A DNA stretch of 64,000 bases from Mycobacterium adipatum. Its GTDB lineage: Bacteria > Actinomycetota > Actinomycetes > Mycobacteriales > Mycobacteriaceae. A model generated the notes under the pieces. It was not told where the DNA came from. It was given only the letters and a program-made list of their open reading frames with translations, and made no database searches. The stretch spans positions 2,170,001 through 2,234,000 of the forward strand of contig NZ_CP015596.1 in NCBI RefSeq assembly GCF_001644575.1, written 5' to 3'. Of this stretch, positions 1-64,000 are shown in pieces; positions within the stretch are counted from its first letter, which is position 1, and each line of letters starts with the position of its first letter. The translations under genes were made by a program, and so were the position numbers.

Positions 1-2
1 GC

Positions 3-1193
3 AGCGGGGGAGCAATCGACAGCGGTGTGATCACTTCCGATGGCGTCACCGCCGATATCAGCCCGGCGGCCTCCGCGCAGTTGACCCAGGTGCCCCCGGG
101 CCGCACCCCCGTGACCATCAGCCTCGACGGCCTGGGCTCCTATCGGGTGTTGTCGGTGCAACCGCGTCGCGGAGCGCACACCGTCGTCGTCGGGCTGCCC
201 ACCACCGTCGTCGACGAAACCCTGCTGTGGGTGCTCCTGATGTTCTGCGTGGTTTCGGCGGCCGCGCTGGCCGCCGCCACGGCGGCCGGGATCTGGATCA
301 TCCGGCGCCAATTGGAGCCGCTGGCAAAGGTTTCCGCGGCCGCCCGCGATGTCGCCGACCTCGAACTCGACAAGGGGGAGGTTCGGTTGCCGACGCCGAT
401 CGTCGTGGTCGACCCCGACAGCGCGCACACCGAGGTCGGTCAGCTGGGTTCGGCACTGAACCGGATGCTGGACCGGATCGCCGGCGCGCTGACCGCGCGC
501 CACCACAGTGAGACCCGGGTGCGCCAGTTCGTGTCCGATGCCAGCCACGAACTGCGCACCCCGTTGGCGGCTATCCGCGGTTATACCGAACTGGCACAGC
601 GCAAACGGGACGACCTTCCACACGACGTCGCGTATGCGATGAGTCGGGTGGAATCCGAGACCCAACGGTTGACCACGCTGGTCGAGGACATGCTGCTGCT
701 GGCCCGTCTCGACGAGGGTCGCCCCTTGGAACGCGCCCAGGTCGATCTGGTGCGGGTGGTGGCCGACGCGGTCAGCGACGCCCACGCCGCCGGCCCGGAG
801 CACGAGTGGACCCTGGAGCTGCCCGATGACCCCGTGCAGGTCACCGGTGATGACGCCCGCCTGCACCAGGTGTTGACCAACCTGCTGACCAATGCGCGGG
901 TGCACACCCCGGCGGGCACCACGGTGACCACCTCGGTGACCACGCGCCGCGACGGTGCCGCGGTGGTGACGGTGGCCGACGACGGCCCGGGTATCCCGGA
1001 TGCGTTGCAGCCGGAGGTCTTCGAACGGTTCGCCCGCGGCGACTCGTCGCGCTCGCGGCGCGGTGGCAGTACCGGCCTCGGGCTGGCGATCGTCGCTGCC
1101 GTGGTGAAGGCCCACGGTGGCTCGATCGAGATGCGCAGTGTCCCCGGCGACACCCGGTTCATGATCACCCTGCCCGCAGGCGGTCACAGCTGA
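3..1193 (+). CDS. sensor histidine kinase, 5' end outside window
   Basis: Membrane histidine kinase of a two-component system. The reading frame is open back to the first bases, so the true start lies upstream; a GTG at 27 is only the first start codon inside the window. A transmembrane segment (about bases 225-300) is followed by a HAMP-like linker, the phosphoacceptor motif FVSDASHELRTPLAA (His codon near 546), then ATPase boxes: N box HQVLTNLLTNARVHT, G1 VADDGPGIP, G2 GGSTGLGLAIV. This is the EnvZ/OmpR-type arrangement seen in mycobacterial PrrB/TrcS/TcrY relatives. Its response regulator would be expected upstream. Only 51 nt separate it from the downstream glycosyltransferase gene, so co-transcription with the envelope cluster is plausible but unproven. 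Confidence 0.9.
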   Translation, partial: SGGAIDSGVITSDGVTADISPAASAQLTQVPPGRTPVTISLDGLGSYRVLSVQPRRGAHTVVVGLPTTVVDETLLWVLLMFCVVSAAALAAATAAGIWIIRRQLEPLAKVSAAARDVADLELDKGEVRLPTPIVVVDPDSAHTEVGQLGSALNRMLDRIAGALTARHHSETRVRQFVSDASHELRTPLAAIRGYTELAQRKRDDLPHDVAYAMSRVESETQRLTTLVEDMLLLARLDEGRPLERAQVDLVRVVADAVSDAHAAGPEHEWTLELPDDPVQVTGDDARLHQVLTNLLTNARVHTPAGTTVTTSVTTRRDGAAVVTVADDGPGIPDALQPEVFERFARGDSSRSRRGGSTGLGLAIVAAVVKAHGGSIEMRSVPGDTRFMITLPAGGHS

Positions 1194-1244
1194 CGCACAG
1201 CCGGGACCCATTCGGCGCGTAGCCGCGCGCACCAGACTCGTCGG

Positions 1245-3062
1245 ATGGTTGCCGTACCGGGGCGCGTTCCCGACGTGTCCGCACCGCCCCGGCAGGTGCG
1301 CGAGCGTGTCGCACTCGGTGTGCTGCTTGTGGTCACCGCCGCGGTGTACCTGTGGAATCTGTCGATCAGCGGGTGGGCGAACAGCTTCTACTCCGCGGCC
1401 GTGCAGGCGGGCAGTCAGAGCTGGACAGCCCTGTTCTTCGGTTCCAGCGACGCGGCCAACGCGATCACCGTCGACAAGACCCCCGCCGCGCTGTGGGTGA
1501 TGGGGCTCTCGGTGCGGTTGTTCGGGTTCAGTTCCTGGACGGTGCTGGCGCCCCAGGCGGTGATGGGAGTGCTGGCGGTCGCCGTGCTGTACGCGTCCGT
1601 GCGACGGGTCAGCGGTCCCGGGCCGGCTCTGCTCGCCGGGACGGTGCTCGCCTTCACACCGGTGGCGGCGCTGATGTTCCGGTTCAACAATCCGGATGCT
1701 CTGCTGGTGGTGTTACTGGTCGCCGCGGCGTACTGCACGCAGCGCGCCTGCGCGCCCGGGGCCGGACGGTGGTGGCTGGTCGCCACCGGCACACTGGTGG
1801 GTGGCGCATTCCTGGCCAAGATGTTGCAGGCCGTCCTGGTGCTGCCCGCATTCGGCGCCGCCTACCTGATCTGCGCCTCGGCGCCGCTGCCGTCGCGGAT
1901 CCGGCGGCTCGGCGCCGGTGTGGCGGCGCTGGTTCTCTCCGGCGGCTGGTATCTGCTGCTGGTCGAGCTGTGGCCGGCCGCACACCGGCCCTATATCGGT
2001 GGGTCGCAGGGCAACAGCATCGTCGAGCTGGCCCTCGGCTACAACGGGGTGGGGCGGCTCACCGGGGCCGAGACGGGGGGACTGGGCAACCTGAACTTCG
2101 ACGTCGGCTGGGGCAGGCTGCTGGGCGCCGGCATGGGCGCCGAGATCGGGTGGCTGCTGCCGGCCGCACTGATCGGCGCCGCAGCCGGATTCATCCTGAC
2201 CCGCCGCGCCCCGCGCACCGATCCGGCCCGGGCGGCGCTGATCATCTGGGCCGGCTGGCTGGCGGTGACGGCCGTGGTGTTCAGCTACGCCAACGGCATC
2301 GTGCACTCGTACTACACGGTGGCCCTTGCGCCGGCGATCGCCGCCTGCCTGGCCATCGGTGCAAACCTGTTGTGGCGCAACCGTACCAGGCCGCCCTGTG
2401 CGGTGGCGCTGGCGGCGACGCTGCTGGTGACGGTCACCTTGGCGGTGGTGCTGCTGGCCCGCCGGCCCGACTGGATGCCATGGCTGCGGCCGTTGATCGC
2501 GGTGGTCGGCGTGGCCGCCGCCGTCCTGCTGCTGGTGTCGGCCCGGTTGCCCGGCGCCGTCGCGGGCGTCGTCGCCGCGCTGGCCGCGGTGTCCATCCTG
2601 GCCGGACCGGTGGCCTATTCGGTGGCCACCGCGGCGGCCCCGCACCAGGGCGCGATCCCGATGGCCGGACCGGCCCGCGGTGGCGGCTTCGGTCCCGGGT
2701 TCCTGCACGCACCCGAGCCCACACCCGACCTGGCCGCACTGCTCACCGAGGACGCCGACCGGTACACCTGGCCGGCCGCGGTGGTGGGCTCCAACAACGC
2801 GGCCGGGTATCAGCTGGCCACCGGGGTCCCGGTGATGGCGGTCGGCGGATTCAACGGCACCGACCCGGCGCCCACCCTGAAGGTGTTCCGTGACCTGGTG
2901 GCGCAGGGGCGCATCCACTACTTCATCGAATCGCGCATCATGGCCGGCGCGCGCGCCGATCACGGCGGCAGCGAGGCCGCGGTGCAGATCGCGGACTGGG
3001 TGGCGCGCACGTTCAGTCCGAGGACCGTCGGCGGCACCGTCGTCTACGACCTCACCTCATAG
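1245..3062 (+). CDS. ArnT/YkcB-like family 39 glycosyltransferase (1)
   Basis: 605-residue polytopic membrane protein of the GT-C fold. These enzymes move a sugar from a polyprenyl-phosphate donor to an acceptor outside the membrane. Near the N terminus it has a conserved loop with an acidic residue and the DKTPAALW segment (about residues 75-90), then the NNPDALLVVLLVAAAY segment, then many hydrophobic helices. A soluble C-terminal domain (about residues 490-605) contains VGSNNAAGYQLATG and the end motif GGTVVYDLTS; that tail is typical of the YkcA/YkcB mannosyltransferase group. It is a close paralogue of the gene at 4360, and the two flank a GT2-GtrA gene that could make or flip the lipid-linked sugar. 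The acceptor is unknown. Confidence 0.85.
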   Translation: MVAVPGRVPDVSAPPRQVRERVALGVLLVVTAAVYLWNLSISGWANSFYSAAVQAGSQSWTALFFGSSDAANAITVDKTPAALWVMGLSVRLFGFSSWTVLAPQAVMGVLAVAVLYASVRRVSGPGPALLAGTVLAFTPVAALMFRFNNPDALLVVLLVAAAYCTQRACAPGAGRWWLVATGTLVGGAFLAKMLQAVLVLPAFGAAYLICASAPLPSRIRRLGAGVAALVLSGGWYLLLVELWPAAHRPYIGGSQGNSIVELALGYNGVGRLTGAETGGLGNLNFDVGWGRLLGAGMGAEIGWLLPAALIGAAAGFILTRRAPRTDPARAALIIWAGWLAVTAVVFSYANGIVHSYYTVALAPAIAACLAIGANLLWRNRTRPPCAVALAATLLVTVTLAVVLLARRPDWMPWLRPLIAVVGVAAAVLLLVSARLPGAVAGVVAALAAVSILAGPVAYSVATAAAPHQGAIPMAGPARGGGFGPGFLHAPEPTPDLAALLTEDADRYTWPAAVVGSNNAAGYQLATGVPVMAVGGFNGTDPAPTLKVFRDLVAQGRIHYFIESRIMAGARADHGGSEAAVQIADWVARTFSPRTVGGTVVYDLTS

Positions 3063-3109
3063 CCGGCTCACAGCGTGCGCCCACCGGCGGCACACCGTAC
3101 GCGCCGAGC

Positions 3110-4336
3110 ATGGAGATCATGACCGAGATCCTCTCCGCGGCACGCCCCAACGTCGCACTGACCACCCCCGGTGTGCCGGTGGTCGATATCGTGGTGCCCG
3201 TCTTCAACGAACAGGCTTCGCTGGAGAATTCGGTGCGCAGGCTGCACCGGCACCTGCGGGACAACTTCACCTTCGCCGTCCGCATCACCATCGCCGACAA
3301 CGCCAGCACCGACGCCACCGGGCGCATCGCCGCCGCGCTCGCCGCTGAGCTCGAGGGTGTGCGCACGGTGCGCCTGGAGGAGAAGGGCCGGGGCCGCGCG
3401 CTGCACAGGGTGTGGAGCGAATCGGAGGCGCCGGTGCTCGCGTACATGGATGTGGACCTGTCCACCGACCTGGCCGCGCTGGCACCACTGGTGGCCCCGC
3501 TGTTGTCCGGTCATTCGGATCTGGCCATCGGCACCCGGCTCAACCGCAGCTCACGTGTCGTCCGCGGCGCCAAGCGCGAGATCATCTCGCGCTGCTACAA
3601 CCTGATCCTCAAGTCCACACTGTCCGCCGGGTTCTCGGACGCGCAGTGCGGATTCAAGGCGATCCGCGCCGATGTCGCCCGCGAACTGCTGCCCTATGTG
3701 GCCGACACAGGTTGGTTCTTCGACACCGAATTGCTGGTCCTGGCCGAGCGCAGCGGACTGCGCATCCACGAGGTGCCCGTCGACTGGGTGGACGACCCGG
3801 ACAGCCGGGTGGACATCGTCGCCACCGCCAAGGCCGACCTGCGGGGCATCGGACGGCTGCTGCGCGGATTCGGCGACGGATCGATCCCGGTCAACACCAT
3901 TGCCGCGCAGCTGGGTTCGCGCCGATCGGCGGCGCCGGGTTCGCTGCTGCGCCAGGTCGTGCGGTTCGCCGCGGTGGGGGTGCTGTCCACCGCGGCGTAT
4001 CTGCTGATCTTCCTGGGCTTGCACGGTGTGGTCGGGGCGCAGTGGGCCAACCTGCTTTCCCTGCTGCTGACCGCGATCGGTAACACCGCGGCCAACCGGC
4101 GGTTCACCTTCGGGGTCCGCGGTGCCGGTGCGGTGGCTCGCCACCACCTCGAAGGTCTCATCGTGTTCGCTATCGCGCTCGCCATCACCAGCGGTTCGCT
4201 GGCCGGGTTGCACGCGGTGACGGATCGGCCCGATCAGCTACTGGAGACCACGGTGCTGGTGATCGCCAATCTGGTGGCCACCGCGGCGCGGTTCGTCCTG
4301 CTGCGCGGCTGGGTCTTTCACCCGCGCCGCCGCTGA
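3110..4336 (+). CDS. GT2 glycosyltransferase fused to GtrA-like membrane domain
   Basis: 408 residues. The N-terminal half is a family 2 glycosyltransferase of the dolichol-phosphate mannose synthase type: VVDIVVPVFNEQASLE begins the nucleotide-binding fold, YMDVDLSTDL supplies the DxD-like metal site, and IGTRLNRSS and CGFKAIR are typical of polyprenyl-phosphate sugar synthases. The C-terminal ~125 residues (FAAVGVLSTAAYLLIFLGL onward) form a four-helix GtrA domain, thought to help move lipid-linked sugars across the membrane. It likely charges polyprenyl phosphate with a hexose that the flanking family 39 enzymes use. An ATG at 3119 is an alternative start nine bases later. Gaps to the neighbours are 47 and 23 nt, consistent with an operon. 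Confidence 0.88.
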   Translation: MEIMTEILSAARPNVALTTPGVPVVDIVVPVFNEQASLENSVRRLHRHLRDNFTFAVRITIADNASTDATGRIAAALAAELEGVRTVRLEEKGRGRALHRVWSESEAPVLAYMDVDLSTDLAALAPLVAPLLSGHSDLAIGTRLNRSSRVVRGAKREIISRCYNLILKSTLSAGFSDAQCGFKAIRADVARELLPYVADTGWFFDTELLVLAERSGLRIHEVPVDWVDDPDSRVDIVATAKADLRGIGRLLRGFGDGSIPVNTIAAQLGSRRSAAPGSLLRQVVRFAAVGVLSTAAYLLIFLGLHGVVGAQWANLLSLLLTAIGNTAANRRFTFGVRGAGAVARHHLEGLIVFAIALAITSGSLAGLHAVTDRPDQLLETTVLVIANLVATAARFVLLRGWVFHPRRR

Positions 4337-4359
4337 CTCCCACGACATGAAGGATTGAC

Positions 4360-6246
4360 ATGACGATGACTGCAGAAGTTCAGATACCGCCGGAGCAGGT
4401 CGTGCCCGGCGTGCACCCACGCTGGGAACGCCCGGGGCTGCTGGCACTGCTCGCCGGCACCGCCGCGCTCTACCTGTGGGGGTTGGGCTCGGGCGGCTGG
4501 GCCAACAGCTATTACGCCGCGGCCGCGCAGGCGGGCACCCAGGACTGGAAGGCCTGGCTGTTCGGCTCCTTCGACGCGGGCAACGCCATCACGGTGGACA
4601 AGCCACCGGCCGCGCTGTGGGCAATGGCGTTGTCCGGCAGAGTATTCGGCTTCAATGAGTTCACCATGCTGCTGCCGCAGGCGCTGATGGGTGTCGCGGC
4701 CGTCGCGGTGCTGTTCGGCACGGTGCGGCGCACCAGTGGTCCGGCGGCGGGACTCATCGCCGGTGCCGTGCTGGCGCTGACGCCGGTGGCGGCGCTGATG
4801 TTCCGGTACAACAATCCGGACGCGCTGCTGGTGCTGCTGCTGGTGGTGGCGGCCTACTGCATGGTGCGGGCGACCCAGCAGGGCAGCATGCGGTGGGTGG
4901 CGCTGTCGGGCGGCGCGGTCGGTTTCGCGTTTCTGACCAAGATGCTGCAGGCGTTCCTGGTGGTGCCCGCGCTGAGTCTGGTGTTCCTGGTGGCCGCCCC
5001 GATGGGTTTCTGGAAACGGGTTGGAGCATTGCTTGTCGCACTGGTCTCGGCGGTGGTCTCGGCGGGCTGGTATATCGCGCTGGTCAGCCTGTGGCCGACG
5101 GACGCCCGGCCCTATATCGCCGGGTCGAGTGATAACAGCCTGTTGCAGTTGGCATTCGGGTACAACGGAGTCGATCGCATCGTTGGTCGGGGCCAACCCG
5201 GGGGCGGTGCCGGACCGGGCGGACCCGGCGGCGGGGGAGCGAACCTGTTCTTCGGTGGGGATCCGGGCGTCGGCAGGTTGTTCGGGGCGTCCATGGGCGC
5301 CGAGGCGTCCTGGCTGTTGCCCGCGGCACTGCTCGGGCTGGTCGCCGTGCTGTGGCTCACCCGGCGCGCCGCGCGCACCGATATGGTGCGCGCCGCCACC
5401 CTGATGTGGGGGACGTGGCTGCTGGTCACCGGCGCGGTGTTCAGCTTCATGGACGGCACCATCCACCCCTACTACACCGTGGCACTCGCTCCGGCGATCG
5501 CTGCGCTGGTGGGGATTTCGTCGGTCGAGCTGTGGCACCGCCGGCACCATCCGGCGGCGCGTGCGGTACTCGCACTGAGCCTCGTGGGTACGGGTGGGTG
5601 GGCCTTTGTGCTGCTGGGCCGCAACCCGGATTGGTGGCCGGTGCTGCGCTGGTCGGTGCTGATCGCGTCCGTGGTCGTCGCGGCGGTCCTGGCGTTCGGC
5701 GTGCAGCGGCTGGGCCGGTCCGCCGAGGCCGTCCTGGTGGCCGCGGCCCTGCTGGCCGGTGGTGCGGGCAGCGCCGGATGGGCGCTGGCGACGGTTGCCG
5801 ACGGCAACAGCGGCGGCCCGATGGCGGTCTCCGGTCCGGCGACCCAGCAACACGAGTTCGGGCCGGGCGGGCACACCGGTCGGCCGGGCGGCCCGGGCAC
5901 CCGCGTCGACGACACGGCGCTGGCCGAGCTGGTGACCGGACTGGACAACCGGTGGGCGGCAGCGACCGTCGGCTCCATGATGGCCGGTGACCTGGAACTC
6001 AAGAGCGGGGCCTCGATCATGTCGATCGGCGGGTTCGCGGGCGGCGACAATTCGCCGACGCTGCAACAGTTCCAGGACTACGTAGCGGCCGGGGATGTGC
6101 GCTACTTCATCGCCGGTGAGCGGTTCGGGCCCGGCGGGCACCGGGACGGGTCGGGCACCCAGATCACCGAGTGGGTGCAGCAGCACTTCGCCACGCTCGA
6201 CGTCGGTGGCACCACGGTCTACGACCTGAGCAGGCCGCTGCGCTAG
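4360..6246 (+). CDS. ArnT/YkcB-like family 39 glycosyltransferase (2)
   Basis: 628-residue polytopic protein, clearly paralogous to the protein encoded at 1245: both share the VDK(T/P)PAALW loop, the NNPDALLVLLLV segment, the ARPYIAGSS segment and a C-terminal domain ending in GGTTVYDLS. It differs by a Gly/Pro-rich insertion (about residues 282-302, GGGAGPGGPGGGGANLFFGG) in an extracytoplasmic loop and another Gly/Pro-rich stretch near residue 505. The start ATG follows a short gap after the GT2-GtrA gene, with the purine-rich tract GAAGGA upstream. By family it should glycosylate a cell-envelope acceptor from a polyprenyl-phosphate sugar; substrate and acceptor cannot be told from sequence. 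Confidence 0.86.
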   Translation: MTMTAEVQIPPEQVVPGVHPRWERPGLLALLAGTAALYLWGLGSGGWANSYYAAAAQAGTQDWKAWLFGSFDAGNAITVDKPPAALWAMALSGRVFGFNEFTMLLPQALMGVAAVAVLFGTVRRTSGPAAGLIAGAVLALTPVAALMFRYNNPDALLVLLLVVAAYCMVRATQQGSMRWVALSGGAVGFAFLTKMLQAFLVVPALSLVFLVAAPMGFWKRVGALLVALVSAVVSAGWYIALVSLWPTDARPYIAGSSDNSLLQLAFGYNGVDRIVGRGQPGGGAGPGGPGGGGANLFFGGDPGVGRLFGASMGAEASWLLPAALLGLVAVLWLTRRAARTDMVRAATLMWGTWLLVTGAVFSFMDGTIHPYYTVALAPAIAALVGISSVELWHRRHHPAARAVLALSLVGTGGWAFVLLGRNPDWWPVLRWSVLIASVVVAAVLAFGVQRLGRSAEAVLVAAALLAGGAGSAGWALATVADGNSGGPMAVSGPATQQHEFGPGGHTGRPGGPGTRVDDTALAELVTGLDNRWAAATVGSMMAGDLELKSGASIMSIGGFAGGDNSPTLQQFQDYVAAGDVRYFIAGERFGPGGHRDGSGTQITEWVQQHFATLDVGGTTVYDLSRPLR

Positions 6247-6283
6247 CGACGTGCGCACCGCGGGGTCGACTAGATTTCCTGCC

Positions 6284-7654
6284 GTGTCCGAGCCCCAGCG
6301 CCCGCCGCCGTTCCCTCGCGGGATGGCGCTGCTGGTGGCCGGCGCGTTCTTCATGGAGATCCTCGACGCCACGATCATCACGCCCGCCATCCCGCTGATC
6401 GCGGCGTCCCTCGGTGTCGACGCGGTCGACGTGAACGTGGCGATCTCGGCCTACCTCGTCACCGTGGCGGTGCTGATTCCGGCCACCGGCTGGATGGCCG
6501 ACCGATTCGGCATCCGGCGGGTGTTCCTGGCCGCGATCGTGGTGTTCACCGCGGCCTCGGTGGGCTGCGCGCTGAGTACCTCGCTGCCGATGCTGGTCGG
6601 GATGCGGGTCCTGCAGGGCATCGGCGGCGCGATGATGGTGCCGGTCGGGCGGCTGGCCGTGTTGCGTTCCAGCGCGAAGACCGATCTGGTGCGTGCCATC
6701 GCTCTGCTCACCTGGCCGGCATTGGCGGCCCCGGTGCTGGCCCCGGTGCTGGGCGGCGGCATCGCGACGGTCGGCAGCTGGCGGTGGATCTTCATCGTCA
6801 ACATCCCGCTGGGGATCATCGGTTTCCTGTTGGCGCTCAAGCTGGTGCGCGGCGGCCCGGCCGAGACGCCGCGCACGTTGGACTGGCCGGGCCTGCTGCT
6901 GCTCGGTGGCGGTATCGCCGCGGCGCTAATCTCCCTGGAGAGCATTCGCGTCGCGGGGACGGACTGGCTGCTGGTCGGTGCCTGCGGTGCCGGTGCGGTG
7001 GTGCTGCTCGGCGTGGCGCTGTGGCATCTGCTGCGCACGACGGCACCGTTGATCGCGCTGCCGGTGCTGCGGGTGCGGACCCTGCGCATCACCGTCACCG
7101 CCGGGTCGCTGTACCGAATGGTCATCACCGCGGTGCCGTTCCTGCTGCCGCTGAAATTCGTGCTGGAGATCGGCTGGACGCCGTTTCGAGCCGGGTTGAT
7201 GGTGGCGGTGCTGTTCGCGGGCAACCTGACCATCAAGCCGGCCACCACGCCGCTGATGCGTCGATTCGGGATCCGCGCGGTGCTGGTGGTCAACGGCATC
7301 GTCTCGGTGCTGTGGTTCGGGTTGCTGGCGCTCATCGAGCCTGGCATGCCCGCGGTGCTCATCGGCGTCGTGCTCTATGTCAGCGGCGCGTTGCGCTCGA
7401 TCGGTTTCACCGCCTACAACAGCCTGGCATTCGCCGATGTCGACGGTGACGACCTGACCCACGCCAACACGTTGAACGCATCGGTGCAGGAACTGGCTGC
7501 CGGTCTGGGTATCGCGGTGGCAGCGCTGCTGGTGAGCCAGCTGGCGTCGTATTCGGTGACGTTCCTGGTGCTCGGGGCACTGCTGGCGGTGACGCTGGTG
7601 GAATCGATCCGGCTGCCCCGGGCGGCCGGAGCACAGGTGACCGGCCGGCAGTGA
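6284..7654 (+). CDS. DHA2-type MFS transporter
   Basis: About 456 residues with 12-14 hydrophobic helices. It shows the MFS motif A (GWMADRFGIRRVF) after helix 2 and the RVLQGIGGAMMVPVGR segment typical of DHA2 drug:proton antiporters. The first helix carries the Asp of motif D1 (EILDATIITPAIPLIA). The frame is open from a GTG at 6251, but the GTG at 6284 (VSEPQRPPP) gives a shorter cytoplasmic tail, fits the usual family N terminus and leaves a 37-nt gap after the glycosyltransferase. It may export a product of the cluster or be an unrelated exporter; the substrate is unknown. Confidence 0.85.
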   Translation: MSEPQRPPPFPRGMALLVAGAFFMEILDATIITPAIPLIAASLGVDAVDVNVAISAYLVTVAVLIPATGWMADRFGIRRVFLAAIVVFTAASVGCALSTSLPMLVGMRVLQGIGGAMMVPVGRLAVLRSSAKTDLVRAIALLTWPALAAPVLAPVLGGGIATVGSWRWIFIVNIPLGIIGFLLALKLVRGGPAETPRTLDWPGLLLLGGGIAAALISLESIRVAGTDWLLVGACGAGAVVLLGVALWHLLRTTAPLIALPVLRVRTLRITVTAGSLYRMVITAVPFLLPLKFVLEIGWTPFRAGLMVAVLFAGNLTIKPATTPLMRRFGIRAVLVVNGIVSVLWFGLLALIEPGMPAVLIGVVLYVSGALRSIGFTAYNSLAFADVDGDDLTHANTLNASVQELAAGLGIAVAALLVSQLASYSVTFLVLGALLAVTLVESIRLPRAAGAQVTGRQ

Positions 7655-7689
7655 TCTGTGCAGATCACCGGGGTGGGCGCGCCCGATCG

Positions 7690-7719
7690 TTGACATGACG
7701 GATGCCGGAGCGTTAAATA
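7690..7719 (+). promoter_or_regulatory. candidate sigma-A-like promoter of cysD
   Basis: TTGACA (7690-7695) and TAAATA (7714-7719) are separated by 18 nt, close to the housekeeping consensus, about 50 bases upstream of the cysD start. A second good -10-like hexamer TATGAT lies at 7726-7731. No transcript data are available, so the active start is uncertain. Confidence 0.45.
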
Positions 7720-7728
7720 CCCAACTAT

Positions 7729-7755
7729 GATTGCAATCTTGGTCATATCTACCAA
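7729..7755 (+). promoter_or_regulatory. palindromes in cysD leader, candidate operator
   Basis: Two abutting dyads precede cysD: the perfect 10-bp palindrome GATTGCAATC (7729-7738) followed at once by TTGGT-N7-ACCAA (7739-7755). This A/T-rich patch stands out from the GC-rich surroundings, overlaps the likely transcription start and ends 15 nt before the ATG. It could bind a sulfur regulator or fold in the RNA. Neither factor nor binding is known from the sequence. Confidence 0.45.
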
Positions 7756-7770
7756 CTTTATGGAGATGCA

Positions 7771-8700
7771 ATGACGGCCTCCGCCGAGCTCGACCCGGCC
7801 GCCGCCCGCTACGAGCTCAGCCACCTGCGCGCGCTGGAAGCCGAGGCGATCCACATCATCCGCGAGGTCGCCGCGGAGTTCGAGAAGCCGGTGTTGCTGT
7901 TCTCCGGCGGCAAGGACTCCATCGTCATGCTGCACCTGGCCATCAAGGCTTTCGCGCCCGGCCGCCTGCCGTTCCCGGTGATGCACGTCGACACCGGCCA
8001 CAACTTCGACGAGGTGCTCCAGATCCGCGACGAAATGGCCGCCGAGCACGGGGTGCGCCTGGTGATCGCGAGCGTGCAGGACGATATCGACGCCGGCCGC
8101 GTGGTCGAGACCATCCCGTCGCGCAACCCCATGCAGACCTTCACACTGCTGCGCGCCATCCGCGAGAACAAGTTCGACGCCGCCTTCGGCGGGGCGCGGC
8201 GCGACGAGGAGAAGGCGCGCGCCAAGGAGCGCGTGTTCAGCTTCCGCGACGAGTTCGGACAGTGGGACCCCAAGGCGCAGCGACCCGAACTGTGGAACCT
8301 GTACAACGGGCGGCACCACAAGGGCGAGCACATCCGGGCCTTCCCGATCTCGAACTGGACCGAATTCGACATCTGGTCCTATATCGGTGCCGAGAAGATC
8401 AAGCTCCCGTCGATCTACTACGCGCACCAGCGCCAGGTCTTCGAACGCGACGGCATGCTGCTGGCCGTGCACAAATTCATGCAGCCGCGCAAGGACGAGC
8501 CGGTCGTCGAGAAGACCGTGCGGTTCCGCACGGTGGGAGACGTGACCTGCACCGGCTGTGTGGAATCGTTGGCGGGCACCGTGTCCGAGGTGATCGCCGA
8601 GACCGCGGTGTCCCGGCTGACCGAGCGCGGAGCGACCCGCGCCGATGACCGAATCTCCGAAGCAGGTATGGAAGATCGCAAGCGCGAGGGGTACTTCTGA
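7771..8700 (+). CDS. cysD: sulfate adenylyltransferase subunit 2
   Basis: 309 residues, full length for CysD. It makes adenylyl-sulfate from ATP and sulfate using energy from GTP hydrolysis by CysN. The PP-loop SGGKDS is at residues 45-50; family signatures PVMHVDTGHNFDEV, GGARRDEEKARAKER and the C-terminal YYAHQR and RFRTVGD(V)TCTG segments are present. The ATG is preceded by GGAGAT, a reasonable ribosome site. The stop TGA overlaps the start of cysNC (TGATG), indicating translational coupling. It is the first gene of a sulfate-activation operon feeding cysteine, sulfated metabolites and mycothiol sulfur. Confidence 0.97.
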   Translation: MTASAELDPAAARYELSHLRALEAEAIHIIREVAAEFEKPVLLFSGGKDSIVMLHLAIKAFAPGRLPFPVMHVDTGHNFDEVLQIRDEMAAEHGVRLVIASVQDDIDAGRVVETIPSRNPMQTFTLLRAIRENKFDAAFGGARRDEEKARAKERVFSFRDEFGQWDPKAQRPELWNLYNGRHHKGEHIRAFPISNWTEFDIWSYIGAEKIKLPSIYYAHQRQVFERDGMLLAVHKFMQPRKDEPVVEKTVRFRTVGDVTCTGCVESLAGTVSEVIAETAVSRLTERGATRADDRISEAGMEDRKREGYF

Positions 8701-10550
8701 TGGCCACTTTGTTACGCATCGCGACCGCAGGCTCCGTCGACGACGGTAAGTCGACGCTGATCGGTCGGCTGCTGTTCGACTCCAAGGCCGTCATGGAAGA
8801 TCAGCTGGCCGCCGTCGAACGCACCTCCAAGGAACGCGGAAACGATTACACCGACCTGGCTTTGGTGACCGACGGCCTGCGCGCGGAGCGTGAGCAGGGC
8901 ATCACCATCGATGTCGCCTACCGCTACTTCGCGACGGCCAAGCGCAAGTTCATCATCGCCGACACCCCGGGCCATGTGCAGTACACCCGCAACATGGTGA
9001 CGGGGGCTTCCACTGCGCAGCTGGTGATCGTGCTGGTCGACGCCCGGCACGGGCTGTTGGAACAGTCGCGCCGGCACGCCTTCCTGGCCTCGCTGCTGGG
9101 CATCCAGCACATCGTGCTGGCGGTCAACAAGATGGACCTGGTGGACTGGGATGAGCAGCGGTTCAACAAGATTCGTGATGACTTCCACGAGTTCGCGGCG
9201 CGGTTGGACATCCACGATGTGACCACGATCCCGATGTCGGCGCTCAACGGCGACAACGTCGTCACCAAGTCCGATGTGGCGCCCTGGTACGAGGGGCCGG
9301 CGCTGCTCAACCACCTCGAAGAGGTGTACGTCGCCGGTGACCGCAACCTGGTCGACGTCCGCTTCCCGGTGCAGTACGTCATCCGGCCGCAGACCCGCGA
9401 GCACGCAGACCATCGCAGCTATGCGGGCACCGTTGCCGGCGGCGTCATGCGCACCGGGGATGACGTCATCGTGCTTCCGGCCGGCAAGACCAGCCGTATC
9501 ACCGAGATTGCCGGGCCCTCCGGACCGGTCGACGAGGCGTTTGCATCCATGGCGGTGTCGATCAGTCTCGCCGACGATATCGACATCTCGCGGGGCGACA
9601 TGATCGCCAGGCCGAACAACCAGCCCGATGTCACACAGGAATTCGACGCCACCGTGTGCTGGATGGCCGACGGTTCGGCACTCGAACCCGGCCGTGACTA
9701 CATCATCAAGCACACCACCCGGACCACCCGGGCGCGGGTGTCGGCGCTGGACTATCGTCTCGACGTCAACACGCTGCATCGCGACAAGAGCGCCACGGCG
9801 CTCAAGCTCAACGAACTCGGGCGCGTCACGCTGCGCACCCAGGTCCCGCTGCTGCTCGACGAATACTCGCGCAACCCGGCCACCGGGTCGTTCATCCTCA
9901 TCGATCCGGACAACAACGGCACCGTCGCCGCGGGCATGGTGCGCGACACCGAACCGGCGGCCAACCGCGCCGCCAGCCCCAACGCGGTGCGCCACCAGAA
10001 TCTGGTCTCCGCCAACGACCGGCTGTCCAAGGGCTCGACGGTGTGGTTCACCGGGCTGTCTGGTTCCGGGAAGTCCTCGGTGGCAATGCTCGTCGAGCAG
10101 AAGTTGCTGGCCGCCGGCCGCCCGGCCTATGTGCTCGACGGGGACAACCTGCGGCACGGGCTGAACGCCGATCTGGGCTTCTCGATGGACGACCGCGCCG
10201 AGAACCTGCGCCGGCTCGCCCATATCGCGACGCTGCTGGCCGACTCCGGACAGATCGTGCTGGTCCCGGCGATCAGCCCGCTGGAGGCGCACCGGGAGCT
10301 GGCCCGCAAGGTGCACGCCGAGCAGGGCTTCGATTTCTACGAGGTGTTCTGCGACACCCCGCTGGAGGATTGCGAACGCCGCGACCCGAAGGGGCTCTAC
10401 GCCAAGGCGCGTCGTGGCGAGATCACTCATTTCACCGGCATCGACAGCCCGTATCAGCGGCCGAAGAACCCGGACCTGCGGTTGACACCGGATCTGTCGC
10501 CGGAGGACCTGGCGCAGCAGGTTGTGGATCTGCTGGGCAAGAATGACTGA
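8700..10550 (+). CDS. cysNC: bifunctional CysNC: ATP sulfurylase GTPase subunit / APS kinase
   Basis: 616 residues. The N-terminal ~430 residues form an EF-Tu-like GTPase: P loop GSVDDGKS near residue 11, DTPGHVQYTRNM (G3), NKMD (G4). The C-terminal ~180 residues are an APS kinase with its own P loop, GLSGSGKSS near residue 450, followed by VLDGDNLRHGLN and LVPAISPL. Fusion of these two steps is standard in mycobacteria and yields PAPS. The start overlaps the last base of cysD, and the 3' end overlaps cysQ by eight bases, so all three proteins should be made in fixed proportion. Confidence 0.97.
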   Translation: MATLLRIATAGSVDDGKSTLIGRLLFDSKAVMEDQLAAVERTSKERGNDYTDLALVTDGLRAEREQGITIDVAYRYFATAKRKFIIADTPGHVQYTRNMVTGASTAQLVIVLVDARHGLLEQSRRHAFLASLLGIQHIVLAVNKMDLVDWDEQRFNKIRDDFHEFAARLDIHDVTTIPMSALNGDNVVTKSDVAPWYEGPALLNHLEEVYVAGDRNLVDVRFPVQYVIRPQTREHADHRSYAGTVAGGVMRTGDDVIVLPAGKTSRITEIAGPSGPVDEAFASMAVSISLADDIDISRGDMIARPNNQPDVTQEFDATVCWMADGSALEPGRDYIIKHTTRTTRARVSALDYRLDVNTLHRDKSATALKLNELGRVTLRTQVPLLLDEYSRNPATGSFILIDPDNNGTVAAGMVRDTEPAANRAASPNAVRHQNLVSANDRLSKGSTVWFTGLSGSGKSSVAMLVEQKLLAAGRPAYVLDGDNLRHGLNADLGFSMDDRAENLRRLAHIATLLADSGQIVLVPAISPLEAHRELARKVHAEQGFDFYEVFCDTPLEDCERRDPKGLYAKARRGEITHFTGIDSPYQRPKNPDLRLTPDLSPEDLAQQVVDLLGKND

Positions 10551-11277
10551 CCACGAACTGGCGGCCCGGCTGGCTACCGAAGCCGGGGAACTGCTGCTGA
10601 CGGTGCGTGCGGAATTCGCCGACGCCGACGCCAAGGAACGAAAGGCTGCCGGCGACAAGCGGTCCCACGATTTCCTGGTGGCTGCGCTGGCCCAGCACCG
10701 CCCGGCGGACGCCGTGCTCTCCGAGGAGGGCGCCGATGACCCGGTCCGACTGAACGCCGAGCGGGTATGGATCGTCGACCCGCTGGACGGCACCCGTGAG
10801 TTCTCCGAACTCGGCCGCCAGGACTGGGCTGTGCACGTGGCGCTGTGGGAGCGCGGCGAACTCGCGGCCGGTGCGGTCGCGCTGCCGGCTCAGGGCGTCA
10901 CACTTGCCACCCCCGTGGTGGAGGCGCCGCCGAGCGCCCCCGGCGCCCCGCGTGTGGTGGTGTCGCGCACCCGGCCGCCCGCGGTCGCGCTCGCCGTGCG
11001 GGATGCCCTCGGTGGCACCCTGGTCGAAATGGGTTCGGCCGGTGCCAAGGTCGCCTCGGTGGTGCAGGGCATCTCCGATGTCTACGTGCATGCCGGTGGC
11101 CAATACGAGTGGGACTCGGCGGCCCCGGTGGCGGTGGCCCGCGCGGCGGGACTGTTCACCGCCCGTATCGACGGTTCGCCGCTGGCCTACAACCAGTCCG
11201 ACGTGTCGCTACCCGATCTGATCGTCTGCCGGCCCGAGCTCGCCGATGCCGTGCTGGCGGTCACCACGGCGCACTGA
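10543..11277 (+). CDS. cysQ: 3'(2'),5'-bisphosphate nucleotidase CysQ
   Basis: 244 residues of the inositol monophosphatase fold. Metal-binding motifs are visible: LSEEG (about residue 60) and WIVDPLDGTREFS (about residues 76-88), with a late GGQYEWDSAAPVAVA segment corresponding to the family's second Asp motif. It removes the 3'-phosphate from PAP or PAPS, clearing the inhibitory by-product of sulfation. The ATG at 10543 lies inside the end of cysNC (AATGACTGA), giving an 8-base overlap; an upstream in-frame ATG at 10522 would sit deeper in cysNC. In M. tuberculosis cysQ is unlinked to cysDNC; here it is fully coupled. Confidence 0.93.
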   Translation: MTDHELAARLATEAGELLLTVRAEFADADAKERKAAGDKRSHDFLVAALAQHRPADAVLSEEGADDPVRLNAERVWIVDPLDGTREFSELGRQDWAVHVALWERGELAAGAVALPAQGVTLATPVVEAPPSAPGAPRVVVSRTRPPAVALAVRDALGGTLVEMGSAGAKVASVVQGISDVYVHAGGQYEWDSAAPVAVARAAGLFTARIDGSPLAYNQSDVSLPDLIVCRPELADAVLAVTTAH

Positions 11278-11291
11278 CGCCGCACGGGGGG

Positions 11292-12164
11292 TTATCCCGA
11301 CCGCGCGATGATCACCGGCACCCGTGCCGCGTGCGCGACAGCCGAACTCACCGAGCCCAGCAGCAACCCGGCGAAACCGCCGCGACCGTGGCTGCCCACC
11401 ACCAGCAACTGGGCGTCCTTCGACTGCTCCAGCAACTGATTCGCGGGCCAGTCGCGGGTGACCACCCGCCGCACCGTCACATCGGGGTAGCGCTCTTGCC
11501 ACCCGGCCAGCCGCTCCGCCAGGGCCTCCTCGGCCTGCTCGACGACCATCGTCCAGTTGGCGTAGGCGAAGCCGGCGTCGGCGACGGCGTCGCTGTAGGT
11601 GTGCACGGCCACCAGCGGAACGCCGCGCCGGGACGCCTCGTCGAAGGCGATCGCCACCGCGGATTCCGACGTCGGCGAACCGTCGATGCCGACGACCACG
11701 GGGCCTGTTGCGCGCTCCTCGTCGTGGAACACCGCGATCGGGCAATGCCCGTGGTGCACCAGTCCGGTACTGACCGACCCGAGCAGTCGGCCGCTGATCG
11801 CGCCGAGGCCGCGGCACCCGACGACCACCATGGTCGCGTCCTTGGACAGATCCGCCAGCGTCGCGACGGCGTTTCCGGATACCGCCAGGGTCTCGACCGT
11901 GACCTCGTCGTGGGTGGCCAGATTGGCGATGCGGGCGGCTTCGGTGAGGATCTCGGTGCTTCTCCGGTCACGGGCCTGCAACCATTCCTCGCTGACGGGC
12001 ACATCGAGCCACATGGCCGCCTCGATGGTGGGAAGCACGTGGACCAGCGTGAGGGGAATGTTGCGAAGGTGCGCATCCCGGGCGGCCCAGTCCACGGCCT
12101 GCTCGGAGGCGGGGGATCCGTCGACTCCTACGATGATGCCGTGATGTGTTGACTGAGAGGGCAT
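11292..12164 (-). CDS. tandem-domain universal stress protein
   Basis: 290 residues, two UspA domains, each starting with GIIVGVDGS or VVVGIDGS and each with a complete ATP-binding G-2x-G-9x-G(S/T) motif: VVVGCRGLGAISGRLLGS in the first and VVGSHGRGGFAGLLLGS in the second. This matches the Rv1996/Rv2005c/Rv2623 class of DosR-controlled USPs, where Rv2623 is a known ATP-binding growth regulator. The chosen ATG follows an AAAGGACTT ribosome site; the frame is open further upstream without a better site. It converges on cysQ with a 14-nt gap. A DosR-like box lies about 100 nt upstream. Confidence 0.93.
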   Translation of the reverse strand: MPSQSTHHGIIVGVDGSPASEQAVDWAARDAHLRNIPLTLVHVLPTIEAAMWLDVPVSEEWLQARDRRSTEILTEAARIANLATHDEVTVETLAVSGNAVATLADLSKDATMVVVGCRGLGAISGRLLGSVSTGLVHHGHCPIAVFHDEERATGPVVVGIDGSPTSESAVAIAFDEASRRGVPLVAVHTYSDAVADAGFAYANWTMVVEQAEEALAERLAGWQERYPDVTVRRVVTRDWPANQLLEQSKDAQLLVVGSHGRGGFAGLLLGSVSSAVAHAARVPVIIARSG

Positions 12165-12263
12165 TTCAAGTCCTTTCCACTGTGCTTGGCGGCGTGCCGG
12201 CAGGTTCAGACTCAACCTATGCCGGTGCCCCCCGGGCGGTCTGCACACCTAGGTCCCGGGTGC

Positions 12264-12280
12264 AGGGGTCTAAGGTCATT
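12264..12280 (-). promoter_or_regulatory. candidate DosR box upstream of USP (11292)
   Basis: Minus-strand core GACCTTAGACCCC matches the consensus half GACTWWAGTCCC with two differences. It sits about 100 nt before the USP start and overlaps the last codons of the upstream SRPBCC gene. Confidence 0.45.
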
Positions 12281-12869
12281 CGCGTCGGGCCCGAGCGTTC
12301 GCCTCGATCTGACGCAGGGTCGCTCGCATGATGTGACCCACAAACGGCCGGATCAGCCACCAATAGCGCAGAAACCGTCGCCGTGAAGCCGGATCGGTCG
12401 TCACTGTTCGACATTCGTAGCTGAGCAGCGTGGCCTTCGCGCCGTAGGGCAGGATGGAGAAATTGGCGGCGATCTTGCCCCATCCAGGTTCGCGAAAGCC
12501 GGGGAAGTCGGCCGCCGCGATGTCGCGCCATTCGATGGTGGGCTGCCAGAATTTTCCCACCGCGGCGAAGGCGACTTCGCGATCGCGCTGTTCGCCGAGG
12601 AATGTCCACCCCGGCAGCCCCATGTCGGGACCGATGACGATCCGGGGCGCGGGGGCGGGCACACCCTTACGGGAGAGCCGGGCCGGTAGGCCCCGAAGCC
12701 ACATTGCCGTATCCAACAACGGCGAATGCACCGTCAGCAGGTCGAGTTCCCGCGCGGCCGCAAATGTCGTCGCCGGATCGGACTGCACGATGATGTGCTC
12801 GGAGATGGTGACGTCATAGGTCGGCATGGTCGCGTCGATCAGAAGCGCGGTGGACTCGCACGTGGTCAT
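12276..12869 (-). CDS. SRPBCC (polyketide cyclase/START-like) family protein
   Basis: 197 residues. YDVTISEHIIVQSDPATTFAAARELDL is the first strand and helix of an SRPBCC helix-grip fold, and the remaining pattern (GPDMGLPGW, FAAVGKFWQPTIEW, AANFSILPYGAKATLLSYE, then a final long helix) fits the fold. Such proteins bind a hydrophobic ligand; no ligand can be named. The ATG at 12869 has GGGGAC upstream; a second ATG at 12827 (MPTYDV) is possible. The upstream region, shared with the divergent USP at 13071, carries two minus-strand DosR-like boxes, so membership of the hypoxia regulon is likely. Confidence 0.75.
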   Translation of the reverse strand: MTTCESTALLIDATMPTYDVTISEHIIVQSDPATTFAAARELDLLTVHSPLLDTAMWLRGLPARLSRKGVPAPAPRIVIGPDMGLPGWTFLGEQRDREVAFAAVGKFWQPTIEWRDIAAADFPGFREPGWGKIAANFSILPYGAKATLLSYECRTVTTDPASRRRFLRYWWLIRPFVGHIMRATLRQIEANARARRE

Positions 12870-12901
12870 GTCCCCATGTTCGGCCGGTCCTTGGCTTGTC
12901 A

Positions 12902-12919
12902 CCAGTGCCGTTGGTCCTC
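12902..12919 (-). promoter_or_regulatory. candidate DosR box, SRPBCC gene (proximal)
   Basis: On the minus strand the core reads GAGGACCAACGGCACTGG, close to the GGGACCWWNGGCCC variant of the DosR box. It is about 33 nt upstream of the SRPBCC start. Confidence 0.5.
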
Positions 12920-12932
12920 GATGGCGCGCCGA

Positions 12933-12949
12933 ACGGGCCGAAACTCGAT
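12933..12949 (-). promoter_or_regulatory. candidate DosR box, SRPBCC gene (distal)
   Basis: Minus strand ATCGAGTTTCGGCCCGT differs from GACTTTCGGCCC by one base in the core (GAG for GAC). It is about 65 nt upstream of the SRPBCC start, a usual DosR distance. Confidence 0.5.
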
Positions 12950-12984
12950 CCGGTACCGGCGTGCGGCCGGGACGTGTCGCCAAG

Positions 12985-13003
12985 AAGGGACTTTCGGCCC
13001 GTC
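12985..13003 (+). promoter_or_regulatory. DosR box upstream of USP (13071)
   Basis: AAGGGACTTTCGGCCCGTC contains GGGACTTTCGGCCC (12987-13000), a near-ideal DosR box, about 70 nt before the USP start. Confidence 0.8.
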
Positions 13004-13070
13004 CGTGGGCGGCCCGCGTTCCATAGGCTCACGGGTGGAACGCCACAGGCCAGGAACCTTGGAGACGCGA

Positions 13071-13943
13071 ATGACCCGCACGCAGCCGCCGAGATCGATC
13101 GTGGTCGGTATCGATGGATCGGACGCCGGTCTGCGGGCGGCCCGGTGGGCGGTGGACGAGGCGGCGAACCGGGGGTTGGCACTGCGCCTGGTGCACGTCA
13201 TCGAGCCCGGCTCGCAAGCCGTCCGGCTGGAGACCGAGTACGCCCATATCGCGCTACGGTCCGCTCGAGCTGCCGCGTACGCCGTCAGCCCGCGGGTGAG
13301 CATCGACACCGTCGTCAAGCGCGGTGGCATCGATACCGTGCTTGCCCGCGAGTCGCGCACCGCGGAGATGCTGTGCATCGGATCGGCGGCCACCGACGAG
13401 CGTGACGAGTCGACAGGCCCGTTGCTTTCGGCCCGTTTGGCTCATACCGCCCGGTGCCCGGTCGCGGTGATCGGCGTTGCCGACGAGCGTGCCGCTGCGC
13501 AGGGCCCTTGTCTGGCCGTCGTCACGACCGATTCGTCCGCGCGAGAAGCGATGCTGCGGGACGCGCTGGACCAAGCGCGGCGGCGGAGGTTGCCGCTGCT
13601 GGTGGTGGACGCGGCAACGGCCGGCCGTCTCGACCCCGACGACGATGCGATGCGTATCCGCGAGGCGCAGCTTTGCCGGAGCTATCCCGATGTCGTGGTG
13701 CATCGGGTGGTGGTGCAGACCGATATCGGTGCGTTTCTGGCCCAGATCACGCCAGCCGTGGCGCTGACGATGGTCGACGCGGATGCGCTGCGGCACGGTG
13801 TGGGTGCCGTCCGAGCCGAGTTGACTCGAGCCGAGCACCGCCGGTGCGGGACTGCTCCCGACGACCGATCCCGGTTCACGACCAACGACATTGCCGCGGA
13901 ACTAGTTTCGACAGGTGAGCGGGCGGATACGGTATCGCGTTGA
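13071..13943 (+). CDS. universal stress protein, degenerate nucleotide motifs
   Basis: 290 residues with two UspA-like halves. The first begins SIVVGIDGSDAGLRAARWAVDEA, a good family start, but where the G-2x-G-9x-GS loop should be it reads CIGSAATDERDESTGPLL, and the second half has no recognisable ATP loop (ALTMVDADALRHGVGAVR). It therefore probably does not bind ATP in the usual way, and resembles the Rv3134c-type DosR USPs more than the Rv2623 type. ATG 13071 follows GGAGACGCGA; the frame is open upstream to 12726, but the strong DosR box lies inside that extension, so the short form is preferred. Confidence 0.88.
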   Translation: MTRTQPPRSIVVGIDGSDAGLRAARWAVDEAANRGLALRLVHVIEPGSQAVRLETEYAHIALRSARAAAYAVSPRVSIDTVVKRGGIDTVLARESRTAEMLCIGSAATDERDESTGPLLSARLAHTARCPVAVIGVADERAAAQGPCLAVVTTDSSAREAMLRDALDQARRRRLPLLVVDAATAGRLDPDDDAMRIREAQLCRSYPDVVVHRVVVQTDIGAFLAQITPAVALTMVDADALRHGVGAVRAELTRAEHRRCGTAPDDRSRFTTNDIAAELVSTGERADTVSR

Positions 13944-13976
13944 CGCCGGCGATGTCCGGTGTTCGGTTGCCGGCGA

Positions 13977-15011
13977 TCATGCTCCGGTGTCACACCGGAG
14001 CACCGCGGCCCCGTCGAAACGGCCGGCCTTGAGATCGACGAGAGCCTGCTGCGCCTGGGCCAGTGGGTACTCGTGGGTGGTCACCGCCAGGTGGTGCTCG
14101 GCGGCGAAGCGCAGGAACGCTTCCCCGTCGGCGCGGGTATTGGCTGTCACGCTACGGATTTCGCGTTCGTAGAACAGCTCGCGTTGGTAGTTGAGCACCG
14201 GTACATCGCTGAGATGGATGCCGGCGATCGACAGGATCCCGCCGCGGTCCAGCGCGCGCATCGCCACGGGCACCAGATCGCCGACGGGGGCGAAAAGGAC
14301 GGCGCTGTCCAGCGGCTCCGGGGGCTCGTCGTAGGCACCGGTTGCCGACGCGGCGCCAAGATCCAGTGCCAGCCGCTGCGCCTGCTCACCGCGGGTCATC
14401 ACGTGCACGGTGGCCCCCTGGGCCAACGCGATCTGTGCGGTCAGGTGTGCGCTGCCGCCGAACCCGTAGATGCCGAGGCGTCCGCCTCTCGGCAGGCCCG
14501 CGCGTTGCAGTGCGCGGTAGCCGATGATGCCGGCACACAACAGCGGAGCCAGTTCGACATCGGTGTACCCAGGGGGCAGTCGGTAGGCGAACGCCGCCGG
14601 GACGGTGGCGTACTCGGCGTAGCCGCCGTCCCTGTCCCACCCGGTGTACAACGATTGCGGGCACAGGTTCTCGGCGCCCCGCCGGCAGTATCGGCACGTC
14701 CCGCAGGTCTGGCGGAGCCAGGCGACACCCACCCGGTCACCGACGGAGTAGTCCGAGACGTCGGGTCCGAATGCGGCCACGGTGCCGACGATCTCGTGTC
14801 CCGGGGTGACGTGTGCGCTGTGTGGTGCCAGATCACCCTCGGTGACGTGCAGGTCGGTGCGACATACCCCGCAGGTGCGTACCTGCACCAGTAGTTCGCC
14901 CGGCCGGGGCCGGGGGATCGGCTTGCCTGCGTAGCGCATCGGGCCCGCGTCGATCGGGCCGGGCTCACGCACCACCCATGCCTTCATGCTGTCCGGCTGA
15001 CGCGCGGTCAT
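13977..15011 (-). CDS. zinc-dependent alcohol dehydrogenase (AdhA type)
   Basis: 344 residues of the medium-chain dehydrogenase family. Catalytic zinc ligands: Cys in [10 protein letters not shown], His-Glu in PGHEIVG. Structural zinc: the four-Cys cluster [15 protein letters not shown]. The nucleotide-binding motif is YGFGGSAHL in place of the more common GxGGxG. It oxidises or reduces alcohol/aldehyde with NAD(P); mycobacterial AdhA (Rv1862) is similar in type. Its ATG overlaps the TGA of the upstream USP (ATGA at 15008-15011), so the two are translationally coupled and probably share a DosR promoter. Confidence 0.9.
13981..14001. terminator. hairpin between convergent genes
   Basis: Perfect 9-bp arms GCTCCGGTG / CACCGGAGC with a 3-nt loop, at the 3' end of the adh gene just inside its stop codon and 38 nt past the convergent USP stop. 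No U-tract, as is common in actinobacteria; it could end transcripts from either side. Confidence 0.4.
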
Positions 15012-15490
15012 CGGTTGACCAGCAAGACCGATGACGGGGTGTCGCAGAGGGCGAACCGGCCGAAGGGACCTGTCAGACGTCCGGCCGCGTCTTCTCCGTA
15101 GTTGCCCGAGACCATCAGTTGCACCGGTGGGTCATGCTCGAGCAGGAATGTCGGTATATCGTCGGGTACGTCCAAGATGTGGGTCTGGACGTCGGGGTAC
15201 GCGCCGGCCGATTCGGCCACCAGCGTCCCGACCACCGATCCACGAGCGATGACGGTTTCGATCTGCACCGGTACGCCGGTGCGGGTGGCCGCCGCGCGGG
15301 CCGCCCGCAGCGCGACCTCGGCAGCCGCCGCCGGCCGGGCGTGTGCCGACGTCGGCTCGACGACGTGCACCAGACGTAAGCGCACATCACGATCGACGGC
15401 TTCCTCGACGGCCCATTCCGCGGCATGCAGCGCCGACGCCGACTCATCGATGCCGACGACGACGGCCGCCGGCGGGTGCGTATGGGTCAT
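15008..15490 (-). CDS. short universal stress protein, apparent internal-deletion hybrid
   Basis: 160 residues. The first ~100 match the opening of a tandem USP ([22 protein letters not shown] ... [19 protein letters not shown]). The rest ([21 protein letters not shown] ... VLLVNR) matches the end of the second domain in the paralogues at 13071 and 46831, not the end of a first domain. So it reads as a 290-residue ancestor that lost about 130 residues, joining the halves in frame. The result has no ATP-binding loop. It heads a two-gene operon with the alcohol dehydrogenase (4-base overlap). A weak DosR-like site lies about 80 nt upstream. Confidence 0.85.
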
Positions 15491-15567
15491 CGTGTGCTCC
15501 AGGTCGACCGGTCAGCCGGGGAAGGGCCTCACCGGGTGACGGTACTGCACGCCGCCGCCCGCCGAAG

Positions 15568-15584
15568 CGGTCATCGGACCCCGA
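15568..15584 (-). promoter_or_regulatory. weak DosR-like site upstream of USP-adh operon
   Basis: The plus strand reads GCGGTCATCGGACCCC; only one half (CGG-N-CCC) matches the DosR box. It is placed about 80 nt before the USP start. Listed because the operon otherwise has no box. Confidence 0.25.
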
Positions 15585-15630
15585 TCCGCGAGGCGAAAGA
15601 CCCGCCCGCCTTCTCCCGCGCGGGGTTCGG

Positions 15631-16869
15631 TCACCCGATGACGGCTGTGATCGCCAGGGCGGCGACGCACACGACGACGACGGCGGTGGTGACGCAGTAG
15701 GCGATGAAACTCGGACGGCCGATCGTGAAGCGCCCCATGAGATCGCGGTCCCGGGAGATACCGATCATCGCGAACAGGATCGGTACCAGAAGCACCGCGT
15801 TGAGCACCTGGGTGGCCAGCAGGATGGTGACGAGCGGGACGGTGGGGACGAGCACGGCCGACGCGCCGAGCACGGTGACCGCGCCGAACGTCACATAGAA
15901 CGTCTTGGCCTCGGCGAAGGAGTCGTCGACGGCCGCCTCCGTGCCGGCAAACTCGCACACGGAGTACGCCGTCGACAGCGGCAGCACCGACGCGGCCAGC
16001 AACGCGGCGCCGATCAAGCCGGCGGCGAACAGGGTCGACGCTGCCCCTCCGGCGAGCGGCTCCAGCGCCCGCGCGGCATCGGCGGCATCGCGGATGGAGT
16101 GGCCGCCACTGTGCAACGTCGCCGCGCACGCGATCACGACGAAAAATCCGATGACGCCGGTGAGCACCGCACCGGTGACGACGTCGACCCGCTCAAGCAC
16201 GAGATCGGACGTGCGCAATTTCTTGTCGACGGCGTAGGACTGGATGAACGACAGCCCCCAGGGAGCGAGTGTGGTGCCGACGGTGGCCGTCACGATGGCC
16301 AGCGCGGCACCGTCGATGGGCATGCTGGGAACCAGCAACCCCTGCGCGGCAGCACCCCAGTCCGGTCGCGCCAGCACACCCGAAGCGATGTACGCCAGGA
16401 AGACGGTCGACAGCAGGAGAAGCACGTGTTCCACGCGGTGGAAGCTGCCCCTGAGCACCAGCAGCGAGACGATGATCGCTGCCGCGGGCACGCTCACGTA
16501 CCGGCTGATCCCGAAGAGTTCTGAACCGGCCGCGATCCCGGCGAACTCGGCGCAGGTGGTTCCGATATTGGCGACGACAAGGGCGGCCAGCGTCGCGCCG
16601 CCGACCCGGACGCCGTAGCGCTGACGGACCAGGCCGATCAGCCCCTGTCCGGTGACGACGCCCATGCGGGCGGCCAGCCCGTGGAACAGGATCAGCGCGA
16701 CGGTGGACAGCAGCAGCACCCACAACAGTTGGTAGCCATAGTCGGCGCCCAGCACGGAGTAGGTGGTGATGCCGGCCGGGTCGTCATCGGAGAGTCCCGC
16801 GAGCAGCCCGGGACCGACGACGGCCACCAGTGCGCCCAGGGTGAGTCGCCTGCGGCGGATCCGCGTCAC
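15631..16869 (-). CDS. Nramp-related divalent metal transporter
   Basis: 412 residues, about 11 membrane helices. It is recognisably Nramp (GPGLLAGLSDDDPAGITTYS in helix 1, GQGLIGLVRQRYG, AEFAGIAAG, helix 6 TTLAPWGLSFIQSYAVDKK). However, the canonical metal-site motifs are changed: DPGN is DPAG and MPH is APW. Loss of the Asn and Met ligands is the pattern described for Nramp-related magnesium transporters, so Mg2+ (or another hard cation) is a better guess than Mn2+/Fe2+. The GTG start overlaps the stop of the MgtE-N gene (GTGA), so the pair is translationally coupled; that partner also points to magnesium. Confidence 0.88.
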   Translation of the reverse strand: MTRIRRRRLTLGALVAVVGPGLLAGLSDDDPAGITTYSVLGADYGYQLLWVLLLSTVALILFHGLAARMGVVTGQGLIGLVRQRYGVRVGGATLAALVVANIGTTCAEFAGIAAGSELFGISRYVSVPAAAIIVSLLVLRGSFHRVEHVLLLLSTVFLAYIASGVLARPDWGAAAQGLLVPSMPIDGAALAIVTATVGTTLAPWGLSFIQSYAVDKKLRTSDLVLERVDVVTGAVLTGVIGFFVVIACAATLHSGGHSIRDAADAARALEPLAGGAASTLFAAGLIGAALLAASVLPLSTAYSVCEFAGTEAAVDDSFAEAKTFYVTFGAVTVLGASAVLVPTVPLVTILLATQVLNAVLLVPILFAMIGISRDRDLMGRFTIGRPSFIAYCVTTAVVVVCVAALAITAVIG

Positions 16870-17765
16870 TGCGCGGCTCTGCTCCGCCGGTGGCGGCGAC
16901 GGGGCCAGACATGGGAGCGCAGGAAACGCCGACCGCGCAACACGGGTGTGCTGGCCAACCGGGCGCGCCACCGTGCCGCGTGGTCGGCCGGCATTTCGGC
17001 AACGATGTCGGTGGCGTTCGAGCTGGGCATCGCCCGCAGGATCCGTTCGCCCACGCCGGGGTCCACCCGGATGGCTTCCGCGGCCACGGCGGGCGCCGTC
17101 GCGGCGAGCACCTCGGCGGCCGCCTCGGTGGCGAGACGCTCGACCATCGCCGCGAGCTCGGTGGCACCGAGGTGGTGCACGGCGGACCGGGGCGTCGCCA
17201 GTTGCACGGTGTGACCGCGGCCGGAGGTCATATGCAGGGCGTTCCATTCCACGATATCGCGTGGTGCCCGCGCCGCCAGCTGGGTCAGGCCGAGTCGTCG
17301 CAGTACTGCGCCGAAACCGACTTCGACGCCGATCAATTCGAGTCGATCCCCGGCCACCGAGGTGAGCGCGACGTCGGCCACCCTGGCGAGTCGCCGACCG
17401 ACGATATCGACGATCTGGGTGTCGAGGACATCTCGCACGATCAGAATCTCGTGGCGATGCAGCGCGGCATCGGCGCAAGCAATCTCGAACGCGGCGACGT
17501 CGACTCCGGTGCGCAGCGAAATTCCACCCGCGCCGACATTCTCGGTGACCGACCACGGCAGGAGCAGATCGTGTGCCCGCCGGCGCCGAACCAGCAGTCG
17601 CTGTACCCGCGGCGGGCCGGCTTGGATGTCGAGGCCGACGGACAGGTCGGCGAGTCGTCCGATCGTGCGGCCGTCGGTTCCGATGACACGCCGGCCCACC
17701 GCGTCGCTGAGCAGAAGAAGGCCGGGCGGTGCTGAGGCGCTCGCCGGCTTCCTGGAGCTGTTCAG
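16866..17765 (-). CDS. PRC-barrel / MgtE N-domain protein, probable CTG start
   Basis: About 299 residues if begun at the CTG at 17765; the first ordinary start is a GTG at 17699. The N-terminal part (LLLLSDAVGRRVIGTDGRTIGRLADLSV) is a PRC-barrel, which the GTG start would cut through its first strand. The C-terminal part (ELAAMVERLATEAAAEVLAA ... VGERILRAMPSSNATDIVAEMP) is the helical MgtE intracellular N domain, which in MgtE senses Mg2+ and gates the pore. Here it is a separate protein coupled to an Nramp-like transporter. Support for CTG: a perfect AGGAGG six bases upstream, and CTGA overlapping the upstream stop exactly as ATGA/GTGA does elsewhere in this window. Confidence 0.72.
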   Translation of the reverse strand: MNSSRKPASASAPPGLLLLSDAVGRRVIGTDGRTIGRLADLSVGLDIQAGPPRVQRLLVRRRRAHDLLLPWSVTENVGAGGISLRTGVDVAAFEIACADAALHRHEILIVRDVLDTQIVDIVGRRLARVADVALTSVAGDRLELIGVEVGFGAVLRRLGLTQLAARAPRDIVEWNALHMTSGRGHTVQLATPRSAVHHLGATELAAMVERLATEAAAEVLAATAPAVAAEAIRVDPGVGERILRAMPSSNATDIVAEMPADHAARWRARLASTPVLRGRRFLRSHVWPRRRHRRSRAAQ

Positions 17766-18199
17766 TGCCCGCCTCCTATGGCAGTTCGGGTCGAGCGCGA
17801 CGGTGGCGAGCGCAACACCGCCCAGACCTCCCAGCCGTGCTGGAAGCGGTCACATCCCCAGGAGGCTGCCAGATGCCGCACCGCAGTAGAACATCGGGCC
17901 GGCCTCGTATCGGTCCGATCATCGAACAGCGGCGTCCTGGCCTGGGCATCGAACACGCGGACAGCGATCTGTCCGGCCATCAGCTCGATGTCGACCTCGA
18001 CGTCGTGATGGCGCCGCCGGATGCTCTCCGCGACGAGTTCGCCGACGACGAATGCGGCATCGTCGACGACGCGTTGCGGCAGATCGGCGGGGTCGCCCAG
18101 TTCGTGGACCAGCCTGCGGGAGATTCGCGGTGCGAAGACGGTCGGGTGCAGACGCAACCGACATCTCGTGGAAGCCGGTCCGGCGTCGATGGCCTGCAT
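17762..18199 (-). CDS. anti-sigma-type HATPase (RsbW/SpoIIAB-like) protein
   Basis: 145 residues. LPQRVVDDAAFVVGELVAESIRRRHHDVEVDIEL is the N-box region of a GHKL ATPase of the serine kinase anti-sigma type, and IAVRVFDAQARTPLF takes the place of the G1 box (usually V.D.G.G), which is poorly conserved here. The last part is LAASWGCDRFQHGWEVWAVL, as in other HATPase_c_2 proteins. It could regulate a sigma factor or simply bind nucleotide. The ATG at 18199 has ACAGGAG upstream; the frame is open to 18289. It is first in an operon with the MgtE-N and Nramp-like genes and has a good DosR box upstream. Confidence 0.75.
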   Translation of the reverse strand: MQAIDAGPASTRCRLRLHPTVFAPRISRRLVHELGDPADLPQRVVDDAAFVVGELVAESIRRRHHDVEVDIELMAGQIAVRVFDAQARTPLFDDRTDTRPARCSTAVRHLAASWGCDRFQHGWEVWAVLRSPPSRSTRTAIGGGH

Positions 18200-18288
18200 T
18201 GGTTCCGATCTCCTGTCCGCGTGGCGATCTGTCGCCGACGATTCGCCGGGCTTCGAGGACCAGTGTCGCGGCCGTGCCCGGGCCCGCA

Positions 18289-18306
18289 TAGTGCCATTGG
18301 TCCCGG
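18289..18306 (-). promoter_or_regulatory. DosR box upstream of HATPase/MgtE-N/Nramp operon
   Basis: Minus strand CCGGGACCAATGGCACTA fits GGGACCWWNGGCCCT with one core mismatch. It lies about 90 nt upstream of the HATPase start. Confidence 0.65.
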
Positions 18307-18337
18307 GCTGGCCGTCGACACGGCGCCGGGGTCGGGA

Positions 18338-20947
18338 TCAGGGCGACCGTCGGCCGTGGCCCGAACCCGCCCGCGTCCTGCGAAGCCATTTGTGCGTGGC
18401 GTCCGCCACGAGAATCGCCGGTATCGCGGCGGCGGCCACGGCGTAGCCCGCCGGGGGCGGTCCGGTGTGGCCCAGGATTTCGGCAATCGGGGGCACATAC
18501 AGCAGCAGCACCAGCAGACCGAGCTCGGCGGCCACCGCCGCGACGAGGAGCCGGTTGGTCCACGGCGCCACGGTCCACGCCGGGCGCTCGGCACTTCGGC
18601 AGGCGAACGCGTTTGCCGCCTGGCCCAAGACGATCGCGGTGAAGGCGGCCCCGGAAGCCATCAGCAGAACGTGGGTGCTGACCGGGTCGGTGCCGAAATG
18701 CCAACCGCCCGCTTGTAACACCGTCACGAACGCCGCGAGCGCCACCACCGCCTCGGTCATCCCCAGAACGGCGAATGCCCGCAAGATCAGCGCGCGGTCC
18801 AAGAGATGGCCTTTGGTCGGCGGACCCTGCAGCGATCGGTTGTCGGGCGGCTCGGCGCCCAGCGCGAGGGCGGGCAACACGTCGGTTCCGATGTCGAGGG
18901 CCAACACTTGCAGCACGCCAATCGCAAGCGGAAAGTGGCCGGCGGTGAGCGCCCAGACCACGAACGGGGCCAGCTCGGCGACGTTGTCCGCGAGGTGATA
19001 GGTGAGGAACCTGCGAATGTTCGCGAACGTCGAGCGTCCCTGGGCGATGGCGGTGACGATCGTCTCGAAGTTGTCGTCGAGCAGGACAACGTCGGCGGCT
19101 TCCCGGGCGACGTCGGTACCGCTGCGGCCCATGGCCACGCCGATCGCCGCCTCTCTGAGCGCGGGAGCGTCGTTGACACCGTCGCCGGTCATCGCCACCA
19201 CATGTCCCCGCAGCCGCAGTGCTCGGGCGATCCGCAGCTTGTCCTCCGGGGTCACCCGGGCAACGACCACGCCGTCCCGGTCGAGCAGCTCGCCCAGGGC
19301 GCCGAGTTCCGCGGGGAGATCGGCGCCGACCAGCACCGAGGCGTCCCCGCGCGAGAGCCCGATCTCGCGGGCGATGGCCCCCGCGGTCGCCGGATGGTCT
19401 CCGGTCACCATGGCGACGCGGATACCCGCAGTGCGGCAACGGTCGAGAACCTCGCTCACCCCGGGACGCGGTGGATCCTCCAGTGCCACCAGGCCCAGCA
19501 GGTGCAGGTCGCGTTCGGCGTCGGCGCAATCCTGCGGTGAGCCTTCGTCGTGCGCGACGTCACGGCGGGCGACGGCGAGCACCCGCAGTCCCCGGCCCGT
19601 CAATTCCTCGAGTGCCGGTGCGGCGGCGGCAGCGTTGTCACACAGCGGCAGAACCGCATCCGGTGCACCCTTGGTCAGAATGCTGTCACCGACGACCACG
19701 GACATCCGGCGTCGGCGCGGGTCGAACGGGAACTTCATCCGCGGTGCCGCCGGCCCGTTGTCGGCGCTCACCCGACGCGCGAAGGCGTCCAGTGCCGCCT
19801 CCATCGGATCACCGTGGGCGACCCAGATTCCGTCGGTCTCTTCCACCCGCCCGGATGAGCACATCCGGGCGGCCCAGGCCAGCACGCCGAGAGCATCGCG
19901 TGCCTCTGGGCGCGCGCAGTGCACGTCAGCGGTCGGCCGATAGCCGACGCCCTGGATTCGGGCGGAGCCGTGCGGCGTCCACACCTGCACCACCGACATC
20001 TCGTTCTGCGTCAGGGTGCCGGTCTTGTCGGTGCAGATGAACGTCGTGGAACCAAGCGTCTCGACGGCCTCCAGGTGCCGGACGAGCGCTTGCTTGCGGG
20101 CCATCCGTTGAGCGCCGATCGCCAGCGCGAGCGTCACGGTGGGAAGCAGGCCTTCCGGCACCACCGCCACGGTGACCCCGACGGCGAACAGGAAGCCGTC
20201 CGAGGGCGGCATGCCGATCAGCACTGCCGTCACGAAGAATGTCGCACCGATCCCGACGGCCACCGCCGCGATGACCCGTGACAGCCGGTCGAGTTCACGC
20301 CGCAGCGGTGTCGGTGAATGCCGTTGTGCCTGTGTCAGCTTGGAGATGGCGGCCAGTCGCGTTGCAGGACCGGTGGCCGTGACCCGGGTCCGCGCCTCAC
20401 CCTCCACCACGAAGCAGCCGGCATAGACCGCGTCGCCCGACCCCGGGTGCTCGGCCAGGCTTTCACCGGTGAGTGCGGAGGAGTCGACGGCCAGGCCCGC
20501 GCCGTCGAGCACCACGGCGTCCGCCGACACTCGGTCCCCTTCGGCGAGCAGCACGATGTCACCGATCACGAGTTCATCGGCCCAGACTTGTCGGGTCAGC
20601 CCGTCGCGGACCACCGTCGCCTTGCGCGGCAACATCTGCTGCAATCCCTGTGCGGCGTGCTGGGCCCGTTCTTCCTGCGCGAAGGCGAAGATCGCGTTGA
20701 GCAGCACCACGGCGAAGATCGCGATGCCCAATTCCGGCATACCGGCGACGAAAGCCAAACCGCCCGCGATCCAGAACAACACCGCGAAGAAATGGACCAG
20801 GTTGGCGGCGAACCGCCGCCACCATCGCTGGTTACGTTGCAGCGGAGGGCTATTGGGTCCGTTCGATGCCAGCAGTGCGGCGGCCTGCGACGAGGTCAAA
20901 CCACCGGTGTCGCCGACGACGTCGGCGTTGACGGACCCGCCCGTCAT
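18338..20947 (-). CDS. ctpF: P2-type cation ATPase (CtpF-like)
   Basis: 869 residues, full length for a SERCA/PMR1-like P-type ATPase. It has an N-terminal cation-ATPase domain (LTSSQAAALLASNGPNSPP), actuator motif SSALTGES, helix 4 PEGL motif (VVPEGLLPTVTLALA), phosphorylation site DKTGTLT (Asp about 307), hinge TGDGVNDAPAL, and a C-terminal transporter domain. DosR-controlled CtpF (Rv1997) of M. tuberculosis has this architecture and is linked to calcium efflux. Its ATG overlaps the stop of the upstream P1B-hemerythrin gene by four bases, so the two ATPases are made together. Confidence 0.9.
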   Translation of the reverse strand: MTGGSVNADVVGDTGGLTSSQAAALLASNGPNSPPLQRNQRWWRRFAANLVHFFAVLFWIAGGLAFVAGMPELGIAIFAVVLLNAIFAFAQEERAQHAAQGLQQMLPRKATVVRDGLTRQVWADELVIGDIVLLAEGDRVSADAVVLDGAGLAVDSSALTGESLAEHPGSGDAVYAGCFVVEGEARTRVTATGPATRLAAISKLTQAQRHSPTPLRRELDRLSRVIAAVAVGIGATFFVTAVLIGMPPSDGFLFAVGVTVAVVPEGLLPTVTLALAIGAQRMARKQALVRHLEAVETLGSTTFICTDKTGTLTQNEMSVVQVWTPHGSARIQGVGYRPTADVHCARPEARDALGVLAWAARMCSSGRVEETDGIWVAHGDPMEAALDAFARRVSADNGPAAPRMKFPFDPRRRRMSVVVGDSILTKGAPDAVLPLCDNAAAAAPALEELTGRGLRVLAVARRDVAHDEGSPQDCADAERDLHLLGLVALEDPPRPGVSEVLDRCRTAGIRVAMVTGDHPATAGAIAREIGLSRGDASVLVGADLPAELGALGELLDRDGVVVARVTPEDKLRIARALRLRGHVVAMTGDGVNDAPALREAAIGVAMGRSGTDVAREAADVVLLDDNFETIVTAIAQGRSTFANIRRFLTYHLADNVAELAPFVVWALTAGHFPLAIGVLQVLALDIGTDVLPALALGAEPPDNRSLQGPPTKGHLLDRALILRAFAVLGMTEAVVALAAFVTVLQAGGWHFGTDPVSTHVLLMASGAAFTAIVLGQAANAFACRSAERPAWTVAPWTNRLLVAAVAAELGLLVLLLYVPPIAEILGHTGPPPAGYAVAAAAIPAILVADATHKWLRRTRAGSGHGRRSP

Positions 20948-23400
20948 GTCGAGGACCGCCCCGTCGACGGGGATGCGTCGGGCAGCAACGTGAAGTAGCT
21001 CTCCTCCTCGGCGGCGAAGTGCAGCGACAGCAGGGCATGCAATCCGTACAGGCAGGCCAGCAGATCCTCGGTTTGTGCGAGCGCCACCGAACCGGTTGCC
21101 TCCGCTTGATCGAGGTGGGCATGCAGGCGGTAGGCCAGCCGGTCGATCTCGGCGTGCATCCGGCTCATCGTGGCCGTTGCTTCGGGGCTGCCCAGCGGTC
21201 GCGTGAGAGCCGGGTACAGGGAGCGATCCTCGGCGTGCTCGTGCGGTAGCAGGGTGTCCTGTACGAAGGCATCGGTGCGGCGCAGCGCGACCAGCGCCGC
21301 GGCGCGGTCGCCGACGGCCAATTCATGCGCGGTGTCCCGCAACAGGGACAGGTCGGCCCGCATCACATCGTGTTCGGCGGAGAACCGGCGAATCAACCCC
21401 TGGGTGCCGGCGGTCAACGCCGGCCGCTCTCCCGCACCCGCGCGTAGCGCCCGCAGCGCGTTGAGGATCACCGACAGGTCGATGACCTCCTGCAGCAGCG
21501 CACCGAGCGCCGGGGGAAGCAGACCCACCGCCGCGAACCCCATCGCCACAATGGACAGCACCATGCCGATGGCGGCGCTCTGCAAGGCAATTCGGCGTGA
21601 ACGGCGTGCGATCAACATGGCGTCGGCCAACCGATCGAGCCGGTCCGTCGTCAGCACGACGTCGGCCGCTTCCGAACTCGCGGTGGCGCCGCGGGCACCC
21701 ATCGCGACGCCCACCGTGGCGGTGGCGAGTGCGGGTGCGTCGTTGACACCGTCGCCGACCATGACGGTCACCGCGCGTTCCCGCTCGGCGGCCACGCGGG
21801 CCACCTTCTCGGCAGGAGTCTGCCCGGACCGCACCTCGTCGAATCCCAGTACCGCACCGATCTGCTCGGCGGGGGCGGCACGATCACCGGTCAGCATGAT
21901 CACGCGGTCGATGCCCGCGGTGCGCAGTCGACGTATCGTGCGGGGAGCGTCGGACCGTATCGGATCCATCAACAGGATCGCTCCCACCAGTCGTCCGTCC
22001 ACGGTGACCCATGCGATGGCGGCGGCATCGAACGACGCCTGAGACAGTGCGGCGGCCACCCACGGGGGCGGATCGTCGGACAGCTCACGATTTCCCACGG
22101 TGACCCGCGTACCATCGACGACCGCCGAAATGCCCTTTCCTGCTTCTTCGGTGACGTCCGTCGGCGGGCTGAGCGCGAGTCCGCGCTCGCGCGCCTCGTC
22201 GACAATTGCCCTGGCCAGTACGTGCGGAGAGAACTGATCGGCCGACGCGGCGAGGCGCAACACCGACGACGGCGACCATCCTTGCGCGACCACGATGTCG
22301 GTGCCACGTGGTCGACCGCTGGTCACCGTGCCGGTCTTGTCCAGCACCAGTGTGGTGGCCCGGGCCAGATTCTCCAATGCGCCACCGCCGCGGACGATTA
22401 CGCCCATCCGGGAGGCCCGCGACAGTCCCGACACGATCGCCACGGGTGCCGCCAACAGCAGCGGGCAGGGTGTTGCCACCACCAGCACGGCGACGGCCCG
22501 CGCGGCGGATCCACTCCACCACCATGCCGTCGCGGCGACCACCAGGGTGAGTGGGAGGAACCACTGCGCCAAGCGATCGGCCAGCCGTACGACGGGCGCG
22601 CTGGTGGCGGCGGCCTCGCGCGCCAAACGCACGATCCCGGCATAGGTGCTGTCGTCGGCGGTGGCGGTCGCGCGGATCTCGATCACACCGCCGGCGTTGA
22701 TCGCACCGCTGCGGACTTCGTGGCCGGCCGGCACGTCGACGTGCACCGATTCACCAGTAAGCGCCGATTCATCGAGCATTGCCCACTCCGAGGCGACCCT
22801 GGCGTCGACGGGCAACATCTCGCCCGGCCCGACCACGAGAACGTCATCGATGGCGACCTCGGCGAGGGGCACCGTCTCCACATCGTCGCCGTGACGGCGG
22901 CGGGCCTCCTTCGGCGCTCGCTCCAGCAGGGCCCGCAGATCCTTGGTTGCGCGTCGCTCGGCGGCGTGTTCGAGTGCCTGGCCGGTGGCCAGCATGACAC
23001 CGATCAACGCGCCGGCGAGATACTCGCCGACGGCGAGCGTGCCGCCCAGCGAGAGCACCGCGATGACATCGACACCGAACTTTCCACGCCGCAGTGCGAT
23101 GACCAACCACCACACCGCGGCCACCAGCGCCACCACGGTGCCCGCGGTCCAGAACGTGTCAGCCGCCGTGGTGGCGCCCAGAGACCAGGCCAGTCCGCCG
23201 GCCGCCAGCGCGCTGACCGTGGCGCCGACCAGCGCTACCAGCAGCACCTGGGACAGCGAGTCTCGACGGCGGGACGGAGACGCTCCCACGGAAATTACTC
23301 GGCCGCGACGGGCTGGGGTGTCCGGGGTCCGGCGGCTCGGCCTGCCCGCATCCCACCCGACGCCACGTCGATCGTCACTTGGCCGCGCATCGTCGGCCAT
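20944..23400 (-). CDS. P1B-like heavy-metal ATPase fused to a hemerythrin domain
   Basis: 818 residues. The first ~630 are a P-type ATPase: actuator DESALTGES, helix motif VVATPCPLLLAAPVA (TPC where P1B pumps normally have CPC or SPC), phosphorylation site DKTGTVT (Asp about 354), GDGVNDAPAL hinge. No N-terminal Cys-rich metal domain is seen. The last ~170 residues form a four-helix hemerythrin domain with metal-ligand-like His/Glu in SAEHDVMRADL, LLPHEHAEDRSLYPAL, MSRMHAEIDRL and LHALLSLHFAAEEESYF. A di-iron O2/NO-binding domain on a pump suggests gating by oxygen, NO or iron. A strong DosR box lies upstream. Confidence 0.88.
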   Translation of the reverse strand: MADDARPSDDRRGVGWDAGRPSRRTPDTPARRGRVISVGASPSRRRDSLSQVLLVALVGATVSALAAGGLAWSLGATTAADTFWTAGTVVALVAAVWWLVIALRRGKFGVDVIAVLSLGGTLAVGEYLAGALIGVMLATGQALEHAAERRATKDLRALLERAPKEARRRHGDDVETVPLAEVAIDDVLVVGPGEMLPVDARVASEWAMLDESALTGESVHVDVPAGHEVRSGAINAGGVIEIRATATADDSTYAGIVRLAREAAATSAPVVRLADRLAQWFLPLTLVVAATAWWWSGSAARAVAVLVVATPCPLLLAAPVAIVSGLSRASRMGVIVRGGGALENLARATTLVLDKTGTVTSGRPRGTDIVVAQGWSPSSVLRLAASADQFSPHVLARAIVDEARERGLALSPPTDVTEEAGKGISAVVDGTRVTVGNRELSDDPPPWVAAALSQASFDAAAIAWVTVDGRLVGAILLMDPIRSDAPRTIRRLRTAGIDRVIMLTGDRAAPAEQIGAVLGFDEVRSGQTPAEKVARVAAERERAVTVMVGDGVNDAPALATATVGVAMGARGATASSEAADVVLTTDRLDRLADAMLIARRSRRIALQSAAIGMVLSIVAMGFAAVGLLPPALGALLQEVIDLSVILNALRALRAGAGERPALTAGTQGLIRRFSAEHDVMRADLSLLRDTAHELAVGDRAAALVALRRTDAFVQDTLLPHEHAEDRSLYPALTRPLGSPEATATMSRMHAEIDRLAYRLHAHLDQAEATGSVALAQTEDLLACLYGLHALLSLHFAAEEESYFTLLPDASPSTGRSST

Positions 23401-23445
23401 CGCATGGTCATACGCACGAGTCTCGGTGCCGGAGCGTCACCCGAC

Positions 23446-23463
23446 TAGGGCCTCTGGTCCCTT
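23446..23463 (-). promoter_or_regulatory. DosR box upstream of ATPase operon
   Basis: Minus strand AAGGGACCAGAGGCCCTA holds GGGACC-AGAG-GCCCT, an almost symmetric DosR box, about 47 nt before the ATPase start. Confidence 0.75.
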
Positions 23464-23563
23464 GTGCCGACCGCGAACGTCCCCGACCGGCGTGCGTGGG
23501 GTGGCGACGGGCTCGGGGCGGAAATACGCCGGGCCCCGAGAGAATGGCAAACAGCGCCCACAG

Positions 23564-23582
23564 AAGTGACTTCCGGCCCTCG
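23564..23582 (+). promoter_or_regulatory. DosR box upstream of Acg-like gene (23646)
   Basis: GAAGTGACTTCCGGCCCTC matches GGGACTTTCGGCCC with one change in each half. It is about 65 nt upstream of the Acg-like start and divergent from the ATPase box. Confidence 0.7.
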
Positions 23583-23645
23583 TGGGCGCGAGTCCCGGCG
23601 GTACATCGTGGAGTGAACCGCCAAGTTCAACGAAGGTCGTTTCCG

Positions 23646-24638
23646 ATGAGCGCTGAGTTCCCCGATGCCGCAACGCTGCGCGCCGCCCTGGCGCTGGCCG
23701 CCCGCGCGCCCTCGGTGCACAATGTGCAGCCCTGGCAGTGGCGCGTCGGCGCCGACCGCCTGCACTTGCACGTCGACCCAGCGCGACGGCTCGTCCACAC
23801 CGATCCGGACGGCCGCGAGACGATGATCAGTTGCGGCGCGGCGCTTCATCATTGTGTCATCGCCCTCGCCGCCCTCGGCTGGCAGAGCAGGGTGCGTCGG
23901 TTCCCGGATCCGGACGACCCTCTGTGCCTGGGCACCATCGAACTGCGCCGCCAACCTGCCGCCGAGGTCGACATCACGCTGGCGGCGGCCATCCCGCGGC
24001 GACGCACGGATCGGCGCCACTTCAGCAATTGGCCGGTGGGGCACGGCGACATCTCGCTGCTGGGGGTGCGTGCCGCGCGGATGGGTATTGTCATGCGCCG
24101 CCTCGAACCTTCGGTGGATCTGCGCGCCGCGCTGGCGCAGGCCGTCTGGCAACATGCAACCGACCCCGATTATCTCAATGAGCTGACGGTCTGGACCGGG
24201 CGATACGCATCCAGTGCCGGGGTGCCCGCGCGTAATACGCCGCAGTCTGATCCGGCGTCACCTGTGCCGGCCAGGATCTTCGCCGGCGCGGCGTTGGCGC
24301 AGCCGCCGGACGTGCCCCCTGAACAGGACAGTGGCGCACTGGTGGCGCTGGGGACGGCGCGCGATGACGACTTGGCTCGCCTGCGTGCGGGGGAGGCCAC
24401 CAGTCTGCTGTTGTTGACCGCGACCGCCCAGGGCCTGGCCAGCTGCCCGGTCACCGAACCACTGGAGATTCCGGAAACCCGGGCCGGCATTCGTGCGGAC
24501 GCCTTCGACGACGGCAGCTACCCGCAGATGCTGCTGCGCATCGGCTGGGCACCGGTGAACGCCGATCCGTTGCCCGCGCCTCCACGCCGGCCACTGGAGG
24601 AACAGGTGCTCCACCTGGATGGGTCGCGATTCTTCTGA
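23646..24638 (+). CDS. Acg-family nitroreductase-like flavoprotein (1)
   Basis: 330 residues in the Acg (Rv2032) / Rv3131 group of the nitroreductase fold, DosR-induced in M. tuberculosis. Family marks: LAARAPSVHNVQPWQWRV near the N terminus, LHVDPARRLVHTDPDGRETMISCGAALHH, AAIPRRRTDRRHFS, and the C-terminal PQMLLRIGWAPVNADPLPAPPRRPLEE. These proteins have a lid structure that may limit substrate access, and Acg itself has been suggested to store flavin rather than reduce nitro compounds. ATG 23646 follows AAGGTCGTTTCCG; the frame is open to 23379 through the DosR box, so the short form is preferred. Confidence 0.9.
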   Translation: MSAEFPDAATLRAALALAARAPSVHNVQPWQWRVGADRLHLHVDPARRLVHTDPDGRETMISCGAALHHCVIALAALGWQSRVRRFPDPDDPLCLGTIELRRQPAAEVDITLAAAIPRRRTDRRHFSNWPVGHGDISLLGVRAARMGIVMRRLEPSVDLRAALAQAVWQHATDPDYLNELTVWTGRYASSAGVPARNTPQSDPASPVPARIFAGAALAQPPDVPPEQDSGALVALGTARDDDLARLRAGEATSLLLLTATAQGLASCPVTEPLEIPETRAGIRADAFDDGSYPQMLLRIGWAPVNADPLPAPPRRPLEEQVLHLDGSRFF

Positions 24639-24666
24639 GGAACACCTCGCTCAAGGAGTGGAGCCG

Positions 24667-25257
24667 ATGGAGACGTTCACGCTCGGCTGGGGGCGCAGTT
24701 GGCTGGTGCGGCTGTTCGGTCGCAACGAGCTGATACGCGGCAATGATCGTCTTGAGGCGTGCTGCGCCGCGTTGGCCGTCCTCGCGGTGATCGTCGCGCT
24801 GCCCGTCAGCGCGGCGTGGGGGACGCACGTCAAGGAGTCGCGCGAGTCCATCTATGCCGGGCAGTGGCAGACCCGGCACCAAACTGCCGCAGTGGCAACC
24901 GAAGACGCCACCGTGGACGTGGAGGCGGCCGGCCGAACCCTGACGGTACCGGCGCGCTGGACCACCGGTGGACGCACGCACGCCGCAATCGTCAGTCCCG
25001 CAGGCACGGTGCGCGCGGGCGACCGATTCGACATCTGGGTCGACGAGAGCGGTGACCATGTGAAAGCGCCGACACCGCTGGGCCGGGCGGTATCGGATGC
25101 GATCGGGTCGGCCGTCCTGTCCTGGCTCGCGGTGGCCTCGACACTGGCCCTTTGTACGTCCCTGCTGCACCGAAGACTGACCCGGGCCCGCTATGGCGCG
25201 TGGGACCGCGAACTCGATGCGCTGGCCGGCGACGGGGGCGGGCGCGCCAGTCATTGA
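24667..25257 (+). CDS. Rv1733c-like two-helix membrane protein
   Basis: 196 residues. Two transmembrane helices (CCAALAVLAVIVALPVSAAWG near residues 32-52; a second near 140-165, SAVLSWLAVASTLALCTSLL) flank an extracytoplasmic domain of about 90 residues containing RWTTGGRTHAAIVSP and AGDRFDIWVDESGD. This layout, including the N-terminal NELIRGNDRLEA segment, is that of Rv1733c, a DosR-regulon membrane antigen of unknown function. ATG 24667 has a good AAGGAG site; a longer in-frame start at 24619 overlaps the previous gene. It lies 28 nt after the Acg-like gene and so shares its promoter. Confidence 0.85.
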   Translation: METFTLGWGRSWLVRLFGRNELIRGNDRLEACCAALAVLAVIVALPVSAAWGTHVKESRESIYAGQWQTRHQTAAVATEDATVDVEAAGRTLTVPARWTTGGRTHAAIVSPAGTVRAGDRFDIWVDESGDHVKAPTPLGRAVSDAIGSAVLSWLAVASTLALCTSLLHRRLTRARYGAWDRELDALAGDGGGRASH

Positions 25258-25299
25258 TCCTCCTGATGCAGGTCTGCGATAACCGATCTCGCGGCCCTA

Positions 25300-25318
25300 T
25301 GGTGACCTTCGGCCCTGC
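25300..25318 (+). promoter_or_regulatory. DosR box upstream of PNPOx-like gene
   Basis: TGGTGACCTTCGGCCCTGC resembles GGGACCTTCGGCCC, with one base altered (GTG for GGG). It lies about 110 nt upstream of the start. Confidence 0.6.
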
Positions 25319-25426
25319 CGGTGGTGACCATTGCCTCCGGAGAGCTGCGGGCGCCCGGCCGTAGGTTCGACCGAGAGGTTCACCGACCAACAGGGTCACC
25401 GAACTCGACCTGCCCGGGGCGCCGCC

Positions 25427-25864
25427 ATGACTTCGTTGTACCCGCAGCCCGCCGTCGCCATGACCACCGACGAGTGCTGGGCGCGGCTGTCCAGCATGTC
25501 ATTGGGCAGGCTGGTCACCGTGGCCGGCGGTGAGCCCGAGATCGTTCCGGTCAACTTCGCCGTACAGCGGCGAACGGTCATCATCAGGACCGGGCCGGGA
25601 ACCAAGCTGCGTGACGTGCAGACGAATCCGCGCGTGTTGTTCGAAGTCGACGACCACACCTTCGAGACGGGGTGGAGTGTCGTGGTCAGGGGGGAGGCGT
25701 CGGTGCTCACCGACGCCGACGAGATCGCCGGTGCCGAACGTGCCCAGGTGTTGCCGTGGATAGCCTCGCCCAAGGACACCTTCATCCGGATCGATCCGAC
25801 GGCCATCCACGGCCGCGTGTTCAGTTTCCTTTCCCAGCAGAACATCTCGTATGAGTCCCGCTGA
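25427..25864 (+). CDS. pyridoxamine 5'-phosphate oxidase-like flavin-binding protein
   Basis: 145 residues, split beta-barrel PNPOx-like fold. SLGRLVTVAGGEPEIVPVNFAV and VIIRTGPGTKLRDV are the first strands and flavin-binding region, and WSVVVRGEASVLTDADEI matches the following strand. Small proteins of this type bind FMN, F420 or haem; Rv3129 in the M. tuberculosis DosR regulon is one. The ATG at 25427 follows a GGGGCGCC stretch, not a strong ribosome site; an in-frame ATG at 25460 (MTTDECWARL) is a shorter option. It is followed by a strong hairpin. Confidence 0.82.
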   Translation: MTSLYPQPAVAMTTDECWARLSSMSLGRLVTVAGGEPEIVPVNFAVQRRTVIIRTGPGTKLRDVQTNPRVLFEVDDHTFETGWSVVVRGEASVLTDADEIAGAERAQVLPWIASPKDTFIRIDPTAIHGRVFSFLSQQNISYESR

Positions 25865-25904
25865 CCGAGCGTTGCGCATGTGCTTGCCGCGCGGGCGTTC
25901 GGCG

Positions 25905-25929
25905 CTCGTCGGCCGCGCCGGCCGACGAG
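25905..25929. terminator. perfect 11-bp hairpin after PNPOx-like gene
   Basis: Arms CTCGTCGGCCG and CGGCCGACGAG flank a 3-nt loop (CGC), 40 nt past the PNPOx-like stop and 31 nt before the next Acg-like start. It has no U-tract. It may be a terminator or an attenuator controlling read-through into the Acg-like gene, for which no clear DosR box of its own was found. Confidence 0.6.
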
Positions 25930-25960
25930 ACCGATTCAGGAACGAGGATTCGACAGCATC

Positions 25961-26959
25961 ATGAGCGCCCATCATCCCGACGCCGAGACGGTGCAGGCCG
26001 CTCTCGCCTTGGCGGTGCGGGCACCGTCGATACACAACTCGCAGCCGTGGCGCTGGCGAGTCGGTCCGCACAGCATGCATCTGTACGCGGACCCGGCGAT
26101 GCATCTGGTCCACACCGACCCGGACGGGCGGGACTTGATACTCAGCTGCGGCCTGGTCTTGGATCACTGTGCCGTGGCGTTGGCGGCATTGGGTTGGCAG
26201 GCCAAGATTCACCGATTCCCCAATCCCGCCGATCGAGATCACCTCGCGTCGATCGAATACCACCGGCGCAGTCCCGCGGAGACGGACATCGCGCTGGCCG
26301 CGGCTATTCCGAACCGGCGGACGGATCGACGACACTTCAGCGGTTGGCCCGTCCCGTCGGGGCACCTGGCCACGATGAGCGCCCGAGCCGCACGGATGGG
26401 CGCCGTCGTGCGGCGAGTGGTGACCGACTCGGCTTTCGAGTCGATCCTGCAACAGGCCGAAACCCTGCACCTGGACGACAAGAACTATCTGAGCGAACTT
26501 GCGCAGTGGAGTGGCCGGCACGCGGCGACGCTCGGCGTGCCTGCCCGGAACGCGCCGGAACCCGGCCTGGACGGTAGTGCGTACCGGTTGTTCGTCGGAG
26601 GCGAACTCAAGCAGCCCTCGACGGAGCCGCCGGCGGCCGACAACGGCGTGGTCGTCGCGCTGGGCACCGACGGTGACGACATTCTGGCCCAGTTGCGAGC
26701 CGGAGAGGCTGCCAGTCAGCTTGTGCTGACGGCGACCTCGCTCGGCCTGGCCAGCTGTATCGGCACCGAGCCGCTGGAGCTGACGTCCACGCGCGACGCG
26801 CTGCGGCAGCACATTTTCGGGGCGAGTCACTTTCCGCAGATGCTGCTGCGCATCGGGTGGGCGCCGGTGAATGCGGAACCACTGTCCGCCACCCCGCGGC
26901 GTCCGCTGGGCGATGTGGTGAGCTGGTTGGGCGGGACGCCGTTCGATCCGCTGCGGTGA
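25961..26959 (+). CDS. Acg-family nitroreductase-like flavoprotein (2)
   Basis: 332 residues, paralogue of the 23646 protein with the same marks: [57 protein letters not shown], and end motif PQMLLRIGWAPVNAEPLSATPRRPLG. ATG 25961 is chosen because alignment with the paralogue starts there; the frame is open to 25880 but that extension would contain the hairpin. The gene ends 9 nt before the convergent otsB1 stop. Nothing resembling a DosR box was seen directly upstream, so expression probably depends on read-through from the PNPOx-like promoter. Confidence 0.88.
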   Translation: MSAHHPDAETVQAALALAVRAPSIHNSQPWRWRVGPHSMHLYADPAMHLVHTDPDGRDLILSCGLVLDHCAVALAALGWQAKIHRFPNPADRDHLASIEYHRRSPAETDIALAAAIPNRRTDRRHFSGWPVPSGHLATMSARAARMGAVVRRVVTDSAFESILQQAETLHLDDKNYLSELAQWSGRHAATLGVPARNAPEPGLDGSAYRLFVGGELKQPSTEPPAADNGVVVALGTDGDDILAQLRAGEAASQLVLTATSLGLASCIGTEPLELTSTRDALRQHIFGASHFPQMLLRIGWAPVNAEPLSATPRRPLGDVVSWLGGTPFDPLR

Positions 26960-26968
26960 GTGGCGAAT

Positions 26969-29900
26969 TCACCTGACCTGGATCGTCTGTCCGGACGACA
27001 GTCGCTGGATGCGGCCCCGGCATTCGACTTCGATGGTCGACGCCCCGCTGGGGTCGGCAGTGACCTCGGCCGTTCGACCGCAGATGCTCAGGTGCAGTCG
27101 GTGCCCCCGATACCACAGCGAATACGTCAGCTCCCCGGCGCTTTCCGGCCACATCGGGCCGAGCACCAGACGATCACCCCGGGTTTCCAGGCCGGAGAAA
27201 CAGCGCTGCAACAGGTCGATGCTGCCGGCCATCGCGGCCAGGTGGATGCCCTCGGTGGTGGAACCGCCCTGGCTGTCCGTCACATCTGAATCGAGAACGC
27301 GCTGGAAATAGTGCAGGGCCTGATCGCGGTCGCCACGTGCGAGTACCCAGGAATGCACCACCGCACTCAAGGTGGACCCGTGCGATGTGCGGTTCAGGTA
27401 GTAGTCGATCGTGCGGGGGATCTGTTGTGGTCGGAACTCATATCCCAGGTGGGCGAACAGCTCTCGCAGTTCGTCTGCGGAGAAGAGGTAGAACAGCATC
27501 AAGGTGTCGGCCTGCTTGGCGGCCCGGTATCTGTTGATGTCGTCGTTCTCGGCCTCCAGTATCCGGTCCAGGCGTCCGATGTCGCCGTATCTGCTCCGGT
27601 AGCGTTCCCAGTCCAGTTCGCGAAGGTCCTGATAGCCCTCGAACTGGCTGATGACACCGTCGTGGAAGGGGACGAACATGTACCGGCTCACCGAGTCCCA
27701 CTGCGCCAAATCGCTATTGGATACGTCGAGGCGCTCCAGAAGGTTCAACCGGTCGGGTAGCGGCAGTGCAGCGAGGGCGTCGAGGGCCCGCAGGATCACC
27801 CACACCGCCATCACATTGGTGTACGCGTTGTTGTCGATTCCCTCGTGTGGACGCTGCGGGTAGCCGGAGTGAAACTCGTCGGGGCCGATCACGCCGTTGA
27901 TCACATACCGCTGCCGGTCGGCATCGAACTGGGCCCGGCTGGACCAGAATCGGGCAACCTCGATCAGTGTCTCGGCGCCGTGATCGAGCAGGTACTGGCG
28001 ATCGCCGGTGATCTGGTAGTAGTGCCACACGTTGTAGGCTACGGCGGAGCCGATATGGTGCGCCAGGTGGCTGGCGTCCGGATTCCAGTGTCCCGAAAGC
28101 GGATTCAGATGCAGACGCTGGCTTTGCTCACTACCGTCACTGCCGGACTGCCACGGGTACATGGCTCCCGCGTAGCCGGCTGCGGCCGCGTTGCGCCGGG
28201 CCTGATCCAGCCGCCGGTAGCGGTAACCGAGCAGTGCACGCGACACCTGCGGCAGCCGCAGCGTCAACACCGGCACGATGAACAACTCATCCCAGAAGAT
28301 GTGACCGCGGTAGGCCTCACCGTGCAGACCTCGAGCGGGAATGCCGGTGTCGATGTCCGCGCTGTGGCCCGAAACCGACTGCAGCAGATGCATGATGTGC
28401 AGTCTGAGTATCGTGAGGCGATCGGGTGAACCGGGCAGATCGATATCGAATGACGTCCACAGTTGCGACCAGATCGTCGCGTGGTCCTCCAACAGGTCGC
28501 CGTACCGGCCCGCCTCGGTGACCAGCTCGCTCGCGGCCTCCTGCGGTGCCGACAGCGCGCGGTCATGCCCGGTGAAAATCGCTGCCACCTTCTCGACGGT
28601 GAGTGGACGGTCCGCGCTGATATCGGTGCTGACGATGTGGCCGGCGGTCGCCGGATCTCCGAGGAACTGTGCTGTGTTCGGTACCCGGCGGTCGGCCTGC
28701 CACACCGATGTCCGAGTGGCCACCGCCACGGGTGTCTGGGATTGGGTGGTGCGAGCGCCCACCACGACCGTGCCGTCGGCCGCCTCCGTCACGGTGATGC
28801 TGCAGAGGTGCTGTCCCGACAGAAGCTGGTATCGCTGCACACCGCTGTTGGACACCGTTGCGTCGATCGTCGATCGGATTTCAATGGTGCCCGACCAGTT
28901 CTCGGCGCGAATGTCCGTTCGCAGCGCGCCGATGTGCGGGTTGTGCATCGATACGAAGCGTCGTTGGGTCACCGCCGTCTGGCGTCCCGCGGCATCGCGG
29001 TACCGCAGCTCGCGGATGTGCTCGGCGCGGCCGATGTTCATGGTCTGGCGATAGGAGAGAAGCTCGCAGTCATCCACATCGAACCATCGGCCGCCCTGCG
29101 GGCGGATCGTGAGGGGCAACCAGTTGGGCAGGTTCACCAAGCTCTCGTTGCTGACGGTCTTCCCGGCGATGGTGTCGGTCAAGCGGTTGTACAGGCCCGC
29201 AACATATGTTCCCGCGTAGTGGGCCGGCCCGATGGGGCACTCTGGCGCCGCCCCGCGGGTACCGGCGTAGCCATTGCCGACCGTGCACAGCACCTCTCGA
29301 AGTCGTTCCGATGCCGGACGATAGCCCTCGAACTCGAGTCGCCAGTGGCGATCGTCGGCCGGTGATCCGGCCTGCAGCAGACGAGTCAGACGCGCGAGCA
29401 GTGCCACCACCCGGCTCGGTGCCGACAGCGTGAATTGTGCGGTGCTGGAACGCTCCTGGTCCTCGTCATGGCGGACCAGAATACCGATCCCGGTCAGCTT
29501 GACCGCGTCGAAGCCGTCTTCGTCGGTCACGTCGTCGCCGATGTAGATGGGTGTGAACGCGGCAGGCAACTGCAACCTGCCGGCTATCGACGTGACGGCT
29601 GCACCGCGGTCCCACATCACATCCGGGCGCAGCTCGACCATCATGCGGGCATATGTGACCCGTAGACCGTGACGCTGACCGACCGCCCGGGCCACTGACA
29701 GCACATGGGTGAGTTTTTCGGGTGCCACGTTGCGGTAATGAACCGCCACGGCGAAGGGTTGTTCCTCCAGAAGGGTCCCGCGTATGTCACCGAGCGTGCA
29801 GCGCAGCTCGGCGGCGGCATCGCGCAACGGCTGCACACTCCCGGTGCCGAGTTCCGTGCGGTACACCCGGCCATCCGGGCCTGCCAGATCGAGTCCGTGC

Positions 29901-30994
29901 GAGCCCGCGTACCACAGCCCAGGCACCCCCACCCTGGCCCGGACATCGTCCAGCGCACGGCCGCTGACGATGGCGACCGGACACACCAGGCTCAAGGCGC
30001 GCAATGTTTCGTCGGCACCGGCCACCAGGGTGGCGTCGACCGGATCCTCGACGAGGTCGGACAAGGTTGCGTCGAAATCGATGACGATCGCCGCTCGCCG
30101 GCCGGCCAGGACCGGCTCGATCTGGGCGAGGCTGTCAAGGGCATCCGGCAACGCGGACGCGCGCCGGTCACCGGTACGGACATCGATATCGGCCACGTCG
30201 CACACCGCTGTATCGGCACCTGCCGCGGTCAACTGAGCCCCGTTGCCGTACAGGGCGATTCCCACAACCAGTGCGAATCCGCCGGCGTGGCCCGCCCGCG
30301 TTCCCGAGGCCGCGTCATCGGCGATCACGCACCGGTCCGGCCGCACCCCTAACCGACGAGCCGCCTCCAGCAGCAGTGCCGGGTGCGGCTTGCCCGGCAG
30401 GCCGAGCATATCGGCGGTTTCGCCGTCGACCCGAACGGCGAAGAGGTCCAGGACGCCGGCCGCACGCAGGACGCGCTCACAGTTCTTGCTCGACGAGTAC
30501 ACCGCGGAGGCGATACCGACATCGCTGAGCCGGCGGACCAGTGCGATCGTCGAATCGACGGCGGTCACCCCGCCGTCCAACAGTCCCAGATAGAGCTGCT
30601 GTTTGCGGCCGGCCAGCTCAGCAACGGTGCGGTCGGTGGCCTCGCCGGGTACCAGCGCGATACCCCGCGAGGTGAGGAAGTCCCGGATGCCGTCCGCTCG
30701 GGGCTTCCCGTCCACATGACCGCGGTAGTCCTCGGCGGTGAAGGGGCCGTGATCCTCATGTGGCAGCGGCGGCCGTTCGGCCAGGAAGCTGTCGAAGAGG
30801 GCTTTCCATGCCCGTTGGTGCAGTTTCGCGGTGTCGGTGACGACCCCGTCCAGATCGAACAGCACCCCGTCGTGATGGCGCGGATCGATGATGACGCGGG
30901 TACCGCGGGCACCGCTGTTGGGCCGGGTCGACGGGCGCGCAGGGTCGTGGTGCACCGGTGCCGACATCGACCGATGTTCCGGTGTGCTCGTCAC
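26969..30994 (-). CDS. otsB1: OtsB1-type trehalose-6-phosphate phosphatase / GH65 fusion
   Basis: 1341 residues, similar in size and order to DosR-regulated Rv2006 (OtsB1). Three domains: an N-terminal beta-phosphoglucomutase-type HAD (FDLDGVVTD, Asp47/Asp49); a trehalose-phosphatase HAD (IDFDATLSD, Asp306/Asp308; GDDVTDEDGFDAV); and from about residue 560 a GH65 glycoside phosphorylase, with FWDELFIVP, MYPWQSGSDGSE and the general acid Glu in GPDEFHSGY (about residue 1040). All three look catalytically complete, suggesting phosphorolysis and phosphate transfer on trehalose-type sugars; the real substrate of such fusions is not settled. The GTG start is one base past the TGA of the zinc-ribbon gene. 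Confidence 0.9.
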   Translation of the reverse strand: MTSTPEHRSMSAPVHHDPARPSTRPNSGARGTRVIIDPRHHDGVLFDLDGVVTDTAKLHQRAWKALFDSFLAERPPLPHEDHGPFTAEDYRGHVDGKPRADGIRDFLTSRGIALVPGEATDRTVAELAGRKQQLYLGLLDGGVTAVDSTIALVRRLSDVGIASAVYSSSKNCERVLRAAGVLDLFAVRVDGETADMLGLPGKPHPALLLEAARRLGVRPDRCVIADDAASGTRAGHAGGFALVVGIALYGNGAQLTAAGADTAVCDVADIDVRTGDRRASALPDALDSLAQIEPVLAGRRAAIVIDFDATLSDLVEDPVDATLVAGADETLRALSLVCPVAIVSGRALDDVRARVGVPGLWYAGSHGLDLAGPDGRVYRTELGTGSVQPLRDAAAELRCTLGDIRGTLLEEQPFAVAVHYRNVAPEKLTHVLSVARAVGQRHGLRVTYARMMVELRPDVMWDRGAAVTSIAGRLQLPAAFTPIYIGDDVTDEDGFDAVKLTGIGILVRHDEDQERSSTAQFTLSAPSRVVALLARLTRLLQAGSPADDRHWRLEFEGYRPASERLREVLCTVGNGYAGTRGAAPECPIGPAHYAGTYVAGLYNRLTDTIAGKTVSNESLVNLPNWLPLTIRPQGGRWFDVDDCELLSYRQTMNIGRAEHIRELRYRDAAGRQTAVTQRRFVSMHNPHIGALRTDIRAENWSGTIEIRSTIDATVSNSGVQRYQLLSGQHLCSITVTEAADGTVVVGARTTQSQTPVAVATRTSVWQADRRVPNTAQFLGDPATAGHIVSTDISADRPLTVEKVAAIFTGHDRALSAPQEAASELVTEAGRYGDLLEDHATIWSQLWTSFDIDLPGSPDRLTILRLHIMHLLQSVSGHSADIDTGIPARGLHGEAYRGHIFWDELFIVPVLTLRLPQVSRALLGYRYRRLDQARRNAAAAGYAGAMYPWQSGSDGSEQSQRLHLNPLSGHWNPDASHLAHHIGSAVAYNVWHYYQITGDRQYLLDHGAETLIEVARFWSSRAQFDADRQRYVINGVIGPDEFHSGYPQRPHEGIDNNAYTNVMAVWVILRALDALAALPLPDRLNLLERLDVSNSDLAQWDSVSRYMFVPFHDGVISQFEGYQDLRELDWERYRSRYGDIGRLDRILEAENDDINRYRAAKQADTLMLFYLFSADELRELFAHLGYEFRPQQIPRTIDYYLNRTSHGSTLSAVVHSWVLARGDRDQALHYFQRVLDSDVTDSQGGSTTEGIHLAAMAGSIDLLQRCFSGLETRGDRLVLGPMWPESAGELTYSLWYRGHRLHLSICGRTAEVTADPSGASTIEVECRGRIQRLSSGQTIQVR

Positions 30995-30995
30995 G

Positions 30996-31607
30996 TCAGC
31001 CCGCCGTGAGTGATTTGTTGATCCTGCGGTAGGCGGAGTGCAGCAGACGGTTCGTCTGGTCGAGTTCGGCGACGAACTCGCCGTCGTAGTTGTTGGCCGA
31101 ACCGGCCGCGACGGACAAACAGTGATGCGCTGCGGTGTGACCGTCCTCGATGGCGGCGCGCAATTCGCTCGTCACAACGGGATCCGGGCTGGGCAGGGTG
31201 CCGGCCAGCTCGACCTCCGCCGTGCGGTGCATCGTTTGGCAGGCCTGCAGCAGGCCTCCCGGGTTGAGGCCCTCCAAGGCCTGTTGGGCGTCCTGAACGC
31301 TGCCCTGCAGATCGGTGAACGGCTGCTCTGCGGCGGTCCACCACTCCCGCAGCGACGGTGTTCCTTGCGTTGCGGTCTGGGAGCCGGGTCGCAACGGCGC
31401 ATTCGCGGCCAGCTGGCCGAGGCCCACCCCGACCGCCAGCACGAGCATGATCAGTGCGGTGGTCGCGAGCAGCCCGGTGCGCCGGGGCCGGGTCATGGTG
31501 GGTTCGGGCGTGGTGATGGGGCAGCCGCATTGCCCGCACAGTTCCCAATCCGGCGGATTGACATGATGATTGGGGCAGACCCCCGCATCGCGGCTCACCC
31601 TGTGCAT
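30996..31607 (-). CDS. zinc-ribbon, single-helix membrane protein of unknown function
   Basis: 203 residues, function not recognised. An N-terminal zinc ribbon (CPNHHVNPPDWELCGQCGCP, Cys pairs spaced as in cytoplasmic zinc ribbons), then a basic stretch TRPRRTG, one transmembrane helix (LLATTALIMLVLAVGVGLG, about residues 45-63), then a ~135-residue extracytoplasmic helical domain with two Cys (LLQACQTMH, AAHHCLS) that could form a disulfide. Orientation follows the positive-inside rule. It sits between a USP gene (10-nt gap) and otsB1 (1-nt gap), so it is part of a DosR operon and may link cytoplasmic redox/zinc state to the envelope. GTG at 31598 is an alternative start. Confidence 0.75.
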   Translation of the reverse strand: MHRVSRDAGVCPNHHVNPPDWELCGQCGCPITTPEPTMTRPRRTGLLATTALIMLVLAVGVGLGQLAANAPLRPGSQTATQGTPSLREWWTAAEQPFTDLQGSVQDAQQALEGLNPGGLLQACQTMHRTAEVELAGTLPSPDPVVTSELRAAIEDGHTAAHHCLSVAAGSANNYDGEFVAELDQTNRLLHSAYRRINKSLTAG

Positions 31608-31617
31608 GGTCGCCCCG

Positions 31618-32493
31618 TCAGTTCCGCACCACGATCACCGGTGCTTGCGACTTGCGAGCCACCGCAGAGCTCACCGACCCCAGCAGCAGGCCGGCGAACC
31701 CACCGCGACCGCGGTTGCCGACGACCACCAACTGTGCGTGCTCGGATTCGGCGACGAGCCAATGCGCCGGCCGGTCGCACGGCAGGCGGCGCTGGACGTG
31801 GACGTCCGGGTACTGCTCCTGCCAACCAGCCAGCCGCTCGGCGAGGTTCTCCTCGGCCTCATCCCGATACAGATGCCAGTCGATCTCGATCGCCGGAAAC
31901 ACCGTGCTGTCGCTCCAGGCGTGCATGGCGACCAGATCGGCCCCGCGCAGCGATGCCTCTTCGAAGGCCAAGCGCGTCGCCGCCTCCGATGCCGGCGATC
32001 CATCGATGCCCAGCACCACGGGGCCGGCCGAGTCGGCGGCATCGCGGGTATGGACGACGACCACCGGGCAGTGTGCGTGGTGAAGTAGACCCGCCGTCAC
32101 CGAGCCCAGCGCGAGCCGTTCTTGCGAGCCGGTGCCCCGATTGCCCACCACGACCATGAGCGCGGCCCGTGTCGCTTCGATGAGTGCCGGAACGATCGGT
32201 GCGGCCACGGATTCGGTGCGGACGCGGACCGCGTCCGATGCGGGGGCATGGGAGTGAAAGATCTTCTCCGCACGTTCGAGGATCTGGCGCGAACTGTCAC
32301 CTTGCCACTCCGCGATGGCCGACTCGGCAGTGCTGATCGGCCAGGTCACCAGGACCGGTGCCTGGACATGGAGCAGCGTCACACTGGCTTTGCGCAATGC
32401 GGCTTCCCGCACCGCCCAGGACACGGCGGTGTCGGATTCCGGCGATCCGTCCACGGCCACCAGAATTCCGTACTGCGTTGGGTTGTCGGACAT
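31618..32493 (-). CDS. tandem-domain universal stress protein (Rv2005c-like)
   Basis: 291 residues, two UspA domains with intact ATP loops (VVVGNRGTGSQERLALGS and VVVGNRGRGGFAGLLLGS). The N terminus YGILVAVDGSPESDTAVSWA and the second start VVLGIDGSPASEAA are standard. In M. tuberculosis the USP Rv2005c also neighbours otsB1 (Rv2006), so synteny supports this assignment. It is first in the operon USP - zinc-ribbon protein - otsB1, with a DosR box about 63 nt upstream. Confidence 0.92.
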   Translation of the reverse strand: MSDNPTQYGILVAVDGSPESDTAVSWAVREAALRKASVTLLHVQAPVLVTWPISTAESAIAEWQGDSSRQILERAEKIFHSHAPASDAVRVRTESVAAPIVPALIEATRAALMVVVGNRGTGSQERLALGSVTAGLLHHAHCPVVVVHTRDAADSAGPVVLGIDGSPASEAATRLAFEEASLRGADLVAMHAWSDSTVFPAIEIDWHLYRDEAEENLAERLAGWQEQYPDVHVQRRLPCDRPAHWLVAESEHAQLVVVGNRGRGGFAGLLLGSVSSAVARKSQAPVIVVRN

Positions 32494-32554
32494 CGCTGCT
32501 CCCGGTCAGGTGGACGTTTCTGTTCCCATCGTTGCCCCGTGCGCACGTACCCGC

Positions 32555-32572
32555 TAGGGGCCAAAGTCATGA
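32555..32572 (-). promoter_or_regulatory. DosR box upstream of USP-otsB1 operon
   Basis: Minus strand TCATGACTTTGGCCCCTA holds GACTTTGGCCCC, a good core, about 63 nt before the USP start. Confidence 0.65.
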
Positions 32573-32601
32573 GTGCTGGCGCAGTGGTGCCGTACCGGCG
32601 G

Positions 32602-32619
32602 CCAGGACCAACGGCCGCG
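32602..32619 (+). promoter_or_regulatory. DosR box upstream of PRTase-esterase gene (distal)
   Basis: CCAGGACCAACGGCCGCG, close to GGGACCAACGGCCC. First of a pair spaced 21 nt apart, two helical turns, which would allow cooperative DosR binding. Confidence 0.6.
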
Positions 32620-32622
32620 GGG

Positions 32623-32641
32623 ATGTGACTTCGGTCCCTAT
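32623..32641 (+). promoter_or_regulatory. DosR box upstream of PRTase-esterase gene (proximal)
   Basis: ATGTGACTTCGGTCCCTAT, with core GACTTCGGTCCC. Second of the pair. It ends about 145 nt before the ATG, leaving a long leader or a start further upstream. Confidence 0.65.
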
Positions 32642-32785
32642 CGGGCGTCGGGGTCACTTGGTGGAATACCCCTAGGAACGGCGCCCGACTGTTTCCAGGC
32701 TGCTGTTCTGACCGCGGCTGTCTCGCCCGCGTGGTCGTGCATCTCAGCGCCGGCGGTCCGAAACTCCGAACTCCGAGGAGCCATC

Positions 32786-34831
32786 ATGACCCTGGCCACA
32801 GATGGACGGCGCCATTCGCCACGACGCGTGTTCCGGGACCGTCGAGAGGCCGGCCGTGTGCTGGCCGGCCTGCTCGACGCCTACCGCGGGGACCCGGACG
32901 TGCTGGTCCTCGGTTTGGCGCGCGGCGGCATCCCGGTGGCCTGGGAGGTCGCCGCCGCGATCGGTGCGCCTCTGGACGCGTTCGTGGTGCGCAAGCTCGG
33001 CGCGCCCGGGCACGAAGAGTTCGCCGTCGGGGCCTTGGCCAGTGGGGGACGGGTGGTTGTCAACGACGACATGCTGCGCGCGCTGCGGGTCACCCCGCAG
33101 CAGCTCCGTGATATCGCCGAGCGTGAAGGCCGCGAATTGGTCCGTCGTGAGGCTGCCTACCGAGGGGGCCGTGGCCCCGCCGAGATTGCCGGCAAGACAG
33201 TGATTCTGGTCGATGACGGACTGGCGACCGGCGCCAGCATGCTGGCGGCGGTGCAAGCCCTGCGCGAGCGCGAACCGGCCCGCATCGTGATCGCGGTGCC
33301 TGCCGCTCCCGAATCGACATGCCGGGAGTTCGCGGGGCTGGTCGACGATATGGTCTGTGCCAGTATGCCCACGCCGTTTCGTGCTGTCGGGGAATCATTC
33401 TGGGATTTCGCCCAGGTCACCGACGACGAGGTCCGCGCACTGCTGACCACGCCGACAACCGGCACCGCCGTCCTGCCCGCCGCGATCGGTCCGTCGGCCG
33501 CCGAGCTGCTGGGTCACGCGGTGATCGACGCCCCGGCGGGTGTCCCGCCGACGGAGGCGCTGGAGGAACTGATCGGCGACGCGCGGATCGTGCTGATCGG
33601 CGAAAGCTCGCACGGTACGCACGAATTCTACGAAGCCCGCGCAGCGATCACGCGCTGGCTCATCGAGGAGAAGGGCTTCGACGGAGTCGCGGCGGAGGCG
33701 GACTGGCCGGACGCCTACCGGGTGAACCGCTATGTCCGGGGGCTGGGCGAGGACACCTCCGCCGACGCCGCACTGACCGGGTTCCAACGATTCCCCGCCT
33801 GGATGTGGCGCAACACGGTGGTGCGCGATTTCGTCGAGTGGCTGCACGCGCACAACCAGCGCTGCCGTGCCGACGACCGCAAGCAAACCGGCTTCTACGG
33901 CCTGGATCTCTACAGCCTGCACCGGTCGATGAAGGAGGTCATCGACTATCTGGAGAATGTGGACCCGGTGGCTGCCGAGCGGGCGCGACATCGCTACGGG
34001 TGTTTCGACCACGCGTCGGCCGACGACGGTCAGGCGTACGGATACGCCGCGGCATTCGGGGCCGGACCCTCGTGCGAGGGCCAGGTCATCGAGCAGTTGG
34101 TGGAAATGCAGCGCAACGGTCTGCAGTACGCGCGCCGCGACGGACTGCTCGCCGAGGACGAGGCCTTCTACGCCCAGATGAATGCCCAGACCGTGCGGGA
34201 CGCGGAGGCGTATTACCGGGCAATGTTCGGTGGCCGCGTCACATCGTGGAACATGCGTGACCAACACATGGCGCACACGTTGCGGGCGCTGCTGGCCCAC
34301 CTCGACCGCGATTCCGGGGGGCGTCCCTCTCGAATCGTGGTGTGGGCGCACAACTCGCATGTCGGTGACGCACGCGCCACGGAGGTGTCCGGAGACGGTC
34401 AGCTCACCCTCGGACAGCTGGTGCGTGAGCAGTACGGTGACGACTGTCGTCTGATCGGGCTGACCACCTACGGGGGCACCGTGACCGCGGCGAGCAGTTG
34501 GGGCGGCATCGCCGAGCGCAAGACCGTCCGGCCGGCGCTGCACGGCAGCATCGAGGAGCTCTTGCACCACGCCGGAAGTCCGGCGTTTCTGGTGTCGTGT
34601 GCGCTCAGCCGCGATGCCGAACAGCCACTGGGCGCGGTTCGGCTGGGCCGGGCCATCGGGGTGATCTATCTGCCGGAAACCGAACGGCAAAGCCACTACT
34701 ACCACGTCCGGCCCGCGGACCAGTTCGACGCGATCATCCACATCGACCGCACCCGGGCGCTGGAGCCGCTGGAGGTCACCAGTCGATGGGTGGCGGGCCA
34801 GACTCCGGAAACCTACCCGTCCGGGTTGTAG
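32786..34831 (+). CDS. phosphoribosyltransferase / erythromycin-esterase fusion (Rv2030c-like)
   Basis: 681 residues, the same length as DosR-regulated Rv2030c. Residues ~15-215 are a type I phosphoribosyltransferase: [17 protein letters not shown], and the PRPP loop [17 protein letters not shown]. Residues ~240-670 are an erythromycin-esterase-like domain ([37 protein letters not shown]). Whether the esterase acts on a macrolide is doubtful; its His and Glu residues are kept. ATG 32786 has CGAGGAG upstream. It starts the set PRTase - pfkB - USP - small membrane protein; M. tuberculosis has the same first three genes (Rv2030c-Rv2028c). Confidence 0.9.
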
Positions 34832-34839
34832 GCCGGTCG

Positions 34840-35841
34840 ATGAAACCCGAAGCGGCCGTGGCGGTTGTCCCGCCGTCGATTGTCACGGTGACGATGAATC
34901 CCGCGCTGGACATCAGCACCGATACCGACATCGTGCGGGCCACCGAGAAGATTCGTTGCGGGGCCGTCCGGTACGACCCGGGAGGCGGCGGTGTCAACGT
35001 CGCCAGGGTCGCCCAGGAGCTCGGTGCGCGGGTCTGTGCGGTCCTGCCGGTGGGCGGATCGACCGGCGCGACAGTGGCCGGCCTGCTCGAGGAGGCGCAC
35101 GTTCCCTTCCAAGCGGTCCGAATCGGTGGTACGACGCGGGAGAGCTTCACGGTCAACGAGCGGTCGTCCGGGCGTCAGTTCCGCTTCGTCCTGCCCGGTC
35201 CGCTGCTGACGCTCACCGAACAGCAGGCCTGCCTGGACCGCATCCGCACCGCGTCCGCGGGTGCCCGGTTCGTCGTCGCCAGCGGCAGCCTTCCCCCCGG
35301 CGTCGCGCCGGACTTCTATCAACGCGTCGCGGACATCGCCCACGCGTCGAATGCCCGATTGATACTGGACGCCTCGGGCTGCGGACTGGCAGGGATCTCC
35401 TCGGGTGCATTCATGGTCAAACCGAGCCTGCGTGAGCTGGCGGAGTTGACCGGGCGGCCGCTGGAAACCCAGGCCGACCAGATCGAGGCGGCGCGCGGGC
35501 TCATCGACCGCGGGATCACCGAAACGGTGGTGGTCTCCTGCGGATCGCGTGGGGCGCTGCTGGTCACCGCCGGCGGCGGTCGGCATGTCGCGCCGATACC
35601 GGTTGCCGGTGGCAGCGGCGTGGGAGCCGGCGACGCCATGGTCGCGGCGATCGCGGTCGCGCTGTGCCGGGCGTGGACGCTCGATGACGCTGTGCGCTAC
35701 GGGGTGGCGGCCGGCGCGGCGATGCTCATGACGCCCGGCACCGCGACATGTCGTGGCGCCGATGTCGAGCAGTTCTTCGGTGGATCGTCGGATTGCGCCG
35801 ACCCCGCCGAACCACCAGGTGCCCACGCGGCTCCGGGTTGA
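34840..35841 (+). CDS. pfkB: PfkB-family sugar kinase (phosphofructokinase B)
   Basis: 333 residues, ribokinase fold. VTVTMNPALDISTD is the start typical of 1-phosphofructokinase/PfkB, GGGGVNVARVAQELG the substrate loop, and GGSGVGAGDAMVAAIAVAL the C-terminal motif with the catalytic Asp (GAGD). It phosphorylates fructose-6-phosphate or a related sugar phosphate. M. tuberculosis Rv2029c, a DosR gene, is its counterpart by order and size. ATG 34840 is 8 nt after the PRTase-esterase stop; a longer open frame upstream overlaps that gene. Confidence 0.92.
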   Translation: MKPEAAVAVVPPSIVTVTMNPALDISTDTDIVRATEKIRCGAVRYDPGGGGVNVARVAQELGARVCAVLPVGGSTGATVAGLLEEAHVPFQAVRIGGTTRESFTVNERSSGRQFRFVLPGPLLTLTEQQACLDRIRTASAGARFVVASGSLPPGVAPDFYQRVADIAHASNARLILDASGCGLAGISSGAFMVKPSLRELAELTGRPLETQADQIEAARGLIDRGITETVVVSCGSRGALLVTAGGGRHVAPIPVAGGSGVGAGDAMVAAIAVALCRAWTLDDAVRYGVAAGAAMLMTPGTATCRGADVEQFFGGSSDCADPAEPPGAHAAPG

Positions 35842-35866
35842 CCGCACCGAACGAGACGGAGGAACA

Positions 35867-36763
35867 ATGTCCACCACAACACGGTCCACCACAACACACC
35901 ACGGCGTCATCGTCGGCGTCGACGGATCGTCGGCCAGTGATGCCGCCGTGCGCTGGGCCGCCCACGATGCCGCACTGCGGCATGTGCCGCTGACCCTGGT
36001 GCACGTGCAGCTCATGCCGATGGCGCTGACATTGCCCGAGATGGTGATGGCCTACGGGGTCGTCGAGGAGAGAGTCGACCGGCACGGGCGCGACGTGCTC
36101 GAGCGGGCGGCCCAGGTGGCGCAGCAGTCACCGGCGGGCAGCAATGTCGAGGTCCGGATCAAGATGCCGACCGGCAACATCGTCGCGACCCTGTCGGACA
36201 TGTCCAAGGAGGCGACCATGCTGGTGGTCGGCGGACAGGGTGAGAATGCGCGTCAGCAAAGGCATCTCGGCTCGGTGAGTCAGGGCGTGGTGCACCATGC
36301 CCACTGCCCCGTGGCAATCATCGACGATAGCGAGCCGGGAGCCGGGCCGACCGCACCCGTCCTGGTCGGAATCGACGGATCACCCGCCTCCGAGGCGGCC
36401 ACCGCGGTGGCCTTCGATGAAGCCTCGCGGCGCGGGGTCGGGCTGATCGCCCTGCACTCCTGGTCGGACTTCGGCCCGTACCGAATCCCCACCGTGGACT
36501 GGGAACCCCAGCTCGAGGCCGGGAAGGAGGCGTTGGCAGAGCGGATGGCCGGTTGGCAGGAACGCTATCCCGACGTGGCCGTGGAGCGTCGCCTGGTCTG
36601 GGGAGAGCCGGCCCACACGCTCGCCGCGGCTTCCGAAGAGGCCCAGCTGCTGGTGGTCGGTAGCCACGGGCGGGGCGGCTTCGCGGGAATGCTGCTCGGT
36701 TCGGTGAGCTCGACGGTCGTCCAGATTGCCCGGGTACCGTTGATCGTGGCACGGGCGGTCTGA
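35867..36763 (+). CDS. tandem-domain universal stress protein (Rv2028c position)
   Basis: 298 residues, two UspA domains with ATP loops VVGGQGENARQQRHLGS and VVGSHGRGGFAGMLLGS. It follows pfkB by 25 nt with an excellent GGAGG ribosome site, occupying the place of Rv2028c. The Thr/Ser-rich start (MSTTTRSTTTHHG) is unusual but could be unstructured. Likely expressed from the paired DosR boxes near 32.6 kb. Confidence 0.93.
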   Translation: MSTTTRSTTTHHGVIVGVDGSSASDAAVRWAAHDAALRHVPLTLVHVQLMPMALTLPEMVMAYGVVEERVDRHGRDVLERAAQVAQQSPAGSNVEVRIKMPTGNIVATLSDMSKEATMLVVGGQGENARQQRHLGSVSQGVVHHAHCPVAIIDDSEPGAGPTAPVLVGIDGSPASEAATAVAFDEASRRGVGLIALHSWSDFGPYRIPTVDWEPQLEAGKEALAERMAGWQERYPDVAVERRLVWGEPAHTLAAASEEAQLLVVGSHGRGGFAGMLLGSVSSTVVQIARVPLIVARAV

Positions 36764-36765
36764 CC

Positions 36766-37122
36766 GTGGATGCGTCCGGCGGTTCGACTACCCCAGGGGT
36801 GGCGGTGGGCCACCACGGCAGTCCGGTATGGCTCAACTGGGTACTGGCACTGTTGACAGTTCCGGTGGCAATGGCGGTGTCGCTGTTCGCATTCGGTTCG
36901 GTCATGGGTTTGGCCCGCTGCACGTCGGTCGGCTGTCAGCACGCCGGGCCCGGCGAGTTCTGGTTCGGGATACTTGCCTACGGTCCGCCCTTCGTGGCGT
37001 TGGCGACCATCGGGTTGTCGTTCCTGACCGCGGCGCGTCGACACGGTGTCTGGATCCCGGTCGTGGGGCTGGCCATTCTGCTCACCGACCTTGCGGTGCT
37101 TGCCGTCACGTTCCGGCCCTAG
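36766..37122 (+). CDS. small three-helix membrane protein of unknown function
   Basis: 118 residues starting at a GTG two bases after the USP stop. Three hydrophobic helices (about residues 22-47, 67-86, 95-114) with a short Cys-containing loop (LARCTSVGCQH) between the first two. Family not recognised. The near-abutting position makes it the fourth gene of the PRTase - pfkB - USP operon. Convergent with dosS, with a 45-nt gap. Confidence 0.7.
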   Translation: MDASGGSTTPGVAVGHHGSPVWLNWVLALLTVPVAMAVSLFAFGSVMGLARCTSVGCQHAGPGEFWFGILAYGPPFVALATIGLSFLTAARRHGVWIPVVGLAILLTDLAVLAVTFRP

Positions 37123-37167
37123 CGTCACCCGCGATCGTCGCGCAGGTGTGAGCACTCGTCGGCCGGA

Positions 37168-39592
<2,425 letters not shown>

Positions 39593-39608
39593 CGATGCCC
39601 CTCCCGCA

Positions 39609-39623
39609 GGGTGTGAAACACCC
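39609..39623 (-). promoter_or_regulatory. hairpin just upstream of dosR start
   Basis: Inverted repeat GGGTGT-GAA-ACACCC (plus strand), 17 nt upstream of the dosR ATG and inside the 53-nt gap from the nitroreductase-like gene. It could attenuate read-through or shape the dosR ribosome site. Short arms, so modest confidence. Confidence 0.4.
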
Positions 39624-39645
39624 CCAGGATAGCTGTGTGATCGGC

Positions 39646-40641
39646 TCAGTCCGGCCGGCTTGGGTGATCGGCGGTGAAAACCTCGCGCAGGGGTCTGCGC
39701 GGTGTGGGGGCCGGGGATTCCTCGCCGGCGGGCGCCACGCCTATTCGGATCAGTACCTGCGGTAGCTCCCGGCCTGTCAATGCGCGCACCACCGCGAGTC
39801 CGGAGGGCAACTCGGTCAGGTGGGTCAACGTGCAGGACGCCGCCCCGGCCATGGTGGCGTCCAACAGAACCGCAGACAAAGCCTCACCGCACCTGAGTAC
39901 GTCGAGGCGGGTGTCCTCATGGGCGGACAGGACGACGATCTCGGCGCGGTCATCGCCGACCTCGGGGCGCCGATCACCGTGATGGGTGACGGGGAACTGG
40001 CGTCCCAGACCGACCCGGTCGCCTTCAGCAGACGACACCAGTGCGCTGTGCGGTATGCCGACGGCCGGATCGAATGATGATGTCCACCAGTCGAGATCCG
40101 CATGATAGGCGACGTCGTAGAGCCGGTCGGCCTCGGCGAGTGCCGAGGCTCTGACCAGTTCGGGGCGCGCACCGTCACCGAGCACATCGACGATGGCGGC
40201 GTCGCCGACGGCTTGCCGCACCGTGGACTCGAGCCGGTCCCAGTCCGGCGGGGCCGCATATGCCAGGCGGTCGGTGCGGCGCGTGCGAATGGCATGGGCC
40301 CGCTGCTTGTGGCCGTCGGTGACGAACGGCGCCGCAGTGAAGTCCAGCGATGCGATGTGCTTGTGGTCGTTCGGGTTGGGATAGTAATCGACGTTGGTCG
40401 TCCAGCCGGCCGCCCGCATCGCGACCCGCAGATGATCGAGTACCGCGCCGCAGCTCAACAGCGCCAGTCGCCCCGAGGTATCGGATTGCACCAACCGGGC
40501 CGGGTCGAGATGTAGTTCGAGCGCCTGCCCGGTGTCGATCCACCGCCACGGTTGACTGTTGTGAAAAGACGGTGCCCGACAGGCAAATTGGATGGTTTCT
40601 TCGAGCACTGCGGTACTCACCGTGGTGTGCGACATCGGCAC
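39646..40641 (-). CDS. Acg/Rv3131-like nitroreductase (3), upstream of dosR
   Basis: 331 residues. [60 protein letters not shown] and the end [29 protein letters not shown] place it in the Acg/Rv3131 family, more divergent from the two plus-strand paralogues than those are from each other. In M. tuberculosis Rv3131 lies near dosR-dosS but the gene directly before dosR is the USP Rv3134c; here the nitroreductase takes that place. ATG at 40641, or two codons later at 40635. A strong DosR box is 57 nt upstream. Confidence 0.9.
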
Positions 40642-40697
40642 TCCTTTCCGGCGTGATGTACCGACTCGTCAACCATCGCGCATCCGGGGCACGCCCG

Positions 40698-40716
40698 GAA
40701 GGGCCATAGGTCCCAC
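40698..40716 (-). promoter_or_regulatory. DosR box upstream of nitroreductase-dosR-dosS
   Basis: Minus strand GTGGGACCTATGGCCCTTC contains GGGACC-TAT-GGCCC, a nearly perfect palindromic box. Likely the autoregulatory site of the dosR operon. Confidence 0.8.
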
Positions 40717-40776
40717 ATTCCGGTGTGGACGGCAGGGGCCTGCTGGGTAACAATCCGCGTGCGAAGGGACCCGCTG

Positions 40777-40796
40777 GAAAGGACTTTGTGCCCTGC
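40777..40796 (+). promoter_or_regulatory. DosR box upstream of kinase-adh-ppsA operon
   Basis: GAAAGGACTTTGTGCCCTGC holds GGACTTTGTGCCC. It diverges from the dosR-operon box 60 nt away and lies about 80 nt before the Rv2004c-like start. Confidence 0.65.
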
Positions 40797-40874
40797 AGCG
40801 TCATGACCTTTAGGGCGGATCAGGGGCCGGTCGGCCACAGACGCCGATGGGTGCCGAACGCGACGATCATCTGC

Positions 40875-42371
40875 ATGGACGCAGTATCGGCCATCCTCGG
40901 ACGCGCCGAAATCACCACCGGGTCGGAACTTGGCGCGACCCTGCACGAGACACACACCGGAATCGTCGTCCTTGTCGGTGATCGCGCCTACAAGGCGAAA
41001 AAGCCTGTGATCACCGACTTCTTGGACTTCAGCACCCCGCAGGCACGTGAGCATGCGTGTCAACGCGAAGTCACGCTGAACCGCCGGCTGGCGCCCTCGA
41101 GCTATCTGGGTGTCGCCCATCTCACCGATGTGGAGGGCGGCCCGCCCGAACCGGTCATCGTGATGCGTCGCCACCCGGATGCGAGACGCCTGGCCACCAT
41201 GGCCCGCGGCGGGCAACCCGTTGCCACCCACCTCGACGACATCGCCGGTGTCTTGTCGCGCTTCCACGCGAGCGCCGACCGGGGGCGTGAAATCGACGCG
41301 TGCGCGACGGTGGATGCGTTGACCGCTCGCTGGCGGGAGAACCTCACCGAGTTGCACCGCTACGAGGGCCGGCTCCTGCCGGTCGACACCATCGCCGCAC
41401 TCGAGCGGATGGCACTGCGATTCCTGGCGGGCAGGGCGGTGTTGTTCGCACAGCGCATCGCCGAGCGCCGGATCCTCGACGGCCACGGTGATCTGCTGGC
41501 CACCGACATCTTCTGTATGCCGGACGGACCGGCCATGCTGGACTGTCTGGAGTTCGACGATCAGCTGCGCTACGTGGACGGTATCGACGATGCCGCTTTC
41601 CTGGCAATGGATTTGGAGTTCCTGGGCCGACCGGAACTGGCCGCGCACTTCTTGGGCGCCTACCGCGGGCTCGCCGATGACCCGGCGCCCCAAGCCCTGC
41701 AGCACTTCTATATCGCCTATCGCGCGGTGGTTCGTGCGAAGGTCGAGTGTATCCGTGCGGATCAAGGAGGCGCGGACGCCGTGGCCGATGCCCGCCGGCA
41801 CCTGGACATCGCGGTCGCACACCTGCGGGCCGGCACGGTCCAGTTGATCATCGTCGGTGGCGGCCCGGGTACCGGGAAGACGACCCTGTCGCGCGCGCTT
41901 GCCGAAGAGTTGGGCGCCCAGGTTATTTCGACAGACGACGTGCGGCGTGAGCTCCGTCAGCAGGGCGTCATCGACGGCGATGCCGGTGATCTGTGCGCCG
42001 GCCTGTACACCCCGGCGAACGTCGACATCGTCTACGACGAAATACTGCGCAGGGCGCACCTGCTACTGGCCGGGGGTCACTCGGTGATACTCGACGGGAC
42101 CTGGCGCGACGCCCGGCACCGCGAAGCGGCGCAGCTGCTCGGCGCGGAGTCGGCGGCACCGGTGCTGGAATTCCTCTGCACCACAACGCTTGCCGATGCC
42201 ATGTCGCGGATACAGACGCGAACCCACACCACTTCCGATGCCACACCCGAGATTGCGGCGCAGCTGACAACGGACGGCGCGCACTGGAACACCGCACATC
42301 GCCTCGACACGAGCCGACCACTCGGTCGCAGCGTTGCCGAGGCCCGACAGATCTGCTGTTCGGCGATCTGA
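40875..42371 (+). CDS. kinase-like / P-loop ATPase fusion (Rv2004c-like)
   Basis: 498 residues, the same length as DosR-regulated Rv2004c. The N-terminal ~320 residues resemble an aminoglycoside-phosphotransferase-type kinase: YKAKKPVITDFLDFS near the Lys region, catalytic-loop-like ILDGHGDLLATDIFC, and metal-site-like LDCLEFDD. The C-terminal ~170 residues are a small P-loop kinase domain (GGGPGTGKTTLSRALAEELG at about 327, then VILDGTWRDARHREAA). Substrate unknown. ATG 40875 is chosen by the length match; the frame is open to 40725 through the DosR box. It leads a four-gene operon with adh, ppsA and a USP. Confidence 0.85.
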   Translation: MDAVSAILGRAEITTGSELGATLHETHTGIVVLVGDRAYKAKKPVITDFLDFSTPQAREHACQREVTLNRRLAPSSYLGVAHLTDVEGGPPEPVIVMRRHPDARRLATMARGGQPVATHLDDIAGVLSRFHASADRGREIDACATVDALTARWRENLTELHRYEGRLLPVDTIAALERMALRFLAGRAVLFAQRIAERRILDGHGDLLATDIFCMPDGPAMLDCLEFDDQLRYVDGIDDAAFLAMDLEFLGRPELAAHFLGAYRGLADDPAPQALQHFYIAYRAVVRAKVECIRADQGGADAVADARRHLDIAVAHLRAGTVQLIIVGGGPGTGKTTLSRALAEELGAQVISTDDVRRELRQQGVIDGDAGDLCAGLYTPANVDIVYDEILRRAHLLLAGGHSVILDGTWRDARHREAAQLLGAESAAPVLEFLCTTTLADAMSRIQTRTHTTSDATPEIAAQLTTDGAHWNTAHRLDTSRPLGRSVAEARQICCSAI

Positions 42372-42412
42372 CGTCCTCGCCGGGCAACACACCTCGCCGA
42401 AAGGAATTGCTC

Positions 42413-43459
42413 ATGAAAGCGCTGGTCTACCACGGTCCCGGAGAGCGGAGCTGGCAGGAAGTCCCCGATCCCCGTATCCAGGAACCCACCGACGCCGTGG
42501 TGCGCGTCGACGCGGTCACCATCTGTGGAACGGATCTGCACATTCTCAAAGGTGACGTGCCGGAGGTTGCGCCGGGACGGATCCTCGGACATGAGGCGGT
42601 CGGCACCGTCACCGCCGTGGGAGCCGCGGTACGCAACCTCACCCCGGGCGACCGCGTGCTGGTGTCCTGCATCAGCGCCTGTGGCAGCTGCCGATTCTGC
42701 CGGGACGGGAGCTACGGGCAGTGCCTCGGAGGTGGGGGATGGATCCTCGGCCACCTGATCGACGGCACCCAGGCCGAATACGTGCGTGTCCCGTTCGCCG
42801 ATCATTCGACGCACAAGGTCCCCGACGGGGTCACTGACGGTGACATGCTGATGCTGGCTGACATCTTGCCGACGTCCTATGAGGTGGGTGTGCTGAACGG
42901 GGCGGTTCGCCCGGGGGACGTCGTCGCGATCGTCGGTGCCGGGCCGATCGGTCTGGCCGCCATTCTCACCGCCCGCCTGTTCAGCCCCAGCCACATCGTG
43001 TCGATCGACGTGGCCGATACCCGCCTGGAGGCGGCCCGTACGTTCGGTGCCGACATCGTGGTGAATGCCGGCACGCAGTCGGCACGATCGGTGATCGACG
43101 GGCTGACCGGCGGGCTGGGGGCGGATTGCGCGATGGAGGCCGTCGGCACCCCTGGCACCTTCGAAGACGCTGTGAACCTGGTTCGGCCCGGCGGACATGT
43201 TGCCAATATCGGGGTGCACGGTGCCCCCGCCACGCTGCATCTGGAAGACATCTGGATCAAGAACCTGACGATCACCACCGGTCTGGTCGACACCTACTCC
43301 ACTCCGACGCTCATCGGCCTGGTCGCCGGCCGCCAACTCGACACCTCGGCGATGATCACCCACCGGTTCACCTTCGATGAATTCGAGGACGCCTACGACG
43401 TGTTCAGCCGTGCCGGACAGACTGGTGCGCTGAAAGTACTTGTGGCGGAGTCGAAATGA
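42413..43459 (+). CDS. zinc-dependent alcohol dehydrogenase, threonine-dehydrogenase-like
   Basis: 348 residues, medium-chain dehydrogenase. Catalytic zinc ligands in ICGTDLHIL and GHEAVGTV, and nucleotide motif [11 protein letters not shown]. The structural-zinc loop reads [19 protein letters not shown], with the four Cys kept. Probably NAD-dependent alcohol or aldehyde interconversion, regenerating NAD without oxygen. ATG 42413 follows AAAGGAATTGCTC. Its stop overlaps ppsA by four bases (ATGA). Distinct from the AdhA-like gene at 13977. Confidence 0.9.
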
Positions 43460-45804
43460 CGGTTCAGAGTTCGGTGGTGAAACGTGACACCGGTGGATCC
43501 GACGTCGTCCGCACCATCGCGGATCTGCGGCTCGCCGACGCCGGCCGGGCGGGCGGCAAGGGCGCCAACCTCGGCGAGTTGCATGCGGCGGATTTGCCTG
43601 TGCCACCCGGATTCGTGGTGTTGTGCGACGCCTACCGGCAGTCGACGCGCGGGGTGGCCGAGGAACTGGCCGCCCTGCACCGGGAGGCACTGACGTGCGT
43701 GGCCGACGCGCCACGTCTGGAGGAACTGTGCCGGCGGATGCGCCATCTGGTCGAGACCGCAGGGGTGGACGACCGAACGCGCCCGCAGATCGTCGAGGCC
43801 TACCGGGCTCTCGGGCCCGGCGCCGTGGTCGCCGTGCGGTCCTCGGCGGCCGGTGAGGACGGTAGCGATGCCTCGTTCGCCGGCATGAACCAGACGATCA
43901 CCAACGTGACGGGTGATGCCGACCTGATCGATGCGGTGGTGCGCTGCTGGGAGTCGCTGTTCACCCCGCGGGTGCTCACCTATCGCGCCAGCCGGGGGTT
44001 CGCCGACGATCCCGAGATGGCGGTGGTCGTGCAGACGATGGTCGCCGCCGACCGCGCGGGGGTGGCGTTCACCGTCGATCCCGGCACCGGGAATCCGGAT
44101 CATCTGGTGATCGAGGCGGCGTTCGGGCAAGGTGAGGTCGTGGTGGCCGGCAGCGTCATTCCCGACACCTACGTGATCGACAAGCGGACCCTGCGCGTGG
44201 TGGACACCCGGATCGGCAGCAAGCCCTTCAAGATCGTCAAGGGCAGTGACGGGCACGACACGATCGTGGAGATCGGCCGCGACCAGATCGACGCGCAGGT
44301 CCTGACCGATGGTGACGTACGCGGCATCGCCGAGCTCGCGGTCGCCGTGGAACGCCACTACGGCTGTCCCCAGGACATCGAATGGGTGGTCAGCGGCGAC
44401 GCCACCTGGCTGGTCCAATCCCGGCCGATCACCACCTTGCACAAGGTGTCCGGCGCTGAGTCCGACGACCAATCGGCGGACGTGTTGGTCCGCGGGCTGG
44501 CCGCCGCGCCCGGCACGGCCACCGGACGTGTCCGGGTGCTGCAGACTCCGCAGGACGGAGCACAATTGCGCGACGGCGAGATCCTCGTCGCGCCGATGAC
44601 CAATCCGGACTGGTTACCCACCATCCGGCGGGCCGGCGCGCTGGTCACCGAGGGTGGTGGGATGACCTGTCATGCCGCGATCGTCGCTCGCGAACTGTCC
44701 GTTCCGTGTGTCGTCGGAGCCCGTTCGGCGACCACCGTGCTCCGCCCGGGAGCCCTGGTGACGGTGGACGGGACACACGGCCAGGTGCGGGCGGCGAAAG
44801 CCGCTGCTGTGGTGGGGTCCGGCAGTGGTCGCGCGGTGCCCGATGGCGCTCCCGCCGCGGGTGGGCCGACGACCGCGACACGGATCTACGTCAACCTCGC
44901 GCTGCCCGAGGCCGCCGAGAAGATCGCCGCCGGGGATGTCGACGGCGTGGGGTTGCTGCGCGCGGAACTCATGCTCACCGATGCGCTGGCCGGTGAGCAT
45001 CCACGCGCCCTGATGGCCCGCGGCGAACAGGACCGGATGGTGCGCGCCATGACCGCCGCGATCGGCCGAATCGCCGCCGCCTTCACGCCCCGCCCGGTGA
45101 TCTACCGAACAACGGACTTCCGCAGCAACGAGTTTCGCAATCTCGGCGGCGGCGCGGACTACGAGCCGGTGGAGAGCAATCCCATGATCGGCTACCGCGG
45201 TTGCTACCGCTACATCAAGGAACCGGATCTGTTCGCACTGGAACTGCGGGCCCTTGCCGAGGTGCGCGACCAGTATCCCAATGTCCACGTGATGATCCCG
45301 TTCGTACGGACCCGGTGGGAACTGGAGCAATGTCTGGAACTCATCGACGCCAGCCGACTCGGGCGGCAGCGCGGCCTACATCGCTGGGTGATGGCCGAGG
45401 TGCCCTCGGTGGTGCACTGGTTGCCGACCTATATCGGCATGGGTATCGACGGTGTCTCCATCGGCAGCAACGACCTCACCCAGCTGGTACTCGGTGTCGA
45501 TCGCGATTCCGAGATCTGCGCGGAAGTCTTCGACGAGTCCGACCCGGCGGTGCTGGAGGCGATCGGGCGGATCATCGATACGGCCAACAAGTACGGCGTG
45601 TCGTCCTCGCTGTGCGGGCAGGCGCCGTCGCGGGACCCGGTCTTCGCCGAACACCTGGTCAACATGGGCATCACGTCGATCTCGGTGAACCCGGACGCGG
45701 TCGGGGCGGCACGTTACGCCGTGGCCGCGGCCGAGCAGCGTCTGCTGCTGCGATCCGCTCGGCGCCCGTCGAGTGCGCACAGCGACGAGCGCGGACATGA
45801 CTGA
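43456..45804 (+). CDS. ppsA: phosphoenolpyruvate synthase
   Basis: 782 residues, full length. Domains in order: ATP-grasp pyruvate/ATP-binding ([28 protein letters not shown]), mobile phosphohistidine domain ([18 protein letters not shown], His406), PEP/pyruvate barrel ending with [11 protein letters not shown] (Cys720). It converts pyruvate and ATP to PEP, AMP and phosphate. The start overlaps the adh stop (ATGA) and the end overlaps the next USP by 8 bases. Placement in a DosR operon suggests use in hypoxic carbon re-routing; direction in vivo cannot be told. Pyruvate phosphate dikinase is less likely on length. Confidence 0.9.
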
Positions 45805-46732
45805 CACATCCAAGCCCGTCGTCGTCGGCGTCGACGGCACCGCCGCGGCCCTGCGCGCCGCGCGGTGGGCCGGTGCCATCGCGGCGAAGATGGGCTCGCC
45901 GCTGCGGATCGTGCACGCCGGCCCGTACCTGGGGCACAGCCTGACCGATGCGGCGGCCGCCATTCGCGCCGCGGTCATCGACGAGCAACGTGGCTCCGCC
46001 GAGACCTACCTGAAGGACGCCGCGGAGGCCGTGGGCGAGCATGAACCGGATCTGGCCATCAGCACAGTGGCGCTCACCGCACCCGTCGACGAGGCATTGG
46101 TGTCGCTGAGCCTCGACGCACGACTGATAGTGCTGGGCAGTGACGAGATCACCACGGCCGCAGCCATGTTGGTGGGGTCGCTCACCCTGGTGGTGGCGGC
46201 CCGGTCCAGATGTCCGCTCGTCGCGTGGCGCGGTGATGCGTTACGGCCGACCGGGCAACCGGTCGTCGTCGGAGTCGACGGATCGAGCCGGGTGGCCATA
46301 TCGCTTGCATTCGAGCTGGCCGACGCGCTGGGGTCGCCGCTGTGGGTGGTGCATTCCTGGTCGACAAGGCTGCCGGCGGGGGAGATCACCGTCCCGTTCA
46401 TGATCGACTGGAAAGCGCTGGAGGACACGGTGCGCCGGGAGGTCACCGAATCCGTCGCACCGTGGTGCGCGCGATACCCCGACGTCGCCGTCAGCGTGTT
46501 CGTCGATCAGGCCAAGCCGAGCAAGGCCATCCTGGGGCACTTGGCGGGTGCACAGCTGGTCATCGTCGGTAGCCGGGGTCGCAACCTGCTGGCAGCCGCG
46601 CTGCTGGGCTCGACCAGCCTGAACCTGCTGCACCACGCACCGCTACCCGTCGTGGTCTGCCATCCGGACGGCGCCGGGCCCCGGGCATCGTTGACCGCCC
46701 GCACCCCGGTTCCGCGCGCCACCGGGACCTAA
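45797..46732 (+). CDS. tandem-domain universal stress protein, first ATP loop degenerate
   Basis: 311 residues. Domain 1 starts [20 protein letters not shown] but its loop is [17 protein letters not shown], lacking the second Gly. Domain 2 starts [19 protein letters not shown] and keeps [16 protein letters not shown]. The ATG lies within the last codons of ppsA (8-base overlap), so it is translationally coupled. An in-frame start at 45773 lies deeper in ppsA and is less likely. Confidence 0.9.
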
Positions 46733-46740
46733 AGCACGGT
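46723..46740 (+). promoter_or_regulatory. weak DosR-like site at end of USP (45797)
   Basis: CGGGACCTAAAGCACGGT matches the left half GGGACCTAAAG well and the right half poorly. It overlaps the USP stop codon and is 20 nt from the next box. Confidence 0.35.
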
Positions 46741-46741
46741 A

Positions 46742-46761
46742 TTGAGGACCAATGGCCGTGA
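46742..46761 (+). promoter_or_regulatory. DosR box upstream of USP (46831)
   Basis: TTGAGGACCAATGGCCGTGA has core GGACCAATGGCC, about 70 nt upstream of the USP start. Confidence 0.65.
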
Positions 46762-46830
46762 CCGCCGCGCCGTCGGGTGCATAGCCTCGATGTGTCCCTC
46801 CACATGTAAGCCCGCCATCGGAAGTGCGCC

Positions 46831-47652
46831 ATGACCACATCGGGATCAACCGCCATCGTCGTCGGTATCGACGGCTCCAAATCGGCCGTCAAGGCCGCTC
46901 TCTGGGCCGCCGACGAGGCGGTCAGCCGCGACATTCCGCTGCGGCTGATTCATGTCGTTGCTCCCCACCAACACGACCATGACCGTGCCGACGAGTACGG
47001 GCATCGGGTGCTACGTGCGGCCGCAGACGAATTGAGCGGTACCGGACAACAGGTCAAGGTGGAGATCGACGTGTTGCACGGGGACCCCGTCGACGTCCTC
47101 GCCGAAGCCTCACGTTCGGCCGAAATGGTGTGTGTCGGTTGGAAAGGCCGCCACGACTCGGGGTCAGCGGGGCGCGGCGCGACCGCCGCCCGGTTGGCTG
47201 TCGCGGCGCACTGTTCGGTGGCGATCGTGCGGCGGCGCCGGATTCACCACGCGGTGGGCCCGCATCGATGGGTCGTCGCGGTGCTCGGGAGCGAGGCTCG
47301 GCCGCACGGCGTCGTGAACCGGGCGGTCGAGGAGGCCCTTCTGCGTGGCGCCGAGATTCTGGCGCTGTCGCCGTGGGGAGCCGAATCGGCGGAAACGGAA
47401 GCGATCCGGGCCGAATTCATCGCCCAACTCGACGATCGCGACTCAGCTGCCGACATCACGCTCTGCGTGCTGCCGCGGCCCGACGATATCGCTGACCTGC
47501 TGGCCCAGAGCGCCGATATCGATCAGCTCGTCATCGCCTCGGCCGACGACGGCGACGTCGTGGATCAACTGCGCAGCGCGGGCGTGCGGGACACGTTGCG
47601 CGGCACGAACTGCTCGGTCCTGCTTGTCCACGTGGACCGCAAGGACAGCTGA
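46831..47652 (+). CDS. universal stress protein, degenerate (Rv3134c-like class)
   Basis: 273 residues. Domain 1 starts AIVVGIDGSKSAVKAALWAADEA. Its loop VGWKGRHDSGSAGRGA has Ala in place of the final Ser/Thr, and domain 2 (WVVAVLGSEARPHGVVNRAVEEA onward) has no ATP loop. It resembles the proteins at 13071 and 15008 in its second half (LPRPDDIADLLAQSADIDQLVIA). Probably a non-ATP-binding USP. It has its own DosR box. Last gene of the hypoxia island; convergent with the DinB gene. Confidence 0.88.
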   Translation: MTTSGSTAIVVGIDGSKSAVKAALWAADEAVSRDIPLRLIHVVAPHQHDHDRADEYGHRVLRAAADELSGTGQQVKVEIDVLHGDPVDVLAEASRSAEMVCVGWKGRHDSGSAGRGATAARLAVAAHCSVAIVRRRRIHHAVGPHRWVVAVLGSEARPHGVVNRAVEEALLRGAEILALSPWGAESAETEAIRAEFIAQLDDRDSAADITLCVLPRPDDIADLLAQSADIDQLVIASADDGDVVDQLRSAGVRDTLRGTNCSVLLVHVDRKDS

Positions 47653-47700
47653 GGCGGTCACACCGCGCGGCGGGCATCCGGCGCCGTGCTCGAACCCGAC

Positions 47701-48174
47701 TCAGCGTCCGGTCGAGCCGTCGATCAGCTCGCGCAGGATGTCGGCGTGCCCGGCGTGCCGGGCGGTCTCTTCGATCATGTGGGTGAGCGCCCAACGGGCA
47801 CTTCGCGACTCTCGTCCGGGCACCGGGGCGGCGAGGTCGGTACCGCGATCGAGGACCTCGTTGGCCTGCCGCACGGTCGCACGGTAGCGCTCGACGACAT
47901 CGGCCACGGTGGCGCCGGGGTCGGCATGAAACGTCGCGGGCCATCGGGCGACCGTCTCCCCGAGGAAAATCCAGCGTTCCACCCAGGTGACGTGGGTGAG
48001 CAGGCCGAGCAGATTGGTGCCGGATGCCACGAGTGCGGTCCGTGCCCGGGACTCGGGGGCACCCTCGACCTTCGCGGCGATCGAGTCGCGCAGGTAGTCG
48101 AGAAAGCCGCGCAAGGTCTCGATCTCGCCGCCGCCGGTGCGCGGTGGCGGGGTATCGCGTTTGCGCGCCGGCAC
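47701..48174 (-). CDS. DinB/DUF664-family protein
   Basis: 157 residues, predicted four-helix bundle. FLDYLRDSIAAKVEGAPES, a His in LLGLLTHVTWVERWIFLGE, and LTHMIEETARHAGHADILREL carry the three His positions that bind metal in DinB/mycothiol-dependent transferases. The family includes thiol transferases using mycothiol or bacillithiol, but most members have no assigned substrate. Divergent from the isochorismatase-like gene, with a 74-nt spacer. Confidence 0.85.
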   Translation of the reverse strand: MPARKRDTPPPRTGGGEIETLRGFLDYLRDSIAAKVEGAPESRARTALVASGTNLLGLLTHVTWVERWIFLGETVARWPATFHADPGATVADVVERYRATVRQANEVLDRGTDLAAPVPGRESRSARWALTHMIEETARHAGHADILRELIDGSTGR

Positions 48175-48248
48175 CGTTCAAGTGTCGCGCAGGCGAGCCG
48201 TGCATGACGGGGCCTTGCCGTTCTGGCAAGCCCAACTACGCTGGCCGG

Positions 48249-48842
48249 ATGAGCCGTCCCACCCTGCGCCACCTGGCCGATCTGCCGTCCACGCCGCCGT
48301 CGATTCGAGACTCGGCGCTGGTCCTGGTGGACTGTCAGAACACGTACACCTACGGGGTGATGGAGCTCGACGGTGTGCAGGCCGCGCTCGAGGAAACGGC
48401 CACCCTGCTGGAGCGGGCCCGCAGCGCGGGCATCCCGATCATCCACATCCAGCACAACGACGGACCGGGAACGCCGTATGACATCACCGCCGAGGTGGGC
48501 GCCATCGTCGGATCGGTCGCCCCGCGTGACGGTGAGCCGGTGGTCGTCAAGCAGTTCCCCAACGCGTTCGTCCAGACCGATCTCGACGAACGCCTCAAAG
48601 CCGTCGGCGCGACCAACCTGGTGCTCGCCGGTTTCATGACGCACATGTGCATCAACTCCACCGCGCGCGGCGCGTTCAACCTCGGCTACGCCCCGACCGT
48701 CGTCGCCGCGGCCACCGCGACCCGGTCGCTGCCCGGTGTCGGCGGCGCGGTGTCCGCGGCCGCGCTGCAGGCGGCCAGCCTCGCGGCGCTCTCGGACCTG
48801 TTTGCCGTCGTCGTCCCCGATGCCGCCGCCGTGCCGGACTGA
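48249..48842 (+). CDS. isochorismatase-family cysteine hydrolase
   Basis: 197 residues. Catalytic triad of the family: Asp in ALVLVDCQNTY, a Lys in VVVKQFPNAF, and Cys in LVLAGFMTHMCINSTARGA. Such enzymes hydrolyse amides or vinyl ethers (nicotinamidase, isochorismatase and relatives); the substrate is unclear. ATG 48249 matches the family start; a frame open to 48024 overlaps the divergent DinB gene. Confidence 0.9.
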   Translation: MSRPTLRHLADLPSTPPSIRDSALVLVDCQNTYTYGVMELDGVQAALEETATLLERARSAGIPIIHIQHNDGPGTPYDITAEVGAIVGSVAPRDGEPVVVKQFPNAFVQTDLDERLKAVGATNLVLAGFMTHMCINSTARGAFNLGYAPTVVAAATATRSLPGVGGAVSAAALQAASLAALSDLFAVVVPDAAAVPD

Positions 48843-48845
48843 ACG

Positions 48846-49439
48846 GTGCACGGAGTGCGGCGGCTGGTCCTGCGACGCTGGCACGCCTTCGTCGGGCCGG
48901 AGGCCAGCGGCATCGACAACTCCGTCACGCTGACGCTGGGGGCGGTGGGCGGGCTGGCGGCGCACCGGCTGTCCCGTCACGAGCTCAGTAAGACCCACGA
49001 GCTGGTGCTCGACGGGCTGGCCGGTGACCTGTGGGGTGGCGCGTGGGCCAACAACACCAGGGCATGCGCGCGTTGGTACGAACGATCCGGCCAGACCGGG
49101 CGCGATCACCTGGCATTCGCCGCTGCGCATCTGCATCCGGTGGTCTGCGCGTGGATCGACCGCCGCGACAGGAGTGACGCGGCGGTGTGGGCGGCCACGC
49201 ACTACGGCTATCTGTTGGCAGCGACCGTGGTGATCCGCGCATGGCCCCGGCATCGTCGCCCGCTCGGGGTGCTGACGACGGTGGGCGGGGTGGCGCTGGA
49301 CCGCGCACTCGGTTCCTCGGGGGCGGCGCCATGGTTCGCGCCGGTGTTCTACCTCAAACTCCTGCTCGGCCATGCGTCGGCGGCGCGATGGTCCGATGCG
49401 GATCTCACGGCGCCACCCGATCTCGCTGCGCGCCGGTGA
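48846..49439 (+). CDS. conserved-looking protein of unknown function
   Basis: 197 residues from a GTG three bases after the previous stop. Not recognised. Helical and moderately hydrophobic: SVTLTLGAVGGLAAHRLSRHEL, a middle region rich in Trp and Ala, and LLAATVVIRAWP may contain one or two membrane-associated helices. His and Trp are frequent. The tight spacing suggests co-transcription with the isochorismatase-like gene. Confidence 0.6.
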   Translation: MHGVRRLVLRRWHAFVGPEASGIDNSVTLTLGAVGGLAAHRLSRHELSKTHELVLDGLAGDLWGGAWANNTRACARWYERSGQTGRDHLAFAAAHLHPVVCAWIDRRDRSDAAVWAATHYGYLLAATVVIRAWPRHRRPLGVLTTVGGVALDRALGSSGAAPWFAPVFYLKLLLGHASAARWSDADLTAPPDLAARR

Positions 49440-49491
49440 TGGCCGCGAAATTGCCGTGCACAACCGCGTCGGACCGGTCAAGCTGGTCGTC

Positions 49492-50169
49492 GTGAACACC
49501 GAGCGTCCATCCACCCGTGTCAGCAGGCTTCGCGAGAAGCAACGCACGGATCGTGCCGGACTCGACGACCTGCTCGACAGCACGCCGCTGGCCACCGTCG
49601 CGCTGATCCGCGACGGGCACCCGGTGGCCTTCCCGACCGGGTTCGGCCGTGTCGGTGACGAACTGGTGATCCATGGCTCCACCGGTTCGCCGTGGATGCG
49701 CGCCCTGGGGGCCGGTGCGCAGGCCGCGGTATCGGTGACCGCATTGGACGGAGTCATGGTGGCGCGCAGCGGGTTCGAATCCTCCTTCCATTACCGCAGC
49801 GCGACGCTGTTCGGCACGTTCACCGTCGTCCCCGACGCGGAGAAGAACCGCTATCTCGAAGCGCTGACCGATGCCTTCATCCCGGGTCGGGTTGCCGAAC
49901 TGCGGCCCAGCACCACCCGCGAACTGGCGGCCAGCCTGGCGCTGCGGTTGCCGATCGGCGCGGACAACTGGTCACTGAAGGTCAGCGCCGGCTGGCCCGA
50001 GGATGCGGAGTCCGATGTGGCCGGCGGCGCCTGGGCCGGGGTGGTGCCGCTGACCGTCAGCTACGGCACCCCGCAACGCGCGCCGGATTGTGACCCGGCC
50101 ATCCCGGAGCCCGCCTCGGTGCAGGGGATGATCGGCCCGCTGCGCAACGTCGCGCCGCCACTTCGCTGA
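49492..50169 (+). CDS. pyridoxamine 5'-phosphate oxidase family protein
   Basis: 225 residues, longer PNPOx-like group related to nitroimidazole-resistance/flavin-binding proteins. [33 protein letters not shown] covers the first strands and flavin region, [30 protein letters not shown] the next, and the C-terminal [28 protein letters not shown] is typical of this subgroup. GTG 49492 gives a start close to the domain; the frame is open to 49372, overlapping the preceding gene. Confidence 0.85.
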
Positions 50170-50200
50170 TCGGGGCGCCCGCAATGGCACAATTCGCACT

Positions 50201-50677
50201 ATGCGGATGTCGGCGAAGGCGGAGTACGCCGTCCGCGCCATGATCGAGCTGGCCACCGTCGAGGGCGGTGAACTGGTCAAAACCGACGATCTGGCCAAGG
50301 CGCAGGGCATCCCGGCGCAGTTCCTGGTCGACATCCTGTCCGACCTGAGGACCGACCGACTGGTGCGCAGCCACCGTGGTCGCGACGGCGGCTATGAGCT
50401 GGCCCGCGCGGCCGCCGATATCAGCATCGCCGACGTGCTGCGCTGCATCGACGGGCCACTGGCCAGTGTCCGTGACATCGGCCTGGGCGATCTGCCGTAT
50501 TCCGGACCCACGGCAGCGCTGACCGACGTGTGGCGGGCGTTGCGGGCGAGCATGCGTTCGGTGCTGGAGGAGACCAGCTTGGCCGATGTGGCCGTCGGAG
50601 CACTGCCCGCTCATGTGGCCATGCTGGCCAGCGACTACCGCAATCAGGAGTCCGCCCGCGGGCATGCGGCTACCTGA
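50201..50677 (+). CDS. Rrf2-family transcriptional regulator
   Basis: 158 residues. The N-terminal winged helix [18 protein letters not shown] ... [43 protein letters not shown] is classic Rrf2. The region that in IscR/NsrR/RsrR carries three Cys for an iron-sulfur cluster has only one Cys (VLRCIDGP) in the whole protein, so it probably senses something other than an Fe-S cluster. Target unknown; possibly the PNPOx-like gene 31 nt upstream. Confidence 0.9.
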
Positions 50678-50698
50678 CGGCCGCGGCGATCCCTCGGA

Positions 50699-51571
50699 TC
50701 ACCGATCGATGACCCGCAGCGGGTCGACCGAGATATCGCCGTTCCGCGTGGTCGCGGTGACCGTCGCACTGGCCCGCGCCGCATCGGTGGTCTGCGGCAC
50801 CCGCACCCTGGCCGAGCCGTCACCGGACTGCGCCCGCACCAGATAGGGGCCCGGCTCCGGCAGTGCGATGTCGATGTCCCCGTCGCGGGTGCTGGCCTCG
50901 ATCTGCGACGGCACCTCGGCGAACCGCATCTGGACGTCCCCATCCCTGGTCTCGGCGATGAATGACTCGGTGACCGAGACGGCGCGGCGGGCATGGACCT
51001 CGCTGTCGCGTCCACGCACTTCGATGCGGCGCACCGTGCCACTCAGCAGCACCGCACCGTCGGTGTTGGTGGCGGTGAGTACGTCGAGATCGGCATCGGC
51101 GATGAGTAGCCCGGTTTCCTGGCGCACCGTCACGGCGAGCCGTCTGCCGAGGTCCGGCGGGACCGTGATGGTGATCTCGCCCGGGTCACCGAACGACAGC
51201 ATTCCGGGCTGCGCGTCGACGCGGATCTGCGTGTCGTCGCCGCTGCTGGTGACCGCAAGTTCGTCGCGGTCGTCGCGCTGGGTGGTCACCATCCGCAGGT
51301 CGATCCTGGGTTCGGTGGCGTCCCGGTCGGTGACGATCCGGACGGCCGTCGGTGCGCCGGCGGTGTCGACCGTCAGCGTGCGCATGCCGGCGGGCAGGTT
51401 CTGGTGATCGGTCACCAGGCGAAGTGAGCTCAGGCCCCAGGCCGCCGCCGACAGCAGGGCCACGGTGACCGCGACGATTGCGGTGGCCGCGATCACCAGC
51501 GCCGCGCGCACGGCGGTTCGTCCGCCCGGGGATACCGGCGGCGGCCCGGGGGCAGTGAGTGTGGTGGTCAT
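50699..51571 (-). CDS. membrane-anchored DUF4097-like protein
   Basis: 290 residues. One N-terminal membrane helix (AALVIAATAIVAVTVALLSAAAW), then a beta-rich repeat domain with short strand-turn units such as SEVHARRAVSVTESFIAETRDGDVQMRF and ASTRDGDIDIALPEPGP, as in DUF4097 (putative adhesin) beta-helices. Found 26 nt after the response regulator gene, in an operon with its kinase, which is common for this family. Probably an envelope-exposed sensor partner or target. Confidence 0.8.
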   Translation of the reverse strand: MTTTLTAPGPPPVSPGGRTAVRAALVIAATAIVAVTVALLSAAAWGLSSLRLVTDHQNLPAGMRTLTVDTAGAPTAVRIVTDRDATEPRIDLRMVTTQRDDRDELAVTSSGDDTQIRVDAQPGMLSFGDPGEITITVPPDLGRRLAVTVRQETGLLIADADLDVLTATNTDGAVLLSGTVRRIEVRGRDSEVHARRAVSVTESFIAETRDGDVQMRFAEVPSQIEASTRDGDIDIALPEPGPYLVRAQSGDGSARVRVPQTTDAARASATVTATTRNGDISVDPLRVIDR

Positions 51572-51597
51572 GTGGTTCCCTCTCGGGTCGGCACGGA

Positions 51598-52242
51598 TCA
51601 GGATTCGAGGTAGCGCAGAACGGCGAGGACCCGCCGGTTCTCGCTGTCGTCGGGCGCCAGCTGCAATTTGGTGAAGATCGAGGCGATGTGCTTCTCGGCG
51701 GATCCGACCGAAATATGAAGTGCGGCACCGATTGCCGAGTTCGTCTTGCCCTCGGCCATCAGCTGGAGCACCTCCTGCTCGCGTGGTGTCAGCGCGTCCA
51801 GTGTCGCGCGCCGGCGAGAGCGCACCAGGATCTGGGAGACGACCTCGGGGTCGAGCACGGTGCCGCCGGCGCCGACCACCCGTACGGCATCCAGGAATGC
51901 GGGAACATCGGCGATCCTGTCCTTGAGCAGATAGCCGAAACCCTTGGTGTCCGAGGCGATCAGATCAGCGGCGTAACGTTCCTCCACATAGTGGGAGAGC
52001 ACCAGGACCGGCGAATCGGGGTTCTGCGAGCGCAGCAGTGCCGCGGCGCGAATGCCCTCGTCGGTGAAGGTCGGCGGCATCCGGACGTCCAGGATGGCCA
52101 GGTCCGGCTTCTGCTCGTTGACGATGCGCAGCAGTTCGGTGGCATCCGGTACGCCGGCCACGATCTCGTGCCCGGCATCGGCGAGGATGCGTTCGATACC
52201 GGCCCGCAGCAGTGCGGAGTCCTCGGCGATCACGATGCGCAT
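51598..52242 (-). CDS. NarL/LuxR-type response regulator
   Basis: 214 residues. Receiver with acidic EDS near the start, phosphorylation site in LAILDVRMPPT, and the Lys region in GYLLKDRIADV; then a LuxR helix-turn-helix (LTPREQEVLQLMAEGKTNSAIGAALHISVGSAEKHI). It is the partner of the kinase just upstream; the start overlaps the kinase stop by 13 bases. The frame is open further upstream inside the kinase gene. Likely controls its own operon with DUF4097. Confidence 0.93.
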   Translation of the reverse strand: MRIVIAEDSALLRAGIERILADAGHEIVAGVPDATELLRIVNEQKPDLAILDVRMPPTFTDEGIRAAALLRSQNPDSPVLVLSHYVEERYAADLIASDTKGFGYLLKDRIADVPAFLDAVRVVGAGGTVLDPEVVSQILVRSRRRATLDALTPREQEVLQLMAEGKTNSAIGAALHISVGSAEKHIASIFTKLQLAPDDSENRRVLAVLRYLES

Positions 52243-53537
52243 GGCAGCACCGCCGTCACGATCGTCGGGCCGGTGGCGGGGCTGGCCACCGAGAACGTCC
52301 CGCGGGCCGCGCGCACCCGTTCGGCCAAGCCGCGCAACCCCGTCGAATCCTCGTCGGCGTCGATATGCGCGCCGCCGCGCCCGTCGTCGAAGACCGAGAC
52401 GTGCAGGGTGTTCGCGACCTCGTCGGCCCGAACGGTCACGATTGCCTGAGTGGCGTTGGCGTGCCGGGCGACATTCGTCAATGCCTCGGCGACCACGAAG
52501 TAGGCGCACGCCTCGACCTCCTCGGGCAGCCGAGCCGGCAAATGAATGTCGAGTGTCGTTGGTACACCAGAGGTCTCGGTTCGTTGCACCACCGCCGACA
52601 AGGCCGCGTCCAGTCCGCGGTCGGCCAGGATGGTGGGTGCGATACCGCGGACCACGTTGCGCAACTCCGCCAGCGCGCTCATCGCGTCATCATGAGCTTC
52701 GGAGATCAGCTTGCGGGCGGTGGGCAGATCGTTGTCCAGTTTGGTCTGAGCCAGCCCGATCGTCATGGCCAGGGACACCAGGCGCGGTTGCACGCTGTCG
52801 TGCAGATCGCGTTCGATGCGGTGACGCTCGGTCTGCGCCGAGGTGACCGCGCCGGCACGAGCCCGGGACAGCGCGCTCACCTCGTGTTGCAGCGCCGCGG
52901 TCGGTGAGGCCGACAGCAGCCAGCGGTCGATCCGGGCGTCGATGGCCGGCGCGAACACCAGGATCGCCGCGGCGGCGGCCAGTGCGACGACCGCCAGAAC
53001 CACGCTCAACGCGGGTGAGAGGAATCGCAGGCCGGCGTCCTCGTCGCTGCGCTGCGCGGCCAGCGCCGCCGCCGGGCCGAGGAACGCGAACGCCAACAGG
53101 CCCACCGTGAGCCCGGTGACCAACAGGTCGTAGGTCATCCGCAGGTAGTGCTGCCCGGCCGCCTTCCAGAACCGGGCACTGCTGATGTCGAGCCACAGCT
53201 GGTGGGCCCAGCGCTGGAACCCGGTGTAGTGCGAAAGCGCCCGCGGAGGTACCGGAATCTGCAGACCGAACACCGCTTCGCTGCGCACCCGTTCGATCCA
53301 CTCCACACCGCGCATCAGGTAGATGAAGACCACCGCGGCGAGCAGGAACCCGATGATCGAGGGGATCGACGAGATGCCGATGACGAAGATACCCAGGGGA
53401 ATCCAGAACCACACGAGTGCCAGGAAGGCGCCGGTGATCATCGACGCCGTCGGGACGATGCCGAGATGGCGGAAGCGTTGTCGGGGTTCAGTCTCCGCTA
53501 CGGCGGTGGCGGGGGCACTGGACGTGATGGCGACCAT
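52230..53537 (-). CDS. NarL-type sensor histidine kinase
   Basis: 435 residues. Two N-terminal helices (about residues 30-75), a DUF-like loop with FWKAAGQHYLRM, two further helices (about 137-190), then a HisKA_3 domain with the phosphoacceptor His in TERHRIERDLHDSVQPRLVSL and an ATPase with VVAEALTNVARHANAT and VFDDGRGGA. A putative sensor domain sits between the helix pairs (about 86-135). The GTG/ATG choice is not critical; the listed ATG at 53537 fits. Confidence 0.92.
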   Translation of the reverse strand: MVAITSSAPATAVAETEPRQRFRHLGIVPTASMITGAFLALVWFWIPLGIFVIGISSIPSIIGFLLAAVVFIYLMRGVEWIERVRSEAVFGLQIPVPPRALSHYTGFQRWAHQLWLDISSARFWKAAGQHYLRMTYDLLVTGLTVGLLAFAFLGPAAALAAQRSDEDAGLRFLSPALSVVLAVVALAAAAAILVFAPAIDARIDRWLLSASPTAALQHEVSALSRARAGAVTSAQTERHRIERDLHDSVQPRLVSLAMTIGLAQTKLDNDLPTARKLISEAHDDAMSALAELRNVVRGIAPTILADRGLDAALSAVVQRTETSGVPTTLDIHLPARLPEEVEACAYFVVAEALTNVARHANATQAIVTVRADEVANTLHVSVFDDGRGGAHIDADEDSTGLRGLAERVRAARGTFSVASPATGPTIVTAVLPCAS

Positions 53538-53600
53538 GTGACCAACCTATGGACTGACGCCCTCGCGCGACACCGCGTTTCCCCGCGAGCTTGGTGGGGG

Positions 53601-54029
53601 TTAACCCCCGCCCGCTCGGGTCGGCGCGGTGAGCTCGAGGGCGATGTTGTCGGGGTCGCGGAACTCCAGCACGTAGGCGGGCCCGATGTCCTTGACGGGT
53701 TCGTGCGTGATACCCAGGGAATCCAGATGGGCGGCGGCGGCCTCGAGTTCGGTCCTGCTGGTCAGCCGGAAGCACAGGTGGTCCAGGCCGGTGCGGTCCT
53801 CGTCGAAGCGGTCGGTGCCGACCGGCCGCAGGCCGATCAGCGTGCCGCCGAGGTCGTAGATGACCCCGCCGTAGAGGAACGCCAGCGCCGCTCTGGTGGC
53901 GGCGTCGGCGCCGGCGGGCACCTCGACCAGCACCGGCCAGCCGAACACGCTGTCGTAGAAACGCCGGGACTGCTCGATATCGGTGACCGTCAGGCGCACG
54001 TGCGCAATCGATGTGGTGGGGATCGCCAT
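53601..54029 (-). CDS. VOC (glyoxalase/bleomycin resistance) family protein
   Basis: 142 residues. One VOC unit pair: IAHVRLTVTDIEQSRRFYDSVFGW and LDHLCFRLTSRTELEAAAAHL ... VLEFRDPDNIALEL. Metal positions His (IAHVRL), His (LDHLCF) and the C-terminal Glu (ALEL) are present. Substrate not predictable. ATG 54029 corresponds to the domain start. The stop codon lies inside the perfect palindrome GGGGG-TTAA-CCCCC (53596-53609). Confidence 0.88.
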   Translation of the reverse strand: MAIPTTSIAHVRLTVTDIEQSRRFYDSVFGWPVLVEVPAGADAATRAALAFLYGGVIYDLGGTLIGLRPVGTDRFDEDRTGLDHLCFRLTSRTELEAAAAHLDSLGITHEPVKDIGPAYVLEFRDPDNIALELTAPTRAGGG

Positions 54030-54072
54030 GAACTCATCCTGGCACTGTGCGGCACGTGTGAGAATCGCCGAC

Positions 54073-54966
54073 GTGAAAGTCGGAATGACGATGCCGGTGA
54101 TGGAACCGGACCTGGACGCGGCCACCCTCAAGACGTGGGCGAGGGCCATCGACGAGGGACCGTTCTCGTCGCTGTGCTGGGGTGAGCGCATCGCGTTCGA
54201 CAATCCCGACGCGATGACACTGCTGGGTGCGCTGGCGGCCTGGACCGATCGGGTGCGGTTGGTGACCACCGTGGTGGTGCCGCAACTGCACGACCCCGTG
54301 GCGTTGGCCAAATCGCTGGCCACCGGTGATGTGCTCAGTGGCGGCCGGCTGACGGTCGGGCTGGGCGTCGGTGGCCGCCACGAGGACTACCACGCCGTCG
54401 GCGCCGATACCGCCACCCAGACCATGCGCGCGATGGCCGAGCGGGTCGCGGTGATGAAGCGGGTGTGGGCGGGGGAGAAGGTCACCGAGTCGGTGCTGCC
54501 GGTAGGGCCGCCGCCGGTACAGCCCGGTGGCCCGGAGCTGCTGGTGGGCACCCTCGGACCCAAGACGGTGCGTAGCGCGGCGGGTTGGGCGGCCGGGCTG
54601 GCCGGCACCACGCTGGATCTCGACACCGACCAACAGAACGCCCTGTTCGACGTGGCCCGCCAGGCCTGGGATGCGGCGGGTAAGCCGAAACCGCATCTGG
54701 CGACGTCATTCTGGTTTGCGATCGGCGAGCCGGAGGCTGCCCGCGCGCAGGTCCGCCACCATCTGCTGCGGTATATGAACTGGATCCCCGAGGAGTTCGT
54801 CGACGCCATCGCCCCGACCACAGGATGGTCGGGCAGCCAGGACGAACTTCTCGCCGTGCTGCGCCGTTTCGAGGACATCGGCGCCGACGAGGTGCACCTG
54901 ATCCCGACCTCGGACGACATCGAGCAGGTGCACCGCGTCGCCGAGGTGATCGCCGATCTGGGCTGA
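54073..54966 (+). CDS. LLM-class flavin-dependent oxidoreductase
   Basis: 297 residues, luciferase-like monooxygenase fold. VRLVTTVVVPQLHDPVALAKSLATGDVLSGGRLTVGLGVGGRHEDYHAVG is the characteristic region (SGGR..VGLG.G), followed by AERVAVMKRVWAGEKV. Mycobacterial members often use F420; cofactor and substrate are unknown here. GTG 54073 gives VKVGMTMPVME, the expected first strand. A longer frame from 53983 runs through the divergent promoter. Confidence 0.9.
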   Translation: MKVGMTMPVMEPDLDAATLKTWARAIDEGPFSSLCWGERIAFDNPDAMTLLGALAAWTDRVRLVTTVVVPQLHDPVALAKSLATGDVLSGGRLTVGLGVGGRHEDYHAVGADTATQTMRAMAERVAVMKRVWAGEKVTESVLPVGPPPVQPGGPELLVGTLGPKTVRSAAGWAAGLAGTTLDLDTDQQNALFDVARQAWDAAGKPKPHLATSFWFAIGEPEAARAQVRHHLLRYMNWIPEEFVDAIAPTTGWSGSQDELLAVLRRFEDIGADEVHLIPTSDDIEQVHRVAEVIADLG

Positions 54967-55027
54967 ATCGGCCCGATCGCCGGTGCTGGAACGGTAGTGC
55001 GGTGCAGGCGGGCCTAGCGGGCGCCGA

Positions 55028-55375
55028 TCACCACGCGCCGATCGGCGGATCGAACACGAACGATCCGTTTGATTCGAGGTTGAACGGCGCAGACTTCGAG
55101 CCGACGATGGCCTTCGTGGAGTCGCGAACCTCGCCCTGGGCGGACACCACGCCGATATCGGCGTTGCGGGTTTCGCCCAGACCGCGCGCATCCCCGTAGT
55201 CGGCCACCCGCAGCGAATTGTCATCGATCAGCAGCGCCTGACGGCTGGTGACCTGCGGCGTGGGAGCGACCTCCTCGACATCCGCGTTCGCGACTGCGCT
55301 GCCGAGGCTCAGGAACGCCGCGGTGACGGCGAACGACCCGATTCCGAGGGCGGTGATTTTCTTGGTGGCGGTCAT
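55028..55375 (-). CDS. small exported protein of unknown function
   Basis: 115 residues with a clear Sec signal peptide (MTATKKITALGIGSFAVTAAF, Ala-rich, likely cut after ANA at about 31). The mature part is acidic with VTSRQALLIDDNSLRVADYGDARGLGETRN and KAIVGSKSAPFNLESNGSFVFDPP; no Cys. I did not recognise the family. An ECF-sigma-like promoter is suggested about 70 nt upstream. No close neighbour on the same strand. Confidence 0.75.
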   Translation of the reverse strand: MTATKKITALGIGSFAVTAAFLSLGSAVANADVEEVAPTPQVTSRQALLIDDNSLRVADYGDARGLGETRNADIGVVSAQGEVRDSTKAIVGSKSAPFNLESNGSFVFDPPIGAW

Positions 55376-55704
55376 CTTGCTGTCCTCTGATCTGGTAGCC
55401 CGGTCGGGACTGACAGCTCAAAACGCTAGTGTCGCGGCGGCTGAAACGCCCGGTCAGCACGACGATTCCCAACCACTTCACAGGCGGCGACCGACTAACT
55501 GACAGGAACGATCCGGTTTGCCGCGCGGTGGTGCGGTGATTCCTGGCCGGCTCCTGGTTGCCCCGCCGGGCCGACCGAATTGACGCACGTTTCGCAAACA
55601 CGATTCCGGGCGCTGTGAGCGGCGTTACACTTCGCGGCAATTGCTTCCGTTTCGCAAGGACCGGGCCTTCTGAGCGCCAGCCGAACGGGCAACCGGGAGT
55701 GCGA
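55376..55704. other. 329-nt intergenic region between divergent secreted-protein genes
   Basis: Holds a candidate ECF promoter for the minus-strand gene (55445-55470) and two direct copies of CGTTTCGCAA (55588-55597 and 55648-55657), exactly 60 nt apart, before the large plus-strand gene. No small ORF with good coding signs was seen. Confidence 0.6.
55445..55470 (-). promoter_or_regulatory. candidate ECF (SigE/SigH-like) promoter
   Basis: On the minus strand GGGAAT (55465-55470), 16-nt spacer, then CGTT (55445-55448), resembling mycobacterial SigE/SigH promoters (GGAA-N16-GTT). It is placed 70 nt upstream of the small exported protein. Confidence 0.3.
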
Positions 55705-58700
55705 ATGCAAGTGCGGTACGCCAGCCATATCGGGCGGGTCGGTGCGCTGGCCGTCGCGCTCGGAATCGGAGCCGCTGTGGGCACGCCCACGACGGCATGG
55801 GCCGCGCCCGAGGATCCGACGACGACGTCATCGTCGGCGGCGGAGACCGAACCGGGTACCGGCACCGCCACACCGGCGAGCATCCCCGGGCCGGATGCGT
55901 CGACGGTCGGCCCGAGGACTCCGACGAGCGCGCCGCGGTCGGTCGCGGCACCTGCCGGGGACGAGGTGGGGGCGCCGCGAAAGAAGAAGCGGACCGCCGC
56001 CACCCGGGTGCGCACCGTCGATACGGCCATGACAGTCCGCCGAACCGCCGAACGCCCGTGGCCCGAGCCGACGGCGGAGGTCGCGGCACCGGACGGCGGC
56101 GCGGCGGTCGACACCCCCGCGACGGTCACCGCGACGCCGGCCCCGGTCACCACCGTGGCCGCCACGCTCGCCGCGCGACCGGTCGTGGCGAACCCGGTGC
56201 AGGCGGTCGGCGACCTGATCGGCAGGGTGGTGCGGCCGGTGCTGTCCACGGTCCTCGGCGTGCTGCCCGGCGGGTCCACCGACTCGCCGCTGGCCTGGGT
56301 GCTGCTGGGGGCGGCCCGGCGCCAGGTGGGCCAACTCGAGCAGGACGTGGCGGGCATCTCCGCCGCGCACACCGTCGCCGCGGCGGTGCCGAACGCCCCA
56401 CCGACGGCCACGGTGATCTGGGGCAGGCCGGACGCGACGACGGGGACCGTGATCGGGCGGCTGGTCGCCGCTGACCCCGAGGGCAAGAAGGTCGCCGTGG
56501 CGGTGGTGCCGCCGGCCGTCCCGGTGCAGGGCACGGTGGCCTACAACGCCAAGACCGCGACCATCACCTACACGCCCACCACGGCGCAGCGCTTCGCCGC
56601 CTCGACGAGCCCCGGTGACGACAGCGTCGCCATCACCCTCAGGGTGACCGACGCGGTGAACACCGTCGAGGTACCGATCAGCATCCCGGTCAGTCCGTCG
56701 CCGTTCTACCAGAGCGCGGCGTACCCCGGTGCGGGCGGTCCGAGCGCGGTGGCGGCCACCAACACCCGTGCCTACATCACCAATCGCGACTCCGGCACCG
56801 TCACGGTGTACGACACGATCAAGAACACCCTCGTCGGTACCTATCAGGTCGGTGGCGCACCCGATGGCATCGCGGTCAAGCGCGATGGCACCCGGATCTA
56901 TGTGGCGAGTTCGACGGGCAACACGGTCACAGTCATCGATACCGCCACCGGTGCCAAGAAGGCCACCATCACCGTCGCCAATCCCACTGCGATCAGCATC
57001 AACCCGGCGGGCAGCGTGGTCTACGTCGCGAACGGCACCAGTGCTAGCGTCACCAAGATCAGCACCGCCACCAACAGGGCCGCGGGCACGGTCAAGCTCG
57101 CCCCGGGGCTCACGCCCACCGAGCTCGCGGTGAGTGCCGACGGTAAGCGAATCTTCGTCGGCGGCGCGCAGGCCGCCGGTGGTGGCCAGATCTCCTGGTT
57201 CTCCTCCACCGCGAGCACGGCGACACTGTTGGCCGATATCGCTTTTGCGCCAACGGGTCTGGCGTACAACTCTGCTTCGCAGAACGTGTACGCCGTGGAT
57301 GCGGGCGGCGGATTGACCGTCTACAGCATGCTGACGAAAACGGTCGCGACGCTGAATGTGGGACATCCGCTCTCCGGTATCGCGCTGACCAACGACGGTT
57401 CGGCCGCCATGGTCACCACGTCCACCGGGATGGTCGCGGCGCTGAGCACTCGCGATTCATCGGTGCTCGGGGTGACCACCATCGGCGTGGTGTCGGCCCA
57501 ACCCGTCCTCAGGATCAGCCCCGACGGCACCCAGATGTTCGTCACCGATCTCGACAACGGCTCGGTGCACGCGCTGTCGCTGGTCCCGTCGAATGTTGCG
57601 CCCTTCTCCAGCGACCCGAACTACACCGTCACCAACCCCGCGACGGGTGCGATGACGGGCAAGGTCGGCGTCGTCGACTTCGACGGTGATCCGCTGACCT
57701 ACCAGGTGACCGTCAAGCCGGGCAAGGGCAAGCTCGTACTCGACGCACATGGGACCTACACCTACACGCCGACCGCCGCTGCCCGGCACGCCGCGTCCGT
57801 GCCCGGAGCGCCCGACACCGTCACCACCGATTCGTTCACCGTGGTGGTCTCCGATGGCCGCCACGGCACCGTGACCCAAACCATCACCATCGCCATCGAT
57901 CCCGCGAACAAGGTGCCGACCGTGACCACATCGATCGGCAGCCCGAGTGCGTCGACGGGTGCGGTGAAGGTGACCATCAAGACCGCCGACGGCGACAACG
58001 ACAAGCGGACGTTCACCGCGAGGCAGCCGGCCAAGGGCGTGGTCCAGATGACTGGGTCGGGTGTGTTCACCTACACGCCCAGCGTCGCGGCACTGGCCGC
58101 CGCACGGGCACCGGGCGCGGCCTACGAGGACCGACGCGACACCTTCACCGTCACCGTCGACGACGGCCACGGCGGCGTCGTCCCGGTCACGGTGAACGTC
58201 AAGATCGGCGCGCCCAATGCCAAGCCCACCGCCGTCGCGACGAGTGTCACTGCCACTCAACCCCGTTCGGGGGTGATCACCGGGACGGTCGGCGCCGTCG
58301 ACGCCGACGGCGATGTGCTCAGCTACAGTGCCGGCAAGACCAACAAGGGCACGGTCACCCTCAACGCCGACGGCTCGTTCACCTACACACCCACCGCGGC
58401 GGCCCGGCTGGCGGCCTCCAAGCCCCGGGCCGGCTCCGCCACCAAATCCGAGACCATCACCTTCACCGTCAGCGACGGCTTCGGCGGGGTCGTCACCAAG
58501 ACGCTCAAGGTGACGATCGTCGCCAATCCGGCGGACAACGCGGCGCCCACCAATGGCGCTGGGACAGTGTCGGATACGTCCACGGCCATCGGGAGCGTGA
58601 CCGGCGTCGTCACCGCCACCGACCCGGACGGCGACGCGTTGACCTATCGCCTGGCCAGCGGCCCGGCCTTCGGTGTGGTCACGGTGAGCGCGGCGGGAGG

Positions 58701-59847
58701 CTTCGTCTACACCCCCGACGTCGACGCGCGCTACCGCGCGCTGGTGACCGCCGGCGAGGACACCGACAGTTTCGTGGTCGACATCACCGACAGCTTCGGC
58801 GGGATCAGCACGGCCACAGTGCATGTCACCATCGCACCACCGTCGACAACGGCGATCGACCAGCGGGCCACGACGGTCGCGGTCAACACCCAGCAGATGT
58901 ACTTCTATTCGCAGACCGACACCGATATGGCACTGGGGCTGCTGAAAGCCGCTGGGGTGGAAACCATTCGGATCCTGTTGCCCTGGGCCGGCGCCGAGCC
59001 CGTCGATGACACCTTCGACTGGGCCGCGGTGGACCGGATGGTCAACAGCGCCAACGCCCAGGGCATCAAGGTGCTCGCCACGCTGAACACCACACCGGAC
59101 TGGGCCGCGGTCCCGGGCCAGCAGATCTATACCGCGGCACCGGCCGATATCGAGGCGTTCGGCGATTTCGTCTCCGCGGTGGCGACCCGCTACCAGGGCA
59201 AGATCGCCGACTACGAGATCTGGAACGAGCCCAACTACGACGGCTTCTGGGAGCCCGGTCCGGACGCGGCGGCCTACACCGCTCTGCTGAAGGTCGCCTA
59301 CACCGCGATCAAGGCGGCCGACCCGGACGCCACCGTGATCGGCGGATCGGTGGCCGCGGTGGCCGAAGTGCCCGGCGGCCCGGCGATCAACCCGGTGACC
59401 TACCTGTCCCAGATGTATGCCGCCGGCGCGGCCGGGTATTTCGATGCGCTGGCGTTCCACCCGTACCTGTACTCGATGCCGTTCTCGGCGCAGCAGGGAC
59501 ACGCCGGGGTGCCGTTCGCCCAGGCCCAACAGCTGTACGAGGTGATGGTCGCCCACGGTGACGGACACAAGAAGATCTGGGCCACCGAGTACGGACAGCC
59601 GGCCTCCGAGGGCGGTGAGGCCGTCCAGGCCGCGTATGTCGGTGACTTCCTGCGGGCGTGGCGCAGCCTGGAGTTCGCCGGGCCGGCGTTCATCCACACC
59701 ATCGCCGACTACGGGCACGACTTCCCCGATCAGGCCACCATGGGTCTCTTCCGCGAGGACTGGACCCCCAAACCGGTGGTCGCGGTGATCACCCAGGTGA
59801 TCGCGGAAAGCCAGGCGATCAACGCGGTGGGTGGCGATTCGGTCTAG
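55705..59847 (+). CDS. large secreted modular protein: beta-propeller, Ig-like repeats, glycoside hydrolase
   Basis: 1380 residues. Signal peptide (likely cut after AWA near residue 33), a Thr/Pro/Ala-rich linker, an Ig/VCBS-like repeat (about 230-330), a YVTN-type beta-propeller (about 334-630, repeats such as AYITNRDSGTVTVYD), four tandem-95/VCBS-like repeats (about 632-1046; each with D.DGD, G.FTYTP and DTFTV.V.DG.GG), and a C-terminal clan GH-A glycosidase (about 1052-1380) with acid/base Glu in IWNEPN (about 1175) and nucleophile Glu in ATEYGQP (about 1295). Probably acts on or near the cell wall. The GTG at 55558 is in frame, but ATG 55705 places the signal peptide properly. Confidence 0.85.
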   Translation: MQVRYASHIGRVGALAVALGIGAAVGTPTTAWAAPEDPTTTSSSAAETEPGTGTATPASIPGPDASTVGPRTPTSAPRSVAAPAGDEVGAPRKKKRTAATRVRTVDTAMTVRRTAERPWPEPTAEVAAPDGGAAVDTPATVTATPAPVTTVAATLAARPVVANPVQAVGDLIGRVVRPVLSTVLGVLPGGSTDSPLAWVLLGAARRQVGQLEQDVAGISAAHTVAAAVPNAPPTATVIWGRPDATTGTVIGRLVAADPEGKKVAVAVVPPAVPVQGTVAYNAKTATITYTPTTAQRFAASTSPGDDSVAITLRVTDAVNTVEVPISIPVSPSPFYQSAAYPGAGGPSAVAATNTRAYITNRDSGTVTVYDTIKNTLVGTYQVGGAPDGIAVKRDGTRIYVASSTGNTVTVIDTATGAKKATITVANPTAISINPAGSVVYVANGTSASVTKISTATNRAAGTVKLAPGLTPTELAVSADGKRIFVGGAQAAGGGQISWFSSTASTATLLADIAFAPTGLAYNSASQNVYAVDAGGGLTVYSMLTKTVATLNVGHPLSGIALTNDGSAAMVTTSTGMVAALSTRDSSVLGVTTIGVVSAQPVLRISPDGTQMFVTDLDNGSVHALSLVPSNVAPFSSDPNYTVTNPATGAMTGKVGVVDFDGDPLTYQVTVKPGKGKLVLDAHGTYTYTPTAAARHAASVPGAPDTVTTDSFTVVVSDGRHGTVTQTITIAIDPANKVPTVTTSIGSPSASTGAVKVTIKTADGDNDKRTFTARQPAKGVVQMTGSGVFTYTPSVAALAAARAPGAAYEDRRDTFTVTVDDGHGGVVPVTVNVKIGAPNAKPTAVATSVTATQPRSGVITGTVGAVDADGDVLSYSAGKTNKGTVTLNADGSFTYTPTAAARLAASKPRAGSATKSETITFTVSDGFGGVVTKTLKVTIVANPADNAAPTNGAGTVSDTSTAIGSVTGVVTATDPDGDALTYRLASGPAFGVVTVSAAGGFVYTPDVDARYRALVTAGEDTDSFVVDITDSFGGISTATVHVTIAPPSTTAIDQRATTVAVNTQQMYFYSQTDTDMALGLLKAAGVETIRILLPWAGAEPVDDTFDWAAVDRMVNSANAQGIKVLATLNTTPDWAAVPGQQIYTAAPADIEAFGDFVSAVATRYQGKIADYEIWNEPNYDGFWEPGPDAAAYTALLKVAYTAIKAADPDATVIGGSVAAVAEVPGGPAINPVTYLSQMYAAGAAGYFDALAFHPYLYSMPFSAQQGHAGVPFAQAQQLYEVMVAHGDGHKKIWATEYGQPASEGGEAVQAAYVGDFLRAWRSLEFAGPAFIHTIADYGHDFPDQATMGLFREDWTPKPVVAVITQVIAESQAINAVGGDSV

Positions 59848-59865
59848 GCGGCTAGGCTGAGGGAC

Positions 59866-60498
59866 ATGGCCGAGTCGATATCCGCGAAGAAGAATGCTGC
59901 CGCGGTCGCGAATTTCCTTGCCGCTCAGCTACATACGCGAGACGAGGTATTCGCCGACCTGGACGTCGTGCCCGCCGCGGCCGGCGCCTACGGGTGGTGG
60001 TTCCGCGAGATCCCGGGCGGTATCGACGTGGCCGGCTGCGAACAGCGTGACGGGTGGACGTTGCTCTACGTCGGGATCAGCCCCGGCCCGCCGCGGGCCG
60101 ATGGCAAGCCGCGCGCACCCCAGGATCTGCGCAAGCGCATCCGCTATCACTTCGGAGCGGGTAATGCCGGGGCGGACGGGTCCACGCTGCGCAAGTCGCT
60201 CGGGGTGCTGCTCGGCGAGCAGCTCGGGTTCGCGCTGCGCCGGATCGGCTCGGGCAAGCGGCAGACCTTCGCCGGCGGCGAGGCGGTCCTGACCCAGTGG
60301 ATGGCCGAGAACGCCGCAGTGTCCTGGGTGCTGCATCCCGAGCCGTGGTTTCTGGAGCCCAAGTTGATCAGTGCGTTGGTGCTCCCGCTGAACTTCCAGG
60401 ACAACGACCGCAACGCCTTCGCGCCGGAGCTCAAGAGGTTGCGCAAGGAGGCCGGGGTGAAGGCCGGCAAGCTGCGTGTGCTCGCGGAGTGGACCTAG
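59866..60498 (+). CDS. GIY-YIG-like nuclease domain protein
   Basis: 210 residues. GAYGWWFREIP and LLYVGISPGPP resemble the GIY and YIG strands, LRKRIRYHFG the Arg helix, and FLEPKLISALVLPLNFQDN the Glu-bearing helix and the following Asn of this fold. Catalytic residues (Tyr, Arg, Glu) therefore seem kept, so DNA cleavage is possible, but many small genomic members are uncharacterised. Start ATG lies 18 nt after the large glycosidase gene. Confidence 0.75.
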   Translation: MAESISAKKNAAAVANFLAAQLHTRDEVFADLDVVPAAAGAYGWWFREIPGGIDVAGCEQRDGWTLLYVGISPGPPRADGKPRAPQDLRKRIRYHFGAGNAGADGSTLRKSLGVLLGEQLGFALRRIGSGKRQTFAGGEAVLTQWMAENAAVSWVLHPEPWFLEPKLISALVLPLNFQDNDRNAFAPELKRLRKEAGVKAGKLRVLAEWT

Positions 60499-60514
60499 CC
60501 CCGGTTCGGGGCGG

Positions 60515-60808
60515 TCAGGACGTCGCGCGCTCGCGCGCCGCATCGAGTTCGGCGAGCAGCGCGTCGACCTCCGCGCGCTTCTCGGCGGGAACCATCAACG
60601 AATAGAACGTGCCGACCGAGATCGTGAGTTGTAGAAGCTCCTCACGGTCGCCGCCGAACAGTTTCTTGCGGCGGCTGAACTCCTTGACGTCGGTGCCGGC
60701 GTACTTGTCGGCGGGATTGCGTCCGATCGAGTTGTTGGCCCGCAGTTTTTCCACCCACACACCATCGATGACGATGCTCTCGCCGTTGATCCCGTCGATG
60801 CGAAACAT
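60515..60808 (-). CDS. small uncharacterised protein (PH-like)
   Basis: 97 residues from ATG 60808. Beta-rich start (IDGINGESIVIDGVWVEKLR) then KEFSRRKKLFGGDREELLQLTISVGTFYSLMVPAEKRAEVDALLAELDAARERAT, ending in a helix as in small PH-like proteins. No assigned role. The frame is open upstream (ATG 60886), but that would overlap the divergent glutaminyl cyclase start. Confidence 0.55.
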   Translation of the reverse strand: MFRIDGINGESIVIDGVWVEKLRANNSIGRNPADKYAGTDVKEFSRRKKLFGGDREELLQLTISVGTFYSLMVPAEKRAEVDALLAELDAARERATS

Positions 60809-60884
60809 GAGCAGATCGTAGCGGCGGGGGGTGTTGTCGGCGATGCTTCGAGCGCGCGCGAATGCCGCAGGGTAGAACGGAGCC

Positions 60885-61652
60885 ATGTGGCGAGTTGCTT
60901 CCCGGTCGGTGCTGACGTCTTTGGTTCTCACCGCGACGGTGATCTGCGCCCCGGTTGCGCGGGCCGAGCCCGTCCCCGTCATCGTGCCCACCGTGCTGGC
61001 GGCGGTGCCCCATGACCCCGGCGCCTACAGCGAAGGATTGGAGTTCGACGGGCCCGACCTGTATGAGGCCACCGGGGAGGTGGGCAAATCGGAACTGCGG
61101 CAGGTCGATCCGCAGACCGGTGCGGTGATCCGGTCGGTGCCCTTGCCCAACGACTACTTCGGTGAGGGCATCGCCGTTGTGGGCGAGAGCATCTGGCAGT
61201 TGACCTACCGCGACGGGGTGGCGATCGAATGGGACAAGGTGTCGTTCACGCCGCGCCGGGAAGTGCCGGTCGCCGGCCAGGGTTGGGGGCTGTGTCACGA
61301 CGGCGGCAGATTCGTCGCCAGCGACGGCGGTGACCGCCTGCGGTTCTTCGACCCATCGTTCACCGAGACCGGCAGCATCCGGGTGACCCGCGACGGTCAG
61401 CCGCAGGCCGGGCTGAACGAACTCGCGTGTGTCGACGGGCAGGTCTGGGCCGCCGCGTGGCCGGACGACACCTTCGTGCGGATCGATCCCGGCACCGGCG
61501 TGGTGAACCTGGTGGCCGATGTCTCAGGCCTGTGGCCCGCGGCTCAACGCAATCCGCGGCAGGTGGTCAGCGGTATCGCGCACATCGCCGGGTCGGAGTA
61601 CCTGATCAGCGGCAAGGAATGGCCGCGGAGCTACCGGGTGATGTTGCCGTAG
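60885..61652 (+). CDS. secreted glutaminyl-peptide cyclotransferase
   Basis: 255 residues. Signal peptide (MWRVASRSVLTSLVLTATVI, likely cut after ARA). The five-bladed propeller family marks are YSEGLEFDGPDLYEATGEVG, PLPNDYFGEGIAVVG, LNELACVDGQVWAAAWPDDTFVRIDP and VVSGIAHIAGSEYLISGKEWP. These enzymes convert N-terminal Gln of exported proteins to pyroglutamate. Its 3' end overlaps the convergent SDR gene by 22 bases. Confidence 0.9.
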   Translation: MWRVASRSVLTSLVLTATVICAPVARAEPVPVIVPTVLAAVPHDPGAYSEGLEFDGPDLYEATGEVGKSELRQVDPQTGAVIRSVPLPNDYFGEGIAVVGESIWQLTYRDGVAIEWDKVSFTPRREVPVAGQGWGLCHDGGRFVASDGGDRLRFFDPSFTETGSIRVTRDGQPQAGLNELACVDGQVWAAAWPDDTFVRIDPGTGVVNLVADVSGLWPAAQRNPRQVVSGIAHIAGSEYLISGKEWPRSYRVMLP

Positions 61653-62539
61653 GTCAGGCGCGCGCTGGTCTCCCACAAATCGCGGGCCAGGGCCGTGTCA
61701 TAGGACTGCGCCGAGGACCGGATCGGCTTGGCGCCCTCGAAGTACTCGCCGGTGACCCCCTCGAACCGCGGGTCGATGGCCAGCGCGGCCAGCCGGGTGC
61801 CGGAGGTCGTCAGGGAGTTCACATTGGGCAGCGCGCGCAGTAGCGGAGAAACCGTGCGCCACACCACCTGTTGCAGTGGTGTGTAGTCGCGCGACAGGCT
61901 CGATGCGGGCATCAGTCCCGGATCGAATGCCGTCACGGTGATTCCCGCGCCGCCGTGGTCGAGGCGTCGGTCGAGTTCGTAGGTGTAGAGCACATTGCAC
62001 AGTTTCGAGGTGGTGTAACGACGGCGACCGTCGACCGGTTCGTCGGGTTGTGGATGCGCGAGCGCCTCGGCGGTGGTGTAGCGCGGGTGTGGCATACCGG
62101 TGAACTTCTTCGGATCGTGAGTTCCGCTGGCCACCATCACGATCCGGGCGGGCGCGACCAGTTGCGCGCGCAGGCCCTCGATGAGCGCGAAATGTCCGAG
62201 GTGATTGACCCCGAAGGTGATCTCCACGCCGTCCGCGGTCATCTGGAGGCCCGAGACCACCTGCAAGCCGGCATTGCAGACCACGGCGTGCAAGGCAGGC
62301 AGGCCCGCCGCGGCAACGGCGGTGGTGAAGGCGTGCACCGAAGCCAACGAGGCCAGGTCGCAGGCCAGCACTGTGCAGCGGTCGGGGGCGCCGAGCTCGG
62401 CGACGGCTGCCGCGCCCCGCGACACGTCGCGGACGGCGAGCACGATGTGCCAGGACTCGTCGCGGGCCAGGATCGCCCGGGCGCATTCGAGGCCGAGGCC
62501 GGTATTGGCTCCGGTGATGATCACCGATCGGTTATTCAT
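61631..62539 (-). CDS. short-chain dehydrogenase/reductase
   Basis: 302 residues. NAD(P)-binding TGANTGLG, CNAG, and catalytic Ser-Tyr-Lys (VMVASGTHD; YTTSKLCN) are all present. It resembles retinol/protochlorophyllide-reductase-type SDRs with a C-terminal extension (RYTTSKLCNVLYTYELDRRL). Its ATG overlaps the TetR gene stop by four bases (ATGA), making a regulator-enzyme pair likely controlled by the operator at 63150-63175. Confidence 0.9.
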   Translation of the reverse strand: MNNRSVIITGANTGLGLECARAILARDESWHIVLAVRDVSRGAAAVAELGAPDRCTVLACDLASLASVHAFTTAVAAAGLPALHAVVCNAGLQVVSGLQMTADGVEITFGVNHLGHFALIEGLRAQLVAPARIVMVASGTHDPKKFTGMPHPRYTTAEALAHPQPDEPVDGRRRYTTSKLCNVLYTYELDRRLDHGGAGITVTAFDPGLMPASSLSRDYTPLQQVVWRTVSPLLRALPNVNSLTTSGTRLAALAIDPRFEGVTGEYFEGAKPIRSSAQSYDTALARDLWETSARLTYGNITR

Positions 62540-63141
62540 TTTTCCTCCAAGAGGATTGGGATCAGGGCCTGGATGGTTTGAATCAACCGCACGTACATCC
62601 GGTCGACGTCGGTGCTGTCCGGTTCGAGGTGGTCGGCGAAGAAGATGCCGTCCGACATCGCGGTGGCGACGGCGGCCAGTTCGGCGACGATGTGTTCGGC
62701 CCTGTCGGGGGCGAGGTCGTCGGGGAGCAGCGGCCGGATCACGTCGGCGAATCCGGCGATCGCGGTGTCGCGGACTCGGCGGACGGCGGCGGCCACCGCG
62801 GGGTCGTCGCTGCGCTCCAGCGACAGCATGTACACCAGCCGGAAGAAATCCGGATTGGCCACCATGAGTTTCGCGGCGGCGGCGCGTTGGGCCTCGATAT
62901 CACCGCTGCTGCGGGGAAGCTGCGCGAAGTAGCGTTGCGCGCCGCGCTCCATGACGGCGGCCAGCACACCCTCCTTGGAGCCGAAGTGCCAGTAGATCGA
63001 ACTCGCGGGCAGGCCGGTCTCCCGGCGGATGTGGCTGATCGAGGTCGCCGCGTAGCCCTGGGTGGCCATCAGTCGTTCGGTCGCGTCCAGGATCAGCTCG
63101 CGGGAGTCCTCGCCCTGGCGTTGACGTTGCGTCGGCGGCAT
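62536..63141 (-). CDS. TetR-family regulator
   Basis: 201 residues. N-terminal TetR helix-turn-helix: ILDATERLMATQGYAATSISHIRRETGLPASSIYWHFGSKEGVLAAV. The C-terminal ligand-binding domain is family-variable. It sits directly upstream of the SDR gene (4-base overlap) and 9 nt from a perfect 26-bp inverted repeat, so autoregulation of the pair is probable. Effector unknown. Confidence 0.93.
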   Translation of the reverse strand: MPPTQRQRQGEDSRELILDATERLMATQGYAATSISHIRRETGLPASSIYWHFGSKEGVLAAVMERGAQRYFAQLPRSSGDIEAQRAAAAKLMVANPDFFRLVYMLSLERSDDPAVAAAVRRVRDTAIAGFADVIRPLLPDDLAPDRAEHIVAELAAVATAMSDGIFFADHLEPDSTDVDRMYVRLIQTIQALIPILLEEK

Positions 63142-63149
63142 CCGGATTC

Positions 63150-63175
63150 CTGTCTGTAAGGATCGTTACAGACAG
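63150..63175 (-). promoter_or_regulatory. TetR-type operator (perfect inverted repeat)
   Basis: Arms CTGTCTGTAA and TTACAGACAG with spacer GGATCG: 10-bp perfect arms ending 9 nt before the TetR start, the typical place for an autoregulatory operator. Confidence 0.75.
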
Positions 63176-63219
63176 AGTAGCGCGTGTAGGCCTTCGTGTC
63201 ATGGTGGGCGGCACGCGGC

Positions 63220-63490
63220 CTATCCGGCCTCGGGGCAAGCTGCACAGGCGCCGCACCGCGGCCAGGCCGGCCGGGGTGCGGGCCAATGCCGCGACACAGC
63301 CTCGGGCCCGGCGCGGCGCGTCACCGAGCCCAGCACGAGAGCCGCGATGATGGCGTCATCGGCGTATCCCAGCACGGGGATGACGTCGGGTATAAGGTCG
63401 AAAGGCAAGGCCAGATAGGCCGGCAACAAGGCCAGGTGGACGCGCACACCGCGGCTGATACCCGGATCTGCGGCCAGCCGCTTGGCTACT
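63220..63490 (-). pseudogene. degraded DUF1232 (YkvA-like) gene with frameshift
   Basis: The core RGVRVHLALLPAYLALPFDLIPDVIPVLGYADDAII is a DUF1232 membrane-associated domain. No ordinary start suits its upstream part, which runs into tRNA-Arg; the first usable start is a GTG at 63447, leaving only 75 residues. Downstream, the usual end (HW.GTPAGLAAVRRLC.L) occurs only in another frame: the -strand frame shifts near base 63286, where ARTPAGLAAVRRLCSL can be read. This suggests a frameshifted or remnant gene, or a sequencing error. Confidence 0.5.
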
Positions 63491-63499
63491 GCACAAAGG

Positions 63500-63575
63500 T
63501 GGTGCCCCCGGCAGGATTCGAACCTGCGGCCTTCTGCTCCGGAGGCAGACGCTCTATCCCCTGAGCTACGGGGGC
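63500..63575 (-). tRNA. tRNA-Arg (anticodon CCG)
   Basis: Cloverleaf on the minus strand: acceptor GCCCCCG/CGGGGGC, D stem GCTC/GAGC, anticodon stem TCTGC/GCAGA with loop CTCCGGA (anticodon CCG), T arm GCAGG-TTCGAAT-CCTGC, discriminator A and genomically encoded CCA. It reads CGG codons, frequent in this genome. It lies 102 nt upstream of argS on the opposite strand. Confidence 0.95.
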
Positions 63576-63677
63576 GCAAGCAGAGGATGCTGCGCCGTTG
63601 GGCGTGCATAGCCTAACCCATCTCCAAGCGGTAATGGATTCGGGACCTGGGTACCCCGCACCATAGGATGGTCCCTC

Positions 63678-64000
63678 GTGACACCTGCCGACCTGGCTGC
63701 CCTGCTCAAGACCACCGCCGCCGCGGTCCTGGCCGAGCACAGCCTCGACCCCAGCGCGCTGCCCGAGACGATCACCGTCGAGCGCCCGCGCAACCCTGAG
63801 CACGGCGATTACGCCACCAACGTGGCCCTGCAACTCGGGAAGAAGGTCGGGGTCAACCCGCGCGAGCTCGCCGGCTGGCTGGCGGCCGCACTGGCCGACG
63901 CCGACGGCATCGCGGCCGCCGAGATCGCCGGCCCCGGCTTCGTCAACCTGCGCATCGAGGCGTCCGCGCAGGGGGTGGTCGTCACCAACGTGCTTACCGC
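63678..64000 (+). CDS. argS: arginyl-tRNA synthetase, N-terminal part (runs off window)
   Basis: GTG start at 63678; the frame is open to the window end, 107 codons seen. [33 protein letters not shown] is the N-terminal Add-1 domain of arginyl-tRNA synthetase, which contacts the tRNA D-loop. In other mycobacteria argS is preceded by a tRNA-Arg gene and followed by lysA and homoserine/threonine genes. The catalytic domain is beyond this window. Confidence 0.93.

Follow-up and report, generated by a model that had tools for sequence, protein, structure and literature searches.

The closest described systems to the locus analysed here are those of the Nramp-related magnesium transporters (NrmT or NRMT). 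According to the text of Shin et al. (2014, PMC4072509), its figures aside, most nrmT genes examined adjoin a gene homologous to the N-terminal cytoplasmic domain of MgtE. The authors speculated that this MgtE-like gene exerts feedback control, and in one test its co-expression did not improve rescue, so that control of the carrier by such a helper is unproven as far as that text goes. The same source reports that an M-box accompanies the magnesium-transporting members and that the NrmT of Acidobacterium capsulatum, which has no M-box, was judged to be mainly, or likely, a manganese transporter. The M-box marks only a subset of nrmT loci and hence is not a requirement. In the consulted part of the work on EleNRMT from Eggerthella lenta (7qia; PMC8806188), the NRMT signature is given as DxxG in helix 1 and TxxA/T in helix 6, and both helix-6b histidines are replaced in NRMTs. 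In MgtE the residues of the Mg2+ site include E59, D91, D95, D247 and D250 (PMC5882242), and ATP modulates the protein at its CBS domain (PMC5529423, in the part consulted).

The window, the whole stretch of 64,000 nucleotides that was analysed, is part of the 6.05-Mb genome of Mycobacterium adipatum; judged by the carrier, its nearest named relatives are mycobacteria. Three minus-strand genes follow one another with 4-nt overlaps, as a sequence-only reading had first noted and as the sequence confirms. They encode a HATPase-like protein of 145 aa with the RsbW/SpoIIAB fold and a degenerate ATP site (positions 17762 to 18199), a helper (P0002, 16866 to 17765) made up of two PRC-barrel-like modules, a short MgtE N domain and an Arg/Trp-rich tail, and an NRMT-type Nramp carrier of 412 aa with a GTG start (P0004, 15631 to 16869). 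Helper and carrier overlap in GTGA; the HATPase-like gene and the helper overlap in CTGA, provided that the helper starts at the CTG at 17765. No conventional helper start codon was found upstream of 17699, and an AGGAGG Shine-Dalgarno-like site (17772 to 17777, minus strand) stands 6 nt before this CTG. On these two grounds we accept the CTG, overlapping the HATPase stop, as the probable start. The neighbor at 18338 to 20947 (minus strand), outside the carrier system, is by Pfam a cation P-type ATPase, which we take to be CtpF-like.

The carrier matches the Pfam Nramp family with an E-value of 1.8e-84. Its best PDB relative is EleNRMT (E 5.1e-92, 312 bits), followed by a match at 1.2e-28 and 104 bits; by these scores it stands nearer the NRMTs than the Nramps for transition metals. 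It carries DPAG and TTLA, the DxxG/TxxA signature of NRMTs, has Trp and Ile at the two helix-6b histidine (proton acceptor) positions and keeps the helix-3 Glu. EleNRMT, in the consulted part of its description (PMC8806188), shares the DxxG/TxxA site, the replacement of both proton-path histidines and the helix-3 Glu, but has DAGG in place of DPAG and Asn in place of Ile at the second histidine position. The DPAG/TTLAPW site is found in 93 of 116 aligned rows (some of which are two fetches of one locus), where the sole variation is at the second histidine position (Ile 48, Met 44, Val 1). The other Nramp of the genome (L001) is of the canonical DPGN/MPH type. By its sequence, then, the carrier is an NRMT, and the earlier view that an Nramp-related carrier is encoded together with a partner of MgtE type is borne out by Pfam, the PDB match and the signature. 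The altered motifs DPAG and APW are present as first reported; since they are the published NRMT signature, they mark the magnesium-type clade, and the idea of a novel metal site was rejected. Efflux, which had been suggested beside uptake, finds no support in the analysis. No M-box was found in the window, where only a tRNA reached Rfam's threshold, and nothing reached that threshold for an M-box in the eight relatives tested. The genome encodes one full MgtE. Elsewhere in the genus, loci L018-L027 and L029 hold a second, divergent NRMT of about 34% identity beside a long, CBS-bearing helper, and two Nramp relatives (L030, L031) have a mixed site (DAGS, AVIMPW), intermediate between the canonical signature and that of NRMTs.

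The pairing of helper and carrier is widespread. Among 60 genus genomes taken from a larger group, 15 have the carrier at 76% identity or more, and the helper is directly upstream in all 15; 18 of the 19 helper matches in these genomes have an NRMT no more than 0.8 kb away, and only that in G039 does not. In the best 80 of 193 loci the helper is beside the carrier in 75, of which 74 were found by tblastn and one (L113) retains the C-terminal half of the helper at a contig end; the helper was undetected at the other five (L129, L130, L131, L133 and L134). The HATPase-like gene adjoins the carrier in none of these 80 relatives. Across 396 genus genomes it has strong matches in four, three of which have the carrier, and it is adjacent to it only here: G288 has no detected carrier, and in G295 and G155 the two genes are far apart. 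Co-occurrence across genomes thus holds for the two-gene set and fails for the three-gene set, and the HATPase was rejected as a conserved third partner. The sequence-only reading knew of no described system of this composition, but the text of Shin et al. (PMC4072509) had already placed an MgtE-N-like gene beside most nrmT genes in 2014. As there, the carrier lies immediately downstream of an MgtE-N homologue; the differences from the loci in that text are that here no M-box was found, that the helper has no CBS domain and ends in an Arg/Trp-rich tail, and that a HATPase-like gene and a DosR-like box are added. In Mycolicibacterium lacusdiani (L093) the helper-carrier pair directly follows a P-type ATPase gene, with relatives of universal stress proteins within 8 kb.

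The helper scores above the Pfam cut-off for PRC and MgtE_N and has no CBS domain. Its structure model (pLDDT 84.6) has matches to PRC proteins, to FliG and to the N domain of MgtE; by sequence, the helper on its own found nothing in the PDB better than E 0.84. Compared with the cytosolic domain of MgtE (2yvy, 5x9h), it is without the CBS pair, the plug helix and the membrane part, and has Arg at the D95 position. The 80 loci yielded 64 complete helper frames (six had no tblastn match and ten failed the start/stop test), which fall into 50 short and 13 long copies; one intermediate copy of 346 aa was excluded from the short and long counts. Pfam finds CBS in all three long helpers scanned and in none of six short ones, among which MgtE_N exceeds the cut-off in two and falls short of it in three, while the sixth has no match. 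The positions of D247 and D250 hold Asp in 13/13 long helpers and are missing from 50/50 short helpers and from P0002. The D95 position is acidic in 12 of the 13 long helpers and Arg or His in 37 of the 50 short ones. The E59 and D91 positions are acidic in P0002 and, each, in 35/50 short helpers, so that some metal binding by the short form is possible. A tail pattern of approximately R-R-x-[FL]-x-R-x-x-x-W matches 42 of the 50 short helpers. A single origin of the CBS-less form has a tree support of just 19 in a quick-method tree of 52 chosen rows. The free-standing PRC-barrel/MgtE N domain proposed earlier is present, without the CBS half and the D247/D250 positions. With the CBS half, where MgtE binds ATP, absent, gating by Mg2+ or ATP in the MgtE manner looks unlikely for this helper. 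A CBS-less helper was not met in the text of PMC4072509, its figures aside, or by literature searches on Nramp with MgtE; no paper combined Nramp, MgtE and PRC-barrel, or MgtE, DosR and Nramp.

The HATPase-like protein is predicted to share the fold of the RsbW/SpoIIAB anti-sigma kinases (6m36, 1th8), from which it differs in its ATP site. The N-box Asn of the ATP/Mg2+ site is replaced in 11/11 family members (by Glu in ten and Asp in one), and is kept in 10/10 distant relatives aligned. Among the 14 HATPase_c_2 domains of the same genome that exceed the cut-off, visual inspection finds it in 13 (L168 is without it). The Gly motifs of the HATPase-like protein, also judged by eye, look degenerate. 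A PDB sequence search with the family gave a best E-value of 0.37, to the DosS ATPase domain. The residues suggest that the protein probably no longer binds ATP. Of the anti-sigma-type ATPase first described, the fold stands and the ATP site does not; with the helper also without its CBS half, a nucleotide-aware system is not supported, nor is the HATPase as one of its parts.

A DosR-box-like core, GGGACCAATGGCAC, lies at 18291 to 18304 on the minus strand, in the 138 nt that separate the CtpF-like gene from the start codon of the HATPase-like gene (ATG, 18199), about 90 nt before this ATG. The published DosR consensus is TTSGGGACTWWAGTCCCSAA (PMC2275270, in the part consulted). In its strict form the consensus showed no enrichment, after which it was loosened to a 14-position core; at 13/14 or better this core has five sites in the 64 kb against 1.3 expected. 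The box near the HATPase-like gene scores 13/14 on the loosened core, a fair match, and the box that had been pointed out is upheld as DosR-like to that extent. The surroundings hold several universal stress proteins, nitroreductases, P-type ATPases and, at 37168 to 39592 (minus strand), a two-gene pair with the Pfam architectures GAF-GAF-HisKA_3-HATPase_c (kinase) and Response_reg-GerE (regulator). We take this pair to be DosS/DosR-like, and the names of the other island genes and the link of the surroundings to dormancy are likewise our assumption. DosR would then control the three genes. Conserved DosR control of NRMT loci was rejected: among the best 80 of 193 loci, one has a core of at least 13 upstream of the helper, about the level of chance (an estimated 0.7 expected from the window background). 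A literature search on DosR with Nramp and hypoxia in Mycolicibacterium gave no result. Other frames of the window join several domains. One P-type ATPase (20944 to 23400, minus strand) has hemerythrin as its C-terminal domain; its gene overlaps the CtpF-like gene by 4 nt and has a 13/14 DosR-like core just upstream, at 23448. One frame (26969 to 30994, minus strand) joins HAD hydrolase, trehalose-phosphatase and family-65 glycoside hydrolase domains, and another (32573 to 34831, plus strand) phosphoribosyltransferase and erythromycin-esterase domains; in L151 the HATPase-like gene has a 68% identical relative of the latter nearby.

We consider it likely that the locus is a CBS-less variant of the known two-gene system, a Mg2+ and/or Mn2+ importer that was moved under dormancy control locally. 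The carrier would admit Mg2+ and/or Mn2+ through a widened site, probably without proton coupling. The co-translated PRC-MgtE_N helper would bind its cytoplasmic side and tune transport. In its clade the helper has neither the CBS half nor the corresponding Mg2+ site residues; an MgtE-type Mg2+/ATP gate is thus improbable, and its role is more likely to be docking or assembly, perhaps through the basic-aromatic tail. The pair stands behind the DosR-like box in a dormancy-type island, which would place it under DosR, and adjoins a distinct gene, associated with dormancy, for a protein of RsbW-like fold that has probably lost ATP binding. Both the HATPase-like gene and the dormancy switch appear to have been added locally, in M. 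adipatum. A bolder version, that the helper of an actinobacterial clade exchanged the Mg2+/ATP-sensing CBS half for the basic-aromatic tail, becoming a docking regulator or assembly factor, and that sensing in this lineage passed to hypoxia control by DosR, is rather doubtful.

The other readings differ in what they make of the neighbors and the metal. That all three gene products form one nucleotide-aware system for Mg2+ uptake or efflux, with the HATPase as the ATP sensor and the helper as the link through which it gates the carrier, could be argued from the 4-nt overlaps and the one common box, by which the three proteins are probably made together, and a replacement ATP sensor is plausible for a helper without the CBS domain at which MgtE is modulated (PMC5529423, in the part consulted). 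It is nevertheless very improbable, given a HATPase that is beside the carrier in 0/80 loci, without a detected carrier or far from it in the three other genomes, and altered at the N-box Asn that its distant relatives keep. Unlikely too, though less so, is a carrier that imports Mn2+ (or Fe2+) under DosR control, with a misleading link to magnesium. The NrmT of A. capsulatum offers a precedent in the text of PMC4072509, EleNRMT carries Mn2+ too in the portion of its description consulted, no M-box was found in the window or the eight relatives, and the full MgtE gives the genome an alternative route for Mg2+; against this, the binding site is of the NRMT type and the canonical Nramp (L001) is already there for Mn2+. 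Somewhat short of an even chance, in our estimate, is that the HATPase-like protein is a partner-switch component of the dormancy regulon, a pseudo anti-sigma factor that merely shares the operon of the carrier pair. This adds to the two-gene importer without contradicting it. Against it, the three other genomes are few, no core of at least 13 lies near the HATPase-like gene in G155, no relative of another window gene lies near it in G288, and the box in G288 may serve a divergent gene.

Under the preferred reading of a CBS-less two-gene importer, the locus bears on the role of the helper for NRMT carriers, which the text of Shin et al. (PMC4072509) left open in 2014. Long and short helpers stand beside related carriers, even within one genus, so the role of the CBS module can be tested by comparison. 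The presence of a DosR-like box is a hint that the uptake of divalent metals can join a dormancy programme.
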